From Balamuthia mandrillaris (Eukaryota > Discosea > Longamoebia > Balamuthiidae): a stretch of 64,000 nt of DNA. Positions within the stretch are counted from its first letter, which is position 1. Every line of letters begins with the position of its first letter. Of the stretch, positions 1 through 64,000 are shown piece by piece. The notes under the pieces are model-generated. The model searched no databases. It had not been told where the DNA came from and saw only the letters and a list, made by a program, of their open reading frames with translations. A program made the translations under genes and the position numbers. Location: contig JAVKOQ010000014.1 in the NCBI GenBank assembly GCA_031835245.1, positions 85,001-149,000 of the forward strand. Direction: 5' to 3'.

Positions 1-1076
1 CGCCGATGCCAAAACGGAGCTCCCAGAAGAGGAGGACAACAAAGAGGCATAGCTGGAGCCTTCCGAACTCTTTCGGTGGGTCGCCCTGACGGAGAGGGTG
101 CTTCTCAGCTCCGGGGAGGCTTGATAGAAAGCATGAGAGAAGGAGGCCCGGAGCTTCAGCTCGAGAGGGGACTCAACGCCTCCCCCTCCTCCACCTCCTG
201 CTATGCCCCCCGCGGCTCCGCCTTCAAGGAAGGGATTGTTGGCATCGCGGCCTCTCAGCGTGGTGGCACGTTCGTCCGGGTATTTAGGATTTGGCTTTGC
301 CTTTTTAGACACAGGAAGTTGAGCATCTTGTAAGTACACAATCCTCGCCTATTATTATTCTTCTGCTCCTTCTTCTGCTTCTGCTTCTTTCTTCTTGTTC
401 TTCTTCTTCTTCTTCTTTTTCTTTTTCTTGTCCTTGTTCTTCTTCTTTGCTGCTTCTTCAGTCTTTTGTTTTTTTCTTTCTCTCCCAAACAAACAAACAA
501 ACAAACAAACAAACAAACAAACAAACAAACAAACAAACAAACAAACAAACAAACAAACAAACAAACAAACAAACAAACAAACAAACAAACAAACAAACAA
601 ACAAACAAACAAACAAACAAACAAACAAACAAACAAACAAACAAACAAACAAACAAACAAACAAACAAACAAACAAACAAACAAACAAACAAACAAACAA
701 ACAAACAAACAAACAAACAAAACAAACAAAACAAACAAACAAAACAAACAAACAGAACAACTCACCGTAAGAGGGCGCGTAAGCCGTGTTTTGGCTTTGC
801 GGAAGGTGCCATAACCCTTGCTTGTCTTGGTCAAGCAATGCAGGTCAGGACTGGAATTGGAGAGCTGCTGTCTGATGTCCTGTTTCTCCTTTTCTTTGTT
901 TATCTGTTTAATGATCTCGCTAAAGGTCTTCTCCTTGGAGGGCATGTTCTTTGTGACGAAGCGCGGCGCGGATACCTCTGGCTTTCTTTCCAACCGAAGT
1001 ACGTCCTTTTGTTGAGCAAGAACCATTCATCAGCAGAGAGGAGAGAAACAGAATGAGAAAGAAGAGAATGGGAAAA

Positions 1077-1113
<37 letters not shown>

Positions 1114-1806
1114 AACCATGGTGGAAAGGCCAAAACACTTCATGAAGGAGAAAGGTGACTGGAACATGTCCACGGACTGAGCAGGGTCCCACAGGTAGCA
1201 AGAAGCCCTCAACTCGTCCGCCTCTCCCGTCAAGCACAGCTTCTTGGCGATCTGTTGCAGGGCATCCTCCACGCAGCTCTCTGGCGAGAGCTTAATGGTG
1301 ACCTTCGAGGGCAACGCCTTGCCGCAAAACTCTTCTCCCAGTTTCACCTCCACACGCAACAAAAGGTCCGATCGTTTGGAAGAGGAGGAGGAGGCAGTGG
1401 CAGCCGCCTCTTTCTTCTTAGTATTGCTCTTTGCCTTTTCCCCATCTTGCTGCGCTTCTGACTCTCCCTCTTCTTCCTCTTCTTCCTCTTCTTGCTTTGC
1501 TGAAGACTTGCGGTTGGCCACGATGGAGCCAAGCATGCTTCTTCGCTTGGCGCGCGGGTCGTCTCCCTGGCTGTTGCTGTTGTTGTTGCCGCCAAAGTGA
1601 CGGGGATCGGAGGCCGTTCCTCCTCCTGCTTCTCGAAGGAGAAGGCTGGCCGCGTCGGAAGAATGGCGAACCTTTCGGTAGTTCTTTAGCCTCTGCTTTC
1701 GCGTGCTCTTCTTGTTCTTCTTCGGCTTTGTTGCTGGGGAGGAGGAGGAGGAGGAGGAGGCGCGTTGTTGGTTGGAAGCTGTTGAACCAACACCACCTCC
1801 CTCCAT
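1..1806 (-). CDS. Unknown basic, Ser/Lys-rich protein (3' end beyond window)
   Basis: I do not recognise this gene. Three exons join in consistent phase: 1806-1117, 1005-766 and 348-1, the last running off the window. The ATG at 1806 begins a basic, Ser-rich, low-complexity segment of about 150 residues with a Glu run near residue 105. A compact folded-looking segment follows (about residues 150-250, around the words LLLRVEVKLGEE and SCYLWDPAQS). It could be a ubiquitin-fold or Ras-association-like domain; that is a guess. The third exon is Gly-rich. Intron 1 starts at 1116 and carries a (CT)n tract in the sense direction. Intron 2 (765-349) contains a very long tetranucleotide repeat. Divergent from the gene at 2277. 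Confidence 0.6.
486..745. repeat. (AAAC)n tetranucleotide microsatellite, about 260 bp
   Basis: The tetranucleotide is uninterrupted for nearly 60 copies up to about position 720, then becomes irregular. It lies wholly inside intron 2 of the minus-strand gene at 1-1806, where it reads as TTTG repeats just after the 5' splice site at 765. The open frames that cross it in all phases are artefacts of the 4-bp periodicity. Confidence 0.95.
1081..1110 (-). repeat. (CT)n tract in intron 1 of the 1-1806 gene
   Basis: About 15 dinucleotide units begin roughly ten bases after the 5' splice site at 1116. They read CT on the coding (minus) strand. Confidence 0.9.
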
Positions 1807-2276
1807 TTCGTTCTATCTCTCCTTTGCTATGTTCCTTTTTTCCTACTTATCGTTTTAGCTTTGAATGAAAAAAATAAAAAGGCTGTAACCACCGGTTGCT
1901 ATCTCACCAAAGAAGAGCATTACGCTGTATATTAACATATCATCATGAATTGAGATTGGAGGAAGCCAATTACGGATGAAAAATGTCTATAATTTCGCGC
2001 TCTATCCCTCGTTATAAGCAGCCGAAAGTTGGCCTGGGGTCGATTCCCCAATGTAACACGAGGGTTCAACCCGTTCACCATACTATCTTACGCGAATGGG
2101 ACCGGTTCCGGAGAGCACGGCCTAATTGTCTACATTCCGTGCCTTTGAGCCCTGCTCTACTGACCTTTTACGATTCGCAATTTCAAACACCAAAAAAATT
2201 GTCTTCTAAGAAAGAGAGAAAAGAGAACAACGCGGTGAGCCTTCTCCCCATTTTTTTTTTAAAAAAAAGATCTCTG
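1807..2276. other. Intergenic, divergent promoter region
   Basis: This stretch lies between a minus-strand gene starting at 1806 and a plus-strand gene starting at 2277. An open frame runs through 1983-2276 in frame with the downstream gene, but its sequence looks non-coding and the clear membrane-anchor start is at 2277. A run of about ten T followed by eight A (2249-2268) sits just before the ATG. I see no tRNA that folds. Confidence 0.6.
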
Positions 2277-3047
2277 ATGACGAGCGGCGTGGGGCTGAGT
2301 GTAACCAGGCTGCGGGACCTACGAGGGGTGTTCCTCTGCCTGGCCATCGCGAGCGCCATGAACTGGGCCTTCTTCTACGTGGGCTACAACTGGTCCTACG
2401 ACGAGGGCTACCGGGAGGGCTTCACCGAGGGGTTCAACGACGAGCTGGAGGCGCAGCTCAGCAAGGCCCAGGCCAAGCTCCGCGCGATAAGGCATGAAGC
2501 CCAGACCGATGTGGTGCAGCGCCTCTTCCAGGACACCAAGCCATACATCACTAAGATCGCCGAGCTGGAGGAGGAGCTGCACAAGGCCCAAAAGGCCGCC
2601 CTCGAGATCAAATGGGACTGCGTCAGCTACTGCAAGAGCGAGGAGCGGAGGCGCCGCCAGGAGGCCTTGAGGGAGGGTACGGAGGAGAGGGAGAAGCGGC
2701 TGGAGAAGGAGTGGCAGGAGGTGGAGGAGGCCCAAGCCCGCTTGAGGCAGCGGCAGCAGGCGCTGGAGGAACAGATGGAGAGGGAGAGGATGCAGCTGGA
2801 GCAGGTGAGGATGGCCAGGGAGAAGGTCGGGTGGAACACCGTCCACCCCAATGCCAAGAAGAAGGGCGGCAGGGACGTGCCTCTCTCTCAGCTCATTAAT
2901 AACTATCAGAAGCAGGAAGGAGAGGAAGAGTTTGAAGAAGATTTTGAGGAGGAAGCTCCTGGACCTTTTGGAGAAAAGTTCGAGGAAGGAGAACAGGAAG
3001 AACAAGAACAAATAGAAGAAGAAGACCCATTCGCAGGAAGGTACTGA
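2277..3047 (+). CDS. Single-pass membrane protein with long charged coiled coil
   Basis: I do not recognise the family. This intronless gene encodes 256 residues. Residues about 10-30 form one hydrophobic segment, preceded by Arg residues, which fits a signal anchor. After it come a short GYREGF repeat, a Glu/Lys/Arg/Gln-rich heptad region to about residue 175, and an acidic tail of Glu/Asp runs ending DPFAGRY. The start at 2277 is preferred over the upstream in-frame extension because it places the hydrophobic anchor at the N-terminus and follows a T-run/A-run promoter-like tract. It probably acts as a membrane-tethered scaffold; this is inference. Convergent with the TBC1D23 gene. Confidence 0.7.
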   Translation: MTSGVGLSVTRLRDLRGVFLCLAIASAMNWAFFYVGYNWSYDEGYREGFTEGFNDELEAQLSKAQAKLRAIRHEAQTDVVQRLFQDTKPYITKIAELEEELHKAQKAALEIKWDCVSYCKSEERRRRQEALREGTEEREKRLEKEWQEVEEAQARLRQRQQALEEQMERERMQLEQVRMAREKVGWNTVHPNAKKKGGRDVPLSQLINNYQKQEGEEEFEEDFEEEAPGPFGEKFEEGEQEEQEQIEEEDPFAGRY

Positions 3048-3341
3048 ATAATAATCGTACTAAAAATAAACAGAGCAGCAGATATACCAGCAGAGAAGCG
3101 CTCTCCAGTTGGGTTCTGTTTGCTCCTCTTCACCTTCTCTCTCTCTCTGCCTCTCTGCTCTCTGCTCTCTGCTTGCTCTCTGCTCTCTGCTCTCTGCTCT
3201 CTGCTCTCTGCTCTCTGCTCTCTGCTCTGCTCTCTGCTCTCTGCTCTCTGCTCTGCTCTCTGCTCTCTGCTCTCTGCTCTCTGCTCTCTGCTCTGCTCTC
3301 TGCTCTCTGCTCTGCTCTCTGCTCTCTGCTCTCTGCTCTCT

Positions 3342-3380
<39 letters not shown>

Positions 3381-3523
3381 TTCTCTTTCTCTTTCTCTTT
3401 CTCTCTATTGGCAAGAAATGACTGGTAAAGCAAGTAATAGAGTTGAAGGGTGTGTCATACCCGCGCTCTCGCTTCTCTCGTTTGCAAGAAATGACTTGTA
3501 TAACAAGTAAAAGAGTTGATTGT
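3048..3523. other. Convergent intergenic region dominated by repeats
   Basis: This interval separates the 3' ends of the plus-strand coiled-coil gene and the minus-strand TBC1D23 gene. It is almost entirely a heptamer minisatellite, (CT)n and (CTTTCT)n. Two similar copies of the phrase CAAGAAATGACT (3412 and 3485) flank the repeat end, suggesting a small duplication. Confidence 0.7.
3146..3345. repeat. Heptamer minisatellite CTCTCTG with 5-bp variants, then (CT)n
   Basis: The array is built from the unit CTCTCTG, with occasional shorter CTCTG units, over about 200 bp. It grades into (CT)n and (CTTTCT)n to about 3405. It lies between two convergent genes. Open frames through it are periodicity artefacts. 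Confidence 0.9.
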
Positions 3524-5259
3524 TTAAGAGGTGGCCGAATGAGAAGCAAGTAAATGCTCGGAGGCATCAGCGATGGCCTGTATGCATTCCGTTGGGTGTT
3601 GCACTACGTACAGTAACGTGACTGTTGCTGCGGCTTCTGTTTGTACGTTGGAAGCGAGTTGTTGATGCTGCGCTTCTCCTTCTAGTACCACTTTGTCCTT
3701 TCCTTTATCCTCCTTTTCCTGTTCTCCGTCTTTGTCTGCTTCTGCAGCATCAGCACTTTCTTCCTTCTTTTCTGCATCATCATCACTCCTCTTCTCCTCT
3801 CCCACACTTCCACTTCTACTCTTCGTCATAGAAGAAGAAGAAGTTTTGCTGACAAGGAAAGCCAACAACTTTGGCTCTTTCTTTCGGAAAGTGATCTTGA
3901 GTATCCTCGGTAACGCGATGCTCCTGTACAAAGCCACCATGAAGCGTTGCGTGGGGTGAACTCGCAGCTCCACCAGATGCTCAAACGTCACAACCAGGAA
4001 CCATGGCAGCAGCTTTTTCTCCTTTGTGACTTTGTGGCAAGCAAAGAAGATCCAAGAGGGATGAGCCTCCACAAGGCTGTCCAATGGGACGTACTCCATT
4101 CGTCTAGGTGGAAGAGAGAGGTTGGCAGTGTTTTCGTTGGTTTGTTCATCGTCTTCCAGTAGCAAAAAAGAGGAGACGGCTTTCTTTAATTGTTGCTTGG
4201 CTTCGCTGGCTGCAGCGACCAACTTCTTCTTGCCTTCCTCTCCAATGAAGGGAGTGCGAGTGGCAGCATTCTCGCCTGCTTCCGCACCTTTTCCTTCTTC
4301 TTGTGGATTTGAAGAACTTCGCGCTCTGCCCCATACCAGCCATCCAGAGAGTTTCTGGTTGTTGCTTGCGGTCGTGTTGGTTGCAGATTCTGTTTTGCTT
4401 TTGTTATCAGTTGATCTTCCCCAAAACGATGACACCAAGTTAATGGGTGTGCTGGGGCTTCCAGTGTTGGGCCCGCTTTCGGTTTGGTTTCTAGGTTTGC
4501 CTGCCAAGTTTGACGTTTTATCTACATCCTCTTCGTCATCTTCATCGATTGTAAATAATGGTCTGTCCTCCTCCTCTTCTCCTTCCTCTTCTTTTCGTTC
4601 GTTTCGGTTCGGTGTTGCGGCTTGCTTCTTTGTCGTCACAGTTTGTTCTGGGGGCTTGCTTCCCTCTTGTTGGGTTGATGTTGTGGCTCTTCTCCCCGCT
4701 ATCATGGAAGATATCGAACTGGAAAGTTTAGAAGAAAAGAGTGACTTGGATACACCTGAAAGGGGATTCGTTGTAGCTGCCGTTTGTTGAGAGCCATCCT
4801 TCTGTGGTGTCACTACTTTGGCCGTTCTTGTCATTGTCGGCGAAGAATGAGAAGGAGAAGAAGAAGGGCTTCGTTTTTGCACACAAACAAGGCATTTCTT
4901 GGGATCGTGATCTGTAAGTTCCGAGTTCCAGTCTACCTGCTCTGGTTGTCTCTTCTCGATGAAAGTGTGAAGAGCCTCATAACCGCCTCTAACAACACTC
5001 ACGTGCGCAAATCCTTTTAGATAGGTGGGGCAGCAACAGAGATAAGAAAGAGAAGCCAACAGCAACAACGCAAGAGCGGAGAAAACTACCATGCTGCAAG
5101 AATTGCAGGACGATAAGCTCAAGATATGTTTCCATTTCCATGGATCCAGATCCAAGAAATGTAAAATGGTTTCCCTTCAGGGGGAGGAACTCCGCCATCA
5201 ACTGATTGAACTCTTCTGGTTTTTCCAAGAGCTATGTAGAGACAAATATTCGGAATGAG

Positions 5260-5294
<35 letters not shown>

Positions 5295-5441
5295 TTACCA
5301 TTCGTGGAGGGAGGTGGAATGCTGTTGGCAGTCTTCCGTGTTGATATTGCTCCAAGGGTCGACAATCAAACACAAAGAACTTGACACCACCTCTTTGCTA
5401 TTGTTTCGTGGTTCAAAAGGGGTTAGGTTGAAAACACATGC

Positions 5442-5481
<40 letters not shown>

Positions 5482-6495
5482 CGCTTACTATTGTGACAGA
5501 GGAAGAATGTGCAACTTCTTGCACAGAAACATGCAGACAAGTGGGTGTAGAAAATGCAGAGTGTGGAAAAAGAAACCGTTTGAGCCATGCATTATAGTCA
5601 TTCGTATCAAATATCACAGCAAAGAGTTGTTCTCTAAAGGACATAGGAGTATTTGCCACTAGTTCAAGAGCCTAAAATCATAACAAATAAATAAATATGA
5701 GGGAAGAAAAAGTTCCAATAACTTATTCGTACAAACCGTTCGAGTAAGTTGTTGCACTTGAGTAGTTGATTGGATGGTAATCTCCTCTAAGTACTTCAGG
5801 ATGGCTTGCTTTTCCTCATGCTTGAGAAGAGTTTCTCTGTTCGCTGTAACGATGCACAACGCTAAGAAATAGTGCAGGAATGGGTCGGCATGAACAAACA
5901 AAAAGTCCCACAACTGGAGCACACATTCTAGAGGACCAAGCGTGGCAAAGAATCGACGAAACTTGTGTGTTACACAGTAAGTCAGCAAGAGTTTTGCTTT
6001 CAAGGGGAGTGAAGGAGAGAGAGAGAAGAGGAATGCAATGCATACCCATAAAGGGGTAAAATCATGAACAGAGCAATTGACCTGGTCAAAGTGGCTGCAC
6101 AACGCTGGGTCGTGGTACATCAACAATAAACGAAACAGTTGCTTCGCACATCTAAGGATTAAAATAATTATTTCGGTTAGCAAACCACGGGACTAAGAAG
6201 AATATTTAAGCTGTATGGAGTAGTTGTTACATACGCAGTTGTGGCTTTTTCTTTGTTGTGCTGCAGAGGTAAATACTTACCAACCAACGAGGACAAGAAT
6301 TGAAGCAGCGTTTTGTCCAGCAAAGAAGATTGATTCAACAACAGTAAGAAAGGCGCTAAAAGGAGGTGGAGGTCGTTGGAGCCTCCTTCTTCTTCTGCAA
6401 CACCTTTCGACTTACAATAGGCGGCCATCACCCTCTTCGCTTGCTGAATGCTCTCTGGCTTTTCTAAGGCGCGTTCTGTAGACCACAAGCCAAAC

Positions 6496-6536
<41 letters not shown>

Positions 6537-7262
6537 GGAAGGAAAAGAGAAAGAGTGACAAACTGTTTTCTTCATCAAAGCGAATGTCGTCAAAGGCCAA
6601 GTCGCTCGTCTCTTCCACAGAGGGCAACTCGCCTTCTGCCTTGTCATCCACTCCAAGCAGATGCTACATTTGTTGAGGCCAACACAAAAGCATAATAAAT
6701 ACGTGAAAGTCAGTTTTGTTTTTTTTGGGTTCCAACTTGGAGGGAGAGATGATTAAGAGACCTTCCAGATGAGAGGGCGAAGCTCAGAAGGAAGTATCCC
6801 TCCACTGTGTTTGCACAGTTCTTGAAGCCTTTGCACGTCCATCCGTTTGGCTTTCCCTTTTTGCAGCTCCTCCTCCAACAGGGCGCGATAGTCCTTCTCT
6901 TCTGCCTCCACCTCTTCCTCTGGCGCTGGTTTCTCTTTCTCTTTCGCTTTGTCCTTGGTGGAAGCAGAAAAAGAAGTGAAAGTGGCGGCGGCGGCGGCAT
7001 CCGCACTCTTTGGTTGTGCTGCCTCCTCCGTTCCTCCTTCGCTCCCACGCTCTGCTACCGAATCAGTAGCGGTGGTGTGGCCCAAGCTCAAGGGATGTTC
7101 CGCCTCTGCAAGTTCTGCCGCATCTTCATTCTCTGCTGCTTGCTCCTCCTCTTTCTCATCGTCCTCAGCCTCCACAGCAACATCATCGTCTTCGTCGTCC
7201 TCATCGCCCAAAGAGAACACTGGTTCCACCCCACCAGCCACTCCACCTTCCTCGTCTGCCAT
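3524..7262 (-). CDS. TBC1D23: TBC1D23 homologue (TBC plus rhodanese-like, Golgi golgin adaptor)
   Basis: Eight exons (7262-6762, 6663-6564, 6475-6235, 6151-5737, 5671-5489, 5397-5299, 5231-5090, 5013-3524) sum to exactly 1,057 codons. The N-terminal 110 residues are acidic. The TBC domain starts at the GGILPSELRPLIW motif and includes FRLLLMYHDPALC and HADPFLHYFLAL, which match human TBC1D23. The rhodanese-like domain carries FDCRPLEQYQHGRLPTAFHL and HVSVVRGGYEALHTF. A long Ser/Thr-rich linker leads to a C-terminal domain beginning MEYVPLDSL. In animals TBC1D23 links golgin-captured endosomal vesicles to the WASH complex, and its TBC domain is thought to lack GAP residues. A CT-rich stretch at 5990-6045 looks intronic, but removing it breaks the frame, so I keep it. 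Confidence 0.9.
5262..5291 (-). repeat. (CT)n in a TBC1D23 intron
   Basis: The tract begins within ten bases of the GTAAGT donor at 5298 and reads CT on the coding strand. Confidence 0.9.
5448..5477 (-). repeat. (CT)n in a TBC1D23 intron
   Basis: The tract follows the GTAAGC donor at 5488, separated only by a short GC run, and reads CT on the coding strand. Confidence 0.9.
6499..6531 (-). repeat. (CT)n in a TBC1D23 intron
   Basis: The tract occupies much of the 88-bp intron between 6563 and 6476 and reads CT on the coding strand. Confidence 0.9.
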
Positions 7263-7712
7263 TGTTTTCGTTTCTCTTTCTCTCTCTTTTTCTCTTTTTG
7301 GTGTAACTTTCTATGGTAATTCATTTATTCGAACAGCAGGACTTGGTCGTAGGCAAACGTTCATATCATCATGTCCAACTGTCCATAACGGAAGAGCTTA
7401 GCGCAAAGGCGGAGCGTTGCCTGTTAAATTTTTGCGGACATGATGCTCGAGGGTTTTGCAAAGCGGCAGGAAATAAGCGTAAATTTCGCCATCACGGGCG
7501 AAGTTTCGCAGGAAATCGAGAATTCGAGAAAGAAGAAAGAGGGGGGAGACCTTGGTTGGTTCGCTCTGCTCGTCTGGTCCTTTGCTCCAACCCCAACTAT
7601 AAATAGTTGACACGGCTGTAGTGCCCCCCCCGCCGCCTGTGAACAAGGTTTTTTGACACTAACAAGCACACACGACTGCACCAACAACCGCACACAAAGT
7701 TACACACGAACG
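7263..7712. other. Divergent promoter between TBC1D23 and FKBP genes
   Basis: No gene is seen here. A short CT-rich stretch lies just upstream of the TBC1D23 ATG. The FKBP side carries a clear TATA box. Confidence 0.6.
7598..7605 (+). promoter_or_regulatory. TATA box of the FKBP-TPR gene
   Basis: A perfect TATAAATA lies 108 bp upstream of the FKBP start codon at 7713, an ordinary distance once a 5' leader of about 80 nt is allowed for. Confidence 0.6.
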
Positions 7713-9128
7713 ATGGCTTCTGTGGAGGAGGCGATGAACGTGGAGCCGACCGAGGGAGTCAAGAGCCACGAGGTCGAAGAAAAGGTTCGAGTGGATGAGG
7801 CGGAGGATGAGGAAGAGGAGAACGTCACCATGGACGGCGGCGTCAAGAAGAAGATCCTGCAGGAGGGCAGCGGCTGGGAGACCCCCTCCAAGGGCTCCGA
7901 GGTGAACGTCCACTACGTCGGCACCCTGCTGGACGGCACCCAGTTTGACAGCAGCCGTGAGCGCAACCAGCCCTTCTCCTTCACCCTCGGCCGCGGTCAG
8001 GTCATCAAGGGCTGGGACAAAGGTGTGGCCACCATGAAGCAAGGCGAACGCGCCCGATTCACCATCAAACCGGAGTATGGCTATGGCAGTGCCGGCAGCC
8101 CGCCCAAGATCCCTCCCAATGCTACCCTTGTGTTTGAGGTGGAGCTGCTGGACTTTGAGAATGTGAAGGACTTGACCAAGGACGGTGGCGTGCTCAAGAA
8201 GGTCCTCCACAGCACGGACGAGTGGAAGAAGCCCAAGGAGGGCAGCGTGGTCACCCTCAACTACACCCTCAAGGCCGGGAAGCAGGGACAGGAGCAGGTG
8301 GTGGTGGAGGAGAAGCAGGAGTTCAAGTGCAAGTTGGGGGAGGAGGAGGTCTGCGATGGTTTGGAGAAGGCGGTGGAGAGCATGACCAAAGGGGAGAAGG
8401 CTGTGGTAACCATACAGCCCAAGTACCTCACTTTTGGCGGCGAGAGCCGGCCGCAGCATCCTTCGCTGCCCTCCTCCATTGACGCCAACTCTGATGTGCT
8501 GACCTACGAGTTGGAGCTGGTGGACTTTGTGAAGGTGAAGGAACCTTGGGAGCTCAACAACGAGGAGAAGTTGTCCACCTGCACGGCCATGAAGGACGAG
8601 GGCAATGCCCTCTTCCGTGCTGCCAAGTTTAAGCGCGCCCACAAGAAGTACAAGCAGGCAGCGTCCTACGTGGAGAGCGACTACTCCTTTAGCGAGGAGG
8701 AGAAACAGCAGAGCAAACCCCTGAAGGTGGCTTGTTATCTCAACATGGCTGCCTGCGATCTGAAGCTCCAGGACTGGCAGAACTGCGTGAAGAACTGCAA
8801 GAAGGTGTTGGAGCTAGAGCCCTGCAACGTGAAGGCGCTCTATCGAAGGGGCCAGGCCCTCTGCTACCTCCTCGAGTGGATCGACTCGGAGAGGGACCTG
8901 AACAGGGCGTTGGAGTTGGACCCCTCCAACAAGGACGTCCAGAGGCAGCTTGCCGTGTTGAAGCGGAAGATGGCGGAGCAGGACAAGAAGGACAGGAAGC
9001 GGTTCCAGGGGCTCTTTGAGCGGCTTAGTAAGGAGGACGAGCAGGAGCACAAGGAAGAGCCCGCTGATAAGGGCCAAGAAAAGGAGGAAGCCATGGACAC
9101 CGAGAACACCGCACAACAGGATGCCTAA
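7713..9128 (+). CDS. FKBP-type peptidyl-prolyl isomerase with TPR domain
   Basis: This intronless gene encodes 471 residues. The first FKBP domain (about residues 45-150) retains the active-site set: HYVG tyrosine, QFDSSRER, VIKGW, YGYG and LVFEVELL. It should therefore isomerise prolyl bonds and bind FK506-like ligands. A second, degenerate FKBP domain (about 155-265) is interrupted by a Gln/Glu-rich loop and ends YELELVDFVKV. Three TPRs follow (about 280-415), including DEGNALF, YLNMAACDLKL and VKALYRRGQAL, the carboxylate-clamp positions used to bind HSP90. The C-terminal tail is Lys/Glu-rich. The layout matches FKBP4/5 of animals and ROF1-type plant proteins, so an HSP90 cochaperone role is likely. 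The ATG at 7713 is chosen because it lies downstream of the TATA box. Codon usage is strongly GC3-biased, suggesting high expression. Confidence 0.93.
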   Translation: MASVEEAMNVEPTEGVKSHEVEEKVRVDEAEDEEEENVTMDGGVKKKILQEGSGWETPSKGSEVNVHYVGTLLDGTQFDSSRERNQPFSFTLGRGQVIKGWDKGVATMKQGERARFTIKPEYGYGSAGSPPKIPPNATLVFEVELLDFENVKDLTKDGGVLKKVLHSTDEWKKPKEGSVVTLNYTLKAGKQGQEQVVVEEKQEFKCKLGEEEVCDGLEKAVESMTKGEKAVVTIQPKYLTFGGESRPQHPSLPSSIDANSDVLTYELELVDFVKVKEPWELNNEEKLSTCTAMKDEGNALFRAAKFKRAHKKYKQAASYVESDYSFSEEEKQQSKPLKVACYLNMAACDLKLQDWQNCVKNCKKVLELEPCNVKALYRRGQALCYLLEWIDSERDLNRALELDPSNKDVQRQLAVLKRKMAEQDKKDRKRFQGLFERLSKEDEQEHKEEPADKGQEKEEAMDTENTAQQDA

Positions 9129-9221
9129 GCGTTGCGGTTTCTTCTTTTGTTTTTTTTTTGTGTACAAACTTTTCCCCAACAAAACTTGTTTATTTTACAG
9201 ACAATTGCCATAGAGAGACGA

Positions 9222-9259
<38 letters not shown>

Positions 9260-9633
9260 AAAGGCACGAAAGCGTTTCGCGTGCTCGTGGCATTCGGGTA
9301 ATAAGGAGGTAATAAAGGACCATTATATGATATACGTACTGTATTATGGATAATTATAGAGCCCTTTCTTTTGTTTTTAAAAATCAAAGAAACAGAAAAG
9401 TTGGAGTTTTTCAGAGGGCGGAAGAGTGGAGCGAAAGCGTTACAAGCACCACACCTGCTGCTGAGTTTTGAACTCGTGGTTCTTGTTTTTGCTTTTAAAA
9501 AAAACTTTGAGGCAAACTCGCTCCTACCTACTACATCACCGATCACGTTGTTGCCCTCCGCCAAAGCAAAACTCTTTCTTCTTCAGAGTTGGGTTTGGTG
9601 TCCTTCCTTGCTTTCGCACATATAAATAAAAAA
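9129..9633. other. Intergenic; (GA)n tract and AT-rich leader
   Basis: No gene is recognised. A (GA)n tract lies at about 9227-9256. This is the reverse orientation to intronic tracts of plus-strand genes, so it is probably not intronic. An A-rich segment with TATAAATA at 9621 lies directly before the next ATG. Confidence 0.5.
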
Positions 9634-10602
9634 ATGAGCAGCAGCAGTTATGACACTTCTGACTCGGACTCGGAGGAAAGCTCCAAGGTTTGGCCTTTTG
9701 CTCTCTTTTCTCCCTAGTTCTCTCTTATTTCTGTTGTGCCCCTCTTTCTTTTGCTCACGTATAAGAGTCTCATCCCTTCTTGAATAAAAAAAAGGGTTTG
9801 TTGGCGTCGTTGGGCAATGCTATGGGTGACATTGCCTTTTGGAGTGCCAGAGAAATGGGTCCAGAGGAAAGGGCACGTCAGGAGCTTCTTCAACAGTATT
9901 CCCACAAGTACGTTCTCTCTCTCTCTCTCTCTCCACAAGAGATCATGTTTAACTCTTAAAACTGTATTTTCATCAAGATCGGCTGACTCGTTCGGGACGT
10001 CGGTGGCACAGGGCTACCTGGTCAAACGAGGCGAGATACATCGGGTATGGCGTGAACGGTATTTCGTCCTAGAAGGATGTTTTCTGTTTTATTACGCCAA
10101 CGCCAAGGTTTCTTTCCTTCCTCTCACTTCCTTGGCTTCCCTTTCGGCCTTGTCGTTTCTTTCTTCTGTCTTTCTTTTCTTCTCCTCCTTCTTGTTTGTG
10201 GTACTTCTTCCACCTTACAAACCAAACAAACACCAACAGGCAAGCAAGCCAAAGGGACTGATCGACCTTTCCGGCTGCGAAGTGCTGAGGGACATAACGA
10301 GAGGAAAGAAGAATTGCTTCCAGATAACGCACCCGACCAACCAACAAAAGCGAACCTTTTTGTTGCACGCAAAGACGGAGGAGGACATGCGGTTCTGGTT
10401 AAAGAACATCAACGCCGCCATTCAGAAGGGAAGCGCCAACAATAACATGGAAGAGCCAGAGGAGAGCAAGAGCAAGAAGGAAAAGAAGAGCGAGACCGAG
10501 GAACAGGAGAAGGAGAAAGAAAACGAGAGATGGGGCATGGAGGCCAACACTAGCAGTAATGGTTATAGCTCGGACAAACGTAAAGAAGTGGAACTCCACT
10601 GA
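9634..10602 (+). CDS. PH-domain protein
   Basis: Four exons (9634-9687, 9795-9907, 9978-10107, 10240-10602) give a 219-residue protein in unbroken phase. After a Ser/Asp-rich start and a short helical segment, a pleckstrin-homology domain spans about residues 65-145. It runs from QGYLVKRGEIHRVWRERYFVL through LIDLSGCEV and CFQITHPT to the closing Trp motif DMRFWLKNINAAI. The C-terminal 60 residues are Lys/Glu-rich. PH domains usually bind phosphoinositides or proteins at membranes, so membrane targeting is inferred. The second intron has (CT)n immediately after its GTACGT donor (9914-9933). Confidence 0.88.
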
Positions 10603-10831
10603 CATTCATTTTTTTTGTGCTTTTTGTCGCATAGCAATGCGAAAACCCCACCCTGTATTTACCACTGGAGTCTATCTCACCTGCGAAAACCTTTTGAGCA
10701 AAAGGGTGCTTTTTTTTTCCAAAGAAAGACTTTTCGTGAGTGCGACGTTTGCACCCAAGTAGTTTTTTTTTTGTTGTTGTGAACGCGCTCTTCTTCTTGC
10801 CCTCTCCGCATAGACAAAAAAAAAAACAACG

Positions 10832-11464
10832 ATGAGACAGATTGTGGCTGCTCTGTTGTTCTCTGCCTTGTTGGCGTTGAGTGGCGCTGACGACGCGCAA
10901 ATCAACTTCATCTTTGCCGGAATGATCCCCGAGTCCTCTGGCTCTTGTTCTTGCTCTGCCTCTGCCTCTTCCTCCTGCTCGGGAGGATCCTCGCCCACTC
11001 ACTACGAGTTTACCGTCGTGGAAGTATCCACCACCGACGTTGCTGACTCTGGCTTTGGAACCGACGAGACCGTGCCTCTCCAAAGAAGTGAGCCTCTTTT
11101 CTTTTTTTTCGTTAACGATATTAACAATAAAAACAAAAACGAAATGTTTAAAAAGTTGCTTGCCAACCAGTTGTGGGACGAACAAAAGACAGAGGTCGTG
11201 GGACACAACATCGGCACCTGCACCGTCACTCCCGCCATCAACAACGAGGGCAGCGCCCACCAGCTCTGCCACGTCGTGCACTACTACAACAACGGGGCGG
11301 ACCAGTTGGTGATCGTCGGCGCCACCACCTTCGAGTCGGTGCCTCAGACGGTGGCTGTGGTGGGTGGTGCTGGTGCTTTTGCCGGCGCTTATGGCAGCTG
11401 CACCTATCAGCCGTTCCCCAACTACGACGTCCACTACGTCTGCAGCTTCTACACTCCTAACTAA
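10832..11464 (+). CDS. Secreted dirigent-like / allene-oxide-cyclase-like barrel protein
   Basis: Residues 1-22 form a clear signal peptide. A Ser/Cys-rich segment lies at about residues 35-55. The C-terminal half carries VVGHNIGTCTVT, QLCHVVHYYN, AVVGGAGAFAGAYG and a final Tyr-rich strand. This is the pattern of dirigent-like proteins (VG..GTY, then VVGGTG.F..A.G). The family forms a secreted or plastid eight-stranded barrel that binds small hydrophobic ligands; no substrate can be named here. The open frame is continuous, but GTGAGC at 11098 looks like a real donor. Splicing to the AG before 11193 would remove 95 bases and keep the frame, joining the VPLQR segment to VVGHN. Four Cys in the barrel region suggest disulfides. 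Confidence 0.65.
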   Translation: MRQIVAALLFSALLALSGADDAQINFIFAGMIPESSGSCSCSASASSSCSGGSSPTHYEFTVVEVSTTDVADSGFGTDETVPLQRSEPLFFFFVNDINNKNKNEMFKKLLANQLWDEQKTEVVGHNIGTCTVTPAINNEGSAHQLCHVVHYYNNGADQLVIVGATTFESVPQTVAVVGGAGAFAGAYGSCTYQPFPNYDVHYVCSFYTPN

Positions 11465-11985
11465 TACTATTACTTAGAGAAGTGTTCAGATTTGATATTA
11501 CCGAACAAACAATTCAAATTGAATCGCCATTTTCCCGATCGAACAGGAGCAGAGAAGCAGGAGAGAGAAGAGAGACGAAAGCAGGAGAAAGAGAGAGAGA
11601 GAGAGAGAGAAACGAACACAAAAGCAAAAGAGAGGAACCTGTGCTCGAAGAAATATGACACAGTCTTGTTTAAAAGGACTGTCTCGAGTAAGGTGGAAAG
11701 TTGACGATGGAAAAGAAAATGGGTTGTTGCTCACGACTTTTTCGAATTTCCTCACGCCCGACGGTTGCACATCTGTATGTTGGCGGGAATGAAGGCAGTT
11801 TGCTATCTTTGCCATACACACACTTTTCTTCTTCAGAAAGGCATTGTCAAAGCCGTATGATGAACATTATGCGGTAATAAGATAGGAAGAAGAAGATCTC
11901 TGCAGCGTAGTGCACTACCAATATACCACGAGAGAAAGTCTGAAAAAAAAAGCAATAACGGTAGCAAAGGAAGAGAGGGGGATGA

Positions 11986-12041
<56 letters not shown>

Positions 12042-12190
12042 AAGAGAAAAGAAAGAAAGGCGAAAGAAGAGGAGAAGGACGAAGAGAAGAGAACGATAGA
12101 GAGATAAAGCAAAAGAACAGAGAAAGAAGGAGAGGGATATAAAACAATAGAAAAAGCAGTTATCATTCAAAAATCGAAAAAGAAAAGGTT
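11465..12190. other. Intergenic or 3' region of the OTU-LRR gene; (GA)n rich
   Basis: The only structure is purine-rich sequence with (GA)n at about 11588-11610 and 11988-12035, read on the plus strand. On the minus strand this is CT-rich and begins after a possible 5' splice site (ACAG/GTAGAA at about 12194). It may therefore be an intron leading to a small last exon ending at 11833. Confidence 0.4.
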
Positions 12191-15100
12191 CTACCTGTAA
12201 ACAGTCATGCTCTGACCCACTGAAAGACTCTTCATACAAACGAACGAAACCCGAAAACAGCCACGAAGGTTCAACAACTTGAGATGGGGACATGCCAAGG
12301 GAAGATCGTGCAAATGCTTGCCGCTGAGATTGCTGCACCAGGCCAGGTTCAGTTGCTCCAAACGAGGGCAGCCAGCGGCCAATTCCAGCAAAGCAGCATC
12401 CTGCAGGTTCTTGCACCAGGAGAGGTTGAGCACCTGAAGAGCTGGATGGCTTAAGGCAGCTGCAGAGATATGGTTATAGCCACGAAGGCCGAGGGAGAGG
12501 AGAGAAGGCCACTGGCGCAGCGCCCATCGGATGCTTTGCAGCGACTTGATGTTGTTGCAGTAGGAGAGGTCCACACATTCGAGTTTGGGGCAGCCCTCCG
12601 CCATCTTTTGGAGGACGCGGTCGGTAACGCGTTGGCAGTAGGCCAGTTTGAGGGTACGGAGGGCTGGGCAACCTTTCTCGAAGAAGGACATTAATGCGGA
12701 CTCGCTGAGTTGTTGGCACTCCTCCAGCGAAAGCAGCCGCAGGGCGGCCGTTCCGCTGGCCTTATTGTCCTGGAGCTGGTAATTGCCGTCGCTATTGTTG
12801 TTGGGGTATGAGGAGAGGTAAAGAAGGGTCTTGTCCGTAATCTTTTCACAAGAGGCCAAGTCCAAAGAGCGCAAACGAGGACAATGTTGAGCCAAAGCAG
12901 CCACCGCTTCGTCCGTAATGTTGATGCAGTTGTAGAGACCGACTTTCTTGAGATTTTGCTTGCTGCACCGTGCGATCTCGATGATGGCAGCATCTCCCAA
13001 GTTGCGGCACTTGGAGAAGTCGACTTTGCGGAGGCGAGGGCAGCAACGCGCCAGATGGATGACGCCCTCATCTGTGATTTCCTCGCAGGAAGAAAGGTTT
13101 AGAACTCGCAAGTTGGGGCAGGAATAGGCCAGGCTTCGCACGCCACTGTCCTCCAAGTTGACGCAGCGGCTGAGGTCCAAGGATTCGATCGTCAAGAAAG
13201 CACTTTTCTGAACGAGTTGATTTGTTGTTGTTTTGGGAAGAAGGAAAGAGAATGGAGAGGAAGTAGAAGACAAGGATGAGGCAGGTTGTTGCGGGGTGGG
13301 AAATGGGTAGAGTTTGGAAAAAGCGTCGTTTGTAATCATTTTACAGGCTGATAGGGTTAGCGCTTCCAAAGAGAGCCAGTGGCGGCTAAGAGTTTCAACT
13401 GTATTGTCTTTACAAAAGGATAAATTAGCATTTTATAATATTAATCGATGTGAGAGAGAGAGAGGGGGATATGAGAGAGAAAGAGAGGGAGAGCAGAGAG
13501 AGGGGGAGGGAGAGAGGGAGGGAGCAAACCTGTCAAAGAATCGCATCCAGTGAAGTGCAAGGAAGATATTTTGGGGCACGATCGGCAGAGGGTCTCGACC
13601 GCCGCATCGGTAATAGCTTTGCTTGATGTTCGGAAATAATAAAGATTAGGGCAGCGAGCCGCAATCATGGCCAAGCCCACATCAGTGATGTTACAGCCGC
13701 TCACATCCAAGTACACCACGCTTGCGCCAAGATGGCGGAACGCAGAGTCACCAAGTGCTCTGCATCCTCGTAGCGACATCCATTCCAACTGAGGGCAAGC
13801 CCTCGTCAGCTCTGCAACGGCTTCATCCGTTACTGCGGTTCCATCAAGCGCCAACCGACGCAAGGAAGCACGGCTGCGACTGCGAGCAAGTGCCAGTAGG
13901 GATTGTCCGTTGATACGGAAGCAACCGTCAAGATAGAGCTCCTCCAAGGCCTGGCAGCGGCGGCTCAAGCGAACTACCACATCATTGCCGATATTGTTGC
14001 ACCCAGAGAAAGAAATCTTGCGAAGATTACCACATAGGTTGGGACTGACGGGTTGCATGCAGGCATCTGTGAGGAGCTTGCATCCGCTTAGCGGCAATGA
14101 GGTAAGTGATGGTCCAACAAACTGAACCAAAGTTGTGTCGCGCATGGTGCCCTCTTTAACGCACTGTGTAATGAGTCGGAGCAAGAGTTCTTCTGGAAGT
14201 TTTCTGTTTGAGAATAAATATGAAAGTTAATAAAGGCAAAGAAGAGAGGGAGTAAGCAAGATATACGTACGTGTGGAGGGAAGGCAATTGGTGGATAGAA
14301 CGGGCAATGGAGGTGGCACAAAGAGTAGCAAGGCTACGAGGTGCACGTACTGAAGTCACATTAGCAATATTATTGTCAACAGCACCGCAAATGCTGCTAG
14401 TGTGGCTCGTGCACGTCGTATTATTCTGAACAATTGGTGAAGGGGATACATTCAGGGTACGGCGAGTACTATCAGCGAAGGTATTTCGAAAACAAAGGCT
14501 ATCAAAGGAAAGAGAAAAAAGCGTATGTACCTCACGGGCAGGATTCTCGCTTGGAGTATTAGTTTTGAGTCTCTTTTGGGGAATGGCAGCAGAAGAAGAA
14601 GAAGTGCGGTGGTCTTCGTGTGCTTCAACTGAGGGAGAGGGTCGGAGCAGAGAGTAATAGTAGTTGTGGTTGAGGAAGGCCAGATGGAAGAATCGAGTGG
14701 CAAGGCGTTCGGATTCCGCATTGGTGGGTGAGGAGTGATGGGATTGAATGAGCAGAGGACGTTGGAAGAGAGGGCTGTAGACAATGATATTACTCCGATG
14801 GAGATTGGCAAAGGCTTGCAAAGTAATGTGGTCTCCTTTCTGCTGTTCCTGTCGAACCCGTTGGCAATATTGCTCAATAAGGTCGATCTGCATGTGTTCT
14901 TCTTCCTCTTCTTCCTCACGCGCAGAGGAAGAGGGAGAAGGAGTTGGCTTTTTGGGGGGCAGATGGGAGATAAGGGGCTCGTAGAGGTGACGATTCGCGG
15001 CGATCTCATCGGCAATAGAAGCTCTGAGCAGCTTGTAGTTGTCTTCCTTATGGTAGAGCTGATGTGCCAAAGCACGGAATTGAGCATTCGGTCCGGGTTG

Positions 15101-16906
15101 CGCGCGCACCGCCCTCAAATTAAGCGCTTTGAGCTGTTGCTCCAAACGATTGTACTTGGCGGACACAGGAGCAAGTCCCTCCGAGGCCGACGCCAAGAAT
15201 TGCTTCCATGTTCTCTTGCGGAAAAAGGGTTGGGACTCGAAAGAAGCCGGCTCCTCTGTGGTACTGTTGTTGCCGTTGTGATTATTAACATCTTTTAGAG
15301 TTGACTGCTCATCGTCATTTTCATCACATTCACTTCGGGGTCGTTTTCTGGTTTCACGTTGTGGCTGTGGTTGGGTTTGCTGTGGTGGTTGATCGTGCGA
15401 AGCTTCCCGCAGGGAAGCAAGAAGGGAGTTCAGATGAACCAAAGCGGCATCAGCCTCCTTTTCGATGAGCTCCAGCTGAACAAAGGTTAGGCGCAGCGCC
15501 TCCAAGAATCTGGTCTTGAGGTGTTCGGTGGCTCTTGTGCAAACGTCAAAGCCTTCATCCACCAACTTTTTATATTTGTACGGCAACTTGAGCAGTGAGT
15601 GCACAAGAATAACAGCCGCAAATAGGAGAAGGGTAAGGGGTACCGCAGGAGAATCGCTTAGGGTGGACAAAACTGGTTGTGTTTCTTTAAAGGCCTCCGT
15701 GTATGCTTGCTTGACCATTTCCTGTTCCTTCTTGTCGGCGAGCTGTCTCAACACCACGGAAATGGTGGATGCTTTGCTGTGAAAAGTTTTAAAGGCTTGC
15801 ACTAATCGTGCAGAGTACTGTTGTCGATCCGGTCTAATGCCTGCAGAACCTGGAGGTAAAGAAGTTGTAGTGGTTGCAGCGGAAAGGCTTTGAGAGGTGC
15901 AAAGTTGGCACAGGCATTCGCCGAGTAAAAAAGAAGAGACTTGCTTGAGCTCCTCTAGTTTCGGTGGTACCGCTTCCCTAACAAGTGCTGTCCACAACTT
16001 GGTCGTCTCCGCCAGGAGAACCTTGCCATAATGAAATCGTGGTGTTCTCTGTTGCTTTTTGGTTTGCATTGTAGTCGCGTTCCCTGATTCTTGTTGCATG
16101 CTTTCTTCCTTCTCCTCTTCTTCTATCTCTTCACTCATCCTTTCTGTCTTTCGTTCGCGGAATCTTCTGCACTTCTCCAACTTGCGGCGCAGCGTCAAGT
16201 CCGCCGACTCCAGGCCATTCTCCCACTCGCTCTTCCAGCAAGTAAATCGTTGGGCAAATGGAGTGGCGGCCAATGCTTGAGCGGCAGCCGCTTGGCAGTC
16301 TGACTGCCCGTGTTTGCCCCGGTGTTCGTGCTGTTCTTGTTGCTGCTGTTGTTGCTGCAAAGTTCTTCGCTTCCTGGCTGAGGTGAGCAAAGCCATCATC
16401 ATTTGTTTGCGTGCGTTGTGGTGAGAGGGGTTGATCCTCATCTGTCCGTTGCGGCGGGGGCTCTGTGGCGCGTCGCCGAACATAAACTCCTCCTCCTCTG
16501 CCGCCGGCGGGGAGGAGGGACAGGAAGAGGGCGCTGCCTCGGCGGAAGCTGATGGGAGATCCGAAAGGCTCTCTCCGCCGCTCCGCTGTTGTTGCTGCTG
16601 CCGCTCCATCTGCTTTGTTGTTGCAGCCACACAACAAAGAAGAGATGGAGAAGAAGCAAAATGTGAGTGCAAAGAAGCGCGCTGGTCCAAGCTAACATGA
16701 GGAGGAGCAGAGGGAGGAAGGCAAGGAAGAAACAACGAAGCACGCACGAAAGGAGACTTGTTTGTGGAGAGCTCTTCTCGTGGGTTGTGCGGTTCACCCA
16801 GGCCCTCAACGGCAGGGGCCGCTGAGGAGCGTGGTTGGTGGTGGTGGGGGTGAGGGAACTCCTCCCGAGGCAGAAACATGTCGGCTAACCAAGCATTGCT
16901 GTCCAT
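12191..16906 (-). CDS. Degenerate OTU-domain / leucine-rich-repeat fusion protein
   Basis: Four exons (16906-14531, 14425-14271, 14203-13530, 13407-12191) total exactly 1,474 codons with matching phases. The N-terminal 250 residues are low-complexity with a poly-Gln run. Residues about 580-780 resemble an OTU deubiquitinase: FRALAHQLY, then KLLRASIADEIAANRHLYEPLI, IEQYCQRV, GDHITLQAFAN and NIIVYSP. The catalytic DGNC motif reads GPNA, so the nucleophile Cys is Ala. The usual HYNS His position reads YYYS. The C-terminal half begins SLATLCATSIARSI and LPEELLLRLI, then has more than a dozen cysteine-containing LRRs of the AMN1/F-box type (L..L.LS.C..ITD). These imply a ubiquitin-pathway adaptor rather than an enzyme. 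An alternative last exon could extend it to 11833. Confidence 0.85.
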
Positions 16907-17766
16907 TGCTTATTAAATATTATTTCTTTCGTGGCTTCTTCTGTGGTCTGCAATGCAACGGAATGGGCGAGAACAAGAAATAAGAAGAAAAAACAAGAAA
17001 AGAGAGAGAATAAAAATAAAACCTTCTTGGAGGGTGGCTCGTCTTTTTCTTGTCTTATTCTTCTCCTTTTATTATTATCACTTGAGGCTTCCACTCGGCC
17101 CTTTCCAGAAAAAGTTTTGGCTTCTTCTTTCAACAACGACAACAAAAAAAAACCCAAAGTTTTAAAAAAAAATAAATCCCTCCCAAGCCTTTGTCTCCCT
17201 CCGCTCTTTTTTTAATCAACCCGAAGAAGTACGAAGAGAGGGAAAGAAAGAGAAGATGAGAGAGAGAGAGAGAGAGAAAGAAAGAAAAAAGAACAAACCT
17301 TTTTTTTTCTCTGCTATTGAGATGGATTACTGGAAGCAAAAAAGTCTGCGGGGGGCGGGCGCTGCAAAGAGAGAAAGAGAGAAGCAGAGAAAGAGAGGAA
17401 GAAAAAAAAAATAGTCGCTAACTTTTCTGAACAAAGGGAGGACTTTTTCTGCTGATAATTGTTTTTTCTCTCGGAATTTTCGATTTTTTCCTTATTTCGG
17501 TGAAGCCACGAAAACGACCCCGTTACCATGGAAATATCCTTGAATAGTAAATAGATGATGTCATAGTTTCTTTTTATGGTAAATCATACGTCATCCACTA
17601 TTCGGGTTCTTTCGGTTTGCCTCATAGTCTACTATGGCAGCGTGTGCATGGGGCACAACGGGAAGGGATGGTTTATTGGTTGGGAGAGTCCCTACAGGGT
17701 TACAAAAAAAAAGAAGCTAAGGTAATACAACAAATAGGATTGAAGCAGAGTGATAAAAACAGTTCC
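16907..17766. other. Intergenic between two minus-strand genes
   Basis: No gene is recognised. The half nearest the OTU-LRR start is rich in A and T runs, including a T-run/A-run tract at about 17160-17173. The half nearest 17766 would hold the 3' UTR of the receptor gene. Confidence 0.6.
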
Positions 17767-20358
17767 TCACAGGTCGTCCAAGCCGTCGTCCTCGTCGGCA
17801 TCCACCTTGGCCACAACATCCGTGGTGATGGCCGACTTGCCCTCCCTCTTCTTCTGCATGAAGATGCGGAACATCTTGGTGAAGAACAGGAAGGACAACA
17901 CCAGGACCACTCCCAGGAGGATGGAGAAACCCACTAAGGCCAGGGCAGCATCCGGCACGGGCTCCAACAGGGCAAACGTGATGATGGCCAAGACCGTGGC
18001 GGTGGTGGCGCCATAGATGGCGAAGGAGATGAGGCGGGCCTCGTCAAAGCGCGTGGGTGTGCGCCCGACCAGCACGGCCAGCACCACACCGGCTAACATA
18101 ACGAGGGCCATGTAGAAGAACTGCACAGCGTACCAGACGGGGCGGTGCTCGGACTCGCAGATAAGCTGGTCCTTGTCGTCATCCACTGTGGAGGAGCGCT
18201 CAGGTGTCGGGGCATCCACCGCTGTCCATATCACCAAGATAACCTTTTCGTTTGTATAGTTAGTTAGTAGAGAACAACGGGAGAGAAAAGGTTGAAGGAG
18301 GAGACGAACCACTTCAATTGCGATAAGGGCCAAGTTGCAGAGCACCAATTGGACCCAGGAGTACTTGGGATACACAAGACCCTCATCCTTTTGGTTCAAC
18401 TTGGTCTTTAGGATAAAGGCCATCTTGGACACCAGGTTTCTGTTTGTTACAATGGAATAAGGATTAAACAAAAACAACAGAAGAGCAAAGAAGAAAGACA
18501 TACCCATAAATGAACACCCAAAACAGGATCATCCAAGGACGAGCAGCACATGTCCGATCGGTAGGCTCCCCAATGAATGGCAGGATGGCCAGACTGGCCA
18601 AGACCAACCCCGTCAACACCACAAAGTTGAAGACAAGGCCGGTCTGCTTCAGGATGAGTGCTTTGTCCGCATGAACCGCCGCAAAGTAGACAAAGAAGAG
18701 CAAGACGAGGAGGGCTATGAAGCTGGTAAGGAAGAGAAGGGCCAGGAAGACAATGGCCACCGGGTCGTTCCACTCCACCCAGGTGAGCTCCTTGGGGACC
18801 TGGCAGGTGTCAGCGCCGAAGCTGCTGCGCAGCTGCTCGAATGAGTTCTCTGAGGGAACAAAAGGAGGAGGGCATGTGGCCGCCAATACGCTGCGTCGTT
18901 GGAGGTACTCGGCGCGCATGTCGGCGCAGGTGTCAAAGACCACTTCCTCAGGGGCAGGAGCGGTTACATAGAGACAGTTTGCGTCGTCGGTGGCTTCGTA
19001 GTTGTGGATAACGACGAGGTACATGGTGGTTTGGACGTCGTCGCTTTGTAGCGGGACTACCGTATATTTACCTGTTATACAACCTCCTGATGCCAAGTCA
19101 CCTACATTTGTGCCATAGTAGCTATAATTAGTAGCAGCTCGATTAATCGATAAGAGAGAGAAGAGAAGAGAACGATGAAGAGAACAACGAAGAGAAGATA
19201 AGGTTGAAGAGAAGATGAAGGGGCAATAAAAACAGTACCTTCCAAGACGCCATCTTCCATGACGGTATCATTCACCAAAAAGACAGTTTGCTTGATGAGA
19301 GGATTGCTGGCGCGATAAATGCTGCTTTGTTGGTAGAAGAAGCCGGCGTCTACCAACGCTTGTGCCAATTCTCCAGCCTTAGTACCCACAAAGACATTTT
19401 CAGTTGGGTAGTCTTTGTTCGTCGTAGCTATTTTGTTTTAAAAAGGAAAGAGAAAATAAATGAATAAAACTGCACTAAAACGGGGGACAAAAGCATAATA
19501 AAGCCAAACAAAAAGAGTGGGAGGGTACATTGGTTAAAGTCGGGATGGACCAACAACAGGCCACTCTGGTCAAAGATGAAGCACTGAGCATCACGAGAGG
19601 CATCATCTTTGCCCAACCAGCAAACATTGGTCGGCTCTAACACCGTCTCCTGGAAGTCGGTGTAGGAAAAGTCTAAGCCGATGATGCCCACGTGGTTGAC
19701 CCCTTGCGATGCGGTGGTTGTGGACAGAGTCAACACTGTACCCAATCCAAATGCATCTACATAAGGACTAGAAGGAAAAAAAAGAACCAGTTAGACGCAA
19801 ATAAAACAAAAAAGAAAGAAGTAAATCATTACCTGGATAACACAACTTTGCCAGGTTGACTGGCAGCACGATCACGCCAAGGACGAGCGGTAGAATCGTA
19901 AGTGGGAGTAGAGGCGGAACCAGTTGGGAAGGAGTAGATGGAGCCAAGAGGACTGCCTGCATAGATCCAAAGCACCTTGTACTTATCGTAAATGGTAGTG
20001 TTCTTGAAAGCATCCATCCAGTCGGTTAAAATGGGCCAAGCCACCATCATATCATCTTTAACCTCTTCTTGGATGCCTGAAATAGCCAAACAATTATATT
20101 GTTAGGAAAGGGAACAGGAGGAGAAGAAAGGGCAGCAGAGAAATGAGAGAGAGACAGAGAGATTAAACGCGCACCTGGATTGGAGCTACCAGGTAATTCA
20201 TTGACATACTCCATCAACGGACCGATGAGTGATACCTCATTTTGTAGAAAGTATTGACTGTCAAGCCATCCTTGGGCTGCATACTATAATGATGATTATT
20301 GTAAGCATGGGAAGGCAAGCCATTACAAGAAAGCTTGAATACTTATCATGATATCGAG

Positions 20359-20403
<45 letters not shown>

Positions 20404-22448
20404 ATACACACCTGAAAGCATCCAGTGTCAAAGTTAACACCGCCGACCTTCTGATATTCGTCGAAATAGTCTCTCACGGGCGCTGGAATGGAGCCGCTGT
20501 AGTTATCGATCTTATAATAATAGTAGGTTATGGACTCGTCGCGATGGTAGGAGGAAGGTCGGAATATCTTTCTCTCCAGCCGTTCATCAGAGAGCGCACG
20601 CACAGCAAGGAAGGGAAAAGAGGCCAGTTTCTGCCAAAAGTAGGTCATGTTTACTGCTTCTTGAACAATACCTTCGTATGTTGTATCGCCTATTATTATA
20701 AACATCAAGTTTCACTTTCATTAGTATTTTGTGAGAGAGCAAGAGAGATGAGAGAAGGATAGGGAGCATACCAGCAGGAAGATCAACGTTCTGCAAGATA
20801 CGAACAAAACCGGATTGTTCATTGAACATTGGGTCTCGCACGTTCTCATTGAACTCCTCTGTGGGCTCATACGTGCTGATGTCATAATGCAATGGAGAGC
20901 GGGTGGTGGTCTGGAAGGACCAGGTCTTGCTGCGATCCCTCATGACAGGGTGAAGTACAGTGTCTCCATAGGAGTTCACCAGGAAACCGTAATCGAAGCG
21001 CACCTCAAAGGACTGCTCCGCAAAGATGAGGTCATCGAGGATGAAGTCAATTCCCACCACACCGATGGGTAAGGCCAAGGCACCGTCTTCACCAGCTCCA
21101 ACTGGAAACACTGCAAGACTTGCGCTGAGCATTACGCCCACTGTTGTGGTTTTGTATGTATGTATGTATGTATGTATGTACGTATGTGTTGTGTTGTGTT
21201 GTGTTGTGGTTGTGTTGTGTTGTGTTGTGTTGTGTTGTGTTGTGTTGTGTTGTGTTGTGTTGTGTTGTGTTGTGTTGTGTTAGATAAGTTTAACTTGGAG
21301 AAAGAGAGTGAGTTAGAAAAGTACTTGTAAGAGAATTTGTGCGAGTAAAGCCTAGAGACATGAGCCAAGAGGGATCACCGGCAGCGTTTTGGCCAACGGT
21401 AGCCAAGAAGGCACTGTAGTTGGTTACATTCTTGTAAAGGGTTTCTCCATCACCTGATGCAAATGAAAAGGAGGAGCCACTGGAAGAACAGGCCAAGACC
21501 GAGGCTATATTTTAAAATAACCGTTAGCAATAACAACTCTGGAACAAGCAAAAAAGAGAAGACACTATTGTACCTTGGCTATTGTCTTCGCTGCCAACAG
21601 TGTAGATGAGAGAGGTTGGCAACGTACCACTCAAACTATTGCATTTAAAGTAACAGAGATTATGATTACTCTACGATAGAAAGAGGGCCAGGAGAGAAGC
21701 GGGGTAGAGAAGAGAGAGAAACGGGTACCTGTCAGGAGAAGGAATGTTGCGGCCGGAACCGATAAAGATGAGGGCGTTCTGACAGGCCTGAATACTTCTT
21801 CCTGGTACGGTGATGCCGCTTTCAAGCATATAATCGGTGCTTTCTCGTTCAAAAATGGTGAGAGCTTCCTCAAAGGCAGCTCTTGTGCCGGCTCCGCTGC
21901 GTGCTTCAGAACGTTCCCTGTTTTTACGATGTTGCATTAGGTTTGTAATGCATTAAAAGAATATTTTAAAAAGAAACCTACAAGGCTTCAACAACAGCAA
22001 CAAGAGCCTCGATGGCTTGGGGAGTTGCTCTCACATAGCCATCGACACTGCTAACACATTCTGGTCGGTTCATTTCATTGCCAGAAACCTTTTCAAAAGA
22101 AACTATGAGCAAGAGAGAGAAGAGAGAAAGAGAAGAGAGAAGAGAGAAGAGAGAAGAGAGAGAGAACGGAGGGAGGGAGAGGCAGAGATATATAGCAAGA
22201 GAGAGAGAGAGAGAGAACAAAAGAAAAACAATACATACAATAAGAAGCATAACGTGATCAGACTCATGGAGAGAGTTCAATACAGCTATGGTGGCCAACT
22301 TGATGTACTCAAAGTCATCTCCGGTGTCTCTTGAGGTATCGATGATCAACACCAAGCCCTTATAACCTGTCAAAGCGGTAGTGTACCTTCACGACCCCAA
22401 GGGTCAGCAGAGTGAGACAAAGAGAGAAAGAGAGAGCGAGAGAGAGAC

Positions 22449-22490
<42 letters not shown>

Positions 22491-23580
22491 TAAACAAAAG
22501 AAAGAGAAGAATATGAACCAAGACTGAAAGCGGGCGTCCAAGCTGTCCGTGTTGTTGAACTGAAAGTGAGGATAATAGCGAGTAAGCCCCGTGTTGGCGC
22601 CGCCAAAGTACTGGAAGGCCACCGTGGGGTCGGCCTGCCTGTTGCTCTGGAACAGCTCCTCCAGCTCCCCGGAGAGGTTGATCTCATAGTCCAAGCGAGC
22701 GTTGCTCTGCGACCACCCAGGCACCTGTTGGTACACGTGTTAGAAAGAAGACAGAGAGAAGGAAGCCAAATGTATGGGGTCGGCTCTCTCATACCACAAC
22801 GGCAGAGGTGGTGATGTCGGCAGGGAGGTCGCCTCTGGCAGAGGTGTAGGGATAGGCTCCGTAGAGGTCGGCGGGAGCGGTGGCAGCGTCCACGTAGTCG
22901 GCGGAGCCGGAGTAGCTGGCGTTGGCGTGCGCTTCTTGGATCTTGTCCCTCAGTTTCTTTTTGTTGTGTTGGGTGTTGTCAGCTGTTTGTCGTTTAGAGA
23001 GAGAGCGAGAGAGAGAGAGAGAGAGAGAGAGAAGTACCTCCAACAAGCTAACTTTGTCGCGAAGGATTCTTTCAATGGTGGTAGCAAAAGTGGCTGCCTC
23101 CAAATCTCCAGAGCTCACTTCGTTTTGGATGAGAGCGCGATCAAACGACTTTTTTTTCCAGCGGAGAACAAAAATGAGAAAAAAAGTAAATCTTTTCTTG
23201 TTACAATGCAGAGAGTGAGAAACGAGAAGAGAAACGAACGTCGACATAACGACTGGGCTGCATAACATTGTCCCGAAGGAACGCAATGTCAGCCACCATA
23301 TTGTTACGCCATCCCTGTATGCTATGTTCAGCCGAAAAAAAAAAAGAGAAGAGCAGTCAGTAACGCTCTTTTTTTTTTCAAAACAGCAAGAAGAAGAAGA
23401 AGAAGAAAGGGGTCTTTTTTGAATAAAGTACGACAAAGAGTTTTACCGTGTAGCATTGTAATAGGTGGTTTGCGCTTGGGCCTGAGCCGCAGGACCTATA
23501 ACGGCGCAGAGGCACAGCGCAAACAGCACAGCAAGCGAGCCGCTAGTCCACGGCGCTGTAGCGAAAGAGGTGCATCTCAT
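17767..23580 (-). CDS. VWA-Cache ectodomain receptor with class C GPCR seven-helix domain
   Basis: The ATG at 23580 starts a signal peptide (about 35 residues ending PAAQAQ). More than a dozen exons follow. An N-terminal region with FGGANTGLTRYYP and DARFQSWY matches the VWA-N segment of calcium-channel alpha-2-delta/CACHD1 proteins. A VWA domain follows; its MIDAS reads DTSRD rather than DxSxS. Cache-type modules then carry VVGIDFILDDL, YDSTARPWRDRA and VGIIGLDFSYTDF. The last three exons encode seven hydrophobic helices, starting at WNDPVAIVF. Class C hallmarks are IGEPTDRTC, RPWMILFWVFIYGNLVSK and a second extracellular-loop Cys (LICESEHRP). The acidic cytoplasmic tail ends near 17767. It probably senses an extracellular small molecule and signals through G proteins. 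Splice phases of the 7TM exons are consistent (FIYG/NLVSK). Confidence 0.85.
20360..20400 (-). repeat. (CT)n in a receptor-gene intron
   Basis: A 40-bp dinucleotide tract in the intron following the exon ending GGVNFDTGCFQ, reading CT on the coding strand just after the donor. Confidence 0.9.
21153..21283. repeat. (TATG)n then (GTGTT)n repeats in a receptor-gene intron
   Basis: Short TATG tetramers (21153-21188) lead into about 18 GTGTT pentamers (to 21283). They lie inside one intron of the minus-strand receptor gene and generate spurious open frames. Confidence 0.9.
22430..22490 (-). repeat. (CT)n-rich tract in a receptor-gene intron
   Basis: GA-rich on the plus strand and so CT-rich on the coding strand. 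It lies in the intron following the VWA-N exon ending DARFQSW. Confidence 0.85.
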
Positions 23581-24170
23581 TGTCGTCGGGGTGTGGTGGT
23601 GTTCCTCTCGTTTCTTCCGTTGCCAACAAACTACAAAGCAAAAGCACAGACACTTTCCTCTTCCTTCCTTTCAACCAACCTTGGCAGGCTATACGGAGAG
23701 AAGTCAAACCTTACGCCTCTATGCGTTACCGTTACTGTAACAAATTTCTTTTTTTAAAAAAAAATAAATAAACAAGCAAATGAATGAATGGAAAGAGAAA
23801 CAGAAAAAAAAACAAACCAATAAACATATTGAACGGGTGAATGCGCACCACAACGGTTATTATGTGGGCTTTCATGAATTAATTGAACTACACGTTCCTC
23901 TTCTTCTTGTTGGATAGGAAAAACCTACCTAGGAACATTTGTTTGTTTGGCCGATGAATTATATTCATTACCACGAGCGTGATTTTGGGCGGCCATTTTT
24001 GCCCCAATCCAAATAAAAATATCGAAAGTTATTAATCGATGACACTCTTTTATGGTATGCCACGTCATGTATTATCCTTTTATAGTTAGTTTTTTAAAGT
24101 TAATTTAACTTCATATGAGTAAAGTGTATGTCATCATTTTTGCGTCGTCGCTTCTCGATTATTTTTTTTT
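23581..24170. other. Intergenic between receptor start and SUV3 stop
   Basis: No gene is recognised. It should hold the receptor promoter and the SUV3 3' UTR. A T-run/A-run tract lies at 23749-23763, about 170 bp upstream of the receptor ATG. The remainder is AT-rich. Confidence 0.6.
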
Positions 24171-24404
24171 TCAGGCGCGCATCAACCGGGAAAGACTTTT
24201 GAAGTATTTCTTCTTGGACTCCACGGAGTACTTGCGTTTCTTCTCGCCTCCTTTCTTTCGGTGGGCGCGGCTGCTCTTGATGCTGCTCTGCTCCAGGATG
24301 TCGTTTATCATGTCGGACACTTTTTCCTTCATCGCGTTCGCTTTGTTTCGCTCCGTAAATGTCGTAAAACGATAACTACGGCATTGAAAAGTCAACACAA
24401 GAAG

Positions 24405-24444
<40 letters not shown>

Positions 24445-25879
24445 GGCGCTAGAAATAATGACGAGAATAAAAGGAGAAAGAGAAAGAGAGAGAAGGAGGG
24501 ACATACGACAGCCAAATATACAGATCTAACACGTTGTAGAATGTTTCTAAGTCAGACAACCTTTCTTGTGGAGCTCTGCTGAGCTTCTTGGGGTTCAACC
24601 GCAGATTCATCTTAACTTCTCCTTTCAATGCATGATGCTGTGCAAACTGTTGTTATTTTACAATTTTTTTTTGGTTTTTTTGTGAGAGCAGAACGATTAA
24701 AACAATAAAAAAAGACAACGTGATAGGTGGCGGGGAAAAGATAAAACGCACCAACAAAAGGTGATACATGAGAGCTGTGTCATCGCTATTCACAGGGCAG
24801 CTGCTAAATATGTATCGTTCACGAAGAGACAGAGGTACTTCTTCCAGCAACGCTGCTGCCGCCTTTATGGATATTGTTAAATTGGTAGCATAAAGAGAGA
24901 GAGAGAGAGAGAGAAACCGAGAGGAGGGAGAAGAGAAAGAAGCAGAGCACGACAACGAATAAGAAGGAGAAAAAGAACAAGAAAGGGAGATTTATACCAC
25001 ACTATCTTCATTGCCACAAACAAAGTAATTCTTGTCCACAGTGGCATCCTCATAAAACATTTCCTATTTAAAATGGAACATAAACACCATACAGAATAAA
25101 AAAAGAACAAGAGCAAAGAAATGTACCAAGACTTCGGCAAAGGAGAGATCGGGAAATACTTGCGAATACGCTACAAGCTGCTCGTATGTTGGAGCCAAGC
25201 CTGCTCGATCCAATTGTTCCAAATTTGAAGCCAGTGCATCTTGTATCAACGGAGCATCTCCTCGATGGACACTTGAAAGTAAAACGGAATGCATCAACAT
25301 AACCAACAAATGAGAGAAAAAAGGAAGACGGGACTCACCAAGCAACAACACCAACAGGATATTTGCTTTTGAAACGACCAGCTCTTCCCCCAATTTGCTT
25401 TATCTCTGCAGGCGTAAGATCTCTGAGCGTTTCACCATCAAACTTCTCTGCTGCTGTGAATATAATCCTCCGAATGTTTCTGCACACCCAAACAGAACGA
25501 GCAGAATATAAGTTACAATGCGTATTCTAAAATGTAGAGAGGAAGAGAAGACGCACAAGTTTAGGCCCATTCCAATAGCATCGCTTGCAACTAAGATCTC
25601 ATAAGGAGAAGTAGGATCATTGAATAACTGGGCTTGCTCCACTCGAGTAGAAGGAGGAAGTCCTCCATAAACGATGCAACACCGGTATTTGGTATTGCTC
25701 TCCACGTCCTTTTTCAGGCGGTGCAGCTTCGTACGGGAAAAGGCTATCAAGCAATCGCCAGGACGAAGTTTGGAAAAGAGGCTCTTTCCTAAGTGAGAAA
25801 CTTTGGATTCCAGCGGAGACAGGCGTTCATAAGTTCGAATCTAATGTTAATAACGCGAAATATAAGATGGCTGTAACGT

Positions 25880-25927
<48 letters not shown>

Positions 25928-27869
25928 ACCTCCAATTCATCACCCGATACGGAACACATCTGCTGAATGAGAGACAAGGCGCTCTCATTGCCACAGAGGT
26001 GAATCTCGTTGGCTGGAATTCCCAAAAAGGCCCGGCTCCAAGCCCATCCTCTGCTCTTGTCTCCAATCATCTGTATCTCATCGATCACAGCACACTCCAC
26101 CTGGCGAGAGGTATCTGCCATCTCCACCGTACATGAAACGTGCTTGGCATCGTCTGTCTCCAAGATGCGTTGCCCAGTGACAAGGTTGCAAGGAACACGA
26201 GCTTGGGTATTGAGCTTGTCATAGACCTCCTCGGCAAGCAGCCTCAGAGGTCCGCAGTAAAGTCCGCTCTTGCTCTCTGCCAGCCTTTTAAGGGCGGTGT
26301 AGGTCTTGCCGCTGTTCGTGGGTCCCATGTGCAGGATCACTTTGCGTTTCTGCTTGCGCGCGGCAGGGTACCATTCGTGAGGCAGCCGCAGATCCATCAT
26401 TCGACGACGGAGGACTCTTGAGGAGAGAGTTTTTACTTCGCCATCCATGACATCGCTTTCGGTGCTGCTCAGGAGGGATACACGTCGCAACATTTGGGTG
26501 GTTTGGGAGGTTTCTTTTCCAATGAAGGGACGCGAGGCGTATTTGCTGCCCACGAACTCGATGAAAGAGGGGAGCACACTGTCAATCCACTCTGTTACAG
26601 TTAACATGAGGAATGAGAGAGATAAAAGGGAGAGAACAAAGAGAAGAGAAAGTGAGACCTTCATCGGAAAGACTTCGATCCAACAAAAGGTGCTTGAAGG
26701 GTTCGGGGCTCCATTCATCTTCGACAGGAAACAATGACGGATAAGCATTCGGGATGGTGTTCGAAGTGCTAAAGAGAACAGATCGCTTAAAGTCACGAAG
26801 GATCCTTTCTTGAGCTCCAGGCTGTCGCAGAAATCTTGACATGTCATGAGTAGTAAACGTTCGCTCCAGTTCTACTGTCACCTCCGCACTTTGGCTGAAC
26901 TGCTTAAAACGTTTCTCCAAATAAACTGTAAATGATGCAAGAGAGAGAGAGAGAGAGGTCAAGTTGTTATTACGAAAGAAGGACAAGAAATAGAAAAAGA
27001 CTGATTCAAAGTACCTTGCTCCTCTTTCGTGAAGTTGGGAATGATCCTAGTAGAGGCTCCCACAGCTCCTTCCTTGCCATACGCTGGTTTGACGCTAACG
27101 CTGATAGTAGATTTTCGCTGTGACGCTTTCATAAGTCCTCCCCAACCATCAGGCACCAGCTCCTCCTCTTCTACCTCTGCTGCTTCTATCACTTCGTCTT
27201 CTTCTTCTCCTTCTTCTTCTTCTTCTTCCTCATATTCTTCGTCCTCTTCATCTTCTTCATCCTCCAAGTCTTTTTGCATTTGCCTCAATTGGTCAGAGCT
27301 CTTCGCACCGTCCATGCACATCAAAAACTTTAACGTCTCCTTTTCCATCTTCATTTCCTCCTCTTCCTCCTCTTCTGCGTCTCCTTCTCCCTCTTCCTCT
27401 CCCTCTTCCTCTTCCTCTTCTTCCATTCCTTCCCCTTCTTTCTCTCCCAACGAGATACCAGACAACACTCTTTGCATTGCCGTTCTTCTCTCTCGGCGTT
27501 GTGGTTGCTGTTGTTCTTTTTTGACGAGCCGAACCACAAACAGATCAGCAGCGTCGCTATTGCGGTTGGTGTTGTTTCTTGCTTTCAGTTCTTCATGAAG
27601 TTTGGCAGAAGGAGGCCACTGACAGCCCAGTTCCTCGTCCACCAGAGACAAGAGCTCATCGCCGCCAAGCTGCCAGTGGGCGGCGCTGTCACGCAGCAGG
27701 TCGGAGAAGGTGTAGTGTTGGTCCCTGGGCACGCGAAACTTGAGCTCCTCCCCATTAAAGAGCACTTTAATCAGCTGTGGCGGCGCTTCTACGCGATGAA
27801 CGAGAGGTGAGAGAGAAGGAGAAAGGGATAAGGTCAGATGAGGAGAGAAAGGGAGAGAGAAGGGGAGAG

Positions 27870-27933
<64 letters not shown>

Positions 27934-28270
27934 AACCGAAAGAAGAGAGACAGCGGATGCCCTGTTGGATGACATGTCGTCTGCTGGCAAGCGGCGCTCT
28001 GACATGGGAGACGGTTGGAGCTCGCGAGAAGACAAAGGCGCTCGCGAGAACACGCGATGACGCTCCTCCCATTATGCCTTGGAGAGCAGCACAACGATAA
28101 GAGGTGGCGGTCCGTTCGCCGGCACCAAAACCCTTCCTCCAGCCCGTTCCCCGTCGGCGGAACAAAAGGGACGATAGAGGGGAAGGGGTGATGCCTATGC
28201 CGCCTACGCAGCTGCTGCTGCCACCACCGGAGCCAAGGGGCCGCCCATAGCGGAGGCCTTGCTGCCACAT
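24171..28270 (-). CDS. SUPV3L1: ATP-dependent RNA helicase SUV3, mitochondrial
   Basis: The start at 28270 gives an Arg/Ser/Gly-rich N-terminus lacking acidic residues, fitting a mitochondrial presequence. An upstream in-frame Met (28366) would put a Lys run ahead of it and is less likely. An extra exon encodes a ubiquitin-like-looking segment and a long Glu-rich insertion. The helicase core has Walker A GPTNSGKT, SGLYCGPLRLLA, VSCTVEM, Walker B DEIQMIGD, GWAWSRAFLG, EIHLCG, IVYGGLPPSTR, LVASDAIGMGLNL and QIGGRAGRF, all diagnostic of SUV3. The C-terminal region keeps PLSLRERYIFSSCPVN and a Lys-rich tail ending at 24171. SUV3 unwinds RNA for the mitochondrial degradosome. There are about ten exons, several with (CT)n after the donor. 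Confidence 0.92.
25880..25922 (-). repeat. (CT)n in a SUV3 intron
   Basis: The tract directly follows the donor after the GDELEV exon and reads CT on the coding strand. Confidence 0.9.
27872..27926 (-). repeat. (CT)n in SUV3 intron 1
   Basis: A 55-bp tract lying after the GTTTCT donor at about 27945. It is one of the longest pure dinucleotide arrays in the window and is CT on the coding strand. Confidence 0.9.
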
Positions 28271-28610
28271 TTCTTTTTTCTTTTTCTTTTTCTTTTCTTT
28301 TCTTTTTTTTCTTCTAAAGTTTCCAGCATGAGGGGTCTTGCGGGTTGCGCTCCAGACACATGACATCCAAAGTCGTACTACACCCGATGCGCAGGAGCCA
28401 TGGCTAATTGGCGTGAAACTCTATAGTTAGCTTCACCTCCTGCGTTTTGGTTTGATTCGAAACCTGTCCATGGCAGCGGAAGAGACCGTTAAAAAAATTA
28501 TTTTTTTCATTCCAATTTTTTTTGATTTGAAAAGAAAGAAAAGAGAGATTTTTTTTTTGGTGTGTGAGTGAGGGATTGGATTGGAGGGGAGCGAGACTAG
28601 AGCCGCACCA
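28271..28610. other. Divergent promoter between SUV3 and the SANT-domain gene
   Basis: No gene is seen. The strand contains pyrimidine runs at 28270-28312 and A/T runs at 28490-28560. Confidence 0.6.
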
Positions 28611-29559
28611 ATGTCGAGGAAGCAAAGGACGGACCTGTTGGCGGAGATCTTTGAGGTCGCTGGAGAGGATTTCTCGACGATCGGGCGCTTGTTGCGGCAG
28701 CTGTCCTCGCTGGAGAAGAAGAAGAAGGGGGAGACGATCTGGAGCCGCTCCGAGCTCGATAGCTTTGAGGCCGCTCTCGCGCAACACGGCGCCGAGGACT
28801 TGGACAAAATTTGTGCCGCTGTCCCGAACCGATCCAAGTGAGTGAGATTTTTGAAGGCCTGCCCTACCACCACTTTCTTTTTTTTTTCGATCTCTCATTT
28901 GATTACTTTTTTTTTTGCGATTTGCTAAAACGATAAGAGCTGATGTGAAGGCCCAAGTGAATCTGTGGAAGCAAGCGGGTCAGGTCAAAAAACGGACGTC
29001 GGGTGATATGACCACCGCCGCCGCCGAAGGGGAAGAGGGAACCGGCGGCAGCGTTCCTACCACCCCCGAACGCAGCACGAAGAAACAAAAGCGACGAAAG
29101 TCCGATACTGCAGCTACCGCTGCCGCTCCCTCAGTGGCCGCTAGTACGGCTCCTTCTGCCACGGCCACAACTGCAAAGACTCCTGCTGCCAATGGAACAC
29201 AAACGAACGGCAAAGCAAAGGCCGGGTCGGAAGGAGAAGAAGAGGACGAGGAAGGCACAGCAGAAGAATTGGAGGGTTCGGAAGAAGAAGAAGAAGTGGT
29301 CGAAGAAGTAGAAGAAGAGGAAGAGGAGGAGGAAGAAGAGGAGGACGACAAAGCGGCAGCAGCAGCAGCTGCAGCTGCTGCGATAGAGAGAGAAAAGCAG
29401 GAAAAAGAAAGAAAGGAGAAGGAGAGAAAGGAGGCGGAGGAACGAGCGAAGAAAGAGAAGCAAGCGGCTGCGGCAGCCGCTTCTACCCCATCATCCAAAA
29501 GGCAGAAGAAGAAGAAAAAGAAGGCAAGAAGATCGGATGCAATGAACACCGCCCACTGA
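28611..29559 (+). CDS. SANT/Myb-like domain protein with acidic and Lys-rich tail
   Basis: Two exons (28611-28837 and 28938-29559) encode 282 residues. The ATG at 28611 is preferred over an in-frame Met at 28581 because the sequence from MSRKQR onward looks properly coding. Residues about 40-90 form a SANT/Myb-like domain with the spaced Trp pattern: IWSRSELDSFEAALAQHG, then LDKICAAVPNRSK and DVKAQVNLW. The remainder is low-complexity: a Lys/Arg patch, Ala/Thr-rich spacer, a long Glu run, poly-Ala, an E/K helix and a Lys/Arg tail that could be a nuclear signal. A chromatin or transcription role is inferred from the SANT domain and charged tail. The intron interrupts the SANT helix 3. Confidence 0.8.
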
Positions 29560-29642
29560 CCCTGACAAAGAGAGAAGAGAAAAAGGATAAGAAGAGAGAT
29601 GGCATGATGCAAAATAGATGAAAAATTGATAATAACTGGCTT

Positions 29643-31844
29643 TTAAATCTTCTGCAGCGTCAATGGAGGTACAGTTTCTCTCTTTCTCTTACTGCCTCTC
29701 TTCTTTTTCTTTGACGACAGCGCTCCCGTTGATGAACCACCCTCTCCTCTTTCCTCCAACTGCATACTACTTTTACCTTTCTGCTTCTCTTCCTCCTCTT
29801 CCTCCTCATATTTCTTCTCTTTCTTATCACTATGGCCCTCCGTTTGTTTCGTCTTATTCTCCACAGTAGCAGCTACCTCTTTCCCCTTTCCTTTCTCTTT
29901 CTGCTTCTGCTTCTCCTCCTCCTTGGAACGCCGCCTTTGCAGTTCCTCCTGCTCTTCTTCCTCGGAGGAAGGCCACCGCCCCTCCAAATAGCGCTTCAGC
30001 AGCGCTGCCGCCGAGACGTCCTTCTCATAGTTACACAGGTCAGCATTGGTCTGTCCATCCAGGATCACCAGGCGCTTGCCTTCATCCAACATCTGACGCA
30101 GCTCCGCCACCTCTTCCAACAGATGCCTCTCCAGCACCGTCTTGTAGGCCGGCAGCAACAACTTCCATCGCGCCTCCTTAACAGCCATCAACTTGGTAGG
30201 CTTCTGCTTCAGGCTGGTGGCCCACCCCAGGAGGGGTCCATTGCGATGCTCCTGACGACGAAGACCCTTCATGCTGGTCTTGGTCATGACACTGCGGTCC
30301 ACGCCCGCTCGCTCAAACACCTTCAGGCCCTCGTACAGGCCCTCCACGCTCATGCTCCACTTATTCTCATGGCCAGGAATGGGAATCATGCCATGAGGGT
30401 AGGCGAGCCCAAACTTGCGCCATCGGTTGTCGGTACTGCTGGGCGTGATGTCCACCAGCACGGCCTGTTTGCCCAACTCTTCCAGTAACTCCCCCGACAT
30501 TCTTCTCGGGCGTATCAAGATGGGTCCCTCCTTCTCGATCATCTTCATCAGACTGGCGGGATCCGTCGTGCTGAGGCTTTTCCTTCGCTCGCTGCCGCTT
30601 CTGCTTCTCGCCTTGCCTGCATTAGTGTTGCCGCTTCCTTCTCCTCCATCTTCGGTGGCAGAGAGCTCCAAGGCTTCGCGAAGGTATCGTTCCCTGTCTT
30701 CCTCTGCCTGCTCGTCGAATTTCTGCTTCAGAGGGCCGCCCTCCTCGCACACCTGTCGCCACTTGGCGCCCAGCAGCTTGGCCCGCTCGCCGAAGCCCAA
30801 GGGGCGCTCCGACTCGCTCTGTATGATCGGCCCATATTCCAAGCAGAAGAAATGGTAGGCACTGCGGGGCTTCTTGAGCTTACCGGGTTGCTTCTCCTCA
30901 TCGTCGTTTTTGCTCTTTGTTCGTTGTTTCTTTGTGGGTCGTTTGTTTTGGGCGTTGTTGACGGCAGTGGCGGAGGAGGGGGAGGAGGAAGAAAGCAGGG
31001 CGCGAAGCTGGGGAGGGAGGTCAGCGGGGGAAGAGGCAACATCATCAAAGTCGACCAGATCTCTGAGGGAGTAGTTCAGCGAGAAGAGGGGCATAAGGAT
31101 GGAGTAGACGAGGCTGGTGAGATCCTCTTCCACAGCCTCTGCTCGCTGCTTGATGGTTCTCTCTTTACGCAGTTGTTGACGAGACAACTGCTGTTGCGGT
31201 TGATCGTTGTTGTGGTCATGTGGAGGGGAGGAAGAAGAAGAAGAGGCGTTTGGATTGCGGCGCTCCATCAGCTTGTCCACGATGCCTTCCAGCTGGACCA
31301 CAGCCGCAGCGGCGGAGGAGGCGGCCTCCGTGGAGCTGTTGCTGCTCCCTTGGGCGCCGTTTTCGACCGTTTCGTTGTGTTGTCGTTGACCTCCTTCTCC
31401 GTTTGCTTTGTGCGTTGGTTGGGCAGCAGGCTCAACGAGGGAAGCGGAAGATTTCTTCTTCTTCCCTTTCTTCTTTGCCTTCTTTGTTTTTTTCGTGGAT
31501 GTCTGCTGCTGTGACTGCTGATCCCTAGGGTTATCATTCCCCGAGGCAGCTGCCCCGCCCCCTTTCTCCTTGCCGACCGGCGCATCGCTTGCCTTGCTCT
31601 CTTCGGTCTTGTTGGCGGTCTCCGAGGGAGAGGGGGCTGCCGCTTTAAAGCTTCTCTTTCTTTTCAGCATCCGTCGGGAGAGGGGGCTTCCGGGGGAGTT
31701 GATGATCCCATCCAGCCAGGCTTCCTCCTTGGAACGCGTTGGTTGTATGCCTGCGCCCGACTCGTCCGCGGCAGCATGATGAGCCTTCACCCCTTTGGGC
31801 TGGCCCCCAGATGGGGTGAGCCTTCGTGCCGCAGCTGCGCTCAT
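29643..31844 (-). CDS. HMG-box protein fused to a prokaryotic-type domain of unknown function
   Basis: One uninterrupted 733-residue open frame. The N-terminal third is Ser/Lys/Gln-rich and disordered. An HMG box lies around residues 330-400, from KLKKPRSAYHFFCLEY through LLGAKWRQVCEE to DRERYLREALEL. After a short linker, residues about 430-630 form a second domain containing ILIRPRRMSG, FGLAYPHGMIPIPG, SVEGLYEGLKVFE, SMKGLRR, EARWKLLLPAYKTVLE, LVILDGQTNADL and ALLKRYLEGRWP. From memory this matches a family of small bacterial and phage proteins with no known function (I believe DUF6939). The C-terminus is Glu/Lys-rich. The HMG box implies DNA binding in the nucleus; the role of the second domain cannot be stated. 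The gene has no intron, unlike most neighbours. Confidence 0.82.
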   Translation of the reverse strand: MSAAAARRLTPSGGQPKGVKAHHAAADESGAGIQPTRSKEEAWLDGIINSPGSPLSRRMLKRKRSFKAAAPSPSETANKTEESKASDAPVGKEKGGGAAASGNDNPRDQQSQQQTSTKKTKKAKKKGKKKKSSASLVEPAAQPTHKANGEGGQRQHNETVENGAQGSSNSSTEAASSAAAAVVQLEGIVDKLMERRNPNASSSSSSPPHDHNNDQPQQQLSRQQLRKERTIKQRAEAVEEDLTSLVYSILMPLFSLNYSLRDLVDFDDVASSPADLPPQLRALLSSSSPSSATAVNNAQNKRPTKKQRTKSKNDDEEKQPGKLKKPRSAYHFFCLEYGPIIQSESERPLGFGERAKLLGAKWRQVCEEGGPLKQKFDEQAEEDRERYLREALELSATEDGGEGSGNTNAGKARSRSGSERRKSLSTTDPASLMKMIEKEGPILIRPRRMSGELLEELGKQAVLVDITPSSTDNRWRKFGLAYPHGMIPIPGHENKWSMSVEGLYEGLKVFERAGVDRSVMTKTSMKGLRRQEHRNGPLLGWATSLKQKPTKLMAVKEARWKLLLPAYKTVLERHLLEEVAELRQMLDEGKRLVILDGQTNADLCNYEKDVSAAALLKRYLEGRWPSSEEEEQEELQRRRSKEEEKQKQKEKGKGKEVAATVENKTKQTEGHSDKKEKKYEEEEEEEKQKGKSSMQLEERGEGGSSTGALSSKKKKRGSKRKRETVPPLTLQKI

Positions 31845-32243
31845 CTGCGGCTCTCTTTCCTCCTTTTTTTTTTAATTTTTTTTGTTTTGGGCAAGCTTGA
31901 CATTCTTTGCATTCTTGGGCGGACAAAACCACGCAACGGTTTTTCCGGCAATGCAAAAGTGTCTCGGCTGGGGAGTACCGGTGACCCCTATCGAGGCGGA
32001 GGACAGTTTTGGCCACGCACGGAAGAATGAGCGGTTGGAACCAGAGGAGCCAATGGCAGCGGAGCTAATCAACGCTTTCATTTTAGAAGGGTGACTCCTC
32101 AGCTCGAGTTTTTTTTTTTTTGCGTTGCTATTCGTTGGGAAGAAGGCCAAAACCAAAACAAAAGAAGACCAAGATCCGCTTTGCGCTGCCGCCATCACCA
32201 CTACCACTACGCTGAGATTATTTTTTTCTTTTTAACAAAAAAG
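31845..32243. other. Divergent promoter between HMG-box and calponin-like genes
   Basis: No gene is seen. A T-rich tract at 31865-31885 lies just upstream of the HMG-box start, and T runs precede the calponin-like ATG. Confidence 0.6.
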
Positions 32244-34169
32244 ATGCAAGAGGCAGAATGTACGAGGATGTTTTTTCCTTGTTGTGTTTTCCTTGTTGTT
32301 GTTGGTTTTTTTTTTTGTGTGTGTTGGATTGTGATTTCCGCTACGTTTTTTTTTTCATTTTGTTTTCCGGTTGTTCTTCTTTTGTTTGCTCCTCCTCCTC
32401 GTTCTTCTTCGTTCTCGTTGTTGTTTTTCTCATCGTGGCGGTGTAGCAGCCTGTTGGTGTAGTGGTGGAGCTCGCTCTCTTCAACCTACTGACAAGCTTG
32501 TCATTTATTTCCTCCTCTTTGCTGTTTAGACCAGCAGAGGGAACAGGAGGCCAAGCAGTGGATCGCCGCTGTGAGCGGCCAACAGGTGAATGACGTCCAG
32601 GCTGACCTCAAGTCCGGCGTCGTCCTTTGCAACTTGGTCAACACCATCCGCCCCAACACCATCACCAAGGTCAACAACTACAAAGCTACCTTCAGCCAAA
32701 TGGTAACTGTCACCACCCTTCCTTTGTGCCTTATCTGTTTCGCTTTCTTCCTTTTTCCTGCTTCGGCCAAGTGTGGTGTGTGCTAACGAGTATGAATGAC
32801 TACCAACAGGAAAATCTCGACAACTTCTTGAAGGCTGTTGCTGCCTTTGGTGTGGCTGCCGAAGATAAGTTCATGGCTGAGGACTTGTTCTACGGAAACA
32901 ATATCCCAAAGGTGAGTGCCTTGAGTGAAGACCAACACCTTCAACACTTTTTAAACATTCTGATTTGAGCATGTTTGCCTCAGGTTATTTTGACTCTGTT
33001 TGCCTTGTCTGCTGCTTGTGCGTCCCAATTGTCTTCTACTTTGTCTGAAGATGCTATTCCTGTATGTACTTCCTCTCTCTCTCTCTCTCTCCTCCTCCTC
33101 CCTCTTCTCTTGCTCTATCCTCTACACTTGCTCTCCACTCCAAACTCACATTCATTACGACACAAAGGCTCTCAGAGAATTCGCTGCTGCCTCGCAAAAG
33201 GAGGGCAAGAAGAGGGAAGCCTATACCGGTCTCAGTCTTTTCGAGGCTGGAGCCTCCAAGTCCCAGAGGCAAGCCTCCGCTGCCACCAGACAAGGTGACC
33301 GCATGATTCTCAGCACTGAAAAATCCGTGGACACCTCTGGCTCCCTTGGCTTTGCTGACTCGGGAAGCATGAAGGCCCAAAAAATGATTTCCCAGGCCAA
33401 GATCGGCACTCAGGACAAGATCATCATGAGCCGCGACACCGCCGTTGCCTCTGGCGAGTTGGGCTATGTCGACTCTCACTCCACCAAGAGCCAGCAGATG
33501 ATTTCCGACGCCAAACGCTCTGGTCAGGACAAGATCATCATGAGCCGTGACACCGCCGTGGCCTCCAGCGAGTTGGGCATGATCGACGCCGCCTCCTCCA
33601 AGAACCAAAAGATGATCTCCAGCGCCAAGAGTTCCGGCCAGGACAAGATCATCATGAGCCGTGACACCGCTGTGGCCTCTGGCGAGTTGGGCTACGTAGA
33701 TGCCCATTCCACCAAGAGCCAACAAATGATCTCCGAAGCCAAGCGCTCCGGCCAGGACAAGATTATCATGAGCCGTGACACCGCTGTGGCCTCTGGTGAG
33801 CTGGGCTACGTAGATGCCCACTCCACCAAGAGCCAGCAAATGATTTCCGACGCCAAACGCTCCGGCCAGGACCAAATCATCAGGACGAAGGACACCGCCG
33901 TGGCCTCCAGCGAGTTGGGCATGATCGACGCCAACTCCTCCAAGAACCAACAAATGATCTCCGAAGCCAAGCGTTCCGCCCAGGACTCCATCATCAAGAG
34001 CAAGGACCAAGCCATGAACACGGGAGAGCTGGGACTCATCGACTCTCAGGCGGGAGAGCACCAGCGAGTCATCTCGGATGCCCGTCAGACCAAGTTGGAC
34101 AACATCGTTCGTTACGCCAAGAAGAGCGGTGAGCATGATGCTGTTCCCCAGGAAGATGAACAAAACTAA
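32244..34169 (+). CDS. Calponin/transgelin-like actin-binding protein with 38-residue repeats
   Basis: Five exons (32244-32259, 32530-32702, 32810-32911, 32984-33061, 33168-34169) give 456 residues in consistent phase. The first coding exon is only 16 nt. A single calponin-homology domain occupies residues about 1-125 (EAKQWIAAVSG, LKSGVVLCNLVNTIRP, NLDNFLKAVAAFGV, MAEDLFYGNNIPKVILTLFAL). A calponin-type motif (AYTGLSLFEAGASKSQRQAS) follows. About seven tandem 38-residue units come next, each with D.IIMSRDTAVASGELG and KSQQMIS.AKRSG. These resemble expanded calponin repeats, which bind the side of F-actin. The units are nearly identical in DNA, implying recent duplication or homogenisation. 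Intron 4 begins with (CT)n after GTATGT. Confidence 0.88.
33384..34080 (+). repeat. Tandem 114-bp coding repeats in the calponin-like gene
   Basis: Six or seven units of 114 bp encode 38 residues each. Two alternating flavours occur, one with ELGYVD.HSTKSQQ and one with ELGMIDA.SSKNQ. Confidence 0.85.
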
Positions 34170-34321
34170 AGTGAACTGTGGAGGGGATACTAGCTTGTAA
34201 GAACAGCAAAACAAAACGAATACCTTTTTTTTTTTTTGAAAATCCTCTCTCATCTCTCTCTCTCTCTCTCCTTCAAATCTTGCAGTGAGAAAAAGTAGTG
34301 GACTGTTGTTATTGTTTTTGG

Positions 34322-34481
34322 TCACTTCAAGAGTAAGCTGTTGATCTTGTTGAGAAGCATTTGCATTTTGGCACTTGCTTCCACTAGAGAAGCACGATCT
34401 TTGTGCGTTTCCGGCGTACACTTGAGAAGTTCCTGTTGTTTTGCAACACATGAATGGTGAATGAAAAGAAGCAGAGGAGAG

Positions 34482-34513
<32 letters not shown>

Positions 34514-34565
34514 TGCAAGACCTTGAGAAGAAGCAGAGAAGAGAGAGAGGGAGGAGAGAGAGAGG

Positions 34566-34625
<60 letters not shown>

Positions 34626-34988
34626 GGAGAGAGAGAGAGAGAGAGAGAGTGATGCGAGACCTTGATAAGAAGCGGGTATTTACAAATACGTTGGAGGGGT
34701 TTTATGATGAAGCTCTGGATATCCAGGTTGCGGGTTTCTGGTTGTTCCGTCATGATTGTCTATTGCGTGAGAAAGTGCAAAGTAAGAGCAAAGAAAACGG
34801 AGAGGAGAGTTGAAGGACAAAGGAGGAGAAAAAGGAGACCTCTAAACAACGAACAAAGCTTTCGTCATCCTTTTGTGTCTTCAAATGAAAAAGAAGGTCC
34901 AGCGCAGCGTTTTGGTTGGCACAGTAGTCGCTGTAAACCTCTAGCTTCTCGAGCTAGCATATTGAAAGGCCTACCCGTTAGGAAAATG

Positions 34989-35042
<54 letters not shown>

Positions 35043-36019
35043 GCAAACCATTTCCAGGAATACCTGGCCAATACACTGAGAGGCAATGTCCTTGAGTACC
35101 TCGCGCTCAAGGCAGTGAAGAAGTTGACTGTTGGCTACGATGAGAACTTCCGCATTTGAGAATAGCTGCTCTGCATCCGTAACGGTGATAACCTTTGTTT
35201 GCACCAGTCGTTGTTTGAACACCTTTTTGTGGAGAACAAGTTGAGCAGTAGAGAACAAGAAAGCAGAGGAGTGGGAGAAGAGGCGGAAGAAGAAGAAGAA
35301 GAAGAAGAAGAAGAAGAAGAAGAAGAACAAGAACAAGAAGAAGAAGAAGAAGAAGAAGAAGAACAAGAACAAGAAGAACAAGAAGAAGAAGAAGAAGAAG
35401 AAGAAGAAGAAGAAGAAGAAGAAGAAGAACAAGAAGAAGAACAAGAAGAAGAACAAGAAGAACAAGAAAAAGAACAAGAAGCAGCAAAAGAAGTCGAAGA
35501 AGAACAAGAACAAGAACGAGAAGGAGGTGAAGAGAAGAAGGGCAAAGAGACATACATTAACAAGAATAGTAAGATCCTCAAAGTAAGTTCGTTCCGTGGC
35601 AAGCAACTCTTGAACCACCAAGTCCCTCCGTCGTTGGTCCTCCATCTGTCGCTTCAACGATTCCTGCTCCAAAAACGATCGCCTCGGCATTAACTCGGGG
35701 TGCTGGTCGTGATATTGGTGGTGCGGTTGTTGCGTGTGAGGTCGTTGCTTCAGTTGGACAGGCCCGGAGGCCACAAACTTGAACTTGTTCCCAGCGGAAG
35801 CAACTGCTGTTCTTTGAGCGCGGCTGCGCGTGCTCTCCCCAACGGCGTGGCTCTTATGTAACGGCGGTCGAAAGTAGATGCTGCCGAGCCGTCGCTTGTA
35901 CCTCCGCGTGGTGACCTGGATGACCGTTCTGGCTCCTTGTTCCAGAGAGAGCTCTGTTGTTGTTGTTAGTTTTTTTTTTTTCGTTCGTTTTGTTGCTTAT
36001 ATTTACAGTAAAAGTACTC

Positions 36020-36067
<48 letters not shown>

Positions 36068-37094
36068 AATATAACAGAAGCATGTCACGAAAGAAAGGCC
36101 AACCTTCATCGGGGCTATCACCCCCGCTGATGTCGTCGCCATCATCAGCGCATCTCGAGGGATTGGTAGAAGCTGAAAGGGAAGGAGCTGATGGCGCGGC
36201 AGCCGTCGCTTTGTCTGCTGTCTCTTCTTCGTCTTCTTCTTCTTCTTTGGGTTTGTTGAGCCGAGGAATGAAGTCGGGCAATAGGGTTTGACGAAAACGA
36301 GGACAGGTTTGTTGCAGGTCTGCGACCAACTCGTCCACTTGCTTCTTTGCCGCAGCGCTCCAACCACAACCACAAGGAGGAGGGGTCGTCTCATTGTTTT
36401 GCGACGGTGCCCTGAGCTCTTTGAGCTGCAGTTGGATGGCGTCCAGGTAGTCCAGCAAAGAGAGAGCTTGTTTCAGGTGTTGGTCGGCTTTCAGCTCCGC
36501 CTTCACTCTGCGTTGCGTCTCAAGAAGGTACTCCCGTCCTAAACGTTTGTTCTCTCTTTTGTAATGTGCTTCTCCATCTGTTGCATTCATTGTTTGTTGT
36601 TTGGTTTCAGGTTCCTTTGTTTGAATAAGGTGAGCTACCATACCTTCTGCCTTGCTGGTAGCGAACAATGGCTTGGTAGCTCGAATCCTCCCAGCAGGGG
36701 CTGTTGCCCTTCGGCTGAGGCTATTGGTATCATGGTCATTTTCATCAGCGTTGCTGCCGCTGCTTTCATGTTTGCGATTGTCCTTGTTGTTGAGTTGGGG
36801 TACTTCAACAACATCGGGTTCTTCATGGATGATAATGTTATTCTCCAGCGATGCAGCAGTAGGCATCCGCTGTCTTGGGGATAGTTGGGAATTCAGGGCC
36901 GTCTTACCCTTTTCAACATTGCAACGATGTTCCTTAGCGTCCTCCATGGTTTGTTGTTGCGAACCCAGGTCGTCCATCTTGTCCGCTTTCAGCCGAGGTG
37001 AGCCTGATGGTGGAGTCGAGGCCGGATTGAAATGCTGCCTTTTGCTCTGGCAGGGCCGCCAGGCTTGAGGCCCGGGCGTCGCGCTGTTCTGCAT
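34322..37094 (-). CDS. RhoGEF with DH domain and no PH domain
   Basis: Six exons (37094-36104, 35954-35557, 35222-35049, 34953-34840, 34759-34661, 34432-34322) total exactly 629 codons. The first 400 residues are unfamiliar and partly helical. A DH (Dbl homology) domain fills the C-terminus: VVQELLATERTYFEDLTILVN, then VFKQRLVQTKVITVTDAEQLFSNAE, LEVYSDYCANQNAAL, and the signature SFIIKPLQRICKYPLLIK followed by ELLKCTPETHKD. The protein stops right after the last DH helix, so the usual partner PH domain is absent. DH domains load Rho-family GTPases with GTP and drive actin remodelling. Intron 2 contains a 230-bp TTC-rich tract. The true ATG is 37094; an apparent earlier start is a TTG codon. 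Convergent with the actin-binding calponin-like gene. Confidence 0.88.
34466..34649 (-). repeat. (CT)n-rich block in the last RhoGEF intron
   Basis: An imperfect CT array of about 180 bp on the coding strand fills most of the intron between the last two exons, starting just after the GTCTCG donor at 34660. Confidence 0.9.
34995..35040 (-). repeat. (CT)n in a RhoGEF intron
   Basis: The tract starts a few bases after the GTTTGC donor at 35048 and reads CT on the coding strand. Confidence 0.9.
35285..35520 (-). repeat. (TTC)n/(TTG)-type trinucleotide array in a RhoGEF intron
   Basis: GAA trinucleotides with interspersed CAA, GAA on the plus strand. On the coding strand it is an extended pyrimidine-rich TTC array upstream of the acceptor at 35223. 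Confidence 0.9.
36022..36064 (-). repeat. (CT)n in RhoGEF intron 1
   Basis: About 20 dinucleotide units within the 149-bp first intron, CT on the coding strand. Confidence 0.9.
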
Positions 37095-37511
37095 TCGTCT
37101 TGCGGTGAACAATTGCTCTTTCTCACGGCCACTAGCCGTTTCTTCCTTTTAGTGCAAAGGCAGCCAACATTTTTTTTTCGGTTGACCGTGCTATAGCAGC
37201 CTCTTCTCCTGAAAGGTGTCCTTTCGTAGGGTTGCTGTGAGTTATGCCGCAAAAAATTTAAGGAATTCGCATGGTCGGCATTTTTTGCGTAACTTGAATT
37301 CCAAAGAAAGAGTCGCGGGTCCGCCGTTCTTCCTAATTTCTGGATGAGGGTCCCTCTGGTAGTTCTTAATCCTTTTTTTAGTTATCTTTTCTTTTTTCTT
37401 TCTTCTCCGCTGAATACACTACACACACTCCCACACGCGTTGCACAAAACAATGGTGCGTACGATTACACTACACCCCCTTTCTTTCCGCCGCCCTTGGG
37501 TGGTTCTTTAT

Positions 37512-37611
37512 TTCTTGTGATGAGACAATCTTTCCATTATGGTCTTCTTTCTTTTGATACGACTATGAAACCAAACTTCGCTATTTCAAGCCAAATTCAA
37601 ATCTGATTCGC
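37512..37611 (+). ncRNA. Candidate box C/D snoRNA in host intron 1
   Basis: A box C (GTGATGA, 37517-37523) and box D (CTGA, 37603-37606) are 80 nt apart, with a weak C'-like ACTATGAAA between them. No convincing terminal stem is visible and the target is unknown. Confidence 0.3.
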
Positions 37612-37792
37612 TGCTACTTTTTTTTTTCGTATTACTTTCACTAGGTTTTATTCTTTCCATTTTACTCACTCGTTTATTCTCACAGGAATAAAAAAACATT
37701 TTTTTTTACCGGTCCAACCGTAGTTCTTATCGCTCGGAAGATGAAAAGGTTAGTTTGGAGCGATTATTTATGTTCACTCTTTTTTTCCCTCT

Positions 37793-37888
37793 CTCTGTGA
37801 CGACGCAAATCAAAGGCTTAATTGCTGAAGCTGGGAGAAATAAGTCGCTCCTAGCGTAAAATGATTAATCTTACAATACTCTGAGATT
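37793..37888 (+). ncRNA. Candidate box C/D snoRNA in host intron 2
   Basis: An imperfect box C (GTGACGA, 37797-37803), a D' box (CTGA, 37825-37828), a C' box (ATGATTA, 37861-37867) and a D box (CTGA, 37881-37884) appear in the right order. The terminal stem is weak and the target unknown. Confidence 0.3.
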
Positions 37889-38077
37889 TTTCCGTTTATT
37901 TTTTTTTTAAACTTAAAACTTGTTTTTGTTTGGCTGCTCACTGTCTTTCTCTTTGCTCACAGAGTTTTCATCCCGGCCCTCTTTACCACGCTTTTATTTA
38001 GCCGCTGCTTTACGAAGAAGACAAAGGGTGCGCAGTGTTTGTGTGCTTGTTGTGTGTTGTGTGAAACTGTACGCTGT

Positions 38078-38153
38078 GTTTGTGATGAAAACATTCTAAG
38101 GAAGTGCCGTATGAAATCCTGCATGATTTCAATTCCTTTAAAACTCTGATTTT
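38078..38153 (+). ncRNA. Box C/D snoRNA candidate with 18S rRNA guide
   Basis: Box C (GTGATGA, 38082-38088), a C'-like ATGATTT (about 38124) and box D (CTGA, 38146-38149) span about 70 nt inside host intron 3. The sequence before box D contains TCAATTCCTTTAA. This is perfectly complementary over 13 nt to TTAAAGGAATTGA, a nearly universal small-subunit rRNA segment, and sits near the expected guide distance from box D. A role in 2'-O-methylation of 18S rRNA is inferred. Confidence 0.55.
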
Positions 38154-38592
38154 GTCTATGTTTTGTTTTTTTGTCTATTTGTTGTTGACGTTCAGTATTT
38201 GCAGCAAAGTACTTACGTTTGTTTGTTATCTTTTGTGTGCAGTCTCCGCGAACGCTTGATACATTGCCGGTCCACACCTCCTTTGCGTTTGCTTGTGCCC
38301 ACGATCGCTACAAAGCAGATCCTGCCCACAAACAAATGCAAGGACTTTTCTCTTTGTTTCTTGTTGAACCACCAAAAAAAACCTCTTCTATCAGACACCA
38401 CTATGTTAAAAGTTGGGAGGGACAAAAGAGAGAAAGGGAGGAAATAGCAGCAATTGTGGAGGGCAAAAGAGACAAGGAAACAAGGCACAAAAAATAAAGA
38501 GGAGTAAGAGAGGGCTGCTGCTGTCTTTCGTTCGTTTGAGTTGGTTTTTTTGTTTTTGGATAGTAAAGTTAAAAAATGCGTTCTTTGTTTTT

Positions 38593-40380
38593 TTACCAGA
38601 AGAGGTCGGCAAGGTCTTGTTGCTCTTTGAGGAAGATCTCAAAGTACTGGTAGATGATGGTGACGGCGAGCAAGATACCAGTGCCAGAGCCGATGGCTCC
38701 CATGAAGTCAGCAAGCACGGACAAGGCTCCAATACAGAGTCCTCCAAAGGCAGCAGCGGTGGGGATGTAACGGTTGAGCTCCTTTACCAGAGAGCTGTCC
38801 CTGTGGCCCTTCATGATCATCTGCTGCTCACGGAGCTGCTTGGCCACGTCCTTGGCGGAGGAGCCAGAGACCTCAATCCAGGTCTTAGAGAAGAGGGCGC
38901 AGGCGGTAAGCACAAAGGTGAGGTAGAAGATGGCGTGGAAGGGATCGTAGAGGATCTCGGCCAGGTTGGCAGGAGGGGAGACGTAGTAGGCAAGACCTCC
39001 CACCGGGATGGATTGTTGGGAGTAAGGGCTGTCCTGCCATTGGCCCAAAAGGCTGACGAGGAGGTTGTTAGGGAACCTGCGGTAGAGCAGCTGGGACAGG
39101 AAGTACAAGTTGGAGACGAGGGCGGTCTGCAGGATGATAGGGATGTTGGAAGTGTAGAAGAGCTTGATGGGGTAGGTGCCAGGACCGCTGCGTTGGCGTT
39201 GGTACTTGACGGGGAGGTCCACACGGAAGCCCTGGAAGTAGATGACAATGGTGAAGACCAAGACGGTGGCCAACAAGTTGGTCACGTTGGGAAGACCCTG
39301 CCTGTAGAAGGCCTCCTTCAGGGCTCTGACCTTATCGGTCCTGGTGATCAAGAGGTGCACCATGGCGATCAAAGCTCCCTCAAACTCAGTTCCACGGCCC
39401 GTGTTGACCGTGGTGGGACTGAGAGCCTTCCACACAATGTTCTCGCAAATGTTGGTGGCAATGAAAAGAGAGATACCGCTGCCAAGACCGTAGCCCTTTT
39501 GCAAGAGCTCATCCAAACAGATGACGAGCACACCAGAGATGAAGAGCTGGATGATAATCATCAGGGCATTACCAGCTCCGAGATCGGCCAAGTCTCCGTA
39601 CATTCCGGACCACACGTAGGCCATAGACTGACCAATGGTGATGATCATACCAAACACTGCATTTTTTTATGAGAAAACGTAAGAAGAAAGTAGAAGTGAG
39701 AGGAGAGTTCAGGCGCCAGCGGGGGGAAGGCGTACACTTTTGAGCGCCTCCGAAAAGAGCTCTGTCTTCCTTGAGGCTTTGATCGACTTCGATGATGTGA
39801 CTGCCAGCGAGGAGCTGCATCACAAGGCCAGAGGTAACAATGGGGGAAATACCGAGCTCCATCAAGGTACCCCTGTTCGAGGCCAAGATGACACGCATCC
39901 AGTAGAACGGATCGGAAGAGTCACTGGACTTGATGCCATAGAGAGGAATCTGACAGCAAACCAAAAAGAGAAACAGGGTCACTGCGGTCCACAACACTTT
40001 CTCCCTGAAGGGAACCTATTGATCAAAAAACGCGCACAAGGGGAAGCAACGGGTGAGAAAAAGATCAAGGGGGGATAAGATTGAAAACGGAGAGTCGCAC
40101 CTTCTTCTCAGGTTGGGCAACCTCGGGCAAGACGCCCATAAAAGGCCGCACAAGCGTCAAAAAGCGCACTGATTTGAGGGAAAAGACAGATTTTTTTGAA
40201 CTCGGTCAGTGAGAAACAAAAATCAAAAAATCAAACGAGAACTCGAAACACAACAGAAAACTAAAAGAAAGCAAAGAAAGAAAGAAAGAAAGATTTCTTT
40301 TTCTCCAGCGTCACTGCACAAAAACAAAAATAAAAAAACAGGGAACAATCCCAAGCAAACGCACCTCCTTTGGAACTCAT
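38593..40380 (-). CDS. SEC61A1: Protein translocation channel subunit Sec61 alpha
   Basis: Four exons (40380-40365, 40168-40101, 40015-39736, 39656-38593) encode 475 residues, the usual length for Sec61 alpha. The start reads [22 protein letters not shown], followed by the conserved [15 protein letters not shown] and [10 protein letters not shown]. The plug and lateral-gate helices follow, for example [45 protein letters not shown] and the cytosolic loop with [16 protein letters not shown]. Ten transmembrane helices are expected. It forms the ER translocon for secretory and membrane proteins. The first coding exon is just 16 nt. Nearly all residues seen agree with animal and fungal Sec61 alpha, so the identification is secure. 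Confidence 0.97.
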
Positions 40381-41028
40381 GCTGTTGTGATATGTGTGTG
40401 TTTAGTTTGTGCAATCCCTCCAATCAGGCCAAAAAAAAATAATAATAATCTACTTTGCTCGTGTGCACGCGACAAAGTAGCAGCAAAAGCGGGTTTGTTG
40501 CTTGTTTACACTCCCTGCTGGAACAGAGAGAGAGAGAAAGAGGAGGGGGAGAAAAAAAAGTGTTTGAGTGTGTGTTTGGTTTTTTGTACCGAGAAAGAAA
40601 AGAAAAGAAATAGGCAAACCCAACAACAACACGAAAAAAAAAAAAGGGAAAACGAGGAGAGCCCAGAGCCCACAGAGAGGAGTGACAAGACAGCACACAG
40701 CACGCTACGCAAAAAAGAAAGAAAATAGACAAAAAGTTCGCTCGAAAAGAAATCGAAAATAGGCCAACAAAAGGAAATTGGGGGGACCACGTCAGCCGGT
40801 TTGACCGCGTTGACTGCAGGGCTTGAGGGGTGGGCGGTTTGTTGGAAGGTCGCCATTGGCCGCTGAAAATTTTCAAACCTCGGTGTTTGAATTGTGATTG
40901 GACCTGGGGTTCGTTTCGAACAATTTTTGTTTGTTTCCCGTCTCGATTGTTTTCTGCGTTACTTTCTTTGGATTTTCTCTCCGCTCTTCTTCGCACCGAG
41001 GGTGCCTCTCGGCCTTTCTCTCTGATCT
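40381..41028. other. Intergenic between Sec61 alpha start and HA-domain gene stop
   Basis: No gene is recognised. It should contain the Sec61 alpha promoter and 5' leader. There is an A-rich and GA-rich stretch at 40520-40760 and a mixed segment to 41028. Confidence 0.55.
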
Positions 41029-42810
41029 CTACTCTTGCGTTACTTCAACACTTTCGGCGTCGGGCCGCAGCTCCATCTCGTCGTACTCCTGAGCGTGATG
41101 ATGGCCGGGCAGGTTATCGCCTTCTGTTGCTTGCATAAAGTCGCACGGCGCTGTCCGGTGGGCAAGCTGTAGGCGATGCAGTCCACCATCCTCCCCAGCT
41201 GCTTCTGCGGCACACTGCGCGGCAGCCTGCTGCTGTTCGGGGTGAGATAGCGGAGGCTCAGGGAGAGAGGTTTCAAAAAGGGACATGTGGGAAGAGGAAG
41301 GGTCGGTGGTGTCTGTCAAGTTGTCTGAGGAGAGAAAGGCGTGATGTTGTTGCTGTTGTAGGTTTGAAAATGAAAGCTGAGAAGAAGAAAGAGGAGGGGA
41401 AGTAAGATGATGAAGCGGGGAAGAAGGTGGAAGAGGAGGCGAGTGAGAAGTAGGCATTGATGTTGATGTTTGTTCGGTTGTAGGTGTAGCCTCGTTTTCC
41501 AATGCAGGCTCTATAATCGGTGGTTCCTCCACTTGCAGCTCTTTTTGCTTTCGGACACTCCACTGAAAGCCCAAGCTCTCCAACAAAGCAATCTGCTCCG
41601 GTTTCAAGGTACCTTTCTTGTACTTGTAACGCATGTTGTGCACCCAATGACCCAACTTGAAGTCCTTGCCGTAGTTGCGCGGAACACAGCAGGTGTGAAA
41701 CTTCTCCTTGTACCGCTTCAATTCCTCAAAGCCATCATCCCACGTGCTCTGCTCCATGAGTTGCCATTCAAAGTCGAGCTGCTGCAGCTTAGCCTCCAAC
41801 TCAGGACTCAAGGAGCCCCTCTTTCGCTTCCTCCTCATTTCGTGCGTCCAATTGGCCAAAGCGGGGTTCTCCTCCCATCCTATAGGCACCCTGCAATGGC
41901 CGAAACGCTCTTTGAACTGCACCAACTGCTCATACTTCTCCTCCCAACGGTTCTTTCTGACCTCCCACTCAAATCCGATTGAGTTCAGCAGCTCCACCTT
42001 CAGAGGATTGAGCTTGCCCTGTCTCTTCCTCGTTCTCAAGTGGCCCACCCACACACCCAACATTGGGTCAGCTTTGTAGCGTTGCGGGACTCTACAGTGC
42101 CCAAAGCTGGCTCTGAAAGCCTTCAAGGCTTCGAAGCGGAGTGGCCATGTGCCAGATTCCAAAGGAGAAGTTGATTCCCTGCGCTTCTTTCGTTTCTTGG
42201 TTTGCTGTGTTTGGTCGTCGTTATTGGTGTTGTCAGTGGCAGGACTTGTGATACTGTTGTTGTCGTGGTTTGTATGGGAGTCAATAACCTCTCTCCCCGC
42301 CTCTGCCTCTGCCTCTTCCTCTTCGCCTTCCTCCGCTGTTCCGCGGCAAACCAAGGACTCTGGGAACGTTGTCTGTCGTGAAGCTTCAAAAAAGAAGAGA
42401 CAGCAAGAAAGGATTCAGTTTCAAGGAGACTTGACGCAGCAAAGACACGCGCACTCACCTCTCGTCACTACATGCGACTGTTGCATCACTTCTGGAACCA
42501 TGACAGAGGCCGGGTCCTTGATAAAAGGAGGTACAGACCCCGATGGAAGCGTGGCGTGCAGCATCGCAGCAGGAGAGTCCCCCCTGGAAGGAAAGAAGGG
42601 AGTGTTTAGCATCGTCACGCACAAGATCGTGAACACACACAAACAGTACCACGATGGGCCGGATATGATTTTCCATTGCTCTCCGTAACTTGCAAGTTCC
42701 GTTCTTTGCCGTTTTGGCATAAAATATTCCTTTGGCCTATTGCTTGCGTCGTCCACGTCCGGGTCCGATCGAACGTCCACGTCCGGGTCTTGTCGGCCGC
42801 TGGTTTCCAT
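41029..42810 (-). CDS. Helicase-associated (HA) domain protein with three repeats
   Basis: The ATG at 42810 and four exons are supported by phase (junctions GPSW/GDSPAA and VVTR/ASRQTT). The N-terminal 170 residues are disordered and contain a Lys/Arg nuclear-type motif. Three consecutive HA modules of about 70 residues follow. Each has a Trp, then F..RFGHCRVP, a second Trp in the W...MR position, and a closing LGFEW motif. Examples are ASFGHCRVPQRYKADPMLGVW, ERFGHCRVPIGWEENPALANW and EKFHTCCVPRNYGKDFKLGHW. The C-terminus is Ser/Pro/Gln-rich. This domain (PF03457, as I recall) accompanies helicases in bacteria and stands alone in many algae and protists; it may bind nucleic acid. No helicase motor is present here. 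Confidence 0.82.
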
Positions 42811-42990
42811 CTTAGCTTTTTTTTTTATTGTTTACAAATTTTTCCTGTAAAAATTTCGTGACGGAAATTTAATCTTATCAATCGATCGATCATAAAAAAC
42901 AAAGAAAGAAAAAAAAAAGGGTAGCAGCAACCAAGTTAACAAAAAAGGCCTTTTGCTGTCTGGTGCTTCTAAGGTTGGCTTTCTCTTTTT

Positions 42991-43030
<40 letters not shown>

Positions 43031-43146
43031 TCCACCCGTTCTCTCTCTTCTTTACTCTCACACTGTTGTTGGTTCTGTGATCATCATCTTTGCATCCAAA
43101 AAACAAAAAAGTTTCTACTTTATTTAAAACTCCATTCCATCCCTCG
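42811..43146. other. Divergent promoter between HA-domain and cyclin genes
   Basis: No gene is seen. A (CT)n tract lies at 42996-43025 and A/T runs at 42900-42920. Confidence 0.55.
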
Positions 43147-44655
43147 ATGCAAGCGGACGCGCTCCCCGTAGGCGAACAGGACCGTATAGGACAACAGAGG
43201 GTTGTCTGTGCGTTTATGCAAGAGGCTGGAATGAAACTCAAGTTATATCCTTTCTCTCACAACTCTTTTTTGTTTCTTCGAACACATTTTTGTTTTGTCC
43301 CTTAATGGCCTGTTCGTAGACACGCCACAGCTTTCTATTGCCACCGCCATTGTATTCTTTCATCGTTTCTACGCCAATTGCTCTTGGACGGAATACGACC
43401 CTTACGTAACTTGCCACACCTCTTTTTTCCCTTTTGAATCTTTTTTCACTCTCATTCTCTCGTTTATTTGCCCACTTTCTTCTCCACTCATACCTTTCCT
43501 CTCTGCTTCCCCTCTCCCTCCCCGTTGTGGCTCCTTTTGCTCTCTTTGTTCCTCTCTCGTCTCTCTCACTTCTCTATCCCTTTCTTATGCTTCGCTAACA
43601 CCAATACTTGTGGTTCTAACCACCAAACAGCTCATTGGTACGACCTGCTTATTCCTGGCAGGCAAAGTTGAGGAAACACCCAAAAAGCTGAGGGATGTAC
43701 TCTTGGTGACCCACCACTTACGGTATAAGGTTGAGCTGAAACCTCAAGCACCGGTGCGTCATTTGACAATCGTTTCTTGTTAAGCCGCTTAAGTTTAATG
43801 CTCTGTCCATGTTGCCCCATGCAATCTTTTCAGGAATCCACCAAGCTCAGAGAACAAATTTTATTGTACGAACGGATCGTACTACAAAATATTGCTTTCA
43901 ACCTTACTGTAGAACATCCTTACAAATACCTGTTGTCGTTTGTGAAGTCTATTCAAGGTCTGTTCCCAATCTCTCCCTCTTCGTCTTCGCAGTCCATTTT
44001 TCCCTATCATACATATTGCATTATATTGCCAACACCGAAGCTGCACCAACAACAGGCGACCAAAACCTTGCTCAGGTGGCCTGGAATTTTGTGAATGATA
44101 GGTCTCTTCTTCTCCCTTAACCTTAAGTTTGTATCGACATTAATTTTTATGTTTTGCTTGCTTTCAGCCTCCGCACAACGCTATGCTTGCAGTATGAACC
44201 AAAGTTGATCGCCATCGCGGCCATCTATCTAGCATCCAAGTTTCTCAATTACAAACTTCCTGAGGCAGACAACAAACCCTGGTGGGAGGACCTTGGTTTT
44301 AAAATAGAAGATTTAGACCGTATGCTTTTTCTCTCCTTGCTCTTTTCTTTTTCCTCTCTCGTTGATTTGCTTGCCCCAGCTTTACTGTATTCTCCTTTGT
44401 CGCTAACAAACTACCTCCTTCATGCAGATGTAAGCAATCAAATATTGGACTTGTACGATTCACAAACCCCAGAAGGCGGGGGTGCCAGTTCAGAAAGCGG
44501 TGTAAATAGTGATGGGCCGAGTGAAGTAAATGAGGTACCACATCTTTTTATTTTCTAACTGTTGCATGCCATACCATAAAAAGCTGATACAGAAGCCAGA
44601 AACAAAAGCAGAAAGAAAAAGAGGCGTCGCCTTCTACGAGCAATGGCCATTAAAC
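43147..44655 (+). CDS. Cyclin of the T/K/L transcriptional class, with a U12-type intron
   Basis: Eight exons (43147-43244, 43324-43405, 43631-43753, 43834-43957, 44056-44101, 44168-44319, 44428-44534, 44593-44655) give 264 residues. The first cyclin box has [27 protein letters not shown] and CLFLAGKVEETPKKLRDV. The second has ERIVLQNIAFNLTVEHPY and LRTTLCLQYEPKLIAIAAIYLASKF. These match cyclin T/K, the partners of CDK9/12-like kinases that phosphorylate RNA polymerase II. Intron 1 (43245-43323) starts ATATCCTTT and ends CAC, the AT-AC class; only that splice restores KLKLPQL. The ATG is 43147. The last exon's acceptor is uncertain by 12 bases but stays in frame. Confidence 0.9.
43245..43323 (+). 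other. AT-AC (U12-type) intron in the cyclin gene
   Basis: The 5' splice site is ATATCCTTT, exactly the U12 consensus. A branch-site match CCCTTAAT lies with its adenosine near 43305, about 18 nt before the AC 3' end. No GT-AG alternative keeps the reading frame. Confidence 0.85.
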
Positions 44656-44822
44656 ACCCTTCTATTCGTTCTTTGATCTTTTTTGCTTCGATATTGTTTG
44701 TCGAGTTCCTTTCATTCACTCCTAGGAATGCAGACATCATCGAAACACAAAACAAAGACTTATTTATTTTTCGCTCTTTTTTTTTCTTTCCTCTTTCCTT
44801 CCTTCCTTTTTTTTTAAAAAAA

Positions 44823-47586
44823 TTAGTTTGCAGCTGCTGAATCATCCACTGAAAGCAAAACCGTTCCTGCTTCTACCGTTTGGCCTTCCTTGACAAACAA
44901 CTTCAAGGTGCCTTCACGCTGCGCGCACACCTTGCTCTCCATCTTCATCGACTCCATAATGAGCACTGGTTGCCCTTTCTTCAAGCGAGCTCCATCCTGG
45001 CATAACACCTGCTTGATCTGGCCGGGCATAGGCGCCGTGTACCCTCCTTCTTCTGACACAGCATCGCTCCTTGCACCCAAGCGGCTGCGCTTCTCCAGGA
45101 ACCACTCCCTCTCGCCAAAGATAGGGCAGTGCAGGAAGATTTCGTTTCGTTCCTCCTCTTCGCCTTGCTCTTCCACGCCCTCTTTCTCTCTGGAGATGAT
45201 CATCCATCTTCTTCTTGCGCCGTTGATGCTTATCTCCGTCGCTTCTTTATCACACCGGTACAAGACAACTTCAAGGTCATCCTTTGTGCGGTTCATGTCA
45301 TCCCCAAGTTGTTGAGGCTTCGTCTTCTGCTTCTTCGTTTTCTTAGAGGACCGAGAAACAGTGGCCCGAACCAAGAACTTGTGGACAGTCTTATCCCCAA
45401 CGCTGGGCTCCACACCTCTGGGTCTGCTCCGAGTAGGCACATATCTATACTTTACTTCCACCTCTTCATTTCCCTCCTCTGCCTCTTGCTTGTTGTTGTA
45501 TTGTCGCAGCACGAACCGTTGGCTCTGGTATCTGATTAAAATTTACACAAGTGAGTAAACCCACAAATGAAAGTTCTTGCGAGAATGCGGAGATGAGGTG
45601 GGCTAGAGGGCTACAGAAACGCCCATCCACTTCCCATCGGTGCACCCCCATATGGCTCCATCGGGCAACACTACGCAACGAGACTCCCAAAATACCACAC
45701 AACGAAATATCACTTACCTGTAGGGGCTGTTCCTCCAACCTGAGGGAATGTGCCTGAGCAGCCTTATCTTTGCAGGATGGTTGCGCTGGTACCAGTCCCA
45801 AACGGTTGCAGCAATGCCGACCTCTTTCTCCGCAACCAAGTGTGCAAAATGAGGTACACCATTGCGTTCTCCTTCTATTCCGTTGGTCCGTCTTTGTCTT
45901 CTCTCCTCTTCTGATGGAGTTGGTTTTAAGAGTTCATCCAAGTGTTGCTCGATAAAGTGGGTTGTGAAATCACCCTCTTTGAACTTGGGATGGTCCAAGC
46001 ACCGCAACAAAAACGCTTTGTTGGTTTGTAATCCCATCACTACCGTTTCTTTGAGCGCTTTGCGCAGAATGCGAATGGCCTCCTCTCTGTTTGCTCCATA
46101 ACTTATCACCTTGCATATCATTGGGTCATAGTAAATGCTGATTTCGGAACCTGTATTTTGTCACAAGTAAACAAACAAGAGGATAAGCATAAACAAGGCG
46201 CGCAAGAGAGAAAAGTTACCTGTTTTAACACCAGAATCGTACCGAATACTTTCTGGCGGAAGAGAGGTACAAGGCCTCCATGCCAACAAACGACCTGTGC
46301 ATGGGAAGAACGAGTTGGCTGGATCCTCCGCATACAACCTACACTCAATGGCATGCCCTCGTATCCGCAGTCCTTCCCCATTCTTTGCGTGAAACAAGCC
46401 CAACTGCCGCAAAGCATGTCCCATAGCCAACTTGATCTGCATCTCCACCAGATCCAGTCCAGTAATCGCCTCTGTGATGGGGTGCTCCACTTGCAACCTC
46501 GTGTTGACCTCCAGGAAGTAAAACTTTTGTGTGGTGGGGTCTAAAATAAACTCCACCGTTCCAGCGCCTTGGTACCCCAAAATGGCCCCAATGCTGCTAG
46601 CCGCAGCCCCCATGGCCTCTCTCAATCGTGGAGAGGAGGAAAGCAACAAACAGGGCGTTTCCTCGATGACCTTTTGGTGGCGACGTTGCAGGGAGCACTC
46701 CCTCTCAAAGCAATGCACCACATCGCCATGGCAGTCTCCCAAGATCTGGAACTCCACGTGGCGCACATTGTCAAAGTAACGTTCCACGAGGAGGGTATCG
46801 TCCCCAAAGCTGTTGAGGGCCTCCCGCTTGGCCGCTGCGATGGAATCTTGTAAATCCTCCTTGTGACGGACGATGCGCATGCCTTTGCCACCGCCTCCTG
46901 CGCTCGCTTTTAGCAACACCGGGAAGCCTTTATTTCGTTGGTGGTGAGGAGAAAAAGAAGGGGCCAGGAATGATGAGAACAAAGAGTAAACGAGGAACTC
47001 CAACAAAGAAGAAAAGAAAACAAACCTATTTGACAACATTGGTCAATGAGGAAGGCAGGGTCTTGGTTGTCGCCATTGTAGCCAGGGATGAGGGGGATGG
47101 AAGGGTCATTGGCGGAGAGCAACTCCTTGGCGGCCTTCTTGGAGCCCATGCTGGCGATGCACTGGGAGGAAGGGCCTATGAAGTTGAGTCCCTCTTTCTC
47201 GCATCGAGCAGCAAACTCGGCATTTTCAGAGAGGAAACCATATCCTTGAAAAATGTAGCGATTGATGAGCTTTAAAAAAATGGAAGAAAAAAATTAAGCA
47301 TTGTACCAGGATGGATGGCATCAACCTGAAAGGCACGAGCAACTTCCATGAGTGCCTCCACGTTCAAATAGGAGGCGCGAGGAGGGGATGGGCCGATGAA
47401 GGCGGCTTGATCCGCCAGAGAGCAGTAAGGGGCGTCCCTGTCGCTCTCCGAATAGACGGCAACGGTCTCTATGGCCATTTTCTTGCAAGTCCGTATGATT
47501 CGCTCCGCTATTTCCCCACGGTTGGCAATGAGAACGCGCCGTATGGGCCGAAGACCTCCATGCTCGCCGAGTTCAGGCCCGTCCAT
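44823..47586 (-). CDS. Biotin-dependent acyl-CoA carboxylase alpha subunit (methylcrotonyl-type likely)
   Basis: The start at 47586 leads into the biotin-carboxylase domain: RRVLIANRGEIAERIIRTCKK, DAIHPGYGFLSENAEFA, the ATP-grasp glycine loop KASAGGGGKGMRIV, DVVHCFERECSLQRRHQKVIEE, and FLEVNTRLQVEHPITEAITG. The C-terminal domain follows the BT-like middle region. Its biotinyl motif reads MESMKMES, so the usual Ala before Met-Lys-Met is Ser, but the Lys that carries biotin is present. Five or more exons are visible. Domain order and length fit methylcrotonyl- or propionyl-CoA carboxylase alpha; the choice between them is inference. No N-terminal mitochondrial presequence is visible because the carboxylase fold starts within 15 residues. 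Confidence 0.88.
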
Positions 47587-48711
47587 CTCTCTCTCTCTCT
47601 TCCGCCCCAGCTTTCTCTCTTTACCTTTTGATTTGGTTTTTTGTCGACATCACCTCACTTCTTTTTTGAAATCTGCTTGGCCCGTCGCAGCCAATCACCC
47701 AAAAAGGGGAATTTTCGCTTTCCCATTCCCTCCGATCGTGATCTACCAATCGTGAATCATACGATAGGCCCCTTTTTGGCGACCATTCCGCTCCTCAAGC
47801 GAACAAATCTCGGTGATATCTCGGATAGGTGGATAAAAGGAAAGAAACGAAAGAGAAAAGGAAAGAAAGAGAAAAATAACCAAAAAAAAAAAAAGGTCGC
47901 GGACCAACCAAACGCGCAGAGCCCCCTGCCCACGGCCAGCTCCTCCCCAACCTTAAAAAAAAACTTTACCGTACGTGCTAGATTTCTCTTTTCTTTCTCT
48001 TCTCCGTCTCTGGCGCATGAGTGAACGAACTCTTGTTTTCGCCGGGGGAGGTGACCGTTTCGTTTTTTGTAATTCCTTCCTTTTTTTAAAAAAAATAAAA
48101 ACAAAAAAAAAAATAGCGTTTCAAGGGCAACACATCTGCTTGCAGAACAAACAACCATGTTGCGTGGCAGTTCATTCTTGTGGTCGAGGGGTAAGCTTAC
48201 CACCGTTTCATTTTCGTGAGCTCTCTTTTGCTTTGATGTGTGTGTGTGTGTGTGTTACCGTCTCTCTCTCTCTCTCTCTCTGTCCTTTCTCTTCATTTGC
48301 ACTGTTGTTCCTTTCTTTTCTCTGAGCCACACATTATTTTTAAAAAAAATGCGACACGCGATGGGTTGCTTTTCTTCACTTGACTTATTTTTTTAATCGT
48401 CTTGGTTTTCATGACTTGTTTCTCTTTGTAAGCTTTGAGCTTGTACCCGATTTTTGCTCGATTTGTTGAACTTTTTTCTTTGCGTTACAAAAGAAGAGAG
48501 ATGAATTTTTTCACCCAATTTCTCGTTTTTTTTTTAAAAAATATTTGTTGGTCTCTCTCAGGAGACCGACCATTTAAAAGAATGAAGGACCGGTGCTTTC
48601 ATTCTCTCGTTTTCTCTTCTGGCTTTAGTTGATTCACAGTAAAAATCGCTCCTTCAACACTCAAAAAAACTTTTTTTCCGCTCTCCATTAGGTTCCTCTT
48701 CCTTCCTCGTC
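47587..48711. other. Divergent promoter region between carboxylase and PEPCK genes
   Basis: No protein gene or recognised RNA is visible in this 1.1-kb stretch. It contains (TG)n at 48236-48257, (CT)n at 48261-48282, and T-run/A-run tracts at about 48069-48083 and 48527-48542. Confidence 0.55.
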
Positions 48712-49765
48712 ATGTCCTCCACATTTCGCCCTGCTGCTCCTTTCGTACGTTTTCTCGACTTTTCTACTCTTCTTTGTCTCTCTCGCTCTCTCGCTCTTTC
48801 TGTTTACGGTTTCTTTGGAAACACAAAAACCAACGCCATTTAAACAGGGTTCCGTTAAAGGCTTTGGTGGTCGGAGCTTCCACAGCAACATCAGAGACGC
48901 CACTCGCAACGTGGAAGTCATCTCCTTCGTAGAGAAGCATGCCAACCTCATGCAACCCGACAAGATCCACGTCTGTGATGGCAGCGAGGAGGAAGCTCAC
49001 CGCCTCTATGAGGAGATGTGCAGCGCCGGCGTACTGCAAAAGTTGCCCAAGCGTCCCAACTCCTACCTCGCTCGCTCTGATCCCAAAGACGTGGCCCGAG
49101 TGGAGCGTTGCACCTACATCTGCTCAGATAAGAAGGTGGACGCCGGTCCCACTAACAACTGGATGGATCCCAAGGAGATGAGGCGTCTCTTGAGCAAGAA
49201 GTTCAACGGTAGTATGAAGGGAAGGACCATGTACGTGGTACCCTTCAGCATGGGTCCCGTAAACTCTCCCATGTCCAAGATTGGCATCCAACTTACCGAC
49301 AGTCCTTATGCCGCTGTTAACATGAGGATCATGACTCGTATGGGCGACAAAGTAAGTTTTCTCCTGTGCGTTCGTGCTACTTCATGGCCCTTTTTGACTT
49401 TTTCGCCTCACTGCAACAGATTTTGAAAAGTCTGGACGATGGCAGACGTCCCTTCATACCGTGCGTGCACTCCGTGGGAGCTCCATTGGAACAGGGCGAA
49501 AGAGACTCCACTTGGCCGTGCAACGATGAGAAGTACATCGTCCACTTCCCAGAGACCCGAGAGATCTGGTCCTACGGCAGTGGCTACGGCGGTAACGCCC
49601 TGCTGGGAAAGAAGTGCTTTGCTCTGCGTATCGCCTCAGCCATGGCTAGGGATGAGGGTTGGCTAGCCGAACACATGCTCATCCTTGGTCTTACCAACCC
49701 TGAGGGCAGGAAGAGATATATTGCTGCTGCTTTCCCCAGCGCCTGCGGTAAAACCAATCTGGTAT

Positions 49766-49804
<39 letters not shown>

Positions 49805-49970
49805 GGCTCTTTTAACAAAAATCGAATTATTAGGCAATGATGAAACCTCACTTGCCAGGCTGGAAAGTACAGACCGTTGGTGACGACATTGCTTGGATGA
49901 AGTTTGGTGCTGATGGAAGGTTGTGGGCTATCAACCCTGAGAACGGCTTCTTCGGTGTTGCTCCTGGAAC

Positions 49971-50012
<42 letters not shown>

Positions 50013-50911
50013 AACTCTGCTCACAATATTTCTTCCATTTCCAGTCGATGGACTCCAACTCGAACGCCATGCTCAGCATTACAAAGAACTGCATCTTCAC
50101 CAACTGTGCCCTCACTGATGACGGCGACGTTTGGTGGGAGGGCATGACCAAGGAGAAGCCCGCCCATCTGATCGACTGGCAGGGTAAGGACTGGACGCCC
50201 CAATCCCAAACACCCGCTGCCCACCCCAACGCCCGCTTCACCGCTCCCTCTTCCCAATGCCCCGTCATCGATCCCAACTGGGAGCGCCCAGAGGGAGTGC
50301 CCATCTCCGCCATTCTCTTTGGAGGCAGGAGAAAGAGTGTGGTGCCGTTGGTCTATGAGGCTTTCAACTGGCAACACGGTACTTATATCGGCGCCAGCGT
50401 GGCCTCCGAGCCTACAGCCGCCGCCGAGACCCAAAAGGGAGTTACGCTGCGTCACGACCCCTTCGCCATGCTGCCCTTCTGCGGCTACAACATGGCCGAT
50501 TACTTTGCCCACTGGTTGGAGATCGGTAAGATGGCTAAGGAGCCCGAGAAACTGCCCAAGATCTTCTCCGTCAATTGGTTCCGAAGAGGCGCCGACGGCA
50601 AGTTCCTCTGGCCTGGCTTTGGAGACAATGCTCGCGTCTTGGAATGGGTGTTTGACAGGACGTCCGTCAAGCCCTCGGACAACGTTCAGGAGAGTCCCAT
50701 CGGATATCTACCCAAGCACTTGAATGTGGAGGGCTTGGATGTATCGAAGGAGACCATGGAGGAGCTCTTTAGGGTGAACCCTGAGGACTGGCAGAAGGAG
50801 GTTACTGAGATGAAAGAGTACACCGCTCAGTTTGGAGATCGTTTGCCTGCCGGCATCAAGCAGGAAATGGAGAGCCTCGAGCGTCGTCTCAAGGCCGCTT
50901 CTTCTTCGTAG
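48712..50911 (+). CDS. PCK: Phosphoenolpyruvate carboxykinase (GTP)
   Basis: Five exons (48712-48744, 48848-49351, 49420-49761, 49834-49971, 50045-50911) give 627 residues, the usual length of the GTP-dependent enzyme. It converts oxaloacetate and GTP to phosphoenolpyruvate, GDP and CO2, the committing step of gluconeogenesis. The kinase-1a motif [12 protein letters not shown] with its P-loop Lys/Thr is split by intron 3. Other family motifs are [53 protein letters not shown] and [11 protein letters not shown]. The N-terminal 30 residues are Arg/Ser/Phe-rich without acidic residues up to RSFHSNIR, so mitochondrial targeting is possible but not certain. Introns 3 and 4 each open with long (CT)n directly after the donor. 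Confidence 0.96.
49769..49797 (+). repeat. (CT)n in PEPCK intron 3
   Basis: The array begins seven bases after the GTATGT donor at 49762, on the coding strand. Confidence 0.92.
49974..50009 (+). repeat. (CT)n in PEPCK intron 4
   Basis: The array begins almost at the donor (GTACTCTC at 49972), on the coding strand. Confidence 0.92.
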
Positions 50912-51491
50912 GAGGTAACCCTCTCTTTTTATTAACAAGAAAAAGAAAGAAAGAAAAAGATGGTTGTTCATACCCCTGGCTTTTGTCATCCCTCCCTCTT
51001 GGCGGCTTATGGAGGCAGTTTATAGGAGTTGAGGTTGAACGGTGTGCGCTTAGCAGAGCTGCAACAGTCTGCGGCCAGCACTTTGGTGCTCCGCTCATTC
51101 TTTTGCATTGCTTGCCCCAGGTTTGCCCTGGACAAAGAAACCTGGCAGATTGGATTGAAGACTGGCAGAGCCTCGACAATCAACAAGCTTACGGAGACTG
51201 ATAGGAATTGGAGATTGGTCAAGTCAAAAAGAAGCCAACCAACAAGAATGGAGTTGCGCTCGCAAGCCAGACACTGTAGAAAATGGTCAAACTGCAAGAA
51301 AGGAAGAACAGAAACCGTGAGATAAGGCCATGGAGCTACATTGCAAGATAGCGAACGGGGAAATGGCAACGAGCGCAGAGGGGAAGCAGGAGGAGGAGGG
51401 AAGGACGGGGGGGGGGGAGCGTGCGGACAGTGACAAGTCCTTGGAATACGGACCCTACTGCAAGAAAGTGTGGTAGCAGTGGGATAGGGAT
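50912..51491. other. Region between PEPCK and the first 5S gene
   Basis: No gene is recognised. Besides the PEPCK 3' UTR there is a mixed-composition segment with a small hairpin around 51117-51130 (CCAGGTTTGCCCTGG). A segment at 51450-51491 (GCAAGAAAGTGTGGT) is shared with the upstream flank of the second 5S gene. Confidence 0.5.
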
Positions 51492-51610
51492 GGATACGGC
51501 CATACTGCGGAGAAAGCACCGCTTCCCGTCCGATCAGCGAAGTTAAGCTCCGCCAGGCGATGTTAGTACTGGGGTGGGTGACCACCCGGGAATCCATCGT
51601 GCTGTATCCT
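51492..51610 (+). rRNA. 5S ribosomal RNA, copy 1
   Basis: The 119-nt sequence begins GGATACGGCCATACTGCG and ends CGTGCTGTATCCT, with complementary termini. Internal control-region features (AGCGAAGTTAAGC, GTTAGTACTGGGGTGGG, ACCACCCGGGAATC) are typical of eukaryotic 5S genes. It is nearly the Acanthamoeba 5S from memory. It is followed by T-rich sequence that would terminate polymerase III. Confidence 0.97.
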
Positions 51611-51899
51611 CCTCCTTTTTTGTTTTCTCCTGTTTTCCCTTTATTTGCTTTCTAGAGAGAGATATCCTCCTCCTTTTTTGTTTTATGCTTGTTTCCCTCC
51701 TTTGGTCATTCTGTCCTTTGTATGCTTCTTCGTTTGCTTTACTCTTTTGCCGGTAGCGCCGCAAGGTAGACATAAACATGGAGGCGTCATGTATTTTTCC
51801 CACTGCGACAAAGGGGAAAAGCGTGACGTGTAATCTTGGTTATGTCCACTCCTGCGGGCTTACAGTCTTTTGCCTATTGATGATCACTCTCACTCTTTT

Positions 51900-51938
<39 letters not shown>

Positions 51939-52278
51939 TTCTCGCGCTCTCGCTCTCTCTCGCTCTGTGTACCATCTCGTCCTCGAGAAGATGTGGAAGG
52001 AAAAAAAAACCTTGGTGCACACTTAAGAGCACCCTCCCGTTCGCAACACATTGTCGGAGAGTTCGATGAACCGTTCAACATGTCTCACTCACTCTCTCCT
52101 TTCTATTTCTGCGGTACCTTCCACTCTCTCCACTCTAGCCTCCGCAATACTAATGCCCACCTTGCGGCGCTACCGGCTGAATGACATCACACCAACCATA
52201 TTCCCGACCCTTTCCTCGCCCATAACTGAAAACTCCAAGGGGTGCAAGAAGAAGAGCTCGAAGCAGCAAGGCCAGAAA
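51611..52278. other. Spacer between 5S copy 1 and U2 copy 1
   Basis: The 5S 3' flank is a CT/T-rich segment that is repeated almost verbatim after the second 5S gene. A (CT)n tract lies at 51902-51932. No protein gene is recognised. Confidence 0.55.
52212..52226 (+). promoter_or_regulatory. PSE-like element of U2 copy 1
   Basis: The words TTTCCT and CCCATAAC recur with the same spacing upstream of both U2 genes, about 55-65 nt before the RNA start, where snRNA proximal sequence elements normally lie. Confidence 0.4.
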
Positions 52279-52502
52279 CCATCTTCTCGGACATCGGCTC
52301 CGATCAAGTGTAGTATCTGTTCTATCTAGCTTAGTCTCTGGATGACGGTCCTCCATGACTGTCTCTTATGATTAAACTTATTTTTCTCCTTAGGGAGGGT
52401 GTGAGGTGCTTTTGGTTCGCTGGCTTGCCAGCTGAACCGGCCTCATACCTCGGATCGGCTCTGCATAGCACCCCTGCAGAGTTTGTTGCAACGGTCCACC
52501 TC
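52279..52502 (+). ncRNA. RNU2: U2 spliceosomal snRNA, copy 1
   Basis: The 5' end (CCATCTTCTCGG) and the segment GATCAAGTGTAGTATCTGTT are near-identical to U2 across eukaryotes. They include the GTAGTA that pairs with the intron branch site. A candidate Sm site (TTATTTTTCT) follows stem-loop IIa. The 3' half forms a long hairpin (GGTTCGCTGGC with GCCAGCTGAACC) and a CTCTGCA/TGCAGAG hairpin ending CGGTCCACC, as in stem-loops III and IV. Ends are approximate. It is RNA-coding, so open frames across it are meaningless. Confidence 0.93.
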
Positions 52503-52807
52503 TCATCCCATTAAACAACCAAGAATAAAAGTAACAGGGTCGCCGCAGAGGCTCAGCTTCCGGGTGGATCGCGTGGAGGAAATGAGGGGAATAACTGATG
52601 GACCCTCCTCCATCTATCTCAATGTTTTTGAGCTGGTCAGTGACCCTGTCCTGGGGATGCGACTTGTAGGTGGACAAGAACCTTCAGTGCATTCTTATTT
52701 TAAACAATATTCAAATGTTACTACAGCCGTTGGAGCGCTCCAACATCATGAACGGGTGGTCGAATCTAGCACGGTCGACCATGCTGCAAGAAAGTGTGGT
52801 CACGGAT

Positions 52808-52926
52808 GGATACGGCCATACTGCGGAGAAAGCACCGCTTCCCGTCCGATCAGCGAAGTTAAGCTCCGCCAGGCGATGTTAGTACTGGGGTGGGTGACCA
52901 CCCGGGAATCCATCGTGCTGTACCCT
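52808..52926 (+). rRNA. 5S ribosomal RNA, copy 2
   Basis: The sequence matches copy 1 over its 119 nt apart from the last bases (TACCCT instead of TATCCT), which slightly weakens the terminal stem. The upstream words GCAAGAAAGTGTGGT and the T-rich 3' flank are also shared with copy 1, so the duplicated unit is larger than the gene. Confidence 0.95.
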
Positions 52927-53132
52927 CCTCCTTTTTTGTTTTCTCCTGTTTTCCCTTTATAAAGGCTTTCTAGAGAGAGATAATGGTTGGTTTCTTTTGT
53001 TTTCTTTTTCGTTTGTTTCTTCTCCTTTCTCTTCAGTTTGCTGTCGTCGCTGCAGACAAGTTTGGAGTTATATGAAAATGATTCTAATTTCATCAGCCAA
53101 CGGGAACCACCGAACAGGAAAATTCTTCGCTC

Positions 53133-53147
53133 TTTCCTTCCCATAAC
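53133..53147 (+). promoter_or_regulatory. PSE-like element of U2 copy 2
   Basis: TTTCCT and CCCATAAC recur here, about 65 nt upstream of U2 copy 2, matching the element before copy 1. Confidence 0.4.
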
Positions 53148-53209
53148 AGCAGTGACGGGAGGGGTAGACCAAAAGGATCCAGCGATGCAACACCAGAAAC
53201 CATCTTCTC

Positions 53210-53428
53210 GGCCAACATTGGCTCTGATCAAGTGTAGTATCTGTTCTATCTAGCTTAATCTCTAGATGACAGTCCTCCATGACTGTCTCTGATGATTATT
53301 ATATCATTTTTAACCTCTGGGAAGGTGTGAGGTTTCTTTGGTTCGCTGGCTCGCCAGCTGAACCGGCCTCATGCCGCGGATCGGCTCTGCATGGCACTCC
53401 TGCGGAGTTTGTTGAAACGGTCCACCTC
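53210..53428 (+). ncRNA. RNU2: U2 spliceosomal snRNA, copy 2
   Basis: It keeps CATCTTCTCGG, GATCAAGTGTAGTATCTGTT, the AT-rich Sm-like site (TATCATTTTTAA) and the GGTTCGCTGGC hairpin. It differs from copy 1 at scattered positions: CTCGGCCAACATTGGC instead of CTCGGACATCGGC in the 5' stem-loop, and a distinct Sm-site flank. The changes mostly preserve pairing, so both copies could be functional. Confidence 0.92.
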
Positions 53429-53898
53429 CTTTTTCTGGTAAAACAAAAGCAACCATACACTTAGCTGCTCTCCAGCCTCCCCTCTCGGGTCACTCGCTCT
53501 ACAGTTCCGAATAGAAACGAATGTCCCCCAACCACTATGTCACTCGGCACATGATAGAGTTGAGGGAATAAAATAATGTTCAATATTCCCCCGACGTCCC
53601 GGATTAATGCGTCTGTAGCTTGTTGGTTTGCGACAAAAGAAGGGGATTGTCGTGGCAGTGGTTTTTTTTTCAAGCAACATGTACAGGTCTGAGTTGTAAG
53701 CTATAATAACAAACAGTTTAGTTTCAAAAAGCTTTTTTTGTGGCTTTCAACAGCAGAAACACTCATTCAAAACCTTGCAGAAAGATCATGGCGAGCTCAC
53801 TTTGCTGCTTGGCATGTTCCACAGAGTCTCCTTGGTTGAGCTAGAGACTCTCTCCAAACTGAACAAAAAAAAAAATAAACAGGAGAAAACAAAAAAGG
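53429..53898. other. Spacer between U2 copy 2 and inverted 5S copy 3
   Basis: No gene is recognised. It contains A/T runs and a T-rich segment that is the 3' flank of the inverted 5S gene. Confidence 0.5.
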
Positions 53899-54017
53899 AG
53901 GATACAGCACGATGGATTCCCGGGTGGTCACCCACCCCAGTACTAACATCGCCTGGCGGAGCTTAACTTCGCTGATCGGACGGGAAGCGGTGCTTTCTCC
54001 GCAGTATGGCCGTATCC
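53899..54017 (-). rRNA. 5S ribosomal RNA, copy 3 (inverted)
   Basis: Reading the minus strand from 54017, the full 119-nt 5S sequence appears, ending TATCCT like copy 1. The short upstream flank (AAAGCGTGGTTAGGGAT) and T-rich downstream flank echo those of the other two copies. It lies just downstream of the minus-strand hydrolase gene. Confidence 0.96.
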
Positions 54018-54167
54018 ATCCCTAACCACGCTTTCCTGCGCTGTGGCCCAATCCCAAAGGATTTGTCCCTCGCCGCCACACGCCTTCCTCCTCCTGCTTT
54101 CCCTCTGTGCTCGCTTTCTTGCAGGGAAAACAAGCAAAAGAAGAAGAAGAAGGAAAAAGAATAGTAT

Positions 54168-55337
54168 TTAAGGCTCTGAAAGAACATGTTCCCTCACCAC
54201 CCGATTGAACCGTTCCGCATCTTCCAGGTTGATCATATGTCCACATCCCTCAAACTCCACCAACGGGGCCGCCAATAGCTGCGCCAAACGATACGAGTTA
54301 ATAGGGTTCACCATTTGGTCCTTTGTGCCAACCATTACCAACACACGTAGTCCTGATTGCTTCATCTGGTCCAACCGTTGGTAGGTGGAATAGTGGGTGC
54401 AAACAGCAAAGGCCTGAGAGATCAATGAACGTAGGCCCACGCGCTTGTAACAACCACCGTGCCAGCGTAGCAGCTCCTCCTGGTTGCGTTGGAGGTAGTC
54501 TGCAGAATAGCAGAGAGGGACCAGGGCCTTGATCTTGTCCTCCTCTTGGGTGCAGAGGATCCATGGCAAGAGCTTGGGCCAGGTTCGAACGGGAAGAGCG
54601 ACGGCGTTCCTCCCGCCAGCGTGAGTTACAGCTAGGGTGAGAGAGGAAAGACTGATGGGGCTGTCTTTGGTGGAGAGGATGATGTTGACTAGCTCTTGTG
54701 CTATCATTCCACCTTTTTGATTCATTTTTGTTTTATGGGTTAGTAAGTGAAAGAGAAGAGATGTAAGTGGCAGCAGAAGGAGCAGAACAAGAGTAAGTAG
54801 AAGTGAACAAGAAGAAGCAGAAGAATAAGAAGCTGAAGCAGAGGCAGCGGCAGAAGAAGAAGAAGAAGCAGAAGAAGCAGCAGCAGCAGAAGAAGAAGAA
54901 GAAGAAGAAGAAGAAGAAGAAGAAGAAGAAGCAAGAAGCAAGAAGCAAGAAGCAAGAAGCAAGAAGAAGAAGAAGCAAGAACAAGAACAAGAACAAAAAC
55001 AAAAACAAGAACAAAAACAAGAACAAGAACAAGAATAAGAAGCGAGCAGAAGAAAAGACTCACCCATAGAAAGCCCAATGACATGAGGTTGATGCCAGTT
55101 CAAATGTTGCAGAAGCTCATACACATCATGAGCAAGCATCTCTGTGCTGTCATTGTTTTGTTAACACATCCAACCAATGAAAGAAAAAGGCAATGGAAGC
55201 TTACGTTAGGTAGTAACTGGGGCATACGCTGTCTCCATAGCCTCTGTTGTCAAAAATGCACACCTGGAAGGTGTCTCCATGCTCCACTCCAAAGTACTCT
55301 GCCTGCTTCAGCCATGTCTCTTTGGTCATGCAGTAGC

Positions 55338-55378
<41 letters not shown>

Positions 55379-55577
55379 AACGATGAAGAGAACGATGAAG
55401 AGAACGATGAAGAGAAGAGAACGATGAAGAGAAGAGAAGAGAAAAGTAAAGTAATCCCTTCAATGTTAACTAAAAAGGAGTCGAGGAAAAGAGAGAGAAA
55501 AGAGATTATTAACCCATAATGAACAGCAGCTTGTGAGGTCCTTTGCCATAAAGAACGTAGTGCAAGTCGCATGGCAT
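54168..55577 (-). CDS. Alpha/beta-hydrolase fold protein
   Basis: Four exons from the ATG at 55577 join in phase: MPCDLHYVLYGKGPHKLLFIMG/YCMTKETWLKQ, then FDNRGYGDS, TEMLAHDVYELLQHLNW, and the nucleophile elbow GLSMGGMIAQEL. The last exon holds the cap, the acid (GTKDQMV) and the catalytic His (FEGCGHMI). The full Ser-Asp-His triad is therefore present at canonical spacing. The family includes esterases, lipases and epoxide hydrolases; the substrate cannot be told. The third intron (about 54720-55060) is filled with complex CTT/GCT/TTG triplet repeats that are pyrimidine-rich on the coding strand. The first intron opens near a GAAGAG repeat array and (CT)n. Confidence 0.9.
54800..55040 (-). 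repeat. Triplet and hexamer repeats in a hydrolase-gene intron
   Basis: Runs of AGA, GCA, AAGAAGC heptads and AACAAG hexamers on the plus strand. These are pyrimidine-rich on the coding strand. Confidence 0.85.
55340..55450 (-). repeat. (CT)n plus 13-bp tandem repeats in a hydrolase-gene intron
   Basis: (GA)n at 55340-55373 is followed by several copies of GAACGATGAAGA, both read on the plus strand. The arrays lie in the first intron of the minus-strand hydrolase gene. Confidence 0.85.
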
Positions 55578-55863
55578 GCTACGTTTCTCTCCCACCACAA
55601 CAGCCCCCTCCATCTTTCCACGCCCTTCGTTGTCTCTTTATCTGTTTCCTATTTTTCAATTTCGAGAAGCATGTGTGTACACGTTGAGCACCAATATTGT
55701 ACCGTTTGTGCAGTTTGAAGGTGAGGTCAGCACGCGAATTCTATTGGTTCAAATAATAATTGAGGATTTTGTTGTCGAAGAGACACCCACTATAATTTTT
55801 TTTTTGTTTGAATAAAATCACAGCTACACACAGCAGATATGTCAGGTTATGCTGACGTTGTAT

Positions 55864-58800
55864 CTACTTCTTCTTTGTCTTCTTTTCCTTCTCCCTTTTC
55901 TTCCTTTCCTTCTCGGCCCGTTCTCTTTCCTTTCTCTCTCTCTCCTGCTCTTTAACCTGCGCCAGCAGGATCTCGAATGGGTTTGTGATGGGCGCCGCTG
56001 CGGGATCCTCTTTGAGTATACCTCTGTGAATGAGCTCCTCTCTCTTGGGTCGTTTGCGCAGGAATATCTCCAGTACAGATCCCACTCCTTTCTTCTTCTT
56101 CTCCCACTCCTTCTTGTTATTGCTGTTTGAATTACTGTTATTCCTGTAGTTGCTGTGGCGTTGACCATTGCCTTGGGATTCTTCATTATGGCTGTTGTTG
56201 AGATTAGAACTTGAGTTAGAAGAACCAAGAACGGTGGGAGGAAGAGCTCCATAAGAGGAACTTCGGTTGTTGTGGTTTGAGCCCGATGACGGAATCGGCG
56301 TTTTGTTTGTGCTGTTGTTTGTGCTTGAGGTCGTATGTGGCAGAGAAGAAGGGTTGGTGTGAGGAACAGAGAAAGGAGCTGATGGTGGCGTCGAGGAAGG
56401 TGGGGAGTTGACAGGCGTGTGGTTAGCTCCTCCGCTTCCTCCTCTGTGATGTCTGTCCTCTTCTCTCCGCCTTTCCATCTCCCTTTCCCATTCCTGCTCT
56501 CTCTGGCGGATAAGCTCTGTCTCTCTCTGGACTTGAGACCAAAGCTCCTCCACAGGAGAGAGATGGGAGAGTTGAGGGCTCTGATTCTGCTGCTGGGTGG
56601 CTGCAGCCGCCTGAGAAGGAGCTTGAGAGGCAGCCTGTCCCGGCGCTGTTTGTACATTGTCAACGTCCGCAAAGCGAACGCCCTTGACCATGATGGATCG
56701 GTCCTTTGGTTTGTTGTTCTGCTGCTGTTGTTGAAGTTGGAGCTGTAAGAGGTATTGTTGCTGCTGCTGTTGTTGTATCTCAGCCGCCGCTTTTTGTATC
56801 TCTGCCAGCCGTTCTTTTTCTCTCTCCACCTTTTCTTTTTGTTCTCGAAGTTGTTGTTGGTTTTGTTTCTGTTGTTTTCGCTTTTCAGCAGATTCTTTCT
56901 CAGCTTTCTCTTTGGCCTCCTTTTCCTTCTTTTCCTTTTCCTCCCGTTCTTTCTGGGCTCTTTCGGCTTCTAGCTTCAGAGCCGCAGCTTTCTCTTTGGC
57001 ATCCTTTTCTTTTTTTTCCTTCTCTTCTCGCTCTTGTTGAAGACGTTCTCCCTCAAGCTTCGCTTTGAGTTCAGCCTCTTCCCTTGCTTTTCGGCCTGTT
57101 TCTTCTTTTGCTTTTCTTTCTGCTTCTTCCTTTGCTTTTCTGGCTTCCTCTTCTCTTGATTTACGTTCCGCTTCTTCGTTTGCTTTTCGTTCGGCGTCTT
57201 GCTTCACCCTTCGCAATGCTTCCTCTCGTTCTTTTCGTTCTGCTTCCTCTCGTTCTTTCTCTCTTTCTCTTTCTTTTTCCACAAGTTCTTGTTGATGTTT
57301 TTCCCTCTCTTCTTCTCTCCTTCTACCGCTTCGGTGGGAGGATCCTTTGCTCCTCTCTTTCTCCTTGTTGTTGCTGCTTCGGCCGCTTCTATCGCCACCA
57401 TCTCTTCTTCGCTCTCTGTTGCCCCGGTCCGTCTTCAGTCTGTCTCCTCTTGCTCTGTCCTTGTCTCTCCTCACCCCTTCTTTCGTTTTCCTATCCCTGC
57501 TCATGCTTCTGCTCCGGCTTCTATGTCGTGACTCCTCCTCTCGGCTCCTCGTTCTGCTTCCTCGTGTTCGACTCGTCTTTGGTTCTCGGCTGTCTTTGCT
57601 TCCTCTCTCCTTCATCATGGACCTGCTTTCTCTGGCACTGTACCTCGCCGACAACGAAGAAGAAGAGGTGGAAGAACGCAACTTTCCATCCTGATGCGAA
57701 GACGCTCCGCCCACGAATTCCACCGGCACCAAGGCGACAACTGCAGGTGGTAGCTCTTCCAGCTTGAGCGGTGGTGGGAGCACCGCTGCTGAGAGCTTCG
57801 GAGGAGGCAAAGCTTTGGGTAGGATTGCCCTTTGGGGCCGTTCCAGCAGAGGATCATCTTCCTCCTCCTCAGGGGGAGGGGGTGGAGGTAGCACAAACTG
57901 TGGAAAGGTAGAGAAGGTGGAGGAACGAGGCGCATTATTGAGAATGACTTGTCCACCGGCAGTGGTCACGCCGTCAGCAGAGATGGCTATGGAGTGTCGT
58001 TTGCTGAAGGAGGAGGTTCTACGCAACTGTTGTTGCCGCTGTGAGCTGCCGCCGCGTTCCTTTCTCTCTTGCTGTTGAAGTTGTTTGGTGAATTCCGAGG
58101 AGAGATAGCTGCTGGTGTAGCCTCCAGAACGAATCCTGTCTCTTCGTATCCGTTCTCGGTTTCGTTGTTTCTCCTCCGCCGCTGCGCGGGAGCTATCTTG
58201 CTCAACAGTTGAGACGAGCTTATCCACTCCGACTATGCTCGAGCTCCTTCTTAAACGTTGTGAAACTCCTCTTGAGGAGGGTCTGCTCTCTTTAGATGAA
58301 GCGGGGGAGGCGGATATCGAGGACCCTGAAGACTTGTTTGACTTGTAAATAACAGCACGCATCTCTCGTGAGGTCATGGACCTGGTTCGAGACAACGGTC
58401 GTCCTTTGTCTATCTGGGAGGTAACGTCAGCGTTGAAGATTGGCATCACTTGGCCGGCCAGCGTCTTCTCCTCACTCTCCACCCCCACAGCCACTCTGCG
58501 AGGTGGGTCCTCTATTTGCTTTGAAATCACTTTCTGGTGGTGTCCGCGAGAAGGAGGTCTTCGGGCAACCATTGCTGGTCGACCTCGTGTTATCTAAGTG
58601 AGTGGCTTAGTTAGGACCAAGATTATAACTAGAACAAGGCAGAAAAATGCGTACATGTGAGAGCTGTTCTTTTTGGAGAGGTTTGATATGAAGGAGGTGC
58701 CGTTGGCCCCAAAGTTTCTTGAAGACCTTCATGGCTTGCTGTCGGCGAGCGTACTTCTGTAGCACAACTGCGGCCTCGATTTTTCTGACTGCTTCAAGCC

Positions 58801-59110
58801 TCTCTTCCTCTTTTTTCTTCTGGGCTTCCTCTTCAAATCTTTTTTTGTTGTTATTCTCTCCACTTTCGCTGTCTGCGTCTGTATCGTCAGAGCTCCCGTC
58901 GCTATCACTCCCTAAGTCCGAATCCTCATCTTTGTTCCGATTGCTGTCAGAGGAGGACTCGTCGTCCTCTTCTTCTGAAAGAGGATAAGACGAGGAGGGA
59001 GTTGTGCCCTCCTCCTCGCTGTTGTATTCGCTTCCAGTGCTTTTAGAGTCGTCCTCGTAGTAGCTTGCATCGTTATCTGAGGAGGAGGGATCCTCATCCG
59101 AGCTTTCCAT
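55864..59110 (-). CDS. IQ-motif, Arg/Glu-rich coiled-coil protein
   Basis: Two exons join at a phase-0 intron (donor near 58655, acceptor near 58604). The ATG at 59110 starts a 130-residue Ser/Asp/Glu-rich region, then an IQ-like motif (VVLQKYARRQQAMKVFKKLW) that would bind calmodulin or a light chain. Exon 2 begins ITRGRPAMVARRPPS. It contains SR-like Arg/Ser/Glu dipeptides, then a 300-residue helix of EERKAKEEAE-type repeats as in long coiled coils, Gln-rich segments and a Lys-rich end. An RG/PP-rich middle and the motif GVRFADVDN also occur. No catalytic domain is visible; a cytoskeletal or nuclear-scaffold role is guesswork. Low complexity makes homology hits unreliable. Confidence 0.75.
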
Positions 59111-59984
59111 GGTTGGCGCCGGTACTTCCTCTGTCTCCCAGGCAAACGGAAACAAAAACAAATACGTACTAACAAGTACACAGGATGATACAAAAACAAC
59201 TGGGAAACCAAAAAACTAAATATGAGTTTCGCACTCTCCCCCGGCCAGCTAAAATAGGATTTTAGCTGTCGTTCTTTCAGTTATTCGGCTTGAAAGAGCT
59301 AAAGAGAAGATGGCACAGTAGTGGAGCTTGTTTTATTTGTTCTTTTTTTTTTTTGCTCAGGAATCCTTGCGTTCTTTGTGACCCTCTCCGTTTCCTGGTG
59401 GAGGATGATTTTTTTGGTTTCTTCCGCGTCGCTGCGGCAACAACTACAATAACAAAAGGCACGCTACTTTGTGGAAGAGGCGCCGCTTGTGTTTTTTTTT
59501 TGGTCCATAATGAGCCCTCAACTACGCATTCTTCACATTCTGACAACTGTCGACATATTATCCCTCCTTTGACCTGCCGACGACCGCGTTCCACGTTTCT
59601 CTCCCCTGTGACGTCACGCCGCCACTCCTTTCCGTGTGTTTTCTGCGTGAAGCAAACGGCAAACCCGCTTGTTCTCTGTCCTTATTTTTTATTATCTTCG
59701 CTGTCCTCCTTCCCAAGCCGTGAGACCACAGTTTTTGTTGTCTCTCGTTGAAATCTCCTGGAGAGCGAGCGCTTTTTTATACACCAATTTTTAGGTTAGG
59801 GTTTTTTTTTCAAAAACACACCGTTTCGAAACCAAAAGAAAAAGAAATATTTTTCTTTTTGTTTTGTTTTCGAAAAAAGAACCCCAAAAAAAAAAGTAGC
59901 GAGAGGACCGACCACAAACACCAAACCAACCCTCTGATTTTATTTTTAAAAAAAAAAAAGCACACACACACACACACACACAAA
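59111..59984. other. Divergent promoter region between IQ and PEMT genes
   Basis: No gene is recognised in this 0.9-kb region. The PEMT 5' leader carries a T-run/A-run tract at about 59940-59959 and (CA)n at 59961-59982, directly before the ATG. Confidence 0.55.
59961..59982 (+). repeat. (CA)n in the PEMT 5' leader
   Basis: Eleven CA units sit two bases upstream of the PEMT start codon. Confidence 0.9.
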
Positions 59985-60800
59985 ATGGAATACCTCGATC
60001 AGGTCACCGCCGTGGTTGATTACACAAAAGAGTCCTTCCAGTATGCCGCCCTTCTGATCGTTCTGGCCCCCACGATTTGGAATCTGCTCGCTCGATTGGA
60101 ATATCACACTCGCTTTATCACTCAGGTAGAGTTTTGGGACCAGATTTTTGGTTGAGGTTTGCGTAGTGTTTACCATGGATTCTTCACATCACATTTCGTC
60201 AACAGCTCGCTGGAGGCTACCCAACGATTGGTTGCTACCTTCTCGCTCTATGGATCTTTTCCTTCTCCGGCTACCGTGACATGATGTGCGTGATTCTCCC
60301 CTTTTCTTTTCTCTCTCTTTCTCTCCCTTGTTCACTCGCTGATTTTGAAACAACAGGGCGGGCAAGGCCATGGAGGAGCAGCCGCAGTTGGAGTTGTTGG
60401 ACTCTATTGCCGTCAAAGGCGTTGCTGGCGTTCTCTTTGCTGTGGGCATGACTTTTGTTCTCTCCTCGATGTACGCTCTGGGCATCACTGGCACTTACTT
60501 GGGTACGTTTTTGCTTATTTTCCCCTCCATCAGGCAACTTTTTTTTTGTGATGAGCAAAGCAAAAGCTGATCATCGTTTCTTTCTTTTCTGTCTTGTAGG
60601 TGACTACTTTGGCATCTTGTTGGACTCCAAGGTGACCGGCTTCCCTTTCAGCGTGCTCAACCACCCCATGTACGTCGGTGCTAGCCTCTGCTTCTTTGCC
60701 TCTGCGTTGTGGTATGCCAGCCCTGCAGGTTTGGTGTTGGCTCTCTTGGCCTCCATCGCCTACTTTGCTGCTAGCAAGTTCGAAGGGTATGTCGTGCGCT

Positions 60801-60847
<47 letters not shown>

Positions 60848-60989
60848 TAATCTTTTACGATTTCCTTTGCGCAGTCCCTTCACCCGCAGGATCTATTCTT
60901 TGAGGAGGAAGGAGCTCGCCCACTACAGAGAAATGCAGAGGAAGAAGCAAGAGAAGGCTCAACTCAAGGCCAAAGCCAAGAAGCTCTAA
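59985..60989 (+). CDS. PEMT: Phosphatidylethanolamine N-methyltransferase (PEMT)
   Basis: Five exons (59985-60125, 60206-60285, 60357-60502, 60600-60786, 60875-60989) give 222 residues in exact phase. Four hydrophobic helices match the small, single-domain animal-type PEMT that converts phosphatidylethanolamine to phosphatidylcholine in the ER. The C-terminal signature is GDYFGILLDSKVTGFPFSVL, then NHPMYVGASLCFFASALWY, which contain the S-adenosylmethionine-binding G.G-like and NPMYVG motifs. PFTRRIYSLRR follows. The Lys-rich C-terminal extension of about 25 residues is unusual in length. The last intron is (CT)n over most of its length. Confidence 0.92.
60802..60842 (+). repeat. (CT)n in the last PEMT intron
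   Basis: About 20 units begin roughly 15 bases after the GTATGT donor at 60787, on the coding strand. Confidence 0.92.
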
Positions 60990-61151
60990 ATCATAACACA
61001 GATCCATTCCTTATGCATTTTGTTTTTTGTTTTTCCTTCTCTCTTTGCTTGTTCTTTTGTTTCACCAACAACATAAACTTTGCATATTTTATGCAACTCA
61101 AACTTACTCTTGTTCTCTTTCTTCTCTTCACACAAAAAAACACAATCCCTT

Positions 61152-64000
61152 TTACTGTTGAGGCGTGGAATAGCTCTCAATGGGAGGACAAGTGCACACC
61201 AGATTCCTGTCCCCAAAGGCACCCTCAATGCGTGCCACGGTGGGCCAGTGCTTGTGAGCGTGCAACCATGGAGCAGGGAAGGCTGCTCTCTGCCGGCTGT
61301 ACGGGTGCGTCCACTCGTCTGCGATGACCATGTCCTGCGTGTGCGGAGCGTTCTTCAGGGGGTTATCCTTGGGGTCCATCTTGCCTTGCTCCACCTCGGC
61401 GATCTCCTTGCGAATGGAGATCATGGCGTCGCAGAACCTGTCCAACTCTGCCTTGCTCTCGCTCTCCGTGGGCTCGATCATCAGCGTGTTGGGAATGGGG
61501 AAGGAGAGAGTGGGGGCATGGAAGCCGTAGTCCATCAACCGCTTGGCAATGTCCTCCGCCTCCACGCCGGCCGTTTGCTTGAAGGGCCGCATGTCGAGGA
61601 TGAACTCGTGTCCCACCATGCCTTGCTTGCCTTTGTAGAGCACGGGGTAGTGGGCTTGCAGCCGCTTGGCCATGTAGTTGGCGTTGAGGATGGCCACTTG
61701 GGTGGCTTTGGTCAGACCTTCGCCCTGCATAAGCTTGATATAGATGTAGGAGATGGGGCTGATGTTGCTGCTGCCCCAGGGAGCAGCGGAGATGGCACCG
61801 ATCGAGTCCTCACCGCCGCACTCGGGTACCAAGGGGTTGCCTGGCAGGTGTGGCGCCAAGTGTTTGGCCACTGCGATGGCACCAACACCTGGTCCTCCTC
61901 CTCCATGTGGTATACAGAACGTCCTATTTTGTTTTGTGGGTTAATGTTGTGAAGAAAGCGAGAGGGCGAGGGAGAAAGGAATACAAACTTGTGCAAGTTG
62001 AGGTGGCACACATCAGCGCCAATGTGACCAGGGCTAGTCAAGCCGACCTGAGCGTTCATGTTGGCACCGTCCATGTAAACCAGTCCTCCGTTCTCATGCA
62101 CGACCTTGCAAATGTCGGTGATACTCTCCTCAAACACGCCGTGCGTGCTCGGATAAGTTACCATCAGTGCACAGAGCTTCTCCTTGTGCTGCTCTGCTTT
62201 GGTCCTCAAATCGTTGAGGTCGATGTTGCCGTCCTTGTCGCAGGCCACAATGACGACTTTCAGTCCGGCCATCACGGCTGTAGCAGGGTTGGTGCCGTGA
62301 GCGGAGACGGGGATGAGGCAGACGTTGCGGTGGCTCTGCCCTTTCCGTTGATGGTACTTCTTGATGCAGAGCAGCCCGGCGTACTCTCCCTGGGAACCAG
62401 CGTTGGGTTGAAGGCTGGCTGCATGGAAGCCCGTAATGTTGCACAAGTGTCTTTCCAATTCTTTTTGCATTTCGATCATACCTTCAGCCTATATTTTACA
62501 GAAATAATCAGTACAAGAAACATGAAGAAAGAGTGGAGAAAGAATAAGAAAGCAAGAAAGAAAAATACCGCAGCAAGAGAGCCATAGGGATGAAGGTTGT
62601 TGATCTCAGGCCAAGTGACAGGTAACATTTCGGACGTGGCATTGAGCTTCATGGTACAAGAGCCCAATGGGATCATGGAAGTGTTAAGGCCCAGATCCTT
62701 CCACTCCAGCCGATGCAAGTATCGCAGTAGCTCATGCTCTGTGTGGTAGGAGTTGAAGATGGGATGTTGCAAAAACTTGCTGGTACGTGCGTGTTTGCTG
62801 CCCTCGAAGTTTCCTGTTCCTTTACCGCCTTTTTTTTTTTTTTTTGCAAACAAAAGCCCAAAACAGATTTTAAATAAAGAAAATTAAAAAATGAAGAAAA
62901 CAGTGAGGGGAAGCCAAACTTACGTTGGAGGAAAGTAGAGAGATTAGAAAAGTCAGTGGTGGTTTGGCCCTTGGCTTTGGCCAAAACTTGGAGAAGCTTG
63001 CGCACATCTTCCTCAGTGACAGTTTCGTCAAAGGAAAGAGTGACGGTGCTGCTGTCCAGCTTTCGAAGGTTTAGGCCCTCCTCTAGAAAAGCGGAGTAGA
63101 GCTTCTCTGCATCTACCCCGTTGATACGAATAGTATCAAAGAAAGGTTCTTGGCCGACATTGTACCCTACACTTTGAATGTCAGGAAAAGGAAACAAAAC
63201 TGAGGGAAAAAAGAAACAGAGAACGTACCAAAGCTAGAAAGAGCCGAAGCAACAGTGGTAGCCATATCATGAACACGACGGGCAATTGCAGTCAAACCAT
63301 CTGGTCCGTGATAGACCGCATACATGGCGGCCATGTTGGCCAACAAGGCCTGTGCCGTACAAATATTGCTCGTGGCCTTCTCCCTACGGATGTGTTGCTC
63401 TCTGGTCTGAAGTGCCATACGAATAGCTGGCTTGCCCGTTCTGTCTTTGCTCACACCCATGATCCTACCGGGCAACAAACGTTTGTGTCGGTCGTGGCAG
63501 GAGAGGAAGGCAGCGTGAGGTCCACCAAAGCCCATTGGTACACCAAAGCGTTGAGCAGAGCCAAAGGCAATGTCCGCTCCAAACTCTCCTGGAGGGCGCA
63601 TCATGGTGAGGGCCAAGAGATCAGTGGCGCAGCAAACAAGGGCGTCTTTGTCGTGTGCCCTGCGCACAAAGTCGTCATAGTCCTCGATACGACCATCGGT
63701 AGTGGGGTACTGCACGATGCAGCCGTAGAGGGGAGTTTGATCAAAGTCAAGGGTGCGATGGTCTCCCACCACTACCTTTACGCCAATTGCCTCCGCTCGT
63801 GTCTTTACCACGGCAATGGTCTGTGGATGACAGTCCTTACTGATGAAGAAGGTCTTCTCTTTCTCTTTATCTGCCGCTCCGCTTCTGCTGACGGTGCTGC
63901 CGCCACCACTGCTGCCAACGCACATGGCCATGGCTTCCGCTGCAGCAGTGGCCTCGTCCAACAAGGAGGCGTTGGCCACGGGAAGGCCCGTCAAGTCTGC
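61152..64000 (-). CDS. GLDC: Glycine dehydrogenase (P protein) of the glycine cleavage system, 5' end beyond window
   Basis: Exons read minus, with the 5' end outside the window. The N-terminal half contains [31 protein letters not shown] and [34 protein letters not shown] further exon has [18 protein letters not shown]. The C-terminal half has the glycine-rich cofactor loop and PLP site: [28 protein letters not shown], and the PLP Lys in [18 protein letters not shown], split by an intron. The C-terminus is complete at 61152. The enzyme decarboxylates glycine, passing the aminomethyl group to the H protein in mitochondria. All catalytic motifs inspected are intact. Confidence 0.95.

Follow-up and report, generated by a model that had tools for sequence, protein, structure and literature searches.

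Does the minus-strand locus described here, in a 64,000-nucleotide stretch of DNA (the window) from Balamuthia mandrillaris, an amoebozoan, encode a single protein that joins an alpha2delta/CACHD1-type ectodomain to the seven-helix (7TM) core of a class C G-protein-coupled receptor (GPCR), and what might such a protein do? The limits proposed in an earlier note made from the letters alone, 17767..23580, coincide exactly with a stop codon ending at 17767 and an ATG at 23580, between which 19 exons splice in frame into 1337 residues. The note's further claim, that intron phases join these exons into one protein, is borne out as well: the introns are GT-AG in 18 of 18 cases, their phases match, and the frame is free of stops. 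With the acceptor of exon 17 at the AG at 19101, placed with the aid of the GenBank protein and a paralogue, the product equals P0001 (GenBank QOT17_002391, a Balamuthia mandrillaris "hypothetical protein") letter for letter. The exons, with the basis for each assignment, are as follows.

23447..23580, minus strand: exon 1, translation start and a hydrophobic segment resembling a signal peptide (aa 9-36); splice model, hydropathy
23240..23321, minus strand: exon 2, N-terminal region; aligns with alpha2delta-1
23038..23148, minus strand: exon 3, N-terminal region; aligns with alpha2delta-1
22795..22956, minus strand: exon 4, beginning of the match to VWA_N (aa 155-218); Pfam
22519..22724, minus strand: exon 5, VWA_N core and first lobe of double Cache (dCache) 1, with YFGG..TG..RYYP and DARFQSW; Pfam, profile alignment
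22239..22386, minus strand: exon 6, opening part of VWA, with DTSRD; profile alignment
21982..22088, minus strand: exon 7, VWA region; aligned to aa 302, remainder by position
21729..21917, minus strand: exon 8, VWA region; by position only
21574..21635, minus strand: exon 9, VWA region; by position only
21325..21504, minus strand: exon 10, end of VWA region and return to dCache 1; by position only
20772..21140, minus strand: exon 11, second lobe of dCache 1 (GVVGIDF, FLVNSYGDTVLHP); profile alignment
20412..20689, minus strand: exon 12, linker, then the beginning of dCache 2; profile alignment
20175..20283, minus strand: exon 13, dCache 2; profile alignment
19833..20076, minus strand: exon 14, dCache 2 with the Tyr/Phe, Arg, Trp motif; profile alignment
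19529..19767, minus strand: exon 15, second lobe of dCache 2 (SSPYVD, GLDF); profile alignment
19239..19427, minus strand: exon 16, end of aligned CACHD1 similarity (aa 922); profile alignment
18504..19101, minus strand: exon 17, Cys-containing stretch (aa 937-1045), TM1, TM2 and part of TM3; Pfam, hydropathy
18310..18439, minus strand: exon 18, remainder of TM3, intracellular loop 2 and beginning of TM4; Pfam, hydropathy
17767..18243, minus strand: exon 19, remainder of TM4 through TM7, then a cytoplasmic tail that ends in DDGLDDL before the stop; Pfam, hydropathy

The last three exons carry the class C core. Their comparison with the Pfam model 7tm_3, named beforehand as a possible refutation, gives a match over model positions 2-251 of 251 (116.9 bits, E 1.6e-33, cut-off 33.5) that by arithmetic begins at 18775 in exon 17. 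The expected class C motifs are present, namely WNDP before TM1 (1047-1050), CAARPW with C1121 in TM3, C1208 in the second extracellular loop (ECL2), and FIYGNLVSK, which straddles the junction of exons 17 and 18. Both cysteines and the sequence FDEAR are kept in all three paralogues. In class C receptors TM7 usually bears F-x-P-K; the corresponding segment here reads FFTK. Hydropathy resolves seven clusters in P0001 (by reading) and six in the paralogue P0002 at the same cut-off, which a few ectodomain segments also exceed. An AlphaFold model of the stalk and 7TM region contains seven long helices, but at a mean pLDDT of 46.9 (2 sequences); like that of the ectodomain (mean pLDDT 28.2, 2 sequences), it is too poor to use. 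Residues 937-1045, which contain cysteines, are unaligned to alpha2delta-1, CACHD1 or 7TMs.

Upstream of this core, the VWA_N signatures that had been recognized by eye are in place, as YFGGANTGLTRYYP (aa 202-215) and DARFQSWY (aa 226-233, the W codon being split by intron 5). The HMM searches suggested as a check succeed in part. VWA_N reaches 40.2 bits against a cut-off of 34.7 (40.2 and 48.0 bits across the two paralogues scanned), and it and 7tm_3 both pass their cut-offs in two of two proteins, with scores far above chance expectation. The dCache_1 model, by contrast, attains only 15.4 bits against a cut-off of 45, and plain VWA is matched only in P0002, at 12.8 bits against 23.8; an NCBIfam scan of the protein yields nothing near a cut-off. 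Except at residues 303-441, which neither the alpha2delta-1 nor the CACHD1 alignment covers, this gap in VWA and dCache is filled by matches to PDB structures. A profile of the three paralogues aligns to alpha2delta-1 over residues 18-302 (E 8e-17), taking in the N-terminal region, VWA_N and the start of VWA, and to CACHD1 (PDB 8S7C) over 175-286 and 486-922 (E 1.4e-29); a second alpha2delta-1 stretch, residues 442-571, is not significant. For a putative VWA set within the first dCache, both flanks align, while the residues between them are unaligned and the Pfam VWA score is below cut-off. Two dCache domains are present: the longer CACHD1 alignment takes in the last part of one and the greater part of the next. 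A single chain thus carries, in order, profile matches to alpha2delta-1, CACHD1 and mGlu/GABA-B receptors. The original description, VWA plus Cache, was right but too modest: judged by these alignments, the ectodomain is a unit of the alpha2delta/CACHD1 type, in which a second double Cache follows the first.

Similar comparisons distinguish the protein from known systems. According to PMC9901441, alpha2delta is GPI-anchored and cleaved; a GPI anchor or single C-terminal helix is absent from the amoeba protein, which has a 7TM domain instead and has also lost the dCache-1 Arg needed for gabapentin. CACHD1 is described in PMC7615972 as single-pass with a Frizzled-interaction domain, whereas the amoeba protein continues into seven helices. 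With mGlu/GABA-B receptors it shares the full-length 7tm_3 match, the TM3 and ECL2 cysteines, and FDEAR, aligned with FNEAK of mGlu8; theirs, however, is a Venus-flytrap ectodomain (ANF domain; PMC12716839), for which no Pfam match is obtained here up to E 10. GPR158/GPR179 (mGlyR) likewise place a class C 7TM beneath a Cache-type ectodomain, but one comprising a single Cache and EGF (PMC12716839), where the amoeba protein has VWA_N/VWA and two double Caches and no EGF match. A receptor of the glutamate family that carries a Cache_1 domain has also been reported outside animals, TP_7830 of Thalassiosira pseudonana; its description in PMC3251606 mentions no VWA. The terms "VWA" and "von Willebrand" are absent from PMC12716839, PMC10445921, PMC3251606 and PMC4302439, and the Physarum genome paper (PMC4758236) uses "VWA" once, for cyclic-nucleotide-binding proteins. 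GPCR terms are absent from the main texts of the Balamuthia papers PMC10471605 and PMC8569187. Consistent with the suggestion of a distinct receptor design, neither a class C GPCR combined with Cache and VWA domains nor a 7tm_3 protein with VWA_N was found described in the main texts of the open-licence literature.

Taken as a whole, the locus is likely to be one intact gene for a ligand-sensing, G-protein-coupled class C receptor with an alpha2delta/CACHD1-type ectodomain. The fusion itself, as read from sequence, is almost certainly real, and ligand sensing with G-protein output is a reasonably probable function; G-alpha genes are present in the genome. The predicted layout comprises a signal peptide, a VWA set in the first double Cache, a second double Cache, a Cys-containing stretch and an mGlu/GABA-B-like 7TM. 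Such a receptor would reside in the plasma membrane, where the second double Cache may bind a small ligand that most likely resembles an amino acid or an amine. Binding would shift the Cache/VWA unit, in what is probably a dimer; the stalk would then relay this shift to the 7TM, activating heterotrimeric G proteins. The second double Cache is proposed as the pocket, tentatively, because the known amino-acid/gabapentin motif is nearly complete there: Arg (R777), Trp (W779), Tyr and Asp (D826) are kept, and the last Tyr is Arg in all three paralogues.

Conceivably, the ectodomain could instead bind proteins in an adhesion or co-receptor role like that of CACHD1, giving 7TM output without any small ligand. 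Among solved structures the best relative is indeed CACHD1, a binder of receptor proteins, among them Frizzled and LRP6 (PMC7615972). However, the alignment stops at CACHD1 position 913 of 1102, and the Frizzled-interaction domain lies in the C-terminal region and so is without an aligned counterpart here; this reading is rather unlikely. Less plausible is a "metabotropic alpha2delta", in which the ectodomain, like alpha2delta, would mainly dock on a four-domain voltage-gated channel and the 7TM would serve as an anchor or channel regulator. Rows of Ion_trans matches occur at three loci (C120, C128 and C597), each with one TxEDW-like pore motif, and no stand-alone alpha2delta-like ectodomain was found in searches that give lower bounds. 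Against docking, the VWA metal site (MIDAS), required for the channel role of alpha2delta-1 and -2 according to PMC9901441, looks incomplete in three of three paralogues, with DTSxD in loop 1 and GSG lacking Asp in loop 3, the loops being assigned by eye. It is more doubtful still that, like alpha2delta-1, the receptor senses free amino acids with its first dCache: the motif Trp, Tyr and distal Asp are kept in all three paralogues, but the motif is broken in each, with Gln, Gln or Ser in place of the key Arg and Leu, Phe or Val in place of the first Tyr.

The preferred reading of one fused receptor gene also depends on the two halves belonging together, and they could in principle be adjacent genes, one for an alpha2delta-like protein and one for a class C receptor, that gene prediction has fused in error. 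The join is known from gene models; CACHD1 similarity stops at aa 922 in exon 16 and the 7TM starts at aa 1046 in exon 17, so that no exon holds both. Yet the full domain order is identical at three of three loci, the window copy, C467 and C8, and the intron that separates the final Cache exon from the one for stalk and 7TM measures 137, 315 and about 70 bases, respectively, which is short for intergenic space at every one. C467, with GT-AG introns in 18 of 18 cases, is identical to the window copy at 1286 of 1340 aligned positions, and dN/dS for this closest pair is 0.112 (VWA part 0.155, Cache part 0.101, stalk and 7TM 0.093), which at the level of coding changes demonstrates purifying selection on the pair. 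Conserved order, short junction intron and this low ratio make a mistaken join very improbable; in addition, the GenBank model matches letter for letter, and residues 937-1045 contain just two Met, at 963 and 998, and lack a signal-like start of their own. An assembly chimaera or decayed gene is hardly credible, for although the region recurs on another contig, C229, with 99.99% identity across 7857 bases, like duplicated assembly pieces, the frame is intact, two diverged loci are intact, and dN/dS is low. C229, also 99.88% identical over 851 bases, was discounted as an independent copy because of this near-identity. C98 holds only a 120-base fragment at 92.5% identity.

Homologue searches of the protein database, in which the best 8000 word-sharing candidates were scored (112 in one search), returned only the two Balamuthia proteins. 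They also returned neither an mGlu receptor nor CACHD1, both of which the PDB searches found, and being so insensitive they provide no evidence of absence in other species. Scans with two peptide patterns each gave no relative among 210 stretches of bacterial and archaeal contigs or 30 of viral contigs. Acanthamoeba is a close relative of Balamuthia. It is reported, in PMC4053784 and PMC10445921, to lack metabotropic-glutamate-like receptors.

An alpha2delta/CACHD1-type head mounted on a 7TM would report directly what such heads sense, in a soil amoeba receptor design amenable to laboratory testing. To our knowledge, what the corresponding heads of animal proteins sense is an open question. 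It could be, although this is a long shot, that the alpha2delta/CACHD1 unit arose, or served early, as a 7TM sensing head that read nutrients via its Cache pockets and was coupled to G proteins and a four-domain voltage-gated channel, with animal alpha2delta and CACHD1 as versions that retained this head but lost the receptor core or never possessed one. At the other end of the protein, the C-terminal sequence DDGLDDL followed by a stop turns up six times, at five loci, in 64.8 Mb, every time in a class C receptor gene, against 0 in a reversed control.

On the minus strand, from 23580 to 17767, manual reading of the sequence resolves a gene of 19 exons without an internal stop. With the exon-17 acceptor at 19101, its 1337-residue product is identical to GenBank QOT17_002391, a Balamuthia mandrillaris protein that our search returned with no annotation beyond "hypothetical protein". 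This species is described as a free-living amoeba that is at times pathogenic; its ITSON01 hybrid assembly, of 841 scaffolds and 65.2 Mb, was annotated with Funannotate, for which RNA-seq reads were supplied (PMC10471605). The genome examined here comprises 64.8 Mb in 775 contigs, and the window spans positions 85001-149000 of contig C13.

Similarity to CACHD1 ends in exon 16, and the seven-transmembrane (7TM) region begins in the next exon:

Minus strand, 598 bases: exon 17, encoding residues 937-1136 (a stretch containing Cys, followed by TM1, TM2 and the beginning of TM3)

The intron between them is 137 bases long, compared with 315 and about 70 bases at two further loci, on contigs C467 and C8, which display the same domain order. 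The proposal of an earlier note that these exons are spliced into one protein is supported by GT-AG boundaries in all 18 introns, matching phases, agreement with the GenBank model and recurrence of the order at C467 and C8. As a predicted gene structure, the fusion of ectodomain and 7TM is firm on sequence grounds, and the receptor architecture is real and conserved.

The C-terminal portion is a class C GPCR core, as had been claimed, matching Pfam 7tm_3 at 116.9 bits (residues 1046-1302, model positions 2-251 of 251). The VWA-plus-Cache ectodomain ascribed to the same protein is supported as well. VWA_N is recognized at residues 155-218 (40.2 bits), and when a profile built from the three paralogues is compared with solved structures, the best match is CACHD1 (E 1.4e-29; residues 175-286 at 25.6 bits, 486-922 at 77.2 bits) and the second alpha2delta-1 (E 8e-17; residues 18-302), followed by mGlu and GABA-B receptors at about residues 1046-1323. 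From these alignments, the predicted ectodomain is collinear with the alpha2delta/CACHD1 unit. On the other side, dCache_1 scores 15.4 bits, far under its cut-off of 45, and residues 303-441, the expected place of the back of VWA, fall outside the reported alignments, as does the Cys-containing stretch ahead of TM1 (937-1045). The C8 protein, P0002, matches VWA_N at 48.0 bits and VWA below threshold (12.8 versus 23.8 bits).

The class C landmarks pointed out earlier are likewise present, with C1121 in TM3, C1208 in ECL2 and WxDP ahead of TM1 kept in all three paralogues, as is FDEAR in the third loop, which aligns with FNEAK of mGlu8. TM7 reads FFTK, where class C receptors usually have a proline. 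By our own reading of hydropathy, the 7TM region forms seven clusters in the window protein, whereas in P0002 six exceed the cut-off applied to both; that cut-off is also exceeded by two segments and one segment, respectively, within the ectodomains.

The C467 copy is identical to the window copy at 1286 of 1340 aligned positions, and its 18 introns are all GT-AG. Nei-Gojobori estimates for this pair (own script) give dS 0.178, dN 0.020 and a ratio of 0.112; for codons 1-460, 461-940 and the rest, the ratio is 0.155, 0.101 and 0.093 and dS is 0.068, 0.314 and 0.174. The uneven dS may reflect gene conversion. The C8 copy shares 60% identity with the window copy, at similar levels from N- to C-terminus (89/179, 134/219, 100/145, 207/333, 57/104 and 167/261); ectodomain and 7TM are therefore conserved to a like degree. 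The GenBank model of this copy (QOT17_001653) starts at window-protein residue 53 and seems to be without the first exon; upstream, at 777-990 of the C8 locus (L016), lies a signal-peptide-like frame with, by eye, a fitting junction. Contig C229, considered as a separate copy, is the C13 locus again (99.99% over 7857 bases, 99.88% over 851); it duplicates window positions 13425-22035, with an apparent break at a simple repeat in intron 10.

The dCache amino-acid motif is given as YxxxRxWY in the first lobe and Y...D in the second (PMC9901441). In alpha2delta-1 it reads YDVRRRPWY (third Arg), with a first spacing of four residues when counted on the profile alignment. Placed by eye, dCache 1 of the three Balamuthia proteins has Leu/Phe/Val, Gln/Gln/Ser, Trp, Tyr and a distal Asp, so that the Arg required for gabapentin is lost in all three. 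By the same placement, dCache 2 has Tyr/Tyr/Phe, Arg, Trp and Arg, then Tyr796 and Asp826, fitting the motif except for Arg in place of Tyr in all three and Phe in C8; its RPWRDRAASQP is invariant. Because the motif Arg is lost from dCache 1 and the positions mostly fit in dCache 2, the latter is the likelier candidate ligand pocket. The VWA metal site, with DTSxD in loop 1 and GSG at loop 3, looks incomplete. What the receptor senses and how it signals are matters of inference.

An eLife 2025 screen, in the portion available, detects Cache in no non-metazoan glutamate-family GPCR and lists 5_nucleotid_C among the ectodomains. An earlier paper reports one diatom receptor of this family with Cache_1 (PMC3251606), so Cache with class C outside animals has precedent. 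Amoebozoan family 3 receptors are described as having ANF, BMP-type or no recognized ectodomains, with none in Acanthamoeba and Protostelium (PMC10445921); a second source also gives zero for Acanthamoeba (PMC4053784). The literature searched, as far as its text was available, yielded no non-animal class C receptor with a VWA or alpha2delta plan, and within these searches the alpha2delta/CACHD1-headed architecture appears undescribed.

Within the genome, VWA_N occurs at least three times, each inside one of these fusions. A whole-protein search places ectodomain matches at least at C13/C229, C467 and C8, and a fragment of 120 bases on C98. Matches to 7tm_3 lie on seven contigs, or six loci with C229 counted under C13; besides the three fusion loci, these are C147, C207 and C7. 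On C147 (L013, 3902-5928), a 5_nucleotid_C match that stays under its cut-off (20.4 against 23.6 bits) lies upstream of a class C 7TM, a combination reported for choanoflagellates (eLife 2025). On C207 (L014, 4146-7704), Pfam places CUB domains before the class C 7TM, and a minus-strand class C receptor on C7 (L015) is 91% identical to it over 5634 bases.

The window gene ends in a short motif, located by a tail-motif scan of the genome (sites L021-L026):

17767-17790, minus strand: DDGLDDL plus stop

This tail occurs at six sites (five loci) genome-wide, on C7, C8, C13, C207, C229 and C467, all of them class C GPCR genes with differing ectodomains; a looser pattern recovers the same six, and the reversed control occurs nowhere in the genome. 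Because it is common to genes as distant as those on C207 and C7, only 30-36% identical to the window receptor in the 7TM, and C147 ends in a related DDLDDL, the sequence suggests a common tail function, for example in trafficking or with a scaffold partner.

A G-alpha search returns 63 matches, some sharing one gene and some being weaker, GTPase-like and below cut-off. Ion_trans matches number 39 in all, some loci carrying rows of them; three such loci (L018, L019 and L020), with one TxEDW-like pore motif each, perhaps encode four-domain voltage-gated channels.
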